A stretch of DNA of 64,000 nucleotides from Platanthera guangdongensis. Its lineage: Eukaryota; Streptophyta; Magnoliopsida; Asparagales; Orchidaceae. A program made the position numbers and the translations under genes. Positions within the stretch are counted from its first letter, which is position 1, and each line of letters begins with the position of its first letter. Location: contig CM077160.1 in assembly GCA_039583875.1 (NCBI GenBank), positions 116,671,895 to 116,735,894 on the forward strand. The letters run 5' to 3'. Of the stretch, positions 1 to 64,000 are shown in pieces. The notes below the pieces were generated by a model, which was not told where the DNA came from, searched no databases, and saw nothing but the letters and a program-made list of their open reading frames with translations.

Positions 1-855
1 GAGCCATGCACCTGTCCGCAAGACTCTATCAGCTCAGACCGCTCCTTGGCTAAACCAAACAGCCAACGCCCTATCCGCAGACAACAGGCCGCATAGTCCG
101 CGGACTTCACCCATACAACCCGCTCAGAAGAACAGCCGGCTTCCACTAGACTTTCCACCAGGCCGCACACAACAGTCCGCCCAGTCCGCCTAGTCCGCCA
201 ATGCTGTCCGCCCAGACCGCCCGGCCTGTCCTGTCAACCACTTCCACTTCACAAATTTCAACATCGACAACCTACGGAAAATTGAAGCAGAGGTCAGCGA
301 CCCGCAGTGGTTCGAAGCATTGTCGACAACCCGAATAATTGTTTAGTTTTCGTTATTTGCAAGTAGTTGTATGAAAAGTCACCCCCTCCCCAAAAACACA
401 CTGACTTAAGAGACTTCGATCTCAAGTCTCTCTTATACGTAGAATCCACCTTTCCTTGCTCGGCGAGAGATTTGATACTCTGGATTCACTCACTATTTTA
501 TTATTACTTGACAATAATAGTGGATGCACTTTCCCCTGTCATGATTTTGTCGAATAATCATTAGAAGGTCGACACCAATTTTTGGCATAAGGAGGGCCTT
601 TGTCCTCCCTCACTCGGAGTTTTTGAGCATGTTTCCTTATAGGATTATTCTTGGTAAAAGCGGCGCTAAAGAGGGAGGCTCAGGCGGCGGGTGAGCGAGA
701 TTCTTATGTACCTCTAGAGAAGGGTTCTTCAAACAATGCGAGAGTAAGATGCTAAGATGGCATGGAACCGAGGTGCTCTAGCAACGCAAGAGCGAGAAAT
801 CAAGGAGCGAGGGAGTGAGGTGATCAAGTAGCGAGTTGGACATATGTTCAAGTGC
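1..855. other. Unassigned repetitive-looking sequence
   Basis: No convincing gene is seen. The first 240 bases are GC-rich with repeated gtccgcc words, densest at about 170-230, resembling the composition of the LTR of element A, but I could not align them to it. The rest is AT-richer, with a local hairpin around 590-620 (ggagggcc / cctccctc). A 65-codon frame at 367-564 shows no domain. It may be a fragment of an older LTR element. Confidence 0.4.
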
Positions 856-1153
856 GTGGTGGTGATATGTCCAAGCAGAGTAGTGTCGTGATGCCCAAAT
901 AGCATGGTGGCGAGATGCCAAGGTCGTGTGGTGGCGACATACCCAAGCAGCGCGGTGGTGAAATGCCCCAGTTGCACGGTGGAGAGATGTCCAAGCAGTA
1001 CAGTGGTATGTTTCCCAAGCAGCATGGTTGAGAGATGCCAGAGAATAGTGGTGGCGAGATGCCCAAGCAGTGCGGTGGAAAGATGCCCAAGCAGTGCGGT
1101 GGAGATATTCCCAAGCAACGCAGTGGAGTGATCGATGCCCAAGCAGTGCGGTG
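856..1153. repeat. 24-bp minisatellite, about 12 units
   Basis: Diverged tandem copies of a 24-bp unit of the form gtggcgagatgcccaagcag plus four bases. One unit near 1125 carries a short insertion. Because 24 is a multiple of 3, the array stays open in frames on both strands and gives peptide-like repeats. I treat these as a by-product of unit length, not as genes. Confidence 0.85.
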
Positions 1154-3027
1154 GTGTGATTGTATTTTTGGTAGGCTTAGCTGAGGTGGGTTGATATGTG
1201 AATGAGATAGAGCTGGATCGATGTGCCCCCTAGGGATTGACCATTTAATTGTATTGGTTCCTCATCGTGCAATTGCCGTTAATTGCAAGTATTATTACGA
1301 AGACAGTAAATCTCCAGAGAATCTTTTTCAGAGTTTGGGAACACCTTACCCATAGACAATGCAAAACTATTGCGGGTCGCTTGACGCTCCCACATACTAG
1401 TAGGAATGAACCATCTTAGCTCGAGAATGGGTCAAATGCTCAAATAGTCAAATCAGTGACTAATAGAAGGGAAAGAGACTTTTTGCGTGGAAAAGCTGGA
1501 AAGGATGAAAAACTTCAGGGACAGATCAATGTTGACCAAATTTCACCATTTCTCTGATTGTTACAAACAATAGTATTCTCAAGATTAATAGGCCACCACT
1601 CGCTTCAATAAGTCTTTGGTAGGGAAAGGAGTGGTTTCTTCAATTCGTCGTTTAGAAGAAAGAGAGATCTTTGAGTCGTCATCAAATGAGATCTTCGAAG
1701 TGGAAGGAGATCTTCATTGACGAAGGAGATTTTTGAGTCCTAATGAAGGAGATCTTAGAGGGAATATTTAAGTGCAGAGGAGAACTCTGAAGGATCTTCA
1801 AAGGAATTCTATCTCACGCTAATGGCAATCTCCTCAAAAGAGGGATTTGGGCTCCTTTTATATATTTTGAAAGGAGTGGTTTTGTAACTGCATCGTTGTA
1901 TCCACCATAACTATCAGATTGACAAATCATGTTCCACGATCTGGGCACACAGATCAGTATTTTTGCGGATATGATGATTTTACTGTCGGGAATTTGGGGC
2001 AGTTTAGGTAGGACCGACGACAATGGCGGTGGTGAATGTGAATAGTCATGCAATCTTTGTGTACACATAAGAAGCAAATAAGCTAAACTCCCACACATGC
2101 TTGGAATGAATTCCACATGCTCATGAGTGTGATAGTTCTATGAATACATTGTGAGCGTGAAGGAGTCGTGAGTCTGTCGTGATCACGGAGGAGTCGTGAG
2201 CACGTCGTGAGCACAGACGCGTTATGTGACCACATAGGCATGGTGAGCGTGAAGGTGTTGTGAGTACATCAAGAGCACAGTGACATCGTGCAGTGGAGGC
2301 ATCGTGAGTTCGTCATGAGAGATGGAGAGCGCCAATCATGGTGATGAGGATATGGCGGTGAGCACCCCAATAGAGATAGTGATGGGTGTTGCTGACAATG
2401 CAGCGCCACCACCCGCGGCAACCTCCATGCAACACCCCCATTATGGAGTGTGCGACACTCCCCAATTGAGGAGTGTGTCATAGTTTGTCACACGACTTCT
2501 ATATTGGGGACTGTATAACACTCCCCAATAAGGTAGCACTACCCCCAGGGGTTGACCATGTCAGCTCCCTAATGGGGCACAGACTTTGTCGGCGCCCCAA
2601 CACCCAATGAGGTGCTGAATCAGCACCCAAATGTGTATGTTCCCCGACCATATTTCCGTGAGGCGTTTGCCACGCAACAATGTCTCACCCGACATTGCTG
2701 CATGGAAGTGTTCCATGCGGCCATGTTGTACATTAATGCTCTGCCCGTTAGTGTGTCGCACAGAAATGCTCCACACGGTAGTGGGCCTCACGCGGAATAC
2801 TTGTATTGTGTTGCGCACAGTACTTGCACATAAGGCGGGGAGCTGTTTGCATGCATGTGCGTTTCAGAGCCCATTTGGGAGACCAAACAGACTCAGAGTT
2901 GCGCAAGACCGGCACTGTCATTATTGTATCGGCGAGCCGGCCAGGGTCGTAACAAGAAGTCCCTAGTTTAACTGTAATATTGTTTGGAATAGCATCAAAC
3001 ACCATGAATAATTATGATTGAGGGATA
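1154..3027. other. Unassigned intergenic or old repeat sequence
   Basis: No gene with a recognisable domain. It contains loosely repeated words gtcgtgagcac at about 2150-2290, an inverted repeat at about 2455-2478 (acactcc ... ggagtgt) and a near-perfect hairpin at 2611-2627 (ggtgctga / tcagcacc). It ends at the target-site duplication of element A. Confidence 0.4.
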
Positions 3028-3032
3028 CAAGA
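3028..3032. repeat. Target-site duplication of element A, left copy
   Basis: The pentamer caaga lies directly before the TG end of the 5' LTR and is repeated exactly at 47671-47675 after the CA end of the 3' LTR, 44.6 kb away. This ties the two distant LTR pieces to one insertion event. Confidence 0.85.
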
Positions 3033-4642
3033 TGTTGAAAATCATGAAGTAAAAGTGGTGTATTGGGAGACCCGAGCGACCTGGGCGACCTGTCCGCGCT
3101 GACCGTACAGACAGGACTGGAGGTTAGCCAGGTCTATTTTTCTGCTGCAGTTGGCTTGTTCTCTAGTGGCCTGGACGGTCTGTCCACGTGGCCTATGAGG
3201 ACAGAGGTGGTGGCTAGCGAGGCCAGCTTGTGGTCAGTGGGCAATTTGTTCCCAGAAAGATACCGGGCGGATATGGTTGTTATCCGGGAAGCTTGCCAAG
3301 GCTGGTAAGGTGTGGAATCAATTGGAGTTTGCGGAGTCCGGGTTGCGGACTGGACTAGAGCTCGGGAGGTCGGCATGGCGTATGCCATGGTCTAGCTTTG
3401 GTGGTGCGGTTGGCAAAAACCGTGGAGTTCGCTGGCTAGAGCGGACTGGCAATGGAGTTCGCTGTTTCGAGCGGATTGGTGCTGGAGTTCGATGGCTTGA
3501 ATGAACTAGTATGGAGCTCATTAGTTTGTGCGAACTGGTCGATGGTATGGACTTGGTTTGGATTTAAACCAAGTCCAAGATGGCTCAGTCTGGGAGATCA
3601 CACAGTTTGCATGGACAGGTTCTTTGTCCGCTGAGCTCGGCAACAGTCAGCTTTGTGTTGAGGGTGCAAGCTCGGGGTGTGCGGACTGAAGCCGTGTCCG
3701 CTGCAGCATGCGGACAGATGTAGTATCTGCAGGTGTTGCGGACTGGCTTCTATCCTGTCTCCTTTATGTCAGGTAGAGAGGCTTGTGTTCAGCCTTATCC
3801 ATGCGGAGTGGGCGGACTACTCTGTGCTAGCTATGGGCTGAGGTGGTGTTTCTATCTACTAGGGCGGTGACCAAACTCCTCTCTGCGCCTATAAATAGGA
3901 CCCCTCTGAGACATCATTATTAACTGAATGAACAGCAAGTTGAACATGGTTCAGTTGTTGCGGCCTCAGATTTCTGTCCGCATAGTTTTAGAAGGATAAC
4001 CGGTTTCCTATTTGCATGTTGTGCTGCTAGCACTGAGAATACAGGACTTTGGTGTTGACTGCGGTCAAGGATCAGTGAAGCTTGTGTTTTTCAATCAACG
4101 GTTAGCAGCAGGTCGCAGTTGTGGCATGCCTGTCTTTTCCACTTCAGCATTTCCAGTTCAATAACATGTTCGTCGGTACAAGCGGTCTGTTCTTTAGTTG
4201 GTAGTAGCCTACTCGCGGTCTAACTGGCAGCTAGGCGACCTCAGCAGTCAGGAGGCTTGCAATTTGCGAACAGCTCTTCTTTAGCTTGAATAACGGGTAG
4301 TCTGCGCGACCTCACGGTCTCGGTGAACTTCGTTGTTTAGTTTGACAAGGGTGGTGGTCTCGACTTCTGTCCGCCCAGCTTCTTGCTATTTGTTGTTCTC
4401 TGCTTCCTTGGTTTACTTGGTGAAGTCATTTCTCGCCATGTATACCTCTTGATGTAAAGAAGATTATTAATACATGACCAGATGTTACTTTCCTTGCATC
4501 TGATTTATTGAGCTTGGTTGTGGTTGGAGTGTTCCTGCTCCTGGTTTATGGTTTTCGCTCAATGAAGGTGTCATCTTGATAGCTTTTAAAGTTTTACTTG
4601 ATATCATAGCTATCGCCTTGAACATCTTGTGAAATTTTAACA
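3033..4642 (+). repeat. Element A 5' LTR (1610 bp)
   Basis: It runs from TGTTGAAAATC to TTTTAACA and is followed at once by a primer-binding site. It matches 7267-7680 plus 46487-47670 with many substitutions. A TATA box (tataaatagg) at 3890-3899 probably marks the promoter, placing U3 before it and R-U5 after it. Open frames inside the LTR (for example 3277-3504) have no domain and are not genes. Confidence 0.9.
3890..3899 (+). promoter_or_regulatory. TATA box in element A 5' LTR
   Basis: The sequence tataaatagg lies about 860 bp into the LTR, in a plausible position for the pol II start of the genomic RNA. The 3' LTR equivalent near 46915 has decayed to an A-rich string. Confidence 0.6.
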
Positions 4643-4654
4643 TGGTATCAGAGG
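4643..4654 (+). other. Primer-binding site of element A (tRNA-iMet type)
   Basis: The sequence tggtatcagagg directly follows the LTR CA end and matches the plant initiator-methionine tRNA 3' end used by most plant copia elements. Confidence 0.85.
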
Positions 4655-4731
4655 GAATATAGGTTTGAGGAGTGATCAACCATTAGTTGTGTTCAGTGCT
4701 TCTGGAAACTAATAGATCAGTTTTTGTTACA

Positions 4732-5540
4732 ATGGAAGGTGGGTTAGTAAGAGGTCTTGGTATTGAGCTTTTAATGCCGAACAAATTTAAAAAGTGGAGG
4801 TCGTGCATTGAAAGCTATCTTCTTGGAGAGGATTTGTGGGAAGTTATGTTTCGAAACTACAAGCAAGAAAGTTACTGCCTGCTACTGGCAATGCTGAAGC
4901 GATGAGAGCTTGGACGAAGACAAATGCGAAAGTGGAGTTTACTCTCAAGCGGGTTATCTCATTGGAACACTTTGACCACATCATCGGATTTTGATCCGTT
5001 GCTGAGATTTGGAATTCCCATGATGGGTTGTTCAATAGGAAGAATGTAGCTCGGCTACAGTTCCAGGAGATTGAGTTGGCGAGAGCCATTCTGGGAGGTT
5101 TGTCCATCTCAAAGTTCTTCCTGAAGATGAAGGACCTGTGTGCTAAGATATCAGCGTTGGACCCTGATGAGCCTACCTAGGAGGCGAAGCTCAAGAGGCA
5201 CATCATTTGTGGCTTGCGGAAGGAGAATGTGTCTTTTGTGACCTCTATTCAAGGCTAGGCCACTCAGCCATCATTGCTAGTGCTGGAGAACTTGCTGGCT
5301 TTGCAGGAGAGCTTAGCAAGTCAGATGGCTGTAGTTAATGACTCTAGAGGAGATGGTGAGGCTCTCTTCTCAGGGATGAAAAGGAGATGTGACAAGAAGA
5401 AGAAGACGGCCGATGGTGATGGACATTCTACTTCATATCAACAAGAGGAGAGGTATGCTCCGAGGCTTGATGGGAAATGGAAGGAAGGGACAAGGTACTA
5501 TAAATGCAACCAACCTGACCACTTCAAGAAGGACTGCAAG
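4732..5540 (+). pseudogene. Element A gag remnant (UBN2-type gag, broken)
   Basis: This is the relic of the copia capsid gene. The ATG at 4732 opens a frame with the typical N-terminal Trp-containing core (FKKWRSCIESYLLGEDLWEV). The frame then shifts. The following 350 bases still encode the gag words AEIWNSHDGLF and GLRKENVSFVTSIQG, interrupted by in-frame stops. A frame from 5274 carries the C-terminal helix and a damaged zinc knuckle at about 5500-5539, where the first Cys of the CX2CX4HX4C pattern is Tyr. At least one frameshift and several stops rule out a working capsid. Confidence 0.75.
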
Positions 5541-6347
5541 GTTATCTTTCAGTCAGCGATCGCCACTCATATGGGGAGAGGAGATGAGAACTTGTTTTGG
5601 GGCTCAACAAGTTCTTATGTTGTTCGGATGAGGGTCAATTATAGTGCAGCTATTTGGCATGAAAGACTGGGACATGTCGGGATGGACAAGTTGAAAGCAA
5701 TGGAGAAAAGGAGCTTTGTGAAAGGCTTGCCTAGGTTGTTATCCTTCGACGAAAGTCATGTTTACGTGGGATGTCAATATGGTGAAGCTTATCGCATTAT
5801 GTTTAAATCGCATACTAGGTGAAATCAACCATTGGAGTGTATCCATGGTGAGGAGTTAGGACCGACTGTCACTGCCAGTCTTGGAGGCAACATGTATATG
5901 ATGGTATTGATTGATGACTATACAAGGTATATGTGGGTGTACTTTATGAAGGAGAAGTCAGACACGTTCCGCTTGTTTATGGAGTTCAAGAGGCTTGTGG
6001 AGGGCCGACTTGGCCTGCGGATCAAGAAGTTGAGAAGGAGAAACAGAGGTGAATTCTGTTCAACTGTATTCTCTAACTTTTGCAGGAAGCACAGAATCCG
6101 GAGGGACCTTTCTTGTGGACATACTTCACAACAAAGTGGAGTAGCAGATCGGAAGATTCGTCATCTGACGGAGATCTGCAAGTGTTGGCTTCATGGCAAA
6201 GGCATTCCTAAGGCCTTCTGGGAGGAAGGGATGGCCTGCGCGGTATATGTCATCAATCAGATTCCTCTAAGTTCGATAAAAATGAAGTCTCTGGTTGAGC
6301 TGATGTTCAAGGAGAAGCCCAGCGTGGAACACATTCAGTTTTTCTGA
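5541..6347 (+). pseudogene. Element A pol remnant: GAG-pre-integrase and integrase core
   Basis: Directly after the zinc knuckle, with no protease DSG motif in between, comes a GAG-pre-integrase segment (WHERLGHVGMDKLKAM at about 5655). It is followed by a copia integrase core starting about 5832, with the words MVLIDDYTRYMWVYF, TSQQSGVADRK and FWEEGMACAVYVINQ. A stop near 5820 separates the two, and the central DNGTEF-like motif is degraded to RRNRGEF. The missing protease points to an internal deletion. The integrase family assignment is solid; the gene is dead. Confidence 0.75.
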
Positions 6348-7256
6348 TCAACCTACTACGTACACGTCCCGGATGCTCACAGGTTAGAGCTAGATGTGAA
6401 GATGAGGAAGCTTGTATGGATCCTGCGACGTAGAAGTTCATTGTTTCCAGAGACATTGTCTTCGATGAACTGACGTCTCATGGAGGTAGCTCATTTGTGG
6501 TGCTAAAGGAGAGCAGGTCAGACAGCGGGCTGAAGGAGGCTATTGCTAAAGATCTTCTGATGGAGCTGCCTGTGTTACCAGGAGCTCCAGGTTGTTCAAG
6601 ATCTGAGGTAGAGGCTTCTAGTTCTGGAAGCAGGAGGAGCGATGTTTCAGGTGTTTCTAGTTCAAGAGTGGAGGTTTCTGGTTCCGGAAGTAGGGGGAGC
6701 GATGCTCTGGGTGCTTCTATTTCCGGAGCGGTGCTGTCTTGTTTATAAAATAAGGGGAGCAATGCTCCGGGTTTTCCAGGGAACGGAGCTGGTTTAGAAG
6801 GAGCAACGGTGGTGGTTAGCCATGATTAGGCTCTTTGGAGGTGGAAGAGGATCATCAACCCACCAGCTCGATTTTGTGAAGAAAATGCAGTGAGCTCGAT
6901 CTCTTATTTCCTTACAGGCCCTCTGGTCGAGCGGATGACTTCTAACTGTGATGACACCACTGGAGTCAAGGAGGTGGTTAATGCCAAAGATGAGGAGGTG
7001 ATTGTCCTTAAGGGAGATGAGGCTTGCGACCTTGTGCCCAAGGTTGGTGTTACTCATGTGACGTAAAAGAGGGCATTGAAGTTGGAAAAGAAGCCGGAGG
7101 GATGAATGACTCCTTTCGGGAGGTGCTTGAGGGATCCCTTGTGGTCTGGGATTTGTAGAGTGAAGACTATATTATGGTCATCTCCTCGAAGTTGCTATCA
7201 GAGAGGCTATTGTCTCAGTTACGTGGAATGCTGGAGCTAGTCACCACTTCTCACTT
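6348..7256 (+). pseudogene. Element A 3' internal remnant, reverse transcriptase region deleted
   Basis: The first part continues the integrase C-terminal region and the Ser/Gly-rich linker that normally precedes copia RT; the frame at 6497-6748 reads repeatedly as SGSRGSDA-like. No YVDD box, RNase H motif or KPL-type RNase H end is found before the 3' LTR. About 2 kb of RT and RNase H sequence is therefore missing. The stretch at 6840-7200 has no domain I recognise. Confidence 0.55.
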
Positions 7257-7266
7257 CAAGGGGGAG
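7257..7266 (+). other. Polypurine tract of element A
   Basis: The purine run aagggggag lies immediately before the TG of the 3' LTR, the usual site for plus-strand priming. Confidence 0.75.
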
Positions 7267-7680
7267 TGTTAAAAATCATGAAGTGAAAGTGGTGGACTGG
7301 GAGACCTGTCCGGGCGGCATGTGCGGACAGTACTGGCAGTTAGCCATGTCGGTTTTTCTGCTGCAGTCAGCTTGTTCTCTGGTGTCCTGGGCGGTCTGTC
7401 CACGCAGTTTATGTAGACATAGGTGGCGGCTAGCTAGGCCGGCTTGTGTTAAGCAGGCACTTCGTCCCAAAAAATAAACTGGCAGGATAGGATTACTATC
7501 CACGAATCTCTCCAAGACTGGTGAGGTGCACACTCAATTAGAGTTTGCAGAGTCCGGGTTGCGGACTGGACCAGAGCTCGAGAGGTCGACATGGAGTGTG
7601 CCATGGTCTAGCCTTAGTGGCACTGTTGGCGATAACCACGGAGTTTGCTTCCTAGAGCGGACTGGCGGTGGAGTTCGCTG
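7267..7680 (+). repeat. Element A 3' LTR, first part
   Basis: It starts TGTTAAAAATC and aligns with the first part of the 5' LTR of A. It stops at 7680, where element B was inserted, and resumes at 46487. Confidence 0.85.
7676..7680. repeat. Target-site duplication of element B, left copy
   Basis: The pentamer cgctg precedes the left LTR end of B and recurs exactly at 46487-46491. It lies within the 3' LTR of A, whose 5' partner also reads cgctg at the matching place. Confidence 0.85.
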
Positions 7681-10600
7681 TGTAAGACCCCCCTCCCCCT
7701 TACCAAGGAGGCTACCGGGTCTTATGCCCAGAACCACTGTCTTACGGTGACACTAACGTACGGGTTAGTCGACACTGCAATACGCCGATTCTGCCGGCTA
7801 GTACGATCATAAACTTGTAGGCCAATATGAGAAAAGAAGTATAGCGGTAAGAGAAAAACCATAACTAGTCCACAGTCACGGCACATATATATAATATATG
7901 AGAGGAAAATATTAGTCCAAATGAGTACTGAAAATAAAATGAAGAGTAATAAGGGCTTATGCCCTGTACATCAAATCAAATCTCTCTCTCTCTCTCAACT
8001 ATAATAGCGGAAGATATCTATCATCACCAAGTCATCCCACCTGAGGTAACTCTGCAGTAGTAGTAGTAATCGGTGGTATCATCAGCTCTTCACGTCCTGT
8101 CATCTCGTCCTGCGGGTCGTGTTGGTGCTCCATCTCCTCGAGCTCCTAAAAATAGTTTGGTCACCGACCATTAGTAAAAAAGACTAAGTTGTTTCCTCCA
8201 CACCTCACCCCGCAACTCCTAGGCACCGTGCGGGAGGACGAAGCGGAGGACAACAAGGGGTATCAAGTATAAACAGATGGCAGTGGAACTATGCTAACAA
8301 GTAAATGTGGAGTAATAGTAGTTCTACTCTAGCAGTTCAATATAAGAAGAACAAGTACAGTAAGTAAGGTATAAAACTGAGTGAGTAGAATAAGTGCAGT
8401 ACAGTAAAGCAAGTAAACGAGCAAAAAGTAAGAGCAGGAAAGTAAAACTAAGCTATCACTACTCTATCATCACAAATCGTACCTTAACTTATAAAAATGC
8501 CCATACAAATTTATAAGTTAATGTTTCCAGAAAATTTAACTTATCATATAAAAGAGCTCATACTAATTTATATGATAAGGATCTATGAAGCGTATGGCCT
8601 AATATGAATGAATATTTATGATGAAATTTATGCACAGGCAAGTGCAACTCACACACAACGACTCTGTGATCACAGACCTTTAGTTCCCACTTTTTGAGAG
8701 CTAGCTTCACTCTCAGGTACCACCGCTGTGGCTACGGCAGCAGCGGAGCGGGCATCTCCACTTCTAGGACGGTATGCACACTACCAGACCTTAGACCCCT
8801 CTCATACGCCTCTGTACAGGTCCAAGGCGCACTCTATAGTCTATGCGTACGTACTTTGCTGACAACCCGTCAGTCTTGTTGGGTCGGATGTGCGTTATCG
8901 TGGATCGTCCTCCAGACCGCAGTGTAAAAAACCCACTGGCCCCTCAAACCCTCACACCCGCCTGCTACACTGTATTTCCATCGGTGTGATGAACGGCCAG
9001 TACGACATGCCCCCCACTACATTTATGCACATGCAAGTATTTCATCCCGAGCCTTCAACTCGCAGGACCAACCAGTCCTTAATCCCTCAAACCCTACATG
9101 GGTGAGCATTTATCACAATCCCTCCAACCCTACACGGGTGAGAACGCATAATAGTGACTTTATTCCAAATCCCTCAAACACGACACGGGCGAGAATGAAC
9201 AACAATGTCCTGACCTATTAGACTACTCTTATCTACGGATTATTATACATAGCGACTTAAGGTTAATCCCAGGACTGCCTAGGGTATACCCGGTGAAGGG
9301 CTCTCGGGGGCACTAGGAACTATGATGGGATTACGCCCAAAGCTCCCTTTCTCAAGGATATTTACTTTAGTTGATGGCTACCCAATAATCACCCTCAGCT
9401 CTCGTTATTACTCTTGAGTGATCTTAATGACTTAAGGTGTTCTTCGAAGGTCGATGGTCTTCCGCCAGCCTCCACTCCAGATGCTAACCAAGGCTTGCAC
9501 TTTACTCTCGTCACTAAGACAACTCTATCCACCAGGGTCTTATTCCAATTGAAGTCTCTAGCTCATTTATTGATCTATCCCCTGGTGGTCCTTACAACAT
9601 GACCTACTTACACTATGCGCAACCTATGACCTAATACCACCCCAAAATGGAACTTCCAATTCCTTGGGTCACCTGCCCTTAATTATTTATCCTATGATGG
9701 TATGGACTAATGAAGTGAGCCTATTGATTTTCATAATTTTCCTAAGTCATTAAGGCCTCCAATTAAATTATGTAATTACTCCCCTAGGTCATTTAATACA
9801 TGAATTAACACAAATTATAATCCAGTGACCTAAGGAATTTTTTTTGAGTTATATCTTAGTGAAATATTACTGTCTACCAAAATTTATAATTTTTCTTTTA
9901 ATATTTATATTTATTTCTTAATTAATATAAAATTCATACAATTGTCATTTTCCAAATGAAGTATAAGGAATACATTACTGAAAATTCTAGGAAACTTACA
10001 GAGCATATATATCATGAACTTAAGGCTAATGGCAGAGTTTCATCAACATCTACAATGTAATGGCCTATAAATTTCAATTCTTAATAATTTACCAAAATGT
10101 CATTATAAGGTTTTAAAAGTTATTGATAATCCAAAAGTGCTGGGAAAATTATACAAGGTAATTCATGCTCAGATATATTATCAAGAAATTTTCAAAAATT
10201 TTCTACTAAGTATTTTCACTAATTTGCTAATTAAGTAAGATGAGGGTAAAAAGGTAATTTCTACATAACTCCTATCAAATTCTTCAAACAGAGACATAAA
10301 AATTTTCAGGAGTTAAATCTAATATAATATTGATCTTGAAAAAAATTGGGGATTTTATCTCAAATATGACCTATTTTAACATTTATTTTTCAAAATGGTT
10401 AATTATTCCAAAAATTCCAAATAATGGGATTTTTGCTTCCAAAAATCTCATTATCACAATGTGGTGTATAATTCACCCTAATGAGTCTCTGAAATCAATA
10501 TCATGATTTTTGGATGTTCCAAATAGGCTTAATACACAATATATCAAAAATGGCTATTTGCACCCTATATATATAATCAACACATGCATGTGAGTTTACC

Positions 10601-12377
10601 CAACATTCATTGGTCCAAATGTTCTAAACTTTTTACCATGCACATGAATAGTCCCCAAGGACATGCCACCAAAATTTGGGGCAATTTGGAGCCATAATAC
10701 TCCAAATATTTCATTTATGTAATTTTGTGTATTATGAATAAAACTATAGAAAACGTTTTCCCAAAAATTCCCAATTTTTGGCAGGGCCTAAATATGCCCT
10801 AAACATGCATGCACCCAAACTTTGGTGCCATGTTGATTAGTGGTTTGGCTTGGGCATCAAATTGAATTTCTACCCTTGCCTAGGACCAGTCCTAGGAACA
10901 ATGACCTATAGGGCAGTATACTGCACAACATTACATGTTTAAGGTGGCAATGTAAAGTTAAGACATTATGCTACAATTTTCATTGAAGGATCAGGCTCTG
11001 AAAATGCCTCTAAGAGGCCTAAAATAGCCATGCAATATGACTGAATTAATGTGACAGATAATTACTAATACTATAGTTTCATTTTGATTTAATTTATCTT
11101 TTAAGCACGAATCTTGAAGTAAGATTGATGGAATCGGGTCATCGTCCCCAAATGGCCAACGGTCCAGATTAATTCTGGCTGGTCACCTTTGCTTGCTAAT
11201 TCCGGCTAGCTGAGCCACCACCACCGCCGGCGAATGTCGCCACCACCTTCACTGAGGTGGCGGCTAGCGGATTCTGGCGATGAGGCCGCCGGAATTGGCT
11301 CCTCTGGCGAACCCGAGCAAGAAGAAAAGCTCGGAAATTTCCCATTTTCCTCACATGGTATCGGGCTCAATTGAGCCCGATGACTCTCCCTAAAGATCTA
11401 GAAACCTAGTACGAGTAGAGGGGAGGCGAAACAGACCTGAATGGCAGCACGACAGCGAGGTTGGCGGCGGTTGGCCATGTATGTGCTACTCCGGTGATCT
11501 CCTGCTCAAATCCTCGATTCTCCGCCAAAAGCTTCGCTCCAGGACTCGTTCTCCACTCGATTTTATCCTCTGAAGGTGATGGTGTGGTTGGTTTGAGCTA
11601 AAAGTGGTTGTATAAGGAGATACAACCAAGGTGAGCTCGGTTTGGGGCTTTGGAGGCTTCACCCTTGGTGCCAAGTGGCCCCCATGCAGCCAAATTCTCT
11701 GGAAATTCTCTGAGGAGGCCAGCCAGCATAATTTTGGGCTGATGGAGCCAAGGCTAAGTGGCCTCTTCTTCTTAACGCACCTTCTCTCTCCTAAAATCCC
11801 CACTTTACCCTCATGCATGTGTCCCTCTATTCAAAACCAGAGGATAGGGGTGGTCATTATCCATTTGGGCTGGCCATAGATCAGGTTTGGTGGGCTTGGC
11901 CCAAAGGGAGTGGGCTTAGCCCTCATTTTCTCCTTTAGGTTAATTAGGTTGACTTGGGTTGACTTGGTCAACCATGATGAGTGAGCTGACCCCACTTGGT
12001 GGTCATGGGTCTACTGGCACCACCCAACTTGGGTTGGGTCAATGTGGTGCCCTACTTGGGCTAATTGGCCCTATAGGTATAGGTTTGACCAAATTAGGGT
12101 CATGGTTGACTTTGGTCAACTAGGGTCAAAGGGTTGACCAATTGGCATGCCCTAGGGTTCACTTAGATTGTTTTAGGGTTAGGGCAATGTGGTGGGGTCA
12201 TGGTGTGGCTAGGGTTCCTATTTAGGCTAGTTTGACCTAGTTTGACTTTGGCACTTTAGTGGGCCCACATGGCCACAACCCACTACCTAGGGTAAAACCT
12301 AGCTAATTTCCCCATCACCCACCCCATGTCTAACCCAATATAAGTTGAGGGGTCTAAAAGTAACATGAGATGTTACA
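7681..12377 (-). repeat. Element B 3' LTR (4697 bp)
   Basis: Left LTR on the + strand, from TGTAAGACCC to GTTACA, and the 3' LTR in element orientation. It aligns along its whole length with 17265-17474 plus 42011-46486. It contains a CT microsatellite near 7980-7996, an AT-rich middle and a GC-rich part near 11200. Short open frames such as 11486-11818 show no domain and are conserved only as LTR sequence. Confidence 0.9.
11948..12246 (-). promoter_or_regulatory. Cluster of 11 W-box cores in element B U3
   Basis: Within about 300 bp I count eleven TTGACC/TTGACT or complementary GGTCAA/AGTCAA cores, some overlapping as inverted pairs (ttggtcaacc). In element orientation this is within the first 430 bases of the LTR, the expected U3 enhancer region. 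W-boxes are the known binding site of WRKY transcription factors. A similar cluster is present in the other LTR near 46055-46355. Function is inferred. Confidence 0.5.
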
Positions 12378-12397
12378 AATCCCAATAAAAAGAAAAT

Positions 12398-12415
12398 AAT
12401 TTCATCCCCGAAATT
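12398..12415 (-). other. Conserved chromovirus motif before the 3' LTR of B
   Basis: On the - strand this reads aatttcggggatgaaatt, a sequence commonly found between pol and the polypurine tract in Tekay/Del-type chromoviruses. The polypurine tract that should follow has decayed to ctttttattgggatt just before 12377. Confidence 0.55.
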
Positions 12416-12474
12416 TAAGTTCGAGTCTACGGGGTTCTACTTGCAAGAATTATAAGAAATTTTAAACGTATAAA

Positions 12475-15400
12475 CTAAAGTATACCACAACACCTTGGCT
12501 CCGGGTGTCGCTCCAACATTAGATCCCTTGGCTCCCAGGTGTGCTCCTCCTATTCATGATTGGACCACAACACCTTCACGAGAGGGACCTTCTTCTTCCG
12601 CAACACATGGACATCTGTATCATCAATCCAAATCGGCTCCAATTTGACGGATCTATCTAGCGCTATCAGACCGGCTGTATTAGTAACGTGCTGCTCCGGA
12701 AGAAGGAGAGCTATTCGCAAGGAAGAGACATGGACGATGTCGTATAGGGAACCCAACTCCGGTGGTAGCTACAGTCGGTGAGCTAAGGGGCCGATCCGCT
12801 CCAGGATCAAGTATGGCTCCATGTATCGAGGACTGAGCTTCTTGTGCCTCCGCACCCGAGAGACACCGTGTACCAGACATATCTTTAAGAAAACCCTGTC
12901 TCCAACCTGGAACTCCACCTTCCGGTACCGAGCATCATAATACTTTGCCTGTCTGCTCTGGGCCTCTAGTAGCTGATCCCTGATCAAACAAACCTGAGCC
13001 TCCGTATCCTTCATATAATCAGAACTAAGAGCCTTGGTGTCCACATCCTGAACCCATGACAGTGGTGTCCCGCACTTCCTCCCATAAAGTACCTTATATG
13101 GAGCCATCCTGATGCTAGCCTGGTGGCTGTTATTGTATGAAAACTCGATCAATCGAAGCAGCCTCTCCCAAGGCTTCCCCGTATTAAATATGCATAGGCG
13201 AAGTAGATCCTCCATGGTCCGGATGGTCCACTCAGTCTGTACATCGGTCTGTGGGTGGAAGGCGGTACTAAAAGTAAGCCGAGAGCCCAAGTAAGCATGC
13301 ACAGCTCTCCACTAGCTCGAAGTGAACCGGCCATCACGGTCCGAAACAATCGTCCTGGGGATGTCATGGTATCTGACAAACTGCTCCACAAATAATCTCA
13401 CCAAAACTACAACTGGAGCATCCTTCCTGACAGGAATAAAGCACACCACCATGGTCAGTCTATCTACTATGACCCATATAGAATCATGCCCAGAGTGGGA
13501 GCGAGGTAGTCCGTGCACAAAGTCCATATCAATGTCGTCGAACTTCCACTCTGGGACTGGCAATGGCTGTAATAAACTTCCCGAACTCTTGCATTCTGCC
13601 TTAACGCGTTGGCACGTCTCACAATGTGTCACAAAGTGGGTTATCTCCCTTTTCATCCCAGGCTAATACATAGTCCTCCGTAAATCTGCCCACATCTTGG
13701 TGATGCCGGGATGCACTGAATATCTAGAGCAATGTGTCTCTCTAAGTATATCATCTCGGATACCGCCCCCTGCTGGTATATAAATGCATCCACAGAATCG
13801 AAGGAGATCCTCCTGCAGCGTGTAGTCCTCAACCTTTCCCCTTTCCAGGGCACTGAAAATTTTCTCTAGTGCAGCATCCAGCCTCTAATGTGCCATAATG
13901 CGCTCTCGAATGTCATCATCACTGATCATAGAGCTCAGGTACTCTCAGTATCCAACTGGTTCAGCCTCAGAATCCATAGTAATATGCATGGTGTCCATCA
14001 CTTGTATCAGCTCCATAGCCATCATCCGGGGCTCCGGTCCAGAGGTGCCGGCCCTCCTGCCTAATGCATCTGCTACTGTGTTTGCCTTCCCCGGGTGGTA
14101 GTGAATCTGGTAATCATAGTCACAGAGGAACTCTAGCCATCTCCTCTATCGCAGTTTTAGGTCCTTCTTCATATCGATGTACTTGAGATTCTTGTGATCT
14201 GAGAAAATATCACAATGAATCCCATATAGATAGTGCCACCATATCTTTAGTGCAAATACTACAGCCCCGAGCTCCAAATCGTGTACCGGATAGTTATGCT
14301 CGTGCTTCTTCAACTGTCTTGAAGCATAAGCGATAACATGTCCGTGCTGCATCAGTACAATACCCATCCCTTCGTATGAGGCATCCGTGTAAATCTGAAA
14401 TCCCTCACTCCCAGATGGGAGTGCAAGGATAGGGGATGAGGTAAGTCGGTCCTTCAACTCCTGAAATGCCATCCCACACTGCTCTGTCCATGTAAACTTC
14501 ACATCCTTCCTCGTCAAGGTCATGAGGGGGAGTGCTATCCTCGAAAACCCCTCCACGAACTTACTATAGTAACCTGCTAATCCCAAGAAACTGCGAATGT
14601 CGGATGTTGTCTTCGGCCGTGTCCAATCCCTCACTGTCTCTATCTTGGTTGGATCCACCGTCAATCTAGCTCCACTGATCGTATGCCCCAAGAAATCCAC
14701 CTCCTGTAGACAGAACTGGCACTTTGAAAACATTGCATACATCTGGGACTCCCTCAGCCTCTGCAAGACCTGTGTCAAATGCTCTGTATGCTCCTCCTAA
14801 GTCCGGGAATAGATCAAAATGTTGTCGATGAATACAATCACGAAGCGGTCCAAGAAGGACTCGAATACACGGTTCATTAGACTCATGAATGCGGCAGGTG
14901 CATTCGTGAGCCCAAAAGGCATCACTGTGAACTCGTATAACCCATAACGTGAGCTGAAAGCCATCTTCGGGATGTCTTCCTCTCGGATGCGCAACTGATA
15001 GTAGCCGGATCTCAAATCCAGATTAGAGAACCAGAAGGCCCCCTGAAGCTGATCAAATAACTCGTCTATCTGAAACTGTGGATAGGTATTCCAGACCGTC
15101 AACCGGTTCAGCTCTCTATAATCTATGCACAGTCGCAAAGATCCGTCTTTCTTCTTTACAAAGAGAACTGGTGCTCCCCATGGTGACAAACTCGGCTGCA
15201 CAAATCCTGAGTCCACAAGCTCCTAAAGCTGAGTCCTGTACTCTGCCAAGTCTCTGGGAGCCATCCTATAAGGTGCCCGGGACACTGGCCTCATCCCCGG
15301 CACCAACTGAATCCTGAAATCCATGTCCCGAGCTGGTGGTAGTCCGGGCAATTTCTCCGGGAATACAACGGAGAAATCCCTAACCACCGGGATATCGGCT

Positions 15401-15863
15401 ATAGAACTCTCCGCTGCCACCATCTCGAAGCAGATGAGGTATACCTCTTCCCCCTGCTCATAGGCATTGACAGCCTATACAGAAGATAATGATAGATGGG
15501 GGATATGTCGGATACCTTCAATAGTAATGTAGGAGTCTCCATGTCTGAGCGTGATCCTCATAGAGGGGCATTCGATCTGGGCATAGTTCCAATGAAGCCA
15601 GGTAATGCCCAAAATCAAATCAAAGTCCGACAATCTCAAGATCGCCGTCGGAGCTTCGAATGTCTTGCCTCCTATCTTAGCCTCCATGTTGCAACTATCC
15701 GTGGTCCGTATCTCTGATCCATCAGGTAGACTCACCCTCGTCTCTGTATAAGGGAATCTCTCCACACCCTCTAGTCCTTCAATGAAAGTGTCCGACACGA
15801 ATGAGTAGGAAGCAGCCGTGTCAAAGAGGGTATTTGCGGGCTTGCCGCTGATCATAACTATGC
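12475..15863 (-). pseudogene. Element B pol: protease, RT, RNase H, integrase, chromodomain (multiple stops)
   Basis: One reading frame runs from about 15863 to the stop at 12475-12477, broken by in-frame stops. The order is protease with LFDTAASYSFVS (about 15830); RT with [16 protein letters not shown] and the active-site box at 14821-14832; RNase H with [14 protein letters not shown] (about 14390); integrase with HCETCQRVK zinc motif and VSDRDGRF (13656-12769); the GPY-like segment KLSPRYMEPYLILERIG; and a chromodomain with VPLVKVLWSNHE and HTWEPRDLM (about 12650-12510). The RT box reads FIDN instead of FIDD, so a catalytic Asp is lost. The polyprotein would copy RNA into DNA and integrate it; the chromodomain directs integration to heterochromatin in this family. 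Confidence 0.88.
14821..14832 (-). other. RT active-site box of element B, mutated (FIDN)
   Basis: The codons are ttc atc gac aac on the - strand. The second catalytic Asp codon is changed to Asn, a G-to-A change at a CpG within gacgac. Confidence 0.8.
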
Positions 15864-15955
15864 CTGAGGTTTATTTGAGGTATAATGGATGTTATTTCTA
15901 TGGTTTACAAGGCACTACTAAGGTTAAAATTTCTAAATTGAAATAATTTAAGTAC
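15864..15955 (-). other. Candidate 92-nt intron between gag and protease of element B
   Basis: On the - strand this AT-rich segment starts GTACTT and ends CCTCAG. The upstream frame ends EEVITG with one base of Gly left over, and the downstream segment supplies its other two bases and continues IVMISGKPANTLFDTAAS. This matches the usual chromovirus passage from a VVTG-like motif into protease. Unspliced, gag would stop three codons into the segment (taa). Boundaries are from reading-frame fit; there is no RNA evidence. Confidence 0.65.
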
Positions 15956-17077
15956 CTGTAATCACCTCCTCAGGGTTCCTCTACTCCGTGATGTCCAAAG
16001 CGTACATCTGCTCCTGGTTGCGTCCTCTGCCATGATATCCCCGGCCTCGGCCCCGACCTCGTCCTCGGCCTCGGCCTCGACCATGCTGTACTGGGGCCAC
16101 TGACGGTGAAGGAGGAGGAGGATAGAATCGATGCGGACACTCCGATCTAATGTGCCCGGGCTGGCGGCATCCATAACAGACTACTGGCCGATGTCCGTGG
16201 TCATCCTGCATCCTTGGAGCATGCATCTGTAGAGGTGGGGGAGCTAGGATGGAGGAGGCCCCTGCTCCTGCCTGAAGTTGGGATGACGACGTCCCCCACC
16301 CCTCTTGTATCCAATAGTCCTGCCCCTCTGAGAGCCCTTGCTGCTCTCTACTGATGTCGACCCATCATATGATCTCTTTCCTCTGCCTTGCACCATTAGT
16401 TGGTCAGCTTCCAGCTTCTTTGCCATCTCGATAATCTGGGTAGACGTGCCATGAGAAATGAACAACAAGGCCTGCCTCAAATCGTCCCTAAGGCCCCGGT
16501 AAAACCTCTTGGCATACCTCCTATCGTCTGTGTCCTATATCCCTACGAACCTGGCAAGGTGGGAGAACTCCCTCTGGTACTAAATCACTGATCTGCTCCC
16601 TTGTCGAAGGTTCAGAAACCTCTCCTCTAAAGCATCCCTGTTCGTAGTAGATACGAAGTGATCCAAAAATACATCGCCGAACTCCTCCCAAGAAATGTCT
16701 GACAGCTCCCAATCAGCATATGTAGACTCTCGTACAGACTTCCATCATATCTTTGCATGAGCCGCTAGTGCAGAGGTGGCTAGAGGTACTGCCTGGCCGA
16801 CCGGGCAGCTGATGCCTGCAAAAATCCCGTGTATGGCATCCAGCCATTCCTCCGTCTTTACAGCATCCTCTGTCCCACAGTACATCGGTGGGGACAGGCT
16901 CTTGAAGGCACTTAGCCAGCTTGACCCTGGATTTGGCTGCGGGGCCAGGACTTGCTGGGCTTTGAAGGCATCCAGGATCGTCGTCAAGGTCAGCCCCATC
17001 TTCATTTGTAGAAATGGAGTGGCAGCTGGAGGGGGAGGAGCCACATTTTGTGGCGCGGCGACCTGTGGAGGTTGCAT
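15956..17077 (-). pseudogene. Element B gag with zinc knuckle (stops and one frameshift)
   Basis: The start is taken at the ATG at 17077 (MQPPQVAAPQ), after a leader of about 190 bases. A Pro/Ala-rich N-terminus leads into the retrotransposon gag core (FKSLSPPMYCGTEDAVKTEEW, then the YADWELSDISWEEF region). Stops occur near 16745 and in the 16500s. A frameshift near 16250-16270 moves into the frame of the CCHC zinc knuckle CYGCRQPGHIRSEC (about 16137-16178), followed by a run of Arg-Gly repeats (GRGRGRGR) that probably binds RNA. The last codons before the candidate intron read PEEVITG. The product would be the capsid/nucleocapsid of the virus-like particle. Confidence 0.8.
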
Positions 17078-17250
17078 AAAGGTAAGTTTAAAACAGAACT
17101 GGCCTAACACATTGTACTTAATGGACTGTTTTATGTCACTTTTTACACATGGGCACACCACTGCTTCCGCTGCATAGTTTGTCCGCAAACTAATGCTCAC
17201 GCGGGGTGGTCCAGGGTTGTGGACTGTTTTTCTCATATGATCGTTCGGTC

Positions 17251-17264
17251 AAGTGATACTAGTT
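17251..17264 (-). other. Degenerate primer-binding site of element B
   Basis: Reading the - strand away from the 5' LTR gives aactagtatcacttg. This resembles the initiator-Met primer site (tggtatcagag) with several changes, so the assignment is tentative. Confidence 0.4.
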
Positions 17265-17474
17265 TGTAAGACCCCCCACTACCCCTTACCAAGGAGGCTA
17301 CCGGGTCTTATGCCCAGAACCGCCATCTTACGGTGACACTAATGCACGGGTTAGTCGACACCGCAATACGCCGATCCTGCCGGCTAGTACGATCATAAAC
17401 CCATAGGCCAATATGAGAAAAGAAGTATAGCGGTAAAAGAAAAACCATAACTAGTCCACAGTCACGGCACATAT
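17265..17474 (-). repeat. Element B 5' LTR, inner part
   Basis: This is the first 210 bases of the right-hand LTR, from TGTAAGACCC to cacggcacatat. They align with 7681-7890. The LTR is then interrupted by element C and resumes at 42011. Confidence 0.88.
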
Positions 17475-17802
17475 TGTTGGGTATTTCATCCACATGAACC
17501 CAGATTTGATGAACTCACCCTGGAACTAAGATGAATTAAGTTGTATTTGATGCTTGGTTTGAGCTATATGTTTGCAGGAGTTTCACTGAGAAGTGTAGGC
17601 CAATGTCATCCCACAGTGGGTCACCAAACACAGGAACTGTGCAATGTAATCCCTCATTGCATATTCCAAGGTGTTGACTCATGTGTGGTCTCTCTATTGG
17701 GATACACTTCATACTCAAGCTATTGGACTCTGGGAAAGACATTGGAAGTTGGCTACTCTAGAAGAATCAATTTTTCCCACATCAGAAAAATTCTAATTGT
17801 TT

Positions 17803-18516
17803 TACTCGAGTAGTGCTTTCACCTACTCGAGTAGTCTGGGTATAAGTTACTCGAGTAAAGGGATCTTGTACTTGAGTAGACATAGTCATATACTCGAGTA
17901 GCTAAGTCACCTACTCGAGTAGACCAAGTCATATACTCGAGTAGCATGCTTATATACTCGAGTAGATCACTATTTATACCCGAGTGCCATAAGGGTTTTC
18001 TCATCTAAATTTCTCTAAGTCATATACTCGAGTAAGTATACTCACATACTCGAGTAGATAGAAACATACACGAGTAGTTCATTGTACCTACTCGAGTAGT
18101 TCCTGTGTCACCCGTGTACCTTGCAATTTCCCTACTCCAAAATTTTTTCTAAGTCTTTTACTCGAGTAGAACCTTCACCTACTCGAGTAGGTTACTTCCT
18201 CTCGAGTAGTTTAATTAAAATACTCGAGTAGTTGCCAGCAGACCTCTTCAGAATTTTTCTAAGTATTCCACTCGAGTAGTACTTCATGTACTCGAGTTGG
18301 TTATGTAATATACTCGAGTAGCTCTTCCAGTACTCGAGTAGATCCTCTATATACTCGAGTAGGTCTCTTAGTATACTCGAGTAGTTCTGTCTATATACTC
18401 GAGTAGTTGATCTCTATATACTCGAGTAGTCTATTTATACTTACCCGAGTATGTTTCCCATCATATACTCGAGTAGTTATTCAACTACTCGAGTAGTTAT
18501 TGACTTACTCGTGTAG
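17803..18516 (+). repeat. Palindrome array tactcgagta, about 28 units, in element C 5' LTR
   Basis: The near-perfect palindrome CTACTCGAGTAG (core ACTCGAGT) recurs about every 20-30 bp, with unrelated sequence between units and a few units carrying one mismatch (acccgagt, actcgtgt). It ends about 115 bp before the TATA box, the position expected for a U3 enhancer. Confidence 0.9.
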
Positions 18517-18633
18517 TTGGCCATATATTTCCGAAAATTTTCTAAGTCATTTTTTTACGGTATTTTTCAAATCACGCGACATGATTGGTCCACGTGTACA
18601 TCATTATGACCGATTATGACCGTTAGTCTCTCC

Positions 18634-18642
18634 TATAAAAGG
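18634..18642 (+). promoter_or_regulatory. TATA box of element C 5' LTR
   Basis: The sequence tataaaagg lies downstream of the palindrome array and probably fixes the start of R. An identical copy is at 41278-41286 in the 3' LTR. Confidence 0.7.
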
Positions 18643-19363
18643 TCCTATCAGAAAATGACAAACCCTAAGTTTTCTCAAAGCTTTCTTGTAATCTCTTTTT
18701 CGAGAAATATTCTTCAGCCGCCTCTCTCCGACTTTCACGAAACGGAAGCCGCCGCCGCTGTCTTCTTCTCCGGCAAAAGCTTCCACTTTCAGAGGATTAC
18801 TTTGAAGAAAATTTACAGATCGAGATCGACTTCACTGATCATTTTTTTCTCTCGATTTCTGTAAAAGGAAGTAGATCCAGATCGAGGCCGAGACCTTCTT
18901 ACCCGATTTCTGAAAAAGCTGCAAAGTTGAAAAGAAGAAGATCCTGGTCATTTCTTTCAGATCTGAGTGATTTACTGTTTGTGTTCTTGTAAACTCTTTA
19001 TTAATCTTGTAGGAGAAATCTTCTCCGAGTGTAAGAGTTTTTCACTCCGAGTTTGTAGGAAGTGCTATCTTCCGAGGTGTAGATCCGTTTTGTTTGGATC
19101 GAGTTTGTAGGAACTTTGTTCCGAGGGTAGGATCGATGTTTGATCTGAGATAGTGGAGTAGCCGAGTCTAGTTGATTGCTAGATCGGTGAGGGAAAGTGG
19201 ATGTACCCAAGGTTGGGGAACCACTATACATCTTTTGTCGTCTGTGATATTGGTAGATATTTCTGTGCAGTGCTCTAATTAGTTTTTTATTCCACAAAAG
19301 ACGCACAAACCACCTATTCACCCCCCTCTAGGTGATTTAGGTCGACATCAGTTTTCTTTCAAT

Positions 19364-19375
19364 TGGTATCAGAGG
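19364..19375 (+). other. Primer-binding site of element C (tRNA-iMet type)
   Basis: The sequence tggtatcagagg starts two bases after the LTR end. Confidence 0.88.
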
Positions 19376-19445
19376 GAGGTTGATCGTTAAAAGGTTAACA
19401 CCTTGATCAGATCCAGATCTGTTGTCTGAAAGATTCTACCATAAA

Positions 19446-21755
19446 ATGGACAAGGGCAAAGATTTCGCCAAGCTTCCTCTGTGCAACAAAAACAACTTTC
19501 CCATGTGGAAAGAAAGGATAAAATTTTTCATGGAAGCTGTGGATCCAAGGATCTTCATGATCGTTGAAGAAGGTCCTTACGTTCCCATGACTATGTCCAC
19601 TATCGACCCTACCAAGAGAGTTCCCAAGAAGCTAATGGATCTTGACAAAGATGAGATTGCACTTGTCTCTCTCGACAAGAAAGCTAAAAACATAATAGCA
19701 AGTGCAGTCGATGACTCGATGCTGCAGAATTTGGTTCACTGTCAATCAGCTAAGGAGATGTGGCACTCCTTAGTGACTTTGATGGAAGGGACTGAAGAAG
19801 TAAGGGATGATCGGAGATCCCTCCTCAATCAAAAATATGAAGCGTTCCGACAAGGGAACAAGGAAACAATTGCCGACACCTTTGAGAACTTCTTCAAGAT
19901 TGTAAATGGCCTAAGGGTGTATGGCCGTGTCTTCACAAACAGAGAACTGAACGACAAATTCTTGAGATCCCTAACCAAGGAATGGGATAACAAGGTATGT
20001 GCCATCAGGGAGTTCGGGAAGCTAGCTGAAACGGACCCGCAAAATCTCTTTGGAAAGCTTATGTCCTATGAACTCCAAATCAATACAAGAAAAGCTGAAG
20101 AAGAGAAGGGCAGGTCTGCTTTAAAGGAGAAATCTGTCGCTCTGAAGGCAGACACCTCCAGAAAGACTAAGGCTGCCTCCCCCGCTCCAGCTCCAGAAGT
20201 TGATGAAGAAGAAGAAACATTAGAGCCCAGCACCTCAGGCTCTGAAATATCTGAAGGAGAGTTCTCCTTGCTCTCAAGGCAATTCAAGAAGTTTCTTAAT
20301 AAAAATAAATAATGGAAAGGCACGGATGCCTCACCCAGAAGATCGCGGCGCGATGACGATTGATAAAGAAAAGGCTCAAGCAGCCACGACAGGTATAACA
20401 CTAAACAGAACAAATACGTTTCAACTGACATCATTTGCTACTGTTGCAATAAGGCAGGTCACGTCATTGTTGACTGCCCCCACAAGAAGAAGGAGGGTGG
20501 CAGAAGGGAAGATAAGAAATCCTCACACAACAGAAAGAGGAAAGAGAAGAGCCTCATAGCCAAAAGGAGCAAGACTCTTAGCGACTCCGACTCCTCAGAG
20601 TCAAGCGAAGAAGAAGAAGCTTACTTTGGGCTAATGGCTCAAGCAGATGATGAACAAGAGCCCCAGTTCACTGGGAATGTAAACTCCCACACCCCTCTCT
20701 CAGAGTCTGAAGTCTCTGAACATGATTGCGAGAGTAGCTCCTCTGACGATGAGTCAGAATTGATGGCCCAGTATAAGGAGTTAATCATGGCTTACAACAA
20801 ATGTCGTCGAGTCGTGAAGACTCAGACTAAAGAGATCAAATCTCTAAAAGCCGAAGAGAGCAACTTGAGAGAGAAAGTCGCAAAGACTGACTCCCTCGAA
20901 GAAAACTTCAATAATGCTATTGAAGAATACAACAAGGCTCTCAAGCACCTTGACCTGAAGGAGAAGATCATCAAAGGTTTGGAAGCCGAACTCGCGGCTG
21001 AAAGGAAACTTGTTGAGAGTTTCTCTAAGCCCAAGACGGTTCTTCCATTCGTTGCTGAATTCTCAGCAAAGGTCAAGGGAGCTGGACTAGGCCATGAAGA
21101 AGCTCCTAGTAAATCCTCTAGGAGAAACAAGAATCAACGAAAAAATAAGGCCGCCAAAAAGGCCTCAGCCGAAGAAAAAGGAAAAGCCCCTCAAAATCAA
21201 AACACATTCAGAAAGGTCATCTTTCCAACAAATGAGTTTGATTTTGACTCATCATACGGGCACTTTGCTAGGCCTACTCATGTAGAGCCAAAGTCCCGCT
21301 ATCAAGGATGGGATCGACCCCGAAACTTTGGCGAAAGTGTCTTTAAGGCACCTTATGAAGAAGTTGTTCTTCAGAGCTATGGCCCTTTCAATCATGGGCA
21401 TAACTTCAAGAACGCACCAAAGACAAAGCCTGCTGTAGAAAAGCCTATAAAGGAGAAGAAGCCATGTGATTTCCATCACCATGAGGCATCTTCCTCCAAG
21501 AATGCTACCCCTGCTAGACCAAAGTTCCAAAAGGTCAAGCAGGAGATTTTGAGGCAAAGGTACAACAGATTTGACTGTTGGTGTTGTGGCAAGGTTGGTC
21601 ACTTCGCCATAGATTGTTGGTTCAATTCCAGAAACGCTGCAACCCCTCATGTCAGCAATATGAGAAAGACCGCTCATAATGCCAACACTCGTAGGGGGAG
21701 CACTCTAACCCGAGACCAAGGACCCAAACGTGTTTGGGTTCCAAAGGAGAATTGA
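19446..21755 (+). pseudogene. Element C gag, two zinc knuckles, three internal stops
   Basis: The ATG at 19446 (MDKGKDFAKLPLC) is the first good start after the primer site. One frame runs 770 codons to the tga at 21753-21755. It is broken by taa at 20310 and tga-taa at 20361-20366, with no indel. The N-terminal part is a copia gag core (NFPMWKERIKFFMEAVDP; FLRSLTKEWDNKVCAI). CCHC knuckles follow at 20436-20477 (CYCCNKAGHVIVDC) and 21576-21617 (CWCCGKVGHFAIDC). Between them lie an acidic Ser-rich stretch and a predicted coiled coil (about 20760-21030). The long gag with two knuckles fits the SIRE lineage. It ends WVPKEN before the stop. Confidence 0.88.
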
Positions 21756-24700
21756 TTGTGATTGCAGGGATGTCCAAAGGCCAACAAAATGCCTATCTGG
21801 TATTTGGATAGCGGATGCTCTCTGCATATGACCGGGACGAGAAGCCTCATTCAGAACTTTACTCCAGTCGTGAACGGACCAAAGGTCATCTTTGGAGGTT
21901 CAGACCGTGGAATTACTAGAGGCTATGGTATGATTACTAACGGCAATGTATCCTTCTCGGATGTGGCCTATGTTGAAGGATTGGAACACAGTCTCATTAG
22001 CATAAGCCAACTCTGAGACAAAGGATACATAGTTGAGTTCCATGCTAATAAGTGCTTGATAAAATCCATTGACAATATGGAAACGATTCTATCCGGCACT
22101 CGAAGCAGGAATATTTTTTGTCTAAATTTCATCTGTATAGATTCCTCCACACCAGTGTGTCTTTTGGCAAAAGATAGTGGGTCTCTTGGTGACCAATGGC
22201 ACAAGAGACTAGCACATATCAATTTCAAAACCATCAATAAACTATTTTCAATGAACTTGGTACGTGATGCCCCAAATGTCAAATGCGTCAAAGACAGACC
22301 TTGTCATGCATGAGTAAAAGGCAAGCAAACAAGGGCTACTTTTAAAAGCACTGTTGGCAAAGACTCTAACAGATATCTCCATCTATTGCACATGGACTTG
22401 TTTGGTCCACTGCAGATTAGAAGTTTGGGAGGCAAGGAATATACATTGGTAATTGTTGATGACTACTCGCGCTTTGCGTGGGTGTTCTTTCTTAAACACA
22501 AGTCAGATACCTTCGATATCTTTACCAATTTTGTCAGGCAAGTCCAGAATGAACACAACTGCTCCATAGTCAAAATCAGAAGTGATAACGGAACAGAGTT
22601 CAAATCTGGGGCCATGACAGAATTCTGTGAAAGCTTAGGTATCTTTCATGAGTTTTCCTCTCCTCGTACTCCACAACAAAATGGAGTGGCTGAGAGAAGG
22701 AACAGAACACTCATAGAGGCCTGCAGAACCATGTTGAGTGATGCTTCGCTACCGGAGTACTTCTGGGCCGAGGCCGTCAACACTGCATGCCACGTGCAAA
22801 ATCGAGCACTCATAAACAAAGACCACAATAAGACTCCTTACGAACTTCTGAAAGGCAGAAAACCAACAGTCTCTTACTTTAGAATCTTTGGCTGCAAATG
22901 CTTCGTACTCAACAATGGCAAGTATCATACCACCAAGTTTAGCGAAAAGAGCTTTGAAGGTATTTTTGTAGGATATAGTAGCCATAGTAAGGCATACAGG
23001 ATCTTCAATAAAAAATCCCTGGTGGTGGAAGAATCGATACATGTTGTATTTGATGAGATGAGCTTGCTGCAAAGCAATCCGTCTAGTGTGCTCATTGAAG
23101 ATGCAGGTGAAAAGCTGAAAGAAACTAGCTTGGATGATCCATCCGAAGAAGAAGGCGAGAAGTTCATTAAGATCACCACTCCCACTCCTATTGGAGAGGC
23201 TGATGATCAAAATGAAGAAGTCATCCAGGATGAAGAAATCACTCCGGTGCTTGAAGATATTCCAGATACAAGGACCCTAGAGCTCAGACATCTGAAGGAT
23301 CACCCCATGGACCAGATCATATGAGATCCCCGGGATGGTGTTAGAACTCGGAGAGGTACAAATAATGAGAATCTTCATTTGAGTTTTCTCTCACAGGTTG
23401 AACCAAAGAAATTTGAGGAAGCAAACTCAGACGCATCGTGGATAATGACAATGGAAGAAGAACTAAATCAGTTCAAGCGCTGCAATGTGTGGATGCTGGT
23501 TCCAAGACCCAAGGGAAAGAACATCATTGGAACAAAATGGGTCTTCAGGAACAAGATGGATGAAGACGGGACTATCATAAAGAACAAGGCCAGACTCATC
23601 GCTAAAGGCTATCGTCAAGAAGAAGGAATCGACTTCGACCAGACATATGCTCTAGTGGCCAGACTGGAGGCAATAAGGTTGTTCCTAGCATATGCTGCCT
23701 TCAAAGGCTTCACCGTCTACCAGATGGACGTGAAGTCGGCCTTCCTGAATGGTAACTTAAAGGAGGAAGTGTATGTGGAACAACCTCCAGGTTTCGTTGA
23801 TCCTAACCTTCCCGATCATGTATATTTCCTGCACAAGGCCCTATATGGTCTGAAACAAGCTCCTCGAGCTTGGTATGAAACGATGTCTACCTTTCTACTT
23901 GAGAACAAGTTCACAAGGGGAAAGATAGATAAGACATTATTTGTTAGGGAAATAAAAGGCAAGATTTTGCTAGTGCAAATCTATGTCGACGACATTATCT
24001 TTGGCTCTACAGATAACCACCTATGCAAAAAGTTCTCAAAACTTATGCAAGGGAAGTTTGAAATGAGCAGTATGGGCGAGCTGAAGTATTTCTTAGGGCT
24101 TCAAGTGAAACAATCTGAAGATGGAATTTTCATCTCACAGACCAAATTCACCAAAGAGCTAATTAAGAAATTCGGAATGGAGAACGCAACCTCTATGAGG
24201 ACTCCAATGGGCTCAACTATGTCTCTGGACAAAGATGAAAAAGGGAAACCTTTTGATGAAACCAAGTACAGAAGCATAATTGGATCCCTGCTCTACCTTA
24301 CTGCCAGTAGGCCTGACATAATGTTCTCAACATGTGTCTGTGCTAGATTTCAGGTGAACTCTAAGGAATCTCATTACGCTGCTGCAAAGCGGATCCTGAG
24401 ATATCTTAAAGGCACACCAAATCTTGGCTTATGGTACCCAAGAAGTAATGACAGCGAACTAATTGGATTTTCAGATGCAGATTTTGCAGGTAGCAAAGAC
24501 GACCGGAAAAGCACCTCAGGGACTTGCCAATTCTTCGGAAGAAGGCTAATTTCCTGGAGTAGCAAGAAGCAGAACTGTGTCGCAATCTCAACGGCCGAGT
24601 CAGAGTATATCTCTGCAGGCAGTTGTTGCGCACAGTTGCTATGGATAAAGAATTAGTTCGAGGACTACAATCTGCAGTTCAAGGATATACCCTTGTACTG

Positions 24701-24929
24701 TGACTCCTCCAGCGCAATTGCAATAGCCAACAATCCAGTCTCTCACAGCCGGACAAAGCACATTGAGCTAAGGTACCACTTCATCCGGGAACATGTGGAG
24801 CATGGAGACATAGATCTCCAATATGTGCCTACAGATAGGCAAGTTGCAGATATCTTCACAAAGCCACTGGACGAGACCAAGTTCTCGTTCTTCAAGACAG
24901 AGCTTGGGATGCTCAACAAGGAGGACTAA
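21756..24929 (+). pseudogene. Element C pol: protease, integrase, RT, RNase H (stops only)
   Basis: This lies in the same frame as gag, separated by tga ttg tga ttg cag. Protease has [13 protein letters not shown] (DSG at 21807-21815). GAG-pre-integrase has WHKRLAHINF. Integrase has [16 protein letters not shown] and NGVAERRNRTLIE, the Asp/Asp/Glu residues intact. RT has the catalytic YVDD at 23982-23993 intact. RNase H runs from [17 protein letters not shown] to the end at ADIFTKPLDETKF. Stops are at 22014, 22311, 23322 and 24654 (tag, probably from cag), with no frameshift. Gene order with integrase before RT marks Ty1/copia. Confidence 0.92.
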
Positions 24930-25009
24930 AGAAGGCTGAATGACTAAGAAGCAAGTAATTGCAAAGGGTTAGTCACAAAATCCATTCTTTCTCAACTTTT
25001 TCAAAATTC

Positions 25010-25252
25010 CACTCGAGAAGTATGGGACATACTCGAGTAACTAAAGACCTACTCGAGTATATGAAAGAACCTACTCGAGTATGTGTACTGACCTACTCGA
25101 GTACCTAAAGATCTACTCGAGTGAGTTTCTGACCTACTCGAGTAAGTCAATACCTACTCGAGTAAGTCCTTATCTACTCGAGCAGCTTTTCTTACATACT
25201 CGAGTAGCTCCAGTCGACCTACTCGAGTAGCTCCTTTATCTACTCGAGTAGC
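25010..25252 (+). repeat. Second palindrome array (tactcgagta, 12 units) between pol and ORF3 of element C
   Basis: Twelve copies of the same ACTCGAGT palindrome seen in the LTR occur here, 20-26 bp apart, in non-coding sequence starting 81 bp after the pol stop. The spacers differ from those in the LTR, so this is not a simple LTR fragment. Confidence 0.9.
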
Positions 25253-25363
25253 CTATCTCTCTCTCGTGTCCTGATTTCCAGTTATTTTTAAAATTTGTTC
25301 TATTCGCCAACCAAGGCTATATGCCGCCTCTTTATTTAAATTAATTAGCGGAAATTGAAGAGT

Positions 25364-25378
25364 TATATATATATATAT
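25364..25378 (+). promoter_or_regulatory. TATA-like run upstream of element C ORF3
   Basis: A tatatatatatatat run lies about 110 bp after the internal palindrome array and 70 bp before the ORF3 start codon, repeating the array-then-TATA layout of the LTR. Promoter activity is inferred. Confidence 0.45.
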
Positions 25379-25447
25379 GAAATTCCGAAAAATCAAACCT
25401 ACTCGACATCATTTCTATCTCTAGAGTACCCTGTCTCTTCTCTTACC

Positions 25448-26629
25448 ATGCCGACTCGCCTCCGCCGAAGCTGCAGAGCTTTCTCTCTCTCTAATTTCCT
25501 CCAGACAGTTGCATCCATGGCGACTTCTCACAAGATCGGCGTCGGCTCCGAACTCGTCACCGACGGTATTGCAGAACTTTCCGACGATTTCCACAACCTC
25601 CTCATCCTCCTCGACACCTCCGGCCTCTCTTTCATACTCCAAGAACCCTGTCGCGTCCTCTTCCCCGCTGTTGCAGAATTCTTCACAAATCTCAAGGTTC
25701 GACGGAATGGCCAAGTTCTCAAATCTACAGTACAGGGGTTGAAACTCAAGTTCACCAAGACCTCTGTCTCTCAACTTCTCCGTTTACCTATAGTTGATGA
25801 AGAAGATGATCTGGATGATGAAGATTCTGACCGAACAGCACTCTTCTGTGGCATTTCTCCTGACGCTCAGTATATTAAGAGGTCCGACATGAATGCTGAA
25901 GGAAAATTCCTTGTTGATATCATTGACAAGATTCTCCTGTGCAAGACTCACTCCATCAGAGAAATTCCCCTATATTTCTTCGATATAATGCAAGCCATTG
26001 TATGCCGCAAGAAGTACCAATTTGGCATGTTCATTCTGGACAAGATAAAGGATAGCATGAAATCCCCCAACTACGCAAGAATTATATCTCTGCTCCTTCA
26101 TGCCACCAATCCTGAAGTATTCAACTTCTCAAAAGGGACTCCACTTCACCACATGAAGAAGGTCTCCATCTCTTCAATTCAGAGATGGGATCTCAAGCTC
26201 AAGAACTCTGCCCAAGCTGCAAAGGTTTCAGAAATTTCAGAAGTTCTAGCTGCAGAGGACAGGACTCCATCTCCATCTCCTCATCATGTGGCCAGCTCCT
26301 CTGGTGCACCAAGTGAGGGGGAGCCTGCTCCTTCTAGTCCAGTCAGGCAACCCTCTCCTCAGTCAGAGATTCCATACCTACCTCATACTCCAAATAGTCC
26401 AGCCATTTCCTCAGATTAAGTCCCTCAAGACACTCTTCTGTCCACAGCTGCTGCCATAGATGCCATGATTGCAGAGCTCACTGAAGATGTGCTTCCCCCT
26501 CATCCTCTATCTCCTCCAGCTCCAACCACTGTACATCACAAGGACTTGTCTCCAGCACAGTCTCCTGCCCATTCTCCAGCCAGAACTCCAACACCTTCTC
26601 CTCCTCCAGCAGATGAGCCAGACACCATT
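25448..26629 (+). pseudogene. Element C ORF3, N-terminal part (plant transposon-protein-like)
   Basis: The start is the ATG at 25448 (MPTRLRRSCRAFSL). Residues of about 20-230 form a globular domain resembling the putative plant transposon protein found as an extra ORF in SIRE-like elements. Its region IREIPLYFFDIMQAIVCRKK followed by ARIISLLLH matches the same region of D and E ORF3. A Ser/Pro-rich tail follows. A taa at 26417-26419 interrupts the frame, which then continues open to 26629, where element D is inserted. Reading resumes in frame at 38672. No signal peptide or membrane helix is seen, so an envelope role is not supported. Function is unknown. Confidence 0.75.
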
Positions 26630-28127
26630 TGTTGGAACACCCTATTACTAATTTGGGTCAGGATCACTATGTCTCTAGGAACCTTTGCTTGACCTTCTGT
26701 ATAGCTTAATGGGTCAATTAGAATTGAGTCTAAGGGTTAGAAGACTAGGTTTGGAAGCTGCCCTGCAGACCAGGATTCTCTATTTGGAGACTAAGTCATA
26801 TCGTCGAGCTCAGCACGACGATTCGTCGAACTCCGATCGACGATCGTCTAGCTCAACCTCCACAGATCGTCGATCTCCATTCGATGATCGTCTAGCTCAA
26901 CTTCGACAGATCGTCGATCTCCATTCGACGATCGCTGAGCTTAACTTCATTATATCGTCGAACTCCATTCGACGATCTTTGAGCTCAGATCGACGATATT
27001 TTGCTGCTGTATATTTCCAGATCGCTGAGCTCAGCTCGACGATAGCAGAGCTCAGTCCGACGATTTAAGATAACTTCCAGAATGCTTCTAATTCAAATTC
27101 AAATCAGTTAAGGAGTTATTCTGCAATTAATTCAGAGATTTCCTAGCCGTTTTCATTCAATTCTGGACCAAGTTTCAAGTGATTTTTCAAGAAATATTTT
27201 TGTGGACTTTCCTCCAGAAGAGATTTGGCAATTAAGGATGCAATCAATGCAGGCTAACGGCTATTCTTGACAGAGAATGTTATTCTATTCTGCACCAGAG
27301 AATAAAAGACATAATTTTTGAGTCAACAAACATACAAGAGAGAGACACACAGAACAGAGATTATAGAGACACATTCAAAAATCTTCTGTCACAAAAGAAT
27401 TCTGAAGAACACACATCCAAGGAGATCAAGCCTTCTCAAATCTTTAGATCTCCTTAGTCTTCAAAGTGTTCAAGGCCAACATATTTCCAGACTCCAGACA
27501 TTCAACATTTCAGCTATTGCTGAAATCATCTATTGCTGGAGTTCAACCTTTGAAGGCCTATCACCCTCAGCAAAGCTTTTCTTCCTGAAGATCTCAAGGA
27601 TTCAGGGGGAGCTTTGACATCAACAATCCACATAGTCTATTCAGTTGTTTGAGAAAGAGAAGACTGCCATCACTCTCTCACCCCCTCTCTGTAAAGGGTT
27701 TCTCAAACTCCCTTCAAAAGTTTGATCTTGGTTTTTGAGCACCTTGTCAAAAGCTCATTGGTGGCAAGACACCTGATCAAAAAATCTGCTTTGGTTTTTG
27801 AGCACCTTATCAAAAGCTCATTGGTGCCCAGGACACCTGATCAACTCATCCTGCAGTGGATTCCTACCTAGGGTGGTAGAAGAGTGGATGTACCCAAGTT
27901 TAGGGGAACCACTATATTTCCTTGTGTCTTCTGGTTTTGCTTGTTTTCATTTTTGTTTCTGGCCTTGATTTTTCTGTGATTAGCTTTTGTTTAACTTAGT
28001 GCTGTGATTAGTTTTATTATTGCTTCCCTGCTCACTATTATTACAACAGTTGTTGTAAAAAGTTTCAAACCACCATATACTCTATTAACCCCCCCTCTAG
28101 AGTATATCAGATCTAGCTGCTCTTTCA
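26630..28127 (+). repeat. Element D 5' LTR (1498 bp)
   Basis: It starts TGTTGGAACACCC and ends GCTCTTTCA, followed by attggtatcaaagc. It contains the TCGTCGA/TCGACGA array at 26800-27064 and a TATA-like aataaaaga at 27301-27309. Frames inside it (26685-27068, 27318-27617) are also present in the other LTR and have no domain. Confidence 0.92.
26800..27064 (+). repeat. TCGTCGA/TCGACGA inverted-motif array in element D 5' LTR
   Basis: Half-sites tcgtcga and tcgacga alternate with short spacers often containing agctc, giving inverted pairs such as tcgtcgaactccgatcgacg. About a dozen half-sites occur in 265 bp. The 3' LTR copy is at 37335-37598. Confidence 0.85.
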
Positions 28128-28129
28128 AT

Positions 28130-28141
28130 TGGTATCAAAGC
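28130..28141 (+). other. Primer-binding site of element D (tRNA-iMet type)
   Basis: The sequence tggtatcaaagc starts two bases after the LTR; one base differs from the usual tggtatcagagc. Confidence 0.85.
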
Positions 28142-28260
28142 GAGGTTGGTTAAACATACCATACCTGATTGGTTGTACAGGCTAACACCTGAACCCAAAT
28201 ATCCCAAACTAGATCTGCCTTTCTTTGGTATTTTATTATTAAATTTTGTTTTCACAAATC

Positions 28261-30312
28261 ATGGCCCAAAACAAAGATTATGCTAGCACCAGACCTCCAG
28301 TGTGCAATCTATCCAAGTTTGCACTTTGGAAGGCAAGGATTAGACTTTACATGAATTCTATTGACTAAGATATCTTTAATTCTATTTTGACAGTGTGTCC
28401 AAGACCCCCAGAGAACACAAGTACAAATGCTGTTCCACCTCCATCAGGAACAGATGCTGATATCAAGAGATGGAAAGTAGCTGATGCTAAGGCTATGAAC
28501 ATCCTAGCCCAGACAATGTCTGATGACATATTTCAAAAGGTAGCTGAATGTAATTCAGCCAAGGAAATTTGGGACAAGCTCTCAGAAATAGTCTCAGGCT
28601 CAGCTGATGAGAGAAAGGATAGAAGATCCCACCTCATCTCTCAATATGAGAATTTCAAGAAGGGAGAGACTGAGTCAGTGGGAGATATGTACAACAGACT
28701 AAGTCTAATTGTCAGTGAACTCAGGACATTGGACAAAGAGATCTCTCTAACAGAACTTAATGACAAGATCCTAATGTGCTTCCCCAGCACTTGGGATTCA
28801 AGAATCTGGCCAATTAAGGATGCCAGAAGTCTAAATGAGATCACCACTGAAGCTCTATTGGGTAAGCTCAAATCTTATGAGCTACTCATCAAAAATAGAG
28901 AGGAAGAACATAAGGTTGCCTCACCAGCCACAAGAAAAGAGAATACCATAGCATTCAAGGCAACTGAAGATCTGCCTGAAGATAAAGCTACAGGCAATGA
29001 TGAACTACTCAGTCTGCTGGCCAAAAGATTTTACAAAATGGCCAGAAAGGACTTCAGAAGAAGATCATACAAGGAGCAGGATAAGCCAAGGTATGACAAG
29101 TCCATTAGTAATAATAAAGACATTATTTGCTTTGGTTGCAGGAAACCAGGGCACATAGTTCCTGACTGTCCAGAGAACAAGAACAAGGACAGAAGGGACA
29201 GGAAAGAAAGAAGAAAGGAGAAAGACTCCAAAAGGAATGGCAATGGCAAACCTTCTTCAAGCAAAAACAAGCATACAAGAAAAGGGTTTGTTGCTGAATC
29301 CTGGAGTGAGACAAAAGAAGAGTCAGAAGCCTCATCCAGCTCCAGTGATGATGAGGATGATGTAGAAGAAAAGGAGTTCTGCAAGATGGCAATCAATGCC
29401 TCACAGCACAATTCAGAGGAAGAGGAGTCAGAGTCAGACTCAGAGAATCAACCTGAAGAAGATCAGGTAATTGGTTCTTTTGATTTTAGTTCAGAAGATT
29501 TTAAATCTGAATTTAAAGCACTGTGTTTAGACCTGCTAAAGTCTGAGAAAGAGATTATCTCTGTCAGAAATCAATTATCTGAACACAATACTTTAAAGTC
29601 AGAAAACCTCAAACTCTCTCAGGAGTTGGAGTGTTGTAGGGAACAGATAGCCTCACTGAAAAGTGAGCTCTCTGAGGCCAAGAAGCTTGAAGAATCCCTT
29701 AATGGGAGAAGCATCAAGCTGATGGACATCACAAGCACAGTGAACTCCAGATTCAACAGTACACTGGGCTTGGGTGCTTCATCCAGCCAACCTATAGTCC
29801 TAACAACTCCAATCAAATTCATTTCTGACAAAGGAAAGGGAGTTGTAGAGGTTGCTAGGAAAAATTCTGATCTGCCTCAGAAAACTAAGTCCCAGCTGAA
29901 ATTGTCGAACAGAGATCGACGATCGCCGAATGAAGATCGACGATCGCCGAACGCAGCTCGACGATCTCAGGCAAAAATGTCGAACGATGATCGACGATCT
30001 CAGCCAAAGTCGTCGAACGCAGGTCGACGATCTCCAATACCTGACCTCAGCCATAGTCGACCATCGAACGGAGCTCGACGATCTGACCCAAGATCGTCGA
30101 ACGCAGCTCCAAGATCGTCGAACAGAGGTCAGAGCTCTGGAAAATTTTTCAAAGGCAAATCAAAATTGAATCCTAAGGGTCCAACATCCCAAATCTCTAA
30201 CCCTTATACTGAATGGATTATACCTCCAAGGAGATATCATCCTGAAGGTTATAAGAGTGAACCTGGGATGTCTTTCATTTCAGAATTTAAAGGTTATCAA
30301 CCTAAGCCCAAG
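28261..30312 (+). pseudogene. Element D gag (one stop), with Arg-Arg-Ser repeat tail
   Basis: The ATG at 28261 (MAQNKDYASTRPPVC) opens the frame; taa at 28366 is the only stop in gag. The copia gag core contains NLSKFALWKARIRLYMNS and CFPSTWDSRIWPIKD. A CCHC zinc knuckle CFGCRKPGHIVPDC lies at about 29128-29169, followed by a Lys-rich basic region, an acidic Ser-rich region and a coiled coil (about 29540-29700). The C-terminal tail at about 29903-30125 is made of the family DNA motif read as DRRS/ARRS repeats. At 30312/30313 gag runs straight into pol, without the stop and 40-nt segment present in element E. Confidence 0.9.
29903..30125 (+). repeat. TCGTCGA/TCGACGA array inside gag of element D
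   Basis: The same half-sites as in the LTR occur about 15 times here, inside coding sequence, where cga cga tcg reads Arg-Arg-Ser. The result is an SR-like basic peptide repeat. The frame is kept throughout. Confidence 0.85.
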
Positions 30313-33300
30313 GTGAAGACCTATCCAACATCTAACCAGCAATGCTATTTGGATAGTGGGTGCTCTAAGCACATGACAGGGAACAAGGACAACCTCACAT
30401 CCTTCAGAGCCAAGCTTGGACCCAAAGTTATCTTTGGTGATTCAAACTTTGGACAGACTAAAGGATATGGTGCAGTCTAGATTGGTTCAGTAACTTTCAA
30501 GAAGGTAGCTTATGTGGAAGGACTGAAGCAAAACCTAATTAGCATCAGTCAGCTGTGTGATGAAAGCTACCAGGTGACCTTCAGCAAAGCCTTATGCAAA
30601 ATCAAGTCAGAGGACAACATAACTGTGTTGACAGGTAAAAGAAAAGGTAACATATACCTAGTAGATTTTCTTTCAACTGATGTAGATATCTGCTTGTTTA
30701 ATTTTGTCTATAGACCAAATATTTTATGGCATAAGAGATTAGGACACCTAAACCTTAGAACTATTGCTAGGCTATCCAAAGACAACCTTGTTAGAGGACT
30801 ACCTTCTGGCCCCTACAAGAAGGAAGGACTCTGCAGGGCTTGTCAATTAGGCAAGCAAACTAAAAACAGTTTTAAGTCACTTAATAAGAGTGATTCACCT
30901 AGGATATTGTATCTGTTACACATGGATCTCTTTGGACCCATCACAGTACAAAGCCTAGGAGGGAAATCCTACACTTTAGTAGTTGTAGGTAACTTATCTA
31001 GATTCACTTGGGTGTTCTTTCTAAGAAAGAAGTCTGATAACTTTAAGTGTCTGACAGAGTTTCTCAAATGTATACAGATTGAGTTCAATACTCGCATTGC
31101 CCTGATCAGAAGTGATCATGGGACAGAGTTTGATTCTCTTCTTATGCAAGAGTTCTGTCAGAGTGAAGGGATCAGACATACTTTCTCAGCTCCTAGAACT
31201 CCTCAACAAAATGGGGTAGCTGAAAGGAAAAATAGAACCCTTATTGAATCTGCCACTACATTGTTGTCAGATGCTCATCTACCTCTATCCTTCTGGGCAG
31301 AGGCAGTGAACACCTCCAACTATGTGCTGAACAGAAGTCTGATACATAAACTAAAGGGAAAGACTCCCTATGAATTACTCAAAGGGAAGAAACCTAAAGT
31401 TGACTATTTTAGAGTCTTTGGTTGTATTTGCTACATTCACAATAATGACAAGAAATATTTAGCAAAATTTCAAGCCAAAGCTGATGAAGGAGTGTTTCTG
31501 GGATACTACATGATCAGTAAGGCTTACAGGGTCTATAACAAATCATCTTTGAAAATTGAGGAATCTGTTCACATTTCATTTGATGAAACTAACATGTCTT
31601 TCAAGGAGAAGATTTCTTCTACCATAGAACCTTTGCAGGAACATTCTCTAGTTGAAGACTTGAACAAGTTACAGGTTACTCAAGAGGATGAAAGCAGTGA
31701 AGATGAAGGGAATGCTCAACATAATGAAGAACAACTTGAAGAGCTAGTTGTTGTACCCCAAGAGGAAACAACAACACAGGTTGGTGAACAATCAACACCC
31801 CCTGTTGATTTAGTAACATCAAGAGACCATCCAATTTCCCAAATAATTGGAGAAATCTTAGCTGTTGTGCAAACCAGAAATCAGGTGAACCAAAACCTGT
31901 TGCACACCTGCTTCCTATCTCAAATTAAACCTCAGTCCATTCAAGATGCAGAGCAAGATCCACACTGGATCATTGCAATGCAAGAGGAGTTGCATCAATT
32001 TGAGAGGAACAAAGTATGGGAACTAGTGCAAAAGCCTAAGGATCACTCCATTGTTGGAACAAAATGGGTATTCAGAAACAAACTGGATGATCAAGGAGTA
32101 ATTATAAGGAACAAGGCAAGGCTAGTTGCTTAGGGATACTCTCAAGAAGAAGGGACAGACTACGACCAGACTTTTGCACCTGTTGCCAGATTAGAAGCCA
32201 TCAGAATATTTCTAGCTTATGCAGCTCACAAAGGCTTCAAGGTCTATCAGACGGATGTCAAAAGTGCATTCTTAGATGGAGACATCAAAGAGGAAGTTTA
32301 TGTCAGGCAACCTCCAGGTTTTATCTCCCCAACTTTTCCTGATTATGTTTTTAGACTGAATAAAGCATTATATGGTCTCAAGCAAGCTCCTAGAGCATGG
32401 TATGAGACCCTAGCATGCTTTCTCTTGGAAAATGATTTTATAAGGGGTAGAGTAGACCAAACACTTTTCATTAGAACCCATAAGTCCCATACCCTACTAG
32501 TACAAATTTATGTAGACAACATTATTTTTGGTTCTATTGACTCCAAATTGTGCAGAAGGTTTTCCAACCTAATGCATTCTAAATTTGAGATGAGTAGCAT
32601 GGGTGAGCTGTCCTTTTTCATAGGATTGCAAGTCAAACAGCATGCTGAAGGCATCTTCATTTCTCAAACAAAATATGCAAATGAACTGGTTAAGAAATTT
32701 GGTATGTCTGAGGCATCTTGTATGAAAACACCCATGTCTACTAATGCTGTATTGGATGCTGATGAACATGGAAAACTTGTTGATCAGACAACATATAGAG
32801 CAATGATTGGCTCTTTACTTTATCTTACAGCTAGTAGACCAGATATAATGTTTGCTACATGTATATGTGCTAGGTTCCAAGTAAGCCCTAGAGAGTCACA
32901 CCTAACACTAGTAAAGAGGATTCTCAGGTATGTTAAAAGTTATCCAAATCTAGGTCTCTGGTATCCAAAAGATTCAGCATTTGATTTAACTGGATTCTCA
33001 GATGCTGATTATGCTGGATGCAGAATTGACAGGAAAAGCACCAGTGGAACTTGTCAGTTCCTTGGTGATAGACTTGTCTCTTGGTTTTATAAGAAACAAA
33101 CATCTGTGTCAACTTCAACTGCTGAAGCTGAATATATGGCTGCAGGCAGTTGTTGTTCACAAATCTTGTGGATTCAAAACCAACTCCTAGACTATGGCTA
33201 CAACTTAGAGAAGTCTAAAATCTTTTGTGATAACACAAGTGCTATTTCCATAGCTCAAAATCCAGTCCTCCATAGTAGGACAAAACACATAGAGATTAGG

Positions 33301-33459
33301 CATCATTTCTTAAGGGATAATGTTGAAAAGAATAAAATTGAACTACACTATATCCCAACTGACTTACAAAGGGGAGATATTTTCACCAAGTCATTGGATG
33401 AAAAGAAACACACCTTCTTCCTAAATCAGTTAGGAATTTTAGATGGAGGAAGTCTTTAA
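30313..33459 (+). pseudogene. Element D pol: protease, integrase, RT, RNase H (two stops, RT box mutated)
   Basis: In frame with gag. Protease has [13 protein letters not shown] (DSG near 30352). GAG-pre-integrase has [10 protein letters not shown]. Integrase has [16 protein letters not shown] and [15 protein letters not shown] and RNase H run to 33459. Stops are tag at 30478 and 32131; at both, element E has cag. The RT catalytic box at 32509-32520 reads YVDN instead of YVDD. The integrase VVDDFSRF word is changed to VVGNLSRF, and RT has [12 protein letters not shown] for the usual [12 protein letters not shown]. No frameshift is present. The protein would process, copy and integrate the element; this copy is inactive. 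Confidence 0.92.
32509..32520 (+). other. RT active-site box of element D, mutated (YVDN)
   Basis: The codons tat gta gac aac replace the second catalytic Asp by Asn. Element E keeps YVDD at 61630-61641. Confidence 0.85.
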
Positions 33460-33550
33460 TAATATCCAAGATTTTGAAAGCTTAAAAATTGACCAAGACT
33501 AGGCAAACATTCTGATTTTTTTCTTAGTGTCTAGAATTTTTCTGATCTCT

Positions 33551-33814
33551 GAACTGCGCTCGACGATTTGCCCCAAGATCGTCGAACAGAGATCAACGAT
33601 TTCCAAAAATCGTCGAACTGAGTTCAGCGTCTATCAGATAGTATGAACAATCTCTTCCGGTCAACGATCGTCGAACGGCGCTCGACGATTATGTTCTCTG
33701 AACGATCGTCGAACGGAGCTCGACGCTCTCCAATATCGTCGAACGGAGATCGATGATGTTGAAGACTCTTCAGATTCCTTTAGAAGCCTCGATCGTCGAA
33801 CAGAGTTCAACGAT
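33551..33814 (+). repeat. TCGTCGA/TCGACGA array between pol and ORF3 of element D
   Basis: It starts about 90 bases after the pol stop and carries about a dozen half-sites of the family motif, many as inverted pairs around a short spacer (tcgtcgaacggcgctcgacg). This is non-coding sequence. Element E has the same array at 60337-60606. Confidence 0.88.
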
Positions 33815-33836
33815 CTTTCCAATTCTGCATCGAACC

Positions 33837-33848
33837 CTAATATAAAAC
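33837..33848 (+). promoter_or_regulatory. TATA-like box upstream of element D ORF3
   Basis: The sequence ctaatataaaac follows the internal motif array by about 25 bp and precedes the ORF3 start by about 115 bp. The same word is kept in element E (- strand, about 60302-60314). Together with the array it resembles a copy of the LTR promoter layout; activity is inferred. Confidence 0.5.
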
Positions 33849-33961
33849 TCTTTTTTCGCCGTCGTTCTCTTTTGCGCTTTCGATTTCTCTGCAAGATTTT
33901 TCTTTTCCTCCAAACAGTTCTACACTTGGTCGTTTTGTTTGTTGAGTTTTTGTAGGTACCA

Positions 33962-36900
33962 ATGGCCGTGTCAGTTGCTGTTCTTGCTGCAATGAATTTT
34001 GATGCTGGGTTTGATATTGATATAGAATCCTTCAGCACGACTGACCAGATTTTTCAAGATATACTGGGTTTGTTCAAGGACCAGAATCTGACTGTCATAA
34101 TGACCACCAGGATCAAGCTGGCTTCTGATGAGATCAAGAAGTGGGTTTATACTGCTCATAATCAAGATAACTCTACCTTAGTTGGGTCTATAGCTGGAAC
34201 TCAGGTACCCTTGACCCCAACCATTCTATCAGAAGTTTTTGAATTAAGAAATGGAGAAGATTCTACTGAGTTATCTGGAGAAGAATATTCTGAACTGCTT
34301 GCCAGAATGGGTCATCCAGAGGGAAACCCTAGCAAGCTCTTCAAAATGAACCTGTCTGTAGAATACATGTTCATGGCAGATGTGGTTGGAAAAGTGCTAC
34401 TGGCAAAGCACTCTGCCCATGATACAATATCAAGATATCAGCTCTGCCGCATGGGAGCTCTTGTGTATAAGAAGAATCTGAATTGGGGAGAGGTTTTCTT
34501 TGATCTCATCAAAAAGAAAATCAACAAAAGTTTTGTTAATTTTGGGAGAATTATTGGAGTATTTCTGCAGCACAGGTGCCCTGCCTTGCTGGTCTCCTCT
34601 GGAGTTCATATCAATGCCTCCAAGAGACTGACCTGTGCCCTCTTTGGAAAGTGGGACAGGCAAATAAGCAAGCCTAGCAGGCCCTCCTCCAGTGCTCCTT
34701 CAGGCACAAGGACTCCAAGAGTCACTCCTCCACAGGTATCTGCCCCTGCAGATGACCTGACTGCTGCTGTTGCCTCTCCTCCTCCTCCTACAATTCCATC
34801 CCTTCCCATACCATCCACCATTCTAGCTCCATCCACCATCATCATATCCAGCCCATCACCAACATCAACACCTTCTCCAGAACCTATTCTACCTCCACCA
34901 GCAGACCAATTACACCCACTATTCTCCTATCCTCCACCAGATGTCACCTCATCACCCTCTCATCCATCCTTCACCCTACTTGATGATTCCTTTATGGATG
35001 ATTCCCCATCATCTCCTCCTGAGTTACCCTCCTCCTCCACTTCATTTCAAGCCCTCCTACACTAAATCATAGACCAACCAACTTTCACCCCATCTATCTC
35101 CATCCCTCTATCCTCCATATCCACCTTGCCAACACCTCAGCCATCCCTTCCACCCTACTCCAGCTCTCCACTTCCAGAACCTTCAGGTGCTCCTATACCT
35201 TCTACCTCTGCTCCAGCTCTTGAGCAAGTAGAACTCTCAGCCCTTGCTTACAGGCTGTATGAGCTGCTTGCCCCCAGGCTCTCTCTGCTCTTGGAGACCT
35301 CATTGGCTCCACTCCACCTGTCAGTGGCAGCCCTTTCTGCCAGGCTCTCTTCCCTCTTCCCTCAAGCAGCACCTGCAGCAGTGTGCCTTGATCCAGACAT
35401 GTCTGCATCTAGGCAGGGGGAGATGCCATATGAAGTGAATCTTCATGCTGCTGCTGCTGCTGTTAGTACTGCTTCTTTTGCTGCTCCTCCTCTTGTTGCT
35501 GTTGCTGTGCCTCCAGAAAGTTAGATTTCAACTGCAGTTCTTGCAATAGACCTCAGGTCTTTGCTTTCAGCTTTTGATTCTGCTTACTTCAGCTGTCTGC
35601 CAGAGGTCCATGCTGTCCAGCCTCTAGAAGATTTATCCAAGGCACTTGTGCCTTTTTCTTGCTGTGACCCCAGCTTTATCACCTCTTTTGTACATTCAGT
35701 AACTGCTGCTGCTACAAATATTGATACTGCTGCTGAAGTTTCTGTTGTTTCTGATGAACCTATTTCCAAGGACATTCTTATGACAGAGGCAACTGACTTT
35801 GAGCCTTCTGCAGTCTTTGATGATGTTCCTTCTGTTTCTGTTGCTATTAGGGAATCTGCTGTTTCTGCTGCTGCTAGTGAAGTTGCTGCTGTTGTCACCT
35901 GTCCAGAGCCTACTGCTGCTGCTGTTGTTGTTTCTGCTTCACCTTCTCCATCTACTGCTGTCCCTGCTGTTACCATCTCAACACCTGCTGCTGCTGCTGC
36001 TATTTCAACTTTTGCCTCATCTGCTTCTGTTCAGCTCAAAAAGGACTTGATGAAGAAAATAGATGCTCTCTATGAGGACTAGAGTTCTGAATCTGATGAA
36101 TTTAAAACAGACTCTGATGACTCTTCTGCTACCATTGCCAGGAAAAGGAAGGCAAGGAGCAAAGCTATGAAGAGGGTACCTCCTGCTAAAGTCAAAGATA
36201 ACAATGACATTCCATACTATATCCTTCATGACTGTCCTATTTCTGAACACTGGATGCAATACTCTAAAAATCAGCTGAAAGCAATGAAGAAAAAGAGAAA
36301 ATATGAGAAGGGTTCATCCCAATTCCAGCACTCTCATCCTCCTCCACCACCTCCTCCTGATGCAGGTCAGGTGGAAGCTCTACAAGTCAAACCCCAGCAA
36401 GAAGTCAGGCTCCCTATCAACCTCATGCCAGATCTTACCACAGGGAAAGCTAATCCAGGGGTTCACATTCTAGGAGAGGAGGATATAGAGGTAATCAAAG
36501 AGACATTCAAGTCTATTCCAAAGGGTACTCTAGGCAGCACCCATATTCTAGGGGAGGACAAATTTCATCTGATACATCATCAGGTCCTTTCCCTTACAAG
36601 CTGAAAGAGACTGTGTCTGCCAGGCCTCCTCGGGACAATCCCTCCAACAGGTATGAGCCACCTGTACCCTTTGAGGATCCTGAAAATAATCCAGCTGCTT
36701 GGACTGCCAGATTAAAGTAATTAGCTGCACTGGATCAGATTAAAAAGGCCAGAGAACAAGGATTAGATTCTTCCAACATTTCTACTATGTCTGAACAGAG
36801 ACAGAAAGAACTAGAGAGATATGCTTCAAGTAGATTCTTTGATGCTGATAGATATATGGAATTACATCCTGAAGTAGTGGTTCCCAGGCTTAAACAGCAA

Positions 36901-36996
36901 ACATCTTTAGGTGCAGCAGATGACAGCAGATCTAAGAAGGAAGCCCTCAATCCTAATAGAGAGATTAAAATGGTTAAGGGCAAAGAGAAGAAATGA
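33962..36996 (+). pseudogene. Element D ORF3 (extra ORF after pol; stops and one frameshift)
   Basis: The ATG at 33962 is in good plant context (ccaatggcc). Residues 1 to about 225 are a globular domain shared with E and, more weakly, with C (FDLIKKKINKSFVNFGRIIG). A Pro/Ser-rich linker follows, then Ala/Val-rich low complexity, a basic region with RGG-like residues, and a charged C-terminus ending MVKGKEKK. Stops are at 35063 (caa to taa against E), 35522 and 36080 (cag to tag against E) and 36718. A one-base deletion near 36367 shifts the frame. Uninterrupted, it would be about 1010 codons. No membrane segment is evident. Function is unknown. Confidence 0.8.
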
Positions 36997-37151
36997 TATT
37001 GTAAGGTGATAATTTCTGTGATTTCTGACTGCTATCAGGATGATATATATTTCTGTGATTCTGCAATGTCTAGCTGTTGTTTTTCTGCTTTAATGCTTGT
37101 ATGTTGTTATTTAAATTTTTCCAAAGTCTGTAAATAGTAATCCTAACCCAA

Positions 37152-37163
37152 ATATGGGGAGAT
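37152..37163 (+). other. Polypurine tract of element D
   Basis: The sequence atatggggagat lies directly before the 3' LTR. Confidence 0.75.
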
Positions 37164-38666
37164 TGTTGGAACACCCTATTACTAATTTGGGTCAGGATCA
37201 CTATGTCTCTAGGAACCTTTGCTTGACCTTCTGTATAGCTTAATGGGTCAATTATAATTGAGTCTAAGGGTTAGAAGACTAGGTTTGGAAGCTGCCCTGC
37301 AGACCAGGATTCTCTGTTTGGAGACTAAGTCATATCGTCGATCTCAGCATAACGATTCGTCGAACTCCGATCGACGATCGTCTAGCTAAACCTCGACAGA
37401 TCGTCGATCTCCATTCGACGATCGTCTAGCTCAACTTCGACAGATCGTCGATCTCCATTCGACGATCGCTGAGCTCAACTTCATTATATCGTCAAACTCC
37501 ATTCGACGATCTTTGAGCTCAGATCGACGATATTTTGCTGCTGTATATTTCCAGATCGCTGAGCTCAGCTCGACGATAGCAGAGCTCATTTCGACGATTT
37601 AAGATAACTTCCAGGATGCTTCTAATTCAAATTCAAATCAGTTAAGGAGTTATTCTGCAATTAATTCAGAGATTTCCTAGCCGTTTTCATTCAATTTTGG
37701 ACCAAGTTTCAAGGGATTTTTCAAGGAATATTTCTGTGGACTTTCCTCTAGAAGAGATTTGGCAATTAAGGATGCAATCAATGCAGGCTAACGGCTATTC
37801 TTGACAGAGAATGTTATTCTATTCTGCACCAGAGAATAAAAGACAGAATTTTTGAGTCAACAAACACACAAGAGAGAGACACACAGAACAGAGATTACAG
37901 AGACACATTCAAAAATCTTCTGTCACAAAAGAATTCTGAAGAACACACATCCAAGGAGATCAAGCCGTCTCAAATCTTTAGATCTCCTTAGTCTTCAAAG
38001 TATTCAAGGCCAACATATTTCCAGACTCCAGACATTCAACATTTCAGCTATTGCTGAAATCATCTATTGCTGGAGTTCAACCTTTGAAGGCCTATCACCC
38101 TCAGCAAAGCTTTTCTTCCTAAAGATCTCAAGGATTCAGGGGGAGCTTTGACATCAACAATCCACATAGTCTTTTCAGTTGTTTGAGAAAGAGAAGACTG
38201 CCATCACTCTCTCACCCCCTCTCTGTAAAGGGTTTCTCAAACTCCCTTCAAAAGTTTGAGCTTGGTTTTTGAGCACCTTGTCAAAAGCTCATTGGTGGCA
38301 AGACACCTGATCAAAAAATCTGCTTTGGTTTTTGAGCACCTTATCAAAAGCTCATTGGTGCCCAGGACACCTGATCAACTCATCCTGCAGTGGATTCCTA
38401 CCTAGGATTGTAGAAGAGAGGATGCACCTAAGTTTAGGGGAACCACTATATTTCCTTGTGTCTTCTGGTTTTGCTTGTTTTCATTTTTGTTTCTGGCCTT
38501 GATTTTTCTGTTATTAGCTTTTGTTTAACTTAGTGCTGTGATTAGTTTTATTATTGCTTCCCTGCTCACTATTATTACAACAGTTGTTGTAAAAAGTTTC
38601 AAATCACCATATACTCTATTCACCCCCCCCCCCCTCTAGAGTATATCAGATCTAGCTGCTCTTTCA
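37164..38666 (+). repeat. Element D 3' LTR (1503 bp)
   Basis: It starts TGTTGGAACACCC and ends GCTCTTTCA. It is nearly identical to the 5' LTR. A poly-C run near 38624-38634 is longer than in the 5' copy. The motif array is at 37335-37598. Confidence 0.92.
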
Positions 38667-38671
38667 CCATC

Positions 38672-39940
38672 TTCATTTCTGATGAGCCTTCTCCTGAGCC
38701 AGCTGAGGCCCCTCTCAGAAACCTTGATTTCTCCATTCCCCATGGTACAGAAGAATTGGATGCTGTCATTCCTACCACCAGAGCTCTCAGCTCAGTGCTC
38801 ATTGAAGAAATAGCTCCTTGGGTCACTCCTCCTATCCCTACTGCTGCTCCCTATACTGCTGCTACAGTTTCCTCCTCAGATTTGCTGCAAAGTATTGCCA
38901 TTCTTCTTCAAGAACAAAGACATCATTTTGACACCTCTCTCAAGGTGGTCACTGATAAGGTCACTGCTCTTGAGACTGAGATGAGCAGAGGTTTTGTTGA
39001 AAATCAGCATAATACAGACAAGCTAAAGTACCTGTTCCAACTTGGTGGTAAAGCTCTTGACCATACTATCACTAGTATTGGCAATGTCATGGAACAAGGT
39101 GTAATCTTGGCAAACAATCATATTGAGCTAGATAAGAGGACTGAAGCCAACAAGATGAAAATGTGTGAAGAGGTTGGAATCTTCAAAGATGACACCATAG
39201 AGACAGTATCTGTTGAAATCAGAAAGGGGGAGAGTTTGATAAAAGAACTCAAAGCCCAGGTAGAAAAATCTACTGCTCAGAAGACAGTTGAATGGGAAGC
39301 TCATATAAAGACCATTCATGATGATGTACTTGCTCAGATACAGAGTGTTAAATTTCACACCTATGATACTGCTGTCTGGATGCACAACCAGATCTTGCCA
39401 GATCTTGCAGTTGACCGAAACATCATTCCCCATCATCTCAACCCTCTGGCCACAGATGTTACTGCTCCAGCTATTCCTCAACAACCCACCTTCTCTCCCA
39501 GGCCTGGAGACTCAGTTGCTCCACCAGATACTTATGTTCCAGGCTGGGAAGATGATCCTGCTGATATATTCCTTCAAGCTCCTCCAGAGATCAGAACCAA
39601 GAAGAAAAGGAAATATGGTGAAGGCCCCTCTGCCAGCAGGACAGCTCCTCCTAAAGCCCCTGAACATGCTGAAGCCTGGTCTCCAACTTCAAAGTCTCTC
39701 ATCTTGGACACACTCAGGTTGGTCATGGATCACAATGAGAACAGGAACATGCACTACAGTTCCCAAGAATGGGAGTTATATGAGAAGTCTATGATGAAAA
39801 GGAAGATTCATGATAGAGAATTTGGGAGAAACAACCCTGCTGCTCCTCCAAGGCCTCCTAAGTACTTTCCTAAGCCTTTCAGCTACCTAAGGAGACAACA
39901 AGAGAAGATGGATAAGCAGCAATCCCAAGCCCAAACCTAA
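38672..39940 (+). pseudogene. Element C ORF3, C-terminal coiled-coil part
   Basis: After removal of D and one copy of its target duplication, this segment continues the ORF3 frame exactly and ends at taa 39938-39940. Whole ORF3 would be about 816 codons. This half contains a helical, probably coiled-coil stretch (about 38890-39300, with RHHFDTSLKVVTDKVTALE), then a Pro-rich linker and a basic C-terminus with FGRNNPAAPPRPPKYFPKPF. It contains no stop. The role is unknown; structural or nucleic-acid binding is possible. Confidence 0.75.
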
Positions 39941-40129
39941 AAAGATGATGAGAAATTGAAATGAAAATTGTAGACTTGATGTTTTTGGAAACTTATATAT
40001 ATATATACAATTCTTCATTCTGTCTAATTATCTTTTTCATTATCCTTTGCTTACCTGCTCATATTTTTCTACTTAGTTTCTTTTATGTCCATAATTCACC
40101 TTAGTGTAAAGGGTTCTGACTTCAACAAA

Positions 40130-40140
40130 TAGGGGGAGAT
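40130..40140 (+). other. Polypurine tract of element C
   Basis: The sequence tagggggagat lies directly before the TG of the 3' LTR. Confidence 0.8.
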
Positions 40141-42005
40141 TGTTGGGTATTTCATCCACATGAACCCAGATTTGATGAACTCACCCTGAAACTAAGATGA
40201 ATTAAGTTGTATTTGATGCTTGGTTTGAGCTATATGTTTGCAGGAGTTTCACTGAGAAGTGTAGGCCAATGTCAGCCCACAGTGGGTCACCAAACACAGG
40301 AACTGTGCAATGTAATCCCTCATTCCATATTCCAAGGTGTTGACTCATGTGTGGTCTCTCTATTGGGATACACTTCATACTCAAGCTATTGGACTATGGG
40401 AAAGACATTCGAAGTTGGCTACTCTAGAAGAATCAATTTTTCCCACATCAGAAAAATTCTAAGTGTTTTACTCGAGTAGTGCTTTCACCTACTCGAGTAG
40501 TCTGGGTATAAGTTACTCGAGTAAAGGGATCTTGTACTCGAGTAGACATAGTCATATACTCGAGTAGCTAAGTCACCTACTCGAGTAGACCAAGTTATAT
40601 ACTCGAGTAGCATGCTTATATACTCGAGTAGATCACTCTTTATACCCGAGTGCCATAAGGGTTTTCTCATCTAAATTTCTCTAAGTCATATACTTGAGTA
40701 AGTATACTCACATACTCGAGTAGATAGAAACATACTCGAGTAGTTCATTGTACCTACTCGAGTAGTTCCTGTGTCACCCGTGTACCTTGCAATTTCCCTA
40801 CTCCAAAATTTTTTCTAAGTCTTTTACTCGAGTAGAACCTTCACCTACTCGAGTAGGTTACTTCCTCTCGAGTAGTTTAATTAAAATACTCGAGTAGTTG
40901 CCAGCAGACCTCTTCAGAATTTTTCTAAGTATTCCACTCGAGTAGTACTTCATGTACTCGAGTAGGTTATGTAATATACTCGAGTAGCTCTTCCAGTACT
41001 CGAGTAGATCCTCTATATACTCGAGTAGGTCTCTTAGTATACTCAAGTAGTTCTGTCTATATACTCGAGTAGTCTGTTTATACTTACCCGAGTATGTTTC
41101 CCATCATATACTCGAGTAGCTATTCAACTACTCGAGTAGTTATTGACTTACTCGTGTAGTTGGCCATATATTTCCGAAAATTTTCTAAGTCATTTTTCTG
41201 ACGGGATTTTTCAAATCACACGACATGATTGGTCCACGTGTACATCATTATGACCGATTATGACCGTTAGTCTCTCCTATAAAAGGTCCTATCAGAAAAT
41301 GACAAACCCTAAGTTTTCTCAAAGCTTTCTTGTAATCTCTTTTTCGAGAAATATTCTTCAGCCGCCTCTCTCCGACTTTCGCGAAACGGAAGCCGCCGCC
41401 GCTGTCTTCTTCTCCGGCAAAAGCTTCCACTTTCAGAGGATTACTTTGAAGAAAATTTATAGATCGAGATCGACTTCACTGATCATTTTTTTCTCTCGAT
41501 TTCGGTAAAAGGAAGTAGATCCAGATCTAGGCCGAGACCTTCTTCACCGATTTCTGAAAAAGCTGCAAAGTTGAAAAGAAGAAGATCCTGGTCATTTCTT
41601 TTAGATCTGAGTGATTTACTGTTTGTGTTCTTGTAAACTATTTATTAATCTTGTAGGAGAAATCTTCTCCGAGTGTAGGAGTTTTTCACTCCGAGTTTGT
41701 AGGAAGTGCTATCTTCCGAGGTGTAGATCCGTTTTGTTTGGATCGAGTTTGTAGGAACTTTGTTCCGAGGGTAGGATCGATTTTTGATCCGAGATAGTGG
41801 AGTAGCCGAGTCTAGTTGATTGCTAGATCGGTGAGGGAAAGTGGATGTACCCAAGGTTGGGGAACCACTATACATCTTGTGTCGTCTGTGATATTGGTAG
41901 ATATTTATGTGCAGTGCTCTAATTAGTTTTTTATTCCGCAAAAGACGCACAAATCACCTATTCACCCCCCTCTAGGTGATTTAGGTCGACATCAGTTTTC
42001 TTTCA
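40141..42005 (+). repeat. Element C 3' LTR (1865 bp)
   Basis: It starts TGTTGGGTATTTC and ends TTTTCTTTCA, with the catat duplication next. It is nearly identical to 17475-19361. Its copy of the ACTCGAGT array spans 40469-41160 and lacks one unit relative to the 5' LTR. Confidence 0.92.
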
Positions 42006-42010
42006 CATAT

Positions 42011-45000
42011 ATATAATATATGAGAGGAAAATATCAGTCCAAATGAGTACAGAAAATAAAATGAACAGTAGTAAGGGCTTATGCCCAGTACATCAAATCA
42101 AATCTCTCTCTCTCTCTCGCAACTCTAACAGCGGAAGATATCTATCATCACCAAGTCATCCCACCTGAGGTAACTCTGCAGTAGTAGTAGTAATCGGTGG
42201 TGTCATCAGCTCCTCACGTCCTGCCATCTCGTCCTGCTGGTCGTGCTGGTGCTCCATCTCCTCGAGCTCCTAAAAATAGTTTGGTCACCGACCATTAGTC
42301 AAAAAGACTAAGTCGTTTCCTCCACAGCTCGCCCCGCAACTCCTAGGCACCGTGCGGGAGGACGAAGCGGAGGACAACAAGGGGTATCAAGTATAAATAG
42401 ATGGCTGTGGCACTATGCTAACAAGTAAATGAGGAGTAATAGTAGTTCTACTCTAGCAGTTCTATGTAAGAAGAACAAGTACAGTAAGTAAGGTATAAAA
42501 CTAAGTAAGTAGAATAAGTGCAGTAAGGTAAAGTAAGTAAAGGAGCAGAAAGTAAGAGCGGGAAAGTAAAAATAAGCTACTATTACTCTAACATAACAAA
42601 TCGTACCTTAACTTATAAAAATGCACATACAAATTTATAAGTTAAGGTTTCCAGAAAATTTAACTTATTATATAAAAGAGCACATACTAATTTATATGAT
42701 AAGGATCTATGAAGCGTATGACCTAATATGAATGAATGTTTATGATGTAATTTATGCACAGGCAAGTGCAACTCACACACAATGACTCTGTTATCACAGA
42801 CCTTTAGTTCCCACTTTTTGAGAGCTAGCTTCACTCTCGGGTACCACCGCTGTGGCTACGGTAGCAGCGGAGCGGGAATCTCCACTTCTAGGCCGGTATG
42901 CACACTACCAAACCTTAGACCCCTCTCATACGCCTCTATACACGTCCAAGGTGCACTCTAGAGTCTATGCGTACGTACTTTGTTGACAACCCGTCAGTCT
43001 TGTTGGGTCGGATGTGTGTTATCGGGGATCGTCCTCCAGACCGCAGTGTAAAACAACCCACTGGCCCCTCAAACCCTCACACCCGCCTTGTGCACCGTAC
43101 TACCATCGGTGTGACAAACGACCAGTACCGCATGCCCCACCACTATATTTATGCACATGCAAGTATTTCATCTCGAGCCTTCAGCTCGCAGGACCAACCT
43201 ATCCTGAATCCCTCGAACCCTACACGGGTGAGCATTTATCACAATCCCTCCAACCCTACACGGGTGAGAACGCACAATAGTGCCTTTATTCCAACTCCAT
43301 CAAACCCGACACGGGCGAGAATGAACCACAATGTCCTGACCTATTAGACTACTCTTGTCTACGGATTATTATACTTAGCGACTTAAGGTTAATCCCAGGA
43401 CTGCCCAGGGTATACCTGGTGAAGGGCTCTCGGGGGCACTAGGAACTATGACGAGATTACGCCCAAAGCTCCCTTTCTCAAAGATATTTAATTTAGTTGA
43501 TGGCTACCCAATAATCACCCTCAACTCTCGTTATTACTCTTAAGTGATCCTAATGACTTAAGGTGTTCTTCGAAGGACGACGGTCTTCCGCCGGCCTCCA
43601 CTCCAGATGCTAACCAAGGCTTGCACTTTACTCTCGTCACTAAGACAACTCTATCCACCAGGGTCTTATTCCAATTGAAGTTTCTAGCTCATTTATTGAT
43701 CTATCCCCCGGTGGTCCTTACAACATGACCTACTTACACTATGCGCAACACATGACCTAATACCAACTTCCAATTCCTTGGGCCACGTGCCCTTAATTAT
43801 TTATCCTAGGATGGTATGGACTAATGAAGTGACTCTATTGATTTTCATAATTTTCCTAAGTCATTAAGGCCTCTAATTAAATTATTTAATTACTCCCCTA
43901 GGTCATTTAATACATGAAGTAACACAAATTATAATCCACTGACCTAAGGAATTTTTCCTGAGTTATATCTTGGTGAAATTTTGCTGTCTACCAAAATTTA
44001 TAATTTTCCTTTGATTATTTCTATTTATTCCTTAATTAATACAAAATTCATACAATGTTCATTTTCCAAATGAAGTATAAGGAATACATTACTGAAAATC
44101 CTGGAAAATTACAGAGCATATATATCATGAAATTAAGGCTAATGGCAGAGTTTCATCAACATCTACAATGTAATGGCCTACAAATTTCAATTCTTAATAA
44201 TTTACCAAAATGCCATTATAAGGTCGTAAAAGTTATTGAATAATCCAAAAATGATGTGAAAATTATACAATATTATTCATACTCAGATTTATCATCAAGA
44301 AATTTTCCAAAATTTTCTAATAAGTATTTTCACCAATTTGCTAATTAAGTAAGATGAGGGTAAAAAGGTAATTTCTACATAACTCCTATCAAATTTGTCA
44401 AACAGAGACATAAAAATTTTTAGGAGCTAAATCTAACATAATATTGATCTTGACAAAAATTGGGGATTTTATCTCAAATATTACCTATTTTTACATTTAT
44501 TTTTCAAAAAGGTTAATTATTCCAAAAATTCCAAATAATGGGATTTTTGCTTCCAAAAATCCCATTATTACAATGTGGGGTATAATTCACCCTAATGAGC
44601 CTCTGAAATCAATATCATGATTTTTGGAAGTTCCAAATAGGCTTAATACACAATATATCAAAAATGTCTATTTGCACCCCAAGCCTATATATAATCAACA
44701 CATGCATGTGAGTTTACCCAACATGCATTGGTCAAAATGTGCTGAAATGTTTACCATGCATATGAATAGTCCCCAAGGACATAACACTAAAATTTGGGTC
44801 CATTTGGAGCCATAATACTCCAAATATTTCATTTATTTAATTTTGTGTATTATGAATAAAACTATAGAAAAAGTTTTCCTATAAATTTCCAATTTTTGGC
44901 CGGGGCTAAATATGCACTAAACATGCATGCACCCAAAATTTGGGTCCAAGTTGATTACTGGTTTGGATTAGGCATCAAATTGAATTTCTGCCCTTGCCTA

Positions 45001-46486
45001 GGACCAGTCCTAGGAAAAATGACCTACCGGGCAGTATACGGCACCAAATTACATGTTTAAGGTGGCAATGTAAAGTTAAGACATTATGATACAATTTTCA
45101 TCGAAGGATCAGGCTCTGAAAATGCATCTAAGAGGCCTAAAATAGCCATGCAATATGACTGAATTAATGTGACAGATAATTCCCAATACTATAGTTTCAT
45201 TTTGATTTAATTTATCTGTTAAGCACGAATCTTGAAGTAAGATTGACGGAATCGGGTCATCGTCCCCAAATGGCCAATGGTCCAGATTGATTCTAGCTGG
45301 TCACCTTTGCTGGCTAAATCCGGCCAGCTGAGCCACCACCGCCGCCGGCGGATGTCGCCACCACCTTCACTGAGGGTGGCGGCTAGCGGATTCCGGCGAT
45401 GAGGCCGCCGGAATTGGCTCCTCCAGCAAACCCGAGCAAGAAGAAAAGCTCGGAAATTTCCAATTTTCCGCACATGGTATCGGGCTCAATTGAGCACGAT
45501 GACTCTCCCTAAAGATCTAGAAACCTAGTACGAGTAGAGGGGAGGCGAAACAGACCCGAATGGCAGCACGACGGCGAGGTTGGCAGCGGTTGGCCATGGA
45601 TGAGCTACTGCGGCAATCTCCTGCTCAAATCCTCGATTCTCCACCAAAAGCTTCGCTCCAAGACTCGTTCTCCATTCGATTCTATCCTCTAAAGGTGATG
45701 GTGTGGTTGGTTTGAGCTGAAAGTGGCTGTATAGGGAGATACAACAAAGGTGAGCTCGGTTTGGGGATTTGTAGGCTTCACCCTTGGTGCCAAGTGGCCC
45801 CCATGCTTTCAAATTCTCTGGAAATTCTCTAAGGAGGCCAGCCAACACAATTTTGGGCTGATGGAGCCAAGGCCAAGTGGCCTCTTCTTCTTAACTCACC
45901 TTCTCTCTCCTAAAATCCCCACTTTACCCTCATGCATGTGTCCCTCTATTCAAAACCAGAGGGTAGGGGTGGTCATTGTCCATTTGGGCTGGCCATAGAT
46001 CAGGTTTGGTGGGCTTGGCCCAAAGGGAGTGGGCTTAACCCTCATTTTCTCCTTTAGGTTAATTAGGTTGACTTGGTCAACCATGATGAGTGGCCTGACC
46101 CCACTTGGTGGTCATGGGTCTAATGGTACCACCCAACTTGGGTTGGGTCAATGTGGTGCCCTACTTGGGCTAATTGAGCCTATAGGTATAGGTTTGACCA
46201 AATTAGGGCCATGGTTGACTTTGATCAACTAGGGTCAAAGGGTTGACCTATTGGCATGCCCTAGGGTCCAATTAGATTGTTTTAGGGTTAGGGCAATGTG
46301 GTGGGGTCATGGTGTGGCTAGGGTTCCTATTTAGGCTAGTTTGACCTAGTTTGACTTTGGCCCTTCAGTGGGCCCACATGGCCACAACCCACTACCTAGG
46401 GTCAAACCTAGCTAATTTCCCCATCACCCACCCCATGCCGAACCCAATCTAAGTTGAGGGGTCTAAAAGTAACATAGGATTGTACA
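42011..46486 (-). repeat. Element B 5' LTR, outer part
   Basis: It continues as atataatatatgagagg and aligns to 7886-12377 to the terminal TTGTACA. Open frames here (for example 42967-43347) also occur in part in the other LTR copy and carry no domain. A CT microsatellite lies near 42103-42118. Confidence 0.88.
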
Positions 46487-47670
46487 CGCTGGTTGGAGCG
46501 GATTGGTGCTGGAGTTCGCCGGCTTAAGTGAACTATTACCAGAGCTCGCTGGTTTTTTCGAACTGGTCAATGGTGTGGACTTGGTGTGGATTTAAAGAAA
46601 GTCCAAGATGGCTCAGTCCGGGAGATCGCGCAGTTTGCGCGGACAGGTTCTTTATTCGCCGAGCTCGGCAATAGTTAGCTTTGTACTGAGGGTACAAGCT
46701 TGGGGTGTTCAGACTGAAGTCGTGTCCGCTGTAGCGTGAGGACTGGTGCGGTATCCGCAGGTGTTCCAGACTGGCTTCTATGGGGCCTCCTTGATGTCAG
46801 GCAGATAGGCTTGTTTCCGGCCTTGTCCATACCGACTGGGCGGACTGCTCTGTACTAGTTGCGAGTTAGGTGGTGTTTCTATCTACTGGGGCGGTGACCA
46901 CACTCCTATCCGCGATTAAAAATAGGACCCTTCTAGGACATCATCATTAACTGAATGAATAGTAAGTTGAACGTGTGTTAGTTACTGCGGCCTCAGATTT
47001 CTGTCCGTAAGGTATGAGAAGGATAACCGGTTTGCTATTTGCAGGTTGTGCGGCTAGCACTATGAAGCCAGAACTTTGGTGTTGACTGCAATCAGGGATC
47101 AGTGAAACTTGTGGTTTACAATCAGCGGTTAGCAGCAGGTCGCAGTTGCGGCAAACCAGTCTTTTCTCCTTCAACATTTCCAGTTCAATAACCTGCCCGC
47201 CGGTCTAGGCGGTTTGTTCTTCAGTTCGGCAGCGGCCTGTTCACGGTGTAACTGGCGGCTAGGCGACCTCAGCGGTCAGGCGGCTTGCAGTTTGCGAATA
47301 GCTCTTCTACAGCTTGAATAACGGGTAGTCTGCGCGACCTCGCGGTCTTGGCGTGCTTCGCTCTTCAGTTCGGCGAGGGTGGCGGTCTCGGCTTTTGTCC
47401 GCCCGACTTCTTGCTATTTGTTGTTCTCTGCTTCCTTGTTTTACTTGGCGAAATCATTTCTCGCCATGTATACCTCTTGATGTAAATAAGATTGTTAATA
47501 CATGATCTGTTGTTACTTTCCTTGCATCTGATTTATTGAGCTTGGTTGTCGTTGGAGTGTTCCAGCGCATGGCTTCCGATTTCCGTTCAATCAAGGTGTC
47601 ATATTGATAGCTTTGAAAGTTTTACTTGATATCTGAGCTATCACCTAGATCATCTTGTGAAATTTTAACA
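46487..47670 (+). repeat. Element A 3' LTR, second part
   Basis: It resumes with cgctggttggagcggattgg, the continuation of the LTR interrupted at 7680, and ends TTTTAACA. The first five bases are the right copy of the element B target duplication. The caaga duplication of A follows at 47671. Confidence 0.85.
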
Positions 47671-47675
47671 CAAGA

Positions 47676-47918
47676 TGTATTGTGTTTGAAGAAATACAAT
47701 TAAGGATGCATTACTCTTATCAACCTAATGCAATTTATATGTTATTGAAAATCTACGACATAACTAGGGGGACTTGTTCTCTGCTCACCTTATCTATAAC
47801 TGGAATGCGGATTTTTTCTTCAAATTTGTCCATAACAATACTACTTCTTACAACTCCCAAATTTGACATTATCATAATTAGAAAATACTAATTTGTCTAA
47901 AATATTTTATTTGCTGAC
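47676..47918. other. Short unassigned spacer between elements A and F
   Basis: About 240 AT-rich bases lie between the right target duplication of A and the LTR of F. It should be the continuation of the sequence left of 3028, into which A inserted. No gene is seen. Confidence 0.5.
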
Positions 47919-48124
47919 TGTTGGATCCCTAGTTTGGATTTTGGCTAGGTTCGCTATTAGGTTGTTGATCCTCCATGTATAGCCTAGGGTCATTCTGTTA
48001 GTTCTAAGGTGTAGGTCAGTCTGACTAGGTTAGTTAATCCATGATCCAGCCCTCAGAAGAAGTTAGAGATCCAGACTTAGAAGAATGACAGTCAATAAGA
48101 GTTCGGAGAATTAGTTCGAAGTTC

Positions 48125-48402
48125 TTCGAACTCAGCTCGATGATCGTCGATCGCAGCTCGACGAACTCATAGTCCCTACTCTGATTTGAGCTCGACGAAC
48201 TTAGAGCTCAGGTCGACGATCTTCCTCTTCTCTCAAGTTCTCTGCTCGACGAACTTCTATCTTTGGTCGACGAACTTGGAGCCCGGCTTGACGGTTTATT
48301 TTTCCAGATCAACTTTCTCTGATCTCAGCTCGACGAAGATGATTTTTCGACTCGACGAGCTTGGAGTTCTAGTCGACGAAATCTATTCTGAGCTCGACGA
48401 TT
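48125..48402 (+). repeat. TCGACGAA-type motif array in element F LTR
   Basis: Recurring agctcgacgaact and ggtcgacgaactt words, with inverted pairs (tcgtcgatcgcagctcgacg). It is related to, but distinct from, the D/E motif: the half-site here is more often cgacgaac than cgacgatc. Confidence 0.8.
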
Positions 48403-48660
48403 TGGCATTTTCTCTCAGTTTGTTTTTAGTTTGGATTAATCTAAGGCAGTAATTCTCTGATAATTAATGCTCATATTCTCATGAATATAGCCATTGATTG
48501 ACAACATTAATTATGGATTTCACAGAGTAATTTATTGACTTATTTACTGAGACAGTTGAGGAAATGTATTTAAGACTATTTCCAACTGTTCAAGTCCCAG
48601 GATTCCAGCATTAATTCAAGGATAGAATTCAAATTTAAATGCTATTATTTCTGGAAGGAA

Positions 48661-48670
48661 TATAAAAGGA
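48661..48670 (+). promoter_or_regulatory. TATA box of element F LTR
   Basis: The sequence tataaaagga lies about 260 bp after the motif array. Confidence 0.6.
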
Positions 48671-49479
48671 TCGTTTTTCAGAAGAACATATAATGATAGG
48701 AAGGAAGAAAATAGACAGAGAGATTTTAATTGAGACACAACAGCAGATACAAGTCTTACAGAGAATCTCACAGTCTTTATTATCTACAACACCACCAAAC
48801 TTTCAAGAGACAATCAAAATACAATCAGTCTGAAATCTTCTGGAGTTCATCAAAGAATACCTACACCCTGCAAAACTTTCAGCAAATTCCTGAACAATAA
48901 TCATCTCAGGGGGAGCTTTCACAACATCAAGCAATCCACTAAAGTCTTCTCAGATGTTTGAGAAAGAGAAGACAATATCACATTTTTCATCCCCCTATAC
49001 ACAGGGTTTTAACTCCCTTCAAAAGTTAACCACCTAGTTCATAAGTCTTCTTATCAAAAGACTTAGTTTAGTTTTGGGGCACCTGATCAAAAGCCTAAAG
49101 GGTTGTGAGATCTCCCTTCAAATAGATCTTGTGGTGACATGGCACCTGAGCAAAAACCTATTGGTGGCAGGGCACCTGATCAAAAATCGGTAGTGGATTC
49201 CTATCAGGGTGGTAGAAGAGTGGATGTACCCAAGTTTAGGGAAACCACTATAAATTTCTATTGTCGTCTGGTTGCTTAATGTTTTCTTATTGCTGTGTGT
49301 TGTGTGCTGTGTTAGTTAGTTTTTCTTTCCTGCACTTTCTTAAGATATATATGTTACTATTTTTAATTCTGCTATAAAAACCAATTAAGTTTTTTTTTAA
49401 AATACTCTATTCACCCCCCTCTAGAGTTAAATAGATCTATCCCCTCAAGTATCAGACCATATCTGATATCTCTTTCAAT

Positions 49480-49491
49480 TGGTATCAGAGG
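49480..49491 (+). other. Primer-binding site of element F (tRNA-iMet type)
   Basis: The sequence tggtatcagagg starts two bases after the LTR end. Confidence 0.85.
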
Positions 49492-49575
49492 ATAAGGTTG
49501 CTTTGGTTTCACAGACTTACATCTTAACCAAGATCCTTTGATATATCTTTTTCTCTCTAAAAACTTTTTTATAGC

Positions 49576-51697
49576 ATGTCACAGAATAAGAAATATTCTA
49601 GCACCAGACCAACTGTGTGCAACTTGAATAAATTTGCAATCTGCAAGAAAGAATCAAACTCTACAGGAACTCTATTGATGAGGACATTTTCAACTCTATT
49701 TTGACAGGTCCCCCTCAACCTACAGCTGCTACTACAACCACCAGTACACATGCAGTTCCATCACCTGAGTGGACTTATACACAAAAGAAAGTCAAGATAG
49801 CTAATGCCAAAGCAATGAATATTCTGGCACAAACAATGTGAGATGACATCTTTCAAAAGGTGGCTGAGTGCACCTCTTCAAAGGCTATTTGGGACTCACT
49901 GAACCAAATAGTTGCTAGATCATCAGATGAAAGAAAAGACAGGAGATCCCTCCCCATATCCATGTATGAGAATTTCAAGAAGGAGGAATCAGAGACTGTT
50001 GATGAGACGTATAACAGACTCAGTGTCATCATAAATGAACTGAGAACCCTGGATAAGGACATCTCATTAACTGAGACAAATGACAAAATCCTAATGTGCT
50101 TCCCCAGCACTTGGGATTCTAGGATATGGCCAATAAGGAGGCCAAAAGTTTAAATGAGATTTATACAAAATCTCTCCTTGGCAAGCTCAAGTCTTATGAG
50201 CAATTGATCAAGAGAAGGGAGGTTGCTAAACAGAAGGCCTCTACATCTTCAAGGAAGGAGCACAACATTGCTTTCAAAGCAATAGAAGAATCAGAAGCTA
50301 TTCCAGCTAATGAAAAACTACTAAGCTTGTTGGCTAAAAGATTTTATAAAATGGCCATGAAAGACTTTAGAAGAAGATTATCTAAGAATGATGACAAGCC
50401 AAGATATGACAAGACTCCTACCAAGGAGATTATTTGATTTGGATACAAAAAAACCTGGGTACATTCTACCTGAATTCCTAGAGGCACGGAAGAAAGACAG
50501 AAGAAAATAAAAGGAGAATAGAAGGCAATCAAGCAAGCACTATAGCAAGCACTCCTCCAGCAGACACAAGAGAAAGGAGAAAGGCTTCATTGCTGAGACC
50601 TGGAGTGACACAGATGAAGAATCCTCATCTTCCAACTCTAGTGAAGATGAAGAGGAGGCAAAGACAAGGGAAGTTTTCTTTATGGCTATCAATGCCTCCT
50701 GCAACAAATCTGATGCTGAGGAACAAGCTGAAGAATCAGAAGAGGAATCTGAGTCTGAAGAAGATCAAGTAATCTCTTCATTTGATTTCAATTCAGAGGA
50801 CTTTAAAATTGAATTTAAATCCTTGTGCAATGATTTAATCAAGTTAGAGAAGGAAATAAAAATTGTTAGAGATAGACAGGTTGAATTTGATAACCTATTT
50901 GCTGAAAATATCAAATTGAAAAATGATTTAGACTTAGCCAATCAGCAAATCATTTCACTAAAAACCTGAATTATGTGAGGCAAAACAACTCGAGGAATCT
51001 CTCAATGGGAGAATCCTTAAGCTGATGGACATCACAAGCATAGTCAATGCCATATTAAATGGTAAGCTCGGCTTAGGTGCTTCATCAAGCTTACCCCCAT
51101 ATTAAAGAAAACTTTTCTTTCAACATCAATTAAATTTTCTCTAAAAAAGGCAAAAAAAATGGGAGAGACTACTCAACCAAATGTCTCTCAAAAATCTGTA
51201 TATAAGAAGAAAAGAATAAAAATCTGAATAAAAACTATGTTCAACAGATTTCGTCGAACTCAGATCGACGAAATGTGTATAGTTCGTCGAACCCAGATCG
51301 ACGATCTATGAATGCCAATTATAACTGTAAAAATTCGTCTTATTGTGATCGACGAACTGTATATGGTTCTTTGAGCAGCGATCGACAAACTTGGGGCACA
51401 GAAAATGATTATGTTCATTCTCTGAGCAGAGTTTGACGAACTCACCCCTATTCGTCAAACACAGATCGACGAACTTATAATAATTCGTCGAACCCAGTCA
51501 GGTTTAATAAAAACTATAACTCTGTTAGAAACTTCAATCAATTTAGAGAATCTACTAATCCTTTTACTCAATGGGAAATACCACCTAGAAGATATTATCC
51601 CTTATGATATAAAAATCAACCAGAACTTTCTGTTATTTCCAGTTTCTCTTATCAAAAGAAACAAGGACCCAAGTTAACCTGGGTCAAGAACACATAA
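49576..51697 (+). pseudogene. Element F gag (many stops and frameshifts)
   Basis: The ATG at 49576 starts MSQNKKYSSTRPTVCNL, matching the D gag start. Pieces of the gag core follow in shifting frames (KAIWDSLNQIVARSSDERKD; CFPSTWDSRIW near 50097). The zinc knuckle near 50440 has lost its Cys and His residues. Lys-rich, acidic Ser-rich and coiled-coil regions follow, then a motif array at 51250-51497 reading as DRR repeats. It ends with TWVKNT and taa at 51695-51697, the same ending as E gag. Not functional. Confidence 0.8.
51250..51497 (+). repeat. TCGTCGA/TCGACGAA motif array inside gag of element F
   Basis: Family half-sites recur, mostly as tcgtcgaac followed by gatcgacgaa, at the same place in gag as the array of element D. 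Several units retain coding of Asp-Arg-Arg. Confidence 0.8.
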
Positions 51698-51712
51698 TTC
51701 CTTTTTATGCAG

Positions 51713-53080
51713 GTGAAGGACTGTCCAGTCTTTAATCAATAATGATATCTAGACAGTGGATGCTCAAAGCATAGGAATGGCTGTAAGGACGATCTAATAA
51801 AATACAAGTCCAAGCTAGTTCCAAAGGTAATCTTTGATGACTCCAACTGTGGCCAAACTAAAGGCTATGGAGATGTTAAAGTTCGAGCAGTCACCTTCAG
51901 GAAAGTTGCCTATATGAGTGGCTTAAAGCATAACCTAATATCCATAAGTCAATTATGTGATGAAAGTTATCAGTTATCATTTAACTCATCTTCCTGTATT
52001 ATTACTTGTAAAGAAAACAAACCTATTTTAACTGGACTTAGATAAGGCAACATATATGTAGTAAATTTTCAATCAGCTAGTTCAGAACTTTGTTTATTTA
52101 ATTAGGTTAGTAATCAAAATGAACTTTGGCATAAGAGATTATGACATGTAAATCTTAAAAATATTGCTAAGTTATCTAGGGATAACCTTGTTAGAGGATT
52201 GCCTTCTGGCTCCCACAAGAAGGAAGGCCTCTGTAGGGCTTGTCAGTTAGGCAAGCAAACTCAAAATAGCTTTAAATCTGTAAATAAAACTGACTCACCT
52301 AGGATATTGTACTTGCTACATATGGACCTTTTTTGCCCTATTGCTGTATAAAGCCTGTGAGGGAAATCTTATACTTTGGTGATTGTAGATGACTTCTCAA
52401 GATTCACTTGGGCATTCTTTCTGAGATCTAAGTCAGATAACTTCAAGTTTCTTATAGATTTTCTTAAGAACATACAGATTGAGTACTCTACTCCAGTTAT
52501 ATTGATCAGAAGTGATCATGGTACTGAGTTTGAGTCTCTTCTTATGCAAGAGTTCCGTGAGAAGGAAGGTATCAGACACTGCTTCTCAGCTCTTAGAACT
52601 CCTCAACAAAATGGGGTTGCTGAAAGAAAAAATAGAACCCTAATCTAATCTGCATTCACATTACTTGCATACGCTTACATGCCCCTATCTTTTTGGGCAG
52701 AGGCTATGAGCACATCAAACTATGTACTGAACAGAAGTTCGATACACAAGCTTAAGAATAAGACTCCTTATGAGTTAGTTAAAAGGAAGAAACCTAAAAT
52801 CACCTATTTTAAAGTATTTGGATGTCTATGTTATATTCAAAACAATGACAAAAAATACACTAGAAAGTTTGAAGTAAAAGCGGCAGAGGGAATTTCTCTA
52901 GGATATTCCCAAGTCAGCAAAGCTTATATGGTGTTTAATAAATCCACTTTAAAAATTGAGGAATCTGTTTATGTTTCATTTGATGAGGCTAACATGTTTT
53001 ATAAGGAGAAAGAAGTTTCTACCAATAACATTTTGCAGGTACCTTACTTGTGTGAGAGATTGGATGATCTAAACTATTAA
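51713..53080 (+). pseudogene. Element F pol fragment: protease and integrase
   Basis: Pol begins after a pyrimidine-rich tract ending in cag at 51710-51712. The protease word YLDSGCSKH is present, preceded by two stops. GAG-pre-integrase (about 52125 onward, LWHKRL) and integrase (52376-53080, [40 protein letters not shown]) follow, with stops near 52648. Similarity to D ends near 53080, before RT. Integrase identity is clear; the gene is dead and truncated. Confidence 0.85.
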
Positions 53081-53456
53081 TCCAGAAATCGGCGATCCTT
53101 CCCAAGGTAGCCAGCTGGCTAGTCGCAACCTTCAGATTCTCCCTGGGGTTCACGACAAGTCCAAGTGTAGGCGGATAGTTTTCCCTGTCCGCCCAAGTCG
53201 CCTAGCAACTGGGTATCCTGCGGGGCGACGGGTTATTCCCATGGCTCACCCTCGCAGGCCACGCGATTAGGCCTGCTAACCATGCAGAATTCTTCCTTGC
53301 AGGAAGCAACTTACAGCATCAGGGGGTGATCTATGCAATCTACTCCTTTAGACCGCTAGGTCGCACCGCCAGCGTCAACGCGACCAACGCAACAGTCGCA
53401 GGTTCGGCTACTCTCTCCGGCTCAGGTTTTCCGCCGACCCAGGAGGGCGGCCTGCT
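53081..53456. other. Unassigned GC-rich sequence after the break in element F
   Basis: The base composition changes abruptly from AT-rich copia coding sequence to GC-rich sequence with gtccgccc words. It could be part of another inserted repeat whose ends I cannot define. No gene domain is seen. Confidence 0.4.
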
Positions 53457-54008
53457 GCCCAGGCCGCCGCCCTTAGTGAGTGGCATGCCCAGGCCGCCGC
53501 CCCTTGTGGGCGGCCTGAGCAGGCCGTCGCCCCTTGTGGGCGGCCTGCCCAAGCCGCCGCCCTAGTGGGCGGCCTGAGCAGGACGCCGCCCTTAGTGGGC
53601 GGCCTGCCCAGGCTGCCGCCCCTAGTGGGCGGCCTGAGCAGGTCGTCACCCCTTGTGGGCGGCCTGGCCAGGCCGCCGCCCCTTGTGGGCGGCCTGAGCA
53701 GGCCGCCGGCCCTTGTGGGCGGCCTGAGTAGGCCGCCGGCCCTTGTGGGCAGCCTGCCCAGGCCTCCACCCCTTGTGGGGGCCTGAGCAGGCCGCCGCCA
53801 CTTGTGGGTGGCCTGCCCAGGCCGCTGCCCCTAGTGGGCGGCCTGAGCAGGCCGCCGCCCCTTGTGGGCAGCCTGCCCAGGCCCCCGCCCCTTGTGGGCA
53901 GCCTGCCCAGGCCCCCGCCCCTAGTGGGAGGCCTGAGAAGGCCGGTGCCCCTTTTGGGCGGCCTGCCCAGGCCGCCGCCCCTAGTGGGCGGCCTGCCCAG
54001 GCTGCCGC
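53457..54008. repeat. 30-bp GC-rich minisatellite, about 18 units
   Basis: The unit is gcccaggccgccgccccttg plus tgggcggcct, alternating with a variant starting gagcagg. Two units have lost one base. The array ends exactly where the LTR-like sequence starting tgtaacaccccc begins. With a 30-base unit, several frames stay open on both strands and give 10-residue repeats (RPPPLVGGLS on +), which I do not call as a gene. Confidence 0.9.
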
Positions 54009-55477
54009 TGTAACACCCCCTATCTGTCGCATAGCATATAGCAGTAGGTCCGGCCGGGACCCGATGCCATATACTACAGACAGATCGGGTGGTTACTTAT
54101 GGAAACCATCCAACCAATCTCAACGTCCTACACAGAGCATTCTAGCGGAAGCAGTTTAAAAAAAGTTGTAACAAAGAACCCAGCATTAAAGCATGAATGT
54201 CCACTAATACAAAATAGTAATGTTATACAAAAGACCCAAAATAAGCCTTAAGGCCTTACAAAATGTTTGACTTCAAATTACATGTTTTACAAACCACGGC
54301 TCGCAGGCCGGTCACACATGAATAAAGCAGTAAACACTTCCAATTAGGCCTTCAAGGGCCGGCTTCGCATTCGGGCTTTAGCCCGCTATTGACCGCTTGG
54401 TCCAGCTGCACCTGCAAGCAACAAACCACCACACGGTGGCAAAACAAGGCAACGGTCATCAATGCTGACAAAATTATAACGATCCCGCCCCCAACTCGGG
54501 GCGGCGATGCTCCTTCCCTGCATTTCATTAGCATAAGCGAGCAATGCAAATATCAATAGCCATTTCATCACAGACGTTGGCTCGCACGGCCACACGCCCC
54601 GTGCTCTCAGGGCACATTCTCGGTGAACCGGTCGATGTCACGTTAATTAAAGCCATAGACATTCCGGACTCACCACCGCCACTTAGACGGCCAAACCTAT
54701 GAGCAATTTGTCTTCCTGTCCTGGGTCACGACAATTTAAGCCATTGACCGCCGAAGACCCTAATCTATGCCAACGGTAAGTGCCATGTGCCTTTAGGTCT
54801 CTTTAACCGAACGACATAGAATGGGTACGGTTCCATCTAACCCGTTCTCACATCGCAACGACAATTTAAGCCATTTGCGCGGGTCAAACTTCCACCGAGT
54901 CCCATTTCCATCACAAGTCACATAACCCGATTATGTTCAAGTTGGCTCTCAGGCCACCAAGTTGGCAAGATCTCGTATCCGCCCAGTTTTCCGGGTGCAC
55001 CTTTGGGTTAGTCCCCAAGGCTCCCTGCTGCAATCTACCGCGTAGAAAACCCGAAAAAACAACCAATAGCACGGAGTCTTCTCCGGCATTATGCAATGCA
55101 ACATCACCGATCCAGACCAACATGTCCGGGTAGGCTTCACACATCATGCCTATGTCCGTTCTCGCTTACAGACTCTAAACAACGGGGACTTCACATATCT
55201 ACCCTAAGGAATGCCTCCAACTCTCCGCAAACTCGCGAGAGCGGGCTTCCTATGCAAAGAAAGAGAGCTACTCATGTGCAAGATGAGGATCGTTACCCTA
55301 GCGTTCCTCTTTGGAGCCATTGAAAAGTGAACGGATGAAAAGCACCGCACTAGCTTTGCCTCCGTGGATCCGGAGTCGGCTCGCGATTCGGAGCTCCGAA
55401 GCTCCTCCAATGGCCGGATCTAGCTCCTTCTTCCTTCATTGGCTCTCTACTTTCTCTAAGGTTTTAGAAAGCTAACC
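54009..55477 (-). repeat. Probable gypsy LTR fragment (element G), interrupted by element E
   Basis: It begins tgtaacaccccc on the + strand, like the tgtaagaccccc end of the B LTR, and shares its general build: a cctaat-rich stretch, an agcggaag word early on and no coding domain. By analogy with B it would be the 3' end of a - strand gypsy LTR. Element E is inserted at 55478. The short frames in it have no domain. The other end is outside the window, so the call is tentative. Confidence 0.45.
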
Positions 55478-57042
55478 TGAAAGTGCAACTAGATCTGATA
55501 TACTCTAGAGGGGGTTGAATAGAGTATATGGTGCTTTAAAAACTTTTACAACTATTATTGTAATAAGTGTGAGCAAGGAAGCAATAATAAATCTAATCAC
55601 AGCACTAAGTTAAATAAAAACTAAGCACAGAAAAATCAAGGCCAGAAACAAACATAAACACAAGAAAAACCAGAAGACACAAGGAAATATAGTGGTTCCC
55701 CTAAACTTGGGTACATCCACTCTTCTACCACCCTAGGTAGGAATCCACTGCAGGATGAGTTGATCAGGTGTCCTGGGCACCAATGAGCTTTTGATAAGGT
55801 GCTCAAAAACCAAAGCAGATTTTTTGATCAGGTGTCTTGCCACCAATGAGCTTTTGACAAGGTGCTCAAAAACCAAGCTCAAACTTTTGAAGGGAGTTTG
55901 GGAAACCCTTTACAGAGAGGGGGTGAGAGAGTGATGGCAGTCTTCTCTTTCTCAAACAACTGAGAAGACTAAGTGGATTGTTGATGTCAAAGCTCCCCCT
56001 GAATCCTTGAGATCTTCAGGAAGAAAAGCTTTGCTGAGGGTGATAGGCCTTCAAAGGTTGAACTCCAGCAATAGATGATTTCAGCAATAGCTGAAATGTT
56101 GAATGTCTGGAGTCTGGAAATACGTTGCCCTTGAACACTTTGAAAACTAAAGAGATCTGACGATTTTGAGAAAGCTTGATCTCCTTGGATGAGTGTTCTT
56201 CAGAATTCTTTGTGATAGAAGATTTTTGAATGTGTCTCTGTAATCTCTGTTCTGTGTGTCTCTCTCTTGTGTCTGATTCCTCAAAAATATTCTGCCTTTT
56301 ATTCTCTGGTATAGACTAGAATAACATTTTCTCTGAGAAGAATAGCCGTTGGCCTGCATTAATTGCATCCTTAATTGCACAATCTCTTCTGGAGGAAAGT
56401 CCACAGAATTATTCCTTGAAAAATCCCTTGAAACTTGGTCCAGAATTGAATGAAAACGGCTAGGAAATCTCTGAATTAATTGCAGAATAATTCCTAACTG
56501 ATTTGAATTTGAATTTAGAAGCATCCTGGAAGTTATCTGAAATCGTCGTACTGAGCTCTGCTATCGTCGAGCTGAGCTCAGCGATCTGGAAATATTCAAC
56601 AGCACAATATCGTCGATCTGAGCTCAAAGATCTTCGAACTGAGCTCAGAGATAAAGTTCCAAGGCAGAGTCAAAATCGTCGACCTGAGCTCACCGATCGT
56701 CGAATGGAGTTCGACGATATAGTGAAGTTGAGCTCAGCGATCGTCGAATGGAGTTCGACGATCTGTCGAAGTTGAGCTAGACGATCGTCGAGTGGAGATC
56801 GACGATCCGTCGAGGTTGAGCTAGATGATCGTCGATCGGAGTTCGACGAATCGTCGTACTGAGCTCGACGATATGACTTAGTCTCCAAATACAAAATCTT
56901 GGTCTTCAGGGCAGCTTCCAAACCTAGACTTCTAACTCTTAGACTCAATTCAAATTGACCTATTAAGCTATACAGGAGGTCAAGCAAAGATTCCTAGAAA
57001 CATAGTGATCCTGACCCAAATTAGTAATAGGGTGTTCCAACA
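55478..57042 (-). repeat. Element E 3' LTR (1565 bp)
   Basis: On the - strand it runs from TGTTGGAACACC (57042) to GTTGCACTTTCA (55478). It aligns with the D LTRs over its length with moderate divergence. The motif array lies at 56542-56872. Confidence 0.9.
56542..56872 (-). repeat. TCGTCGA/TCGACGA array in element E 3' LTR
   Basis: Same motif family as D, with more units than D (331 against 265 bases). Inverted half-sites are separated by ggagt or gagctc-type spacers. Confidence 0.85.
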
Positions 57043-57054
57043 ATCTCCCCCTAT
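57043..57054 (-). other. Polypurine tract of element E
   Basis: On the - strand this reads ataggggGagat immediately before the 3' LTR. Confidence 0.75.
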
Positions 57055-57208
57055 TTGGGTTTGGATTACTATTTACAGACTTTGGAATAATTTAAATAAC
57101 AACATACAATCAGAAAAACATAAAAACAACAGCTAGACATGCAGAATCACAGAGATATATATCATCCAGATAGCAATCAGAAATCACAGAAATTGTCACC
57201 TTACAATA

Positions 57209-60191
57209 TCATTTCTTCTCTTTGCCCTTAACCATTTTAATCTCTCTGTTAGGATTGAGGGCTTCCTTCTTAGATCTGGTGTCATCTGCTGCACCTAGAG
57301 ATGTTTGTTGTTTAAGCCTGGGAACCACTGCTTCAGGATGTAATTCCATGTATCTGTCAGCATCAATGAATTTACTTGAAGCATATCTCTCTAGTTCTTT
57401 TTGTCTCTGTTCAGACATAGTAGAAATGTTGGAAGAATCTATTCCTTGTTCTCTGGCCTTCTTAATTTGATCCAGTGCAGCCAATTCCTTTGATCTGGCA
57501 GTCCAAGCAGCTGGATTATTTTCAGGGTCCTCAAAAGGTACAGGTGGCTCATACCTGTTCGAGGGATTGTCTTGAGGAGGCCTGGCAGACACAGTCTCTT
57601 TCAGCTTGTAAGGGAAAGAACCAGATGTTGTATCAGTTAAAGTTTGTCTTTCCCTGGAATATGGGTGTTGCCTGGAGTACCCTTTGGAATAGACTTAAAT
57701 ATCTCTTTGATTACCTCTATATCCTCCTCTCCTAGAATTTGAACCCCTGGATTGGCTTTCCCTGTGGTAAGATCTGGCATGAGGTTGATAGGGAGCCTGA
57801 CTTCTGGCTGGGGGTTGACTTGCAGAGCTTCCACCTGCACCTGCATCAGGAGGAGGTGGTGGAGGAGGATGAGAGTGCTGGAATTGGGATGAACCCTTCT
57901 CATATTTTCTCTTTTTCTTCATTGCTTTCAGCTGGTTTTTAGAGTATTGCATCCAGTGTTCAGAAATAGGGCAGTTATGAAGGATATAGTATGGAATGTC
58001 ATTGTTATCTTTGACTTTAGCAGGAGGTACCCTCTTCATAGCCTTGCTCCTTGCCTTTCTTTTCTTGGCACTGGTAGCAGAAGAATCATCAGAGTCTGTT
58101 TTAAATTCATCACTCTCAGAACTCTGGTCATCATAGAGAGCATCTATTTTCTTCATTAGGTCCTTTTTAAGCTGAACAGGGGCAGATGAGGCAGAAGTTG
58201 AAACAGCAGCAGCAGTAGGTGTTGAGATGGTAACAACAGGGACAGCAGTAGATGGAGAAGGTGAAGCAGAAACAACAACAGCAGCAGTAGGCTCTGGACA
58301 GGTGACAACAGCAGCAACTTCACTAGCAACAGCAGAAATAGCAGATTCACTAACAACAGAAACAGAAGGAACATCATCAAAGACTGCAGAAGGCTCAAAT
58401 TCAGTGGCCTCTGTCATAAGAATGTCCTTGGAGATTGGTTCATCAGAAGTGGCAAAAACTTCAGCAGCAGTATCAATATTCTCAAAAGCAACATCAATCC
58501 TTTCTTCAGAAGAAGCAGCAGCAGCAGCAATGACTGAATTTACAAAGGAGGTGATCATGCTAGGGTCACAGCAAGAAAGAGGCACAAGTGCCTTGGATAA
58601 ATCTTCTGGAGGCTGGACAGCATGGACCTCTGGCAGACAGCTGAAGTAAGCAGAATCAAAAGCTGAAAGCAAAGACCTGAGGTCTATTGCAAGAACTGCA
58701 GTTGAAATCTGACTTTATGGAGGCACAGCAACAGCAATAGGAGGAGCAGCAGGAGAAGCAGAACTAACAACAGCAGCAGACAGAGAGCTTACAGAAGCAG
58801 CAGCAGCAGCAACATGAAGATTCACTTCATATGGCATCTCCCCCTGCCTAGATGCAGACATATCTGGATCAAGGCACACTGCTGTAGGTGCTGCCTGAGG
58901 GAAGAGGGAAGAGAGCCTGGCAGAAAGGGCTGCCGCTGACAGGTGTAGAGGAGCCAAGGAGGTCTCCAACAATAGAGAGAGCCTGGGGGCAAGCAGCTCA
59001 TACAGCCTGTCAGCAAGGGATGAAAGGTCTACTTGCTCAAGAGCTGGAGCAGATGTAGAAGGAATAGGAGCAGCTGAAGGTTCTGGAAGTGGAGAGCTGG
59101 AGTAGGGTGGAAGGGATGGCTGAGGTGTTGGCAAGGTGGGTATGGAGGATAGAGGGATGGAGATAGATGTGGTGAATGTGGGTTGATCTATGATTTGGTG
59201 TAGGAGATCTTGAAATGAAGTGGATGAGGAAGGTAACTCAGGAGGAGATGATGGGGAATCATCCATAAAGGAATCATCCAGTAGGGTGAAGGATGGAATG
59301 GAGGGTGAAGAGGTCACATCTGGTGGAGGGTAGGAGAACAATGGGTGGAATTGGTCTGCTGGTGGAAGTAGAATAGGGTCTGGAGAAGGTGTTGATGTTG
59401 GAGATGGGCTGGATATGATAATGGTGGAGGGAGCTGGAATGGTGGATGGTAGGGGAAGGGATGGAGTTGGAGAAGGAGGAGGAGAGGCAACAGCAGCAGC
59501 CAGGTCATCTGCGGGGGCAAAGACCTGTGGAGGAGTGACTCTTGGAATCCCCAGAGGAGACTAGCAAGGCAGGGCACCTGTGCTGCAGAAATACTCCAAT
59601 AATTCTCCCAAAATTAACAAAACTTTTATTGATTTTCTTTTTGATGAGGTCAAAGAAAACCTCTCGCCAATTAAGATTCTTCTTGTCCACAAGAGCTCCC
59701 ATGAGGCAGAGCTGATATCTTGATATTGTATCATGGGCAGAGTGCTTTGCCAGTAGCACTTTACCAACCACATCTGCCAGAAACCTATATTCTACAGACA
59801 GGTTCCTTTTGAATAGCTTGCTAGGGTTTCCCTCTGGATGACCCATCCTGGCAAGCAGTTCAGAAAACTCATCTCCAGATAAATCAGCAGTATCTTCTCC
59901 ATTCCTTAACTCAAAAACTTCTGATAAAATTGCGGGGGTCAAGGGTACCGGAGTTCCAACTATAGACCCAACTATGGTGTTGTTATCTTGATTATGGGCA
60001 GTATAAACCCACTCCTTTATTTCATCAGAAGCCAGCTTGATCCTGGTGGTCATTATGGCAGTCAGATTCTGGTCCTTTAACAAACCCAGTATATCTTGAA
60101 AAATTTGGTCAGTCGTGCTGAAGGATTCTATATCAATATCAAACCCAGCATCAAACTTCATTGCAGCAAGAACAGCAACTGACACAGCCAT
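57209..60191 (-). pseudogene. Element E ORF3 (deletion, frameshift and two stops)
   Basis: The ATG at 60191 (MAVSVAVLAAMKFDAGF) matches the D start. The N-terminal domain reads cleanly to about 59560. A deletion of about 130 bp relative to D then removes the segment after PALLVSSG and shifts the frame. The Ser/Pro-rich region continues to a taa at 58715-58717 (D has gaa). The next part runs to a taa just before 57695 (D has caa), and the C-terminal part (57592-57209) ends MVKGKEKK as in D. Its stops are at different positions from those of D, so the common ancestor had a long open ORF3. Function is unknown. Confidence 0.8.
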
Positions 60192-60301
60192 GGGTACCTG
60201 CAGATATTCAACAAACAAAACGACCAAGGTAGAACTGTTTGGAGGGAAAGAAAATTCTTGCAGAGAAATCGAAAGCGCAAATGAGAACGACGGCGAAAAA
60301 A

Positions 60302-60314
60302 GAGTTTTATATTA
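60302..60314 (-). promoter_or_regulatory. TATA-like box upstream of element E ORF3
   Basis: On the - strand the sequence ctaatataaaact lies between the internal array and the ORF3 start, identical in position to that of element D. Confidence 0.5.
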
Positions 60315-60336
60315 GGGTTCGACGCAGAATTGAAAA

Positions 60337-60606
60337 GATCGTTGAACTCAGTTCGACGATCGAGGCTTCTAAAGGAATCTGAAGAGTTTTCAACATCGTC
60401 GATCTCCGTTCGACGATATTGGATAGCATCGAGCTCCGTTCGACGATCGTTCAGAGAACATAATCGTCGAGCGCCGTTCGACGATCGTTGACCGGAAGAG
60501 ATAGTTCATACTATCAGAGAGACGCTGAACTCAGTTCGACGATTTTTGGAAATCGTCGATCTCCGTTCGATGATCTTGGGGCAAATCGTCGAGCGCAGTT
60601 CAGAGA
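60337..60606 (-). repeat. TCGTCGA/TCGACGA array between pol and ORF3 of element E
   Basis: Counterpart of the D array at 33551-33814, with substitutions that often keep the half-sites paired. Confidence 0.88.
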
Positions 60607-60691
60607 TCAGAAAAATTCTAGACACTAAGAAAAAAAGAATGTTTGCCTAGTCTTGGTCAATTTTTAAGCTTTCAAAATCTTGGATATTGTT

Positions 60692-63600
60692 AATGACTTC
60701 CTCCATCTAACATTCCTAACTGATTTAGGAAGAAGGTGTGTTTCTTTTCATCCAATGGCTTGGTGAAAATATCTCCCCTTTGTAAATCAGTTGGGATATA
60801 TTGTAATTCAATTTTATTTTTTCAACATTATCCCTTAAGAAATGATGCCTAATCTCTATGTGTTTTGTCCTACTATGGAGGACTGGATTTTGAGCTATGG
60901 AAATAGCACTTGTGTTATCACAAAAGATTTTAGACTTCTCTAAGTTGTAACCATAGTCTAGGAGTTGGTTTTGAATCCACAAGATTTGTGAACAACAACT
61001 GCCTCCAGCCATATATTCAGCTTCAGCAGTTGAAGTTGACACAGATGTTTGTTTCTAACAAAACCAAGAGACAAGTCTATCACCAAGGAACTGACAAGTT
61101 CCACTGGTGCTTTTCCTGTCAATTCTGCATCCAGCATAATCAGCATCAGAGAATCCAGTTAACTCAAATGCTGAATCTTTTGGATACCAGAGACCTAGAT
61201 TTGGACAACTTTTAACATACCTGAGAATCCTCTTTACTAAAGTTAGGTGTGACTCTCTAGGGCTTACTTGGAACCTAGCACATATACATGTAGCAAACAT
61301 TATATCTGGTCTACTAGCTGTAAGATACAGTAAAGAGCCAATCATTGCTCTATATGTTGTCTGATCAACAGGTTTCCCATGTTCATCAGCATCCAATACA
61401 GCATTAGTAGGCATGGGTGTTTTCATACAAGATGCTTCAGACATACCAAATTTCTTAACCAGTTCATTTGCATATTTGGTTTGAGAAATAAAGATGCCTT
61501 CAGCATGTTGCTTGACTTGCAAATCCTAGGAAGAAGGATAGCTCACCCATGCTACTCATCTCAAATTTAGAATGCATCAGGTTAGAAAACCTTCTGCCAC
61601 AATTTGGAGTCAGTAGAACCAAAAATAATATCGTCTACATAAATTTGTACTAGTAGGGTATGGGACTTATGGGTTCTAATGAAAAGAGTTTGGTCTACTC
61701 TACCCCTTATAAAACCATTTTCCAAGGAGAAAGCATGCTAGGGTCTCATACCATGCTCTAGGAGCTTGCTTGAGACCATATAATGCTTTATTCAATCTAA
61801 AAACATAATCAGGATAAGTTGGAGAGATAAAACCTGGAGGTTGTCTGACATAAACTTCCTCTTTGATGTCTCCATTTAAGAATGCACTTTTGACATCCAT
61901 CTGATATACCTTGAAGCCTTTGTGAGCTGCATAAGCTAGAAATATTCTGATGGCTTCTAATCTTGCAACAGGTGCAAAAGTCTGGTCGTAGTCGATTCCT
62001 TCTTCTTGAGAGTATCCCTGAGCAACTAGCCTTGCCTTGTTTCTTATAATTACTCCTTGATCATCCAGTTTGTTTCTGAATACCCATTTTGTTCCAACAA
62101 TGGAATGATCCTTAGGCTTTGGCACTAGTTCCCATACTTTGTTCCTCTCAAATTGATGCAACTCCTCTTGCATTGCAATGATCCAGTGTGGATCTTGCTC
62201 TGCATCTTGAATGGACTGAGGTTCAATTTGAGATAGGAAGCAGGTGTGCAACAGGTTTTGGTTGACCTGATTTCTGGTTTGCACACCAGCTGAGATTTCT
62301 CCAATTATTTGGGAAATTGGATGGTCTCTTGATGTTACTAAATCAACAGGGGGTGTTGATTGTTCACCAACCTGTGTTGTTGTTTCCTCTTGTGGTACAA
62401 CAACTGGCTCTTCAAGTTGTGCTTCAATGTGTTGAGCATTCCCTTCATCTTCACTGCTTTCATCCTCTTGAGTAACCTGTAACTTGTTCATATCTTCAAC
62501 TAGAGAATGTTCCTGCACAGGTTCTATGGTAGAAGAATTCTTCTCCTTGAAAGACATGTTAGATTCATCAAATGAAATGTGAACAGATTCCTCAATTTTC
62601 AAAGATGATTTATTATAGACCCTATAGGCCTTGCTGATCATGGAGTATCCCAGAAACACTCCTTCATCAGCTTTGGCTTGAAATTTTGCTAAATATTTCT
62701 TGTCATTATTGTGAATGTAGCAAATACAACCAAAGACTCTAAAATAGTCAACTTTAGGTTTCTTCCCTTTGAGTAATTCATAGGGAGTCTTGTCCTTTAG
62801 TTTATGTATCAGACTTCTGTTCAGCACATAGTTGGAGGTGTTCACTGCCTCTGCCCAAAAGGATAGAGGTAGATGAGCATCTGACAACAATGTAGTGGCA
62901 GATTCAATAAGGGTTCTATTTTTCCTTTCAGCTACCCCATTTTGTTGAGGAGTTCTAGGAGCTGAGAAAGTATGCCTGATCCCTTCACTCTGACAGAACT
63001 CTTGCATAAGAAGAGAATCAAACTCTGTCCCATGATCACTTCTGATCAGGGCAATGTGAGTATTGAACTCAATCTGTATACATTTGAGAAACTCTGTCAG
63101 ACACTTAAAGTTATCAGACTTCTTCCTTAGAAAGAACACCCAAGTGAATCTAGAGAAGTCATCTACAACTACTAAAGTGTAGGATTTCCCTCCTAGGCTT
63201 TGTACTGTGATGGGTCCAAAGAGATCCATGTGTAACAGATACAATATCCTAGGTGAATCACTCTTATTAAGTGACTTAAAACTGTTTTTAGTTTGCTTGC
63301 CTAATTGACAAGCCCTGCAGAGTCCTTCCTTCTTGTAGGGGCCAGAAGGTAGTCCTCTAACAAGGTTGTCTTTGGATAGCCTAGCAATAGTTCTAAGGTT
63401 TAGGTGTCCTAATCTCTTATGCCATAAAATATTGGGTCTACAGATAGAATTAAACAAGCAGATATCTACATCAGTTGAAAGAAAATCTACTAGATAGATG
63501 TTACCTTTCCTTTTACCTGTCAACACAGTTGTGTTGTCCTCTGACTTGATTTTGCATAAGGCTTTGCTGAAGGTCACCTGGTAGCCTTCATCACATAGCT

Positions 63601-63838
63601 GACTGATGCTGATTAGGTTGTGCTTCAGTCCTTCCACATAAGCTACCTTCTTGAAAGTTACTGAACCAATCTGGACTGCACCATATCCTTTAGTTTGTCC
63701 AAAGTTTGAATCACCAAAGATAACTTTGGGTCCAAGCTTGGCTCTGAAGGATGTGAGGTTGTCCTTGTTCCCTGTCATGTGCTTAGAGCACCCACTATCC
63801 AAATACCATTGCTGGTTAGATGTTGGATAGGTCTTCAC
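60692..63838 (-). pseudogene. Element E pol: protease, integrase, RT, RNase H (few frameshifts)
   Basis: Protease ([13 protein letters not shown] near 63800), GAG-pre-integrase, integrase ([42 protein letters not shown]) and the first half of RT are open without a stop to about 61720. Three single-base insertions (near 61727, 61600 and 61523) add up to three. The RT box YVDD at 61630-61641 is kept, between the first and the second insertion. RNase H follows, with a tag near 61055 and a one-base deletion near 60830. The end, about 60692, matches the end of D pol. This is the best-preserved pol of the family in the window. Confidence 0.9.
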
Positions 63839-63878
63839 CTGCACATAAGACAATTCATTTGTTTTTGACCCAGTTTAC
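63839..63878 (-). other. Candidate 40-nt mini-intron at the gag/pol boundary of element E
   Basis: On the - strand the segment starts GTAAAC after cccaag and ends TTATGTGCAG before gtgaagacc. Element D has cccaag joined directly to gtgaagacc. The segment contains the gag stop (tga, after WVKNK) and shifts pol by one base. Its removal fuses gag to pol in frame. The boundary repeat aggt also allows a microhomology deletion as an explanation of D. Confidence 0.6.
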
Positions 63879-64000
63879 CTTGGGCCTAGGTTGATAACCT
63901 CTAAATTCTGAAATGAAAGACATCCCAGGTTGACTCTTATATCCTTCAGGATGATATCTCCTTGGAGGTATAATCCATTCAGTATAAGGGTTAAAGATTT
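63879..64000 (-). pseudogene. Element E gag, C-terminal end only
   Basis: The last codons of gag before the candidate intron, matching D at about 30190-30312 (EWIIPPRRYHPEGYKS region). The rest of gag and the 5' LTR lie beyond the window. Confidence 0.8.

Follow-up and report, generated by a model that had tools for sequence, protein, structure and literature searches.

A 64,000-nucleotide stretch of an orchid genome (the window) contains two retrotransposons, here called E and D, that differ at the junction of gag and pol by a segment of 40 nucleotides beginning with GT and ending with AG. The question raised by this locus is whether the segment is a removable intron, a sign of decay, or an ordinary part of the element. 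The answer that we hold to be fairly probable is that these are elements of the Sirevirus type whose ordinary gag/pol boundary is formed by the segment, that D would have lost it by a jump between short direct repeats, and that pol would be reached in other copies by skipping the spacer.

A 40-nt difference between elements E and D

In element E, which lies on the minus strand and leaves the window at position 64000, the segment occupies positions 63839 to 63878 and reads GTAAAC...TGTGCAG, whereas the corresponding junction of element D on the plus strand (30312/30313) lacks the 40 nt and reads CCCAAG/GTGAAG. Alignment of E and D gave near-identical flanks and a sole internal gap of 40 columns, confirming the presence of the segment in E and its absence from D as described in the first-pass annotation. 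The 40-mer is unique within the window when up to 3 mismatches are allowed, and it was matched in 0 of 100 shuffles. The sequence AGGT stands at both ends of the segment (minus strand; left copy at 63877 to 63880, right copy at 63837 to 63840), and due to the spacing of 40 nt between these copies the exact cut in D is ambiguous over 5 positions.

The segment was also described as holding the gag stop and displacing pol by one base, and this agrees with the reading frames. The last seven codons of the E gag frame (V-N-W-V-K-N-K, following P-K) and its TGA stop codon (63855 to 63857) lie inside the segment; the 3′ end of this gag frame spans 63855 to 63998, where it leaves the window, and the pol frame, which is +1 relative to gag, is open from 63874 down to 61700 (724 codons). 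The accompanying proposal that gag and pol form one frame without the segment holds for D, in which the frame is uninterrupted across the junction and extends from gag into protease for 703 codons, stop to stop (28369 to 30480, plus strand).

Element D runs from LTR to LTR over positions 26630 to 38666. The LTRs attributed to it are present (1.5 kb, 97.4% identical), and the attributed target duplication is imperfect, with the flanks CCATT and CCATC sharing 4 of 5 bases. In-frame stop codons in gag and pol (28366 to 28368, 30478 to 30480 and 32131 to 32133) indicate that D has decayed. Nor is E intact, since its gag frame contains a stop codon 132 codons ahead of the junction.

A third, degenerate element lies on the plus strand at 49.4 to 53.05 kb, and is approximately 76 to 78% alike over part of pol by self-comparison. 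It carries a homologous segment of 39 nt (51674 to 51712) that was not mentioned in the annotation. As this element also has the segment, the segment is ancestral and the state of D is derived. Near 53045 the third element ceases to resemble D and E, and the GC-rich sequence that follows at 53073 to 54008 shows self-matches at several offsets of at least 30 nt.

The gag/pol boundary in two sister subfamilies

Judged from their sequence features, all three elements are orchid Ty1/copia retrotransposons of the Sirevirus type. The frame order in D and E, assigned by eye, is gag (with a CCHC knuckle), protease, integrase and reverse transcriptase/RNase H, with further long frames downstream of pol, and the order of the pol domains agrees with the precomputed Pfam domains of the relatives P0001 and P0003. 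The large gag contains the knuckle CFGCRKPGHIVPDC in the D frame, and the gag relative P0006 carries PF14223. A terminal polypurine tract followed by an AT/TG attachment site, a described Sirevirus feature (PMC2829016, in the part drawn on here), reads GGGGGAGAT/TGTTGG in E and GGGGAGAT/TGTTGG in D. The best protein match for protease was from Platanthera zijinensis (2 of 5 matches were from Tanacetum), and gag was matched best by the ENA protein P0006, followed by proteins of P. zijinensis and P. guangdongensis. No relatives were confirmed in viral contigs, and a comparison of positions 63000 to 64000 with Rfam gave no match at expectation values up to 1.

According to the same part of PMC2829016, many Sireviruses have pol at +1 relative to gag together with a conserved inverted repeat at the boundary, and internal entry or bypass has been proposed for the expression of pol. 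The part of PMC5009743 drawn on cites Gao et al. 2003 for a 27-nt motif at the end of Sirevirus gag with an 11-bp stem and a 4-nt loop, treats the expression of pol as unsolved, and describes the puzzles awaiting resolution as still numerous. Both the +1 position of pol and an inverted repeat at the boundary, which mark this subset of Sireviruses, were found here, and the 40-nt segment is the already known Sirevirus gag/pol boundary, comprising a gag stop, a displaced pol and a small stem-loop.

The stem-loop has a stem of 6 bp and lies over the PKxxWV codons at the end of gag. In E it is formed over P-K-V-N-W-V by the arms GGCCCA and UGGGUC with an 8-nt loop (63867 to 63886, minus strand), and in the third element by the arms GACCCA and UGGGUC (51666 to 51685, plus strand). 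The fold in E is weak when taken alone (41 nt, z -1.42, with 21 of 200 shuffles as good; 81 nt, z -1.06); the third element gave z -2.08 for 41 nt (6 of 200 shuffles as good) and z -0.48 for 91 nt. The motif GPKxxWV is present in 3 of the 56 proteins compared, in each case at most 12 residues from the C-terminus (GPKVVWVKNN in P0006, GPKVTWVHNV in P0009, and GPKLVWVLKSNP in P0049 of tobacco).

Variation in the segment was scored on the 95 full-length rows among 100 listed copies of the subfamily of D and E (S1), all located on contig C1 and drawn from a total of 10,088. The GT...AG ends noted initially are general, with GT present in 94, AG in 94 and both together in 93 of these 95 copies, and 94 retain a gag stop, either TGA or TAA. 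The common variants up to and including the stop (AAA/AAG 48:47; TGA/TAA 67:27) are silent in gag and alter residues in the pol frame, indicating that the first part of the segment is translated as gag. Downstream of the stop there are four frequently variable sites, and the last 8 or so bases before pol vary in no more than 4 of the 95 listed copies each. Residues of the spacer read in the pol frame are variable (F/S/L 57:20:17; E/K 68:27), and the spacer therefore does not look translated in that frame. Of the 28 fetched S1 loci that have the entire 48-nt interior, all 28 place pol at +1 and 27 end gag at the same codon, and some fetched S1 loci have frames open to the edges on both sides.

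Two further observations were made on these elements. The predicted pol of P0001 (P. zijinensis) begins M-K-S-Y where the family reads GTG-AAG, and this GTG codon is ATG in 4 of the 95 listed copies, which is of possible interest for a model of new initiation. Runs of TCGAACG/CGACGATC-type repeats at window positions 29900 to 30140, 33540 to 33850 and 51230 to 51500, located in the 3′ part of gag and again between pol and the next frame, may be related to the repeated-motif boxes of Sireviruses.

The sister subfamily (S2) was sampled as 30 fetched loci, the third element included, of 40 scored relatives (6,678 first-look candidates). In all 30 the segment measures 39 nt and pol is in frame 0. 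The segment starts with GT in 25 of the 30 loci (with TT in the third element) and ends with AG in 29, and a TAA stop is present at its eighth codon in 28, the remaining two stopping earlier. Because these loci are the ones that best match a degenerate copy, and their frames are mostly broken, they show the inherited form of the boundary and not its function.

Access to pol across the spacer

The relation between the gag and pol frames is not fixed between the sister subfamilies, due to the difference of 39 versus 40 nt. With pol at +1 behind 40 nt in S1 and in frame 0 behind 39 nt in S2, a plain +1 shift cannot serve S2 and plain readthrough cannot serve S1. This speaks for a process by which the spacer is skipped. 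Such a process would serve both subfamilies, whether it is bypass, new initiation or, less likely, splicing; in normal copies pol would probably be reached by translational bypass or by fresh initiation near the pol start. The approximately 10,000 exact-flank copies and the two sister subfamilies constitute a natural test, in that any mechanism common to S1 and S2 must tolerate a changed spacer length.

Alternatively, ribosomes could pass through the spacer, with pol expressed by plain +1 frameshifting in S1 and by stop-codon readthrough in S2. This is consistent with the S1 pol frame overlapping the end of gag and continuing beyond the gag stop without a stop codon of its own in 91 of the 95 listed copies, with the in-frame stop that separates gag from pol in S2 (the TAA of 28 of 30 loci, or the earlier stop of the other two), and with the expression of the env-like gene of SIRE1 by readthrough (PMC2829016, in the part drawn on). 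However, the two sister subfamilies would need two different mechanisms, and the variable pol-frame residues of the S1 spacer make its translation look improbable, so that we consider this alternative unlikely.

Loss of the segment and comparison with known systems

The host genome (4.25 Gb, 274 contigs) was searched with a pattern consisting of the exact flanks of 13 nt and 15 nt, which identified 10,088 S1 copies with 31 to 61 nt between the flanks and 7 copies with 0 to 30 nt. The segment is an ancestral feature, and almost every copy with these flanks has it; its losses are rare and independent and have differing breakpoints, and D is the sole splice-exact case in S1. Two of the 7 losses were classed as AGGT-repeat jumps (D and L010), two end at CAGG and three lie elsewhere. 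D has lost 40 nt with a cut interval that includes the splice site, and L010/L014 has also lost 40 nt, with a hybrid junction for which the zero-change cut lies 3 to 5 nt past the splice site. L011 (26 nt lost) and L016 (20 nt lost) have 2-nt overlaps at CAGG, and L012, L013 and L017 have lost 19, 19 and 20 nt with 2, 2 and 3 further changes, respectively. The different 19-nt deletion in L012 (G000:C1:142070601) also joins gag and pol in one frame.

When up to 3 mismatches were allowed, a pattern lacking the segment matched only D and L010 in the genome, and no further copy with the D junction was therefore detected. Among 37 loci, the nearest neighbour of D is E (2.4% on both sides) and that of L010 is L023 (5.7% and 5.2%); each sits among segment-bearing copies of different subgroups, showing that the two losses are independent. 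An origin of D by crossover of two different parents at the junction was rejected, as E is its nearest relative on both sides. Background gaps of at least 10 nt, in a comparison of 19 loci over 57,444 bases aligned against L021 that is too small and messy to give a background rate, fell for the most part within the tandem repeats of gag and in L025, a locus with an odd alignment; gaps of 21 to 34 nt in fetched copies cluster in the TCGAACG-type run of gag.

In S2, the gap pattern gave a single loss, L069, which removes exactly the 39 nt, is splice-exact, and is to be read as a count and not a rate; its nearest fetched relatives are approximately 92 to 93% alike. Allowing 3 mismatches added one match, L070, with the junction GTAAAG. 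L070 was considered as an S2 hybrid resembling L010 and dropped as evidence, as it is only approximately 79 to 84% like the S2 loci.

The segment is flanked by the imperfect direct repeats AGGTAAA and AGGTGAA, and we infer that D lost it when reverse transcription or replication jumped from one repeat to the other; this would remove the 40 nt and, by chance, join gag and pol. Resolution of the jump before the one repeat mismatch would give the D junction, and resolution after it the L010 junction. As AGGT repeats flank the segment in S1 and S2 alike, a repeat jump can explain D, L010 and L069. Splicing yields only the D-type junction, so that L010 favours the jump, with L069 fitting either process; drawn from L010 alone, this preference is moderate. 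The probability of two GTA junctions in four losses under splicing is 0.0004 to 0.03 for GTA rates of 0.008 to 0.08 (GTA being taken as 1 of about 125 copies), a value to be discounted because it includes L070. Deletion is further favoured because exact losses are rare and the other breakpoints are scattered. The deletion between AGGT repeats that the first-pass annotation had offered as its alternative therefore fits better than the origin of D from a spliced RNA that it had raised as a possibility.

Splicing would make the segment a retained, facultative intron of 39 to 40 nt, with unspliced RNA giving gag, rare spliced RNA giving gag-pol, and D and L069 representing reverse-transcribed spliced RNAs. 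The GT and AG ends in both subfamilies are in keeping with this, as are splice-like surroundings in both (AAG/GTAA, and a pyrimidine-rich tract before CAG/G) and the agreement of the gag and pol frames upon removal of the segment from S1 and S2 despite the one-base difference in length. Against deletion, a 4-nt repeat is weak homology, and one splice-exact loss is present in each subfamily, L069 being the sole loss found with the S2 gap pattern, as splicing predicts. Facultative introns also exist in the copia elements BARE1 (104 nt) and, in the part of the literature drawn on, EVD. However, GT also simply starts the Val codon after GPK, and P0049 has Leu at this position, which disfavours a general donor there. 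Splice-exact loss was found just once in 10,095 exact-flank S1 copies, one other loss is 40 nt long but off-site, and the other five of the 7 large losses at the same place have other breakpoints. L010 has the right length and the wrong junction unless a further G-to-A change is assumed (GTA is present there in 1 of 95 listed S1 copies), whereas no extra mutation is needed under the AGGTAAA/AGGTGAA jump. A length of 40 nt is also below the minimum of approximately 70 nt for plant introns, and no report of splicing at the gag/pol boundary was found in the literature covered on Sirevirus splicing and frameshifting, a scope outside which most subscription papers lie. An intron is therefore doubtful; if it were real, splicing and not ribosomal bypass would make the gag-pol fusion however the two frames relate in unspliced RNA, and D and L069, as rare exact losses, would be reverse-transcribed spliced genomes.

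A reading in which the gag stop and the displaced pol result from decay in E, with D showing the working arrangement, would suit the one open frame of D, the single gag-pol frame usual in plant retrotransposons (PMC2829016, in the part drawn on) and the early gag stop of E, but was rejected as highly improbable because thousands of copies and the sister subfamily contain the segment, fetched loci are open on both sides of it, and the stop is kept in 94 of 95 listed copies.

Among known systems, the Ty3/gypsy element Ogre has an intron between gag-pro and RT that averages 274 bp and for which splicing was shown experimentally (PMC6317226, in the part drawn on). Removal of the spacer would fuse the frames here as it does in Ogre, whereas the segment is 40 nt long and known from DNA alone. 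The copia element BARE1 has a 104-nt facultative intron whose splicing creates the gag stop (PMC3735527, in the part drawn on). It resembles the present segment as a short AG/GT...CAG interval near the end of gag, and differs in that removal of the segment would delete the stop. In the translational bypass of T4 gene 60, a take-off codon just before a stop and a stem-loop are combined with downstream landing in any frame. The analogous pair in S1 would be the Lys codon preceding the stop and the Lys codon of GTG-AAG, whereas S2 has Thr before the stop (ACC in most loci, by inspection) and thus no matched pair. The boundary under the preferred reading, an ordinary Sirevirus boundary with a skipped spacer, differs from the described one in its stem of 6 bp and loop of 8 nt (versus 11 bp and 4 nt), in the lack in E of the pol-frame UAG by which one cited Sirevirus subset is recognized, and in the frame-0 pol behind TAA of S2; it shares with SIRE/Maximus elements the +1 pol behind a gag stop, the inverted repeat at the gag end, the large gag with a CCHC knuckle and the further long frame after pol.
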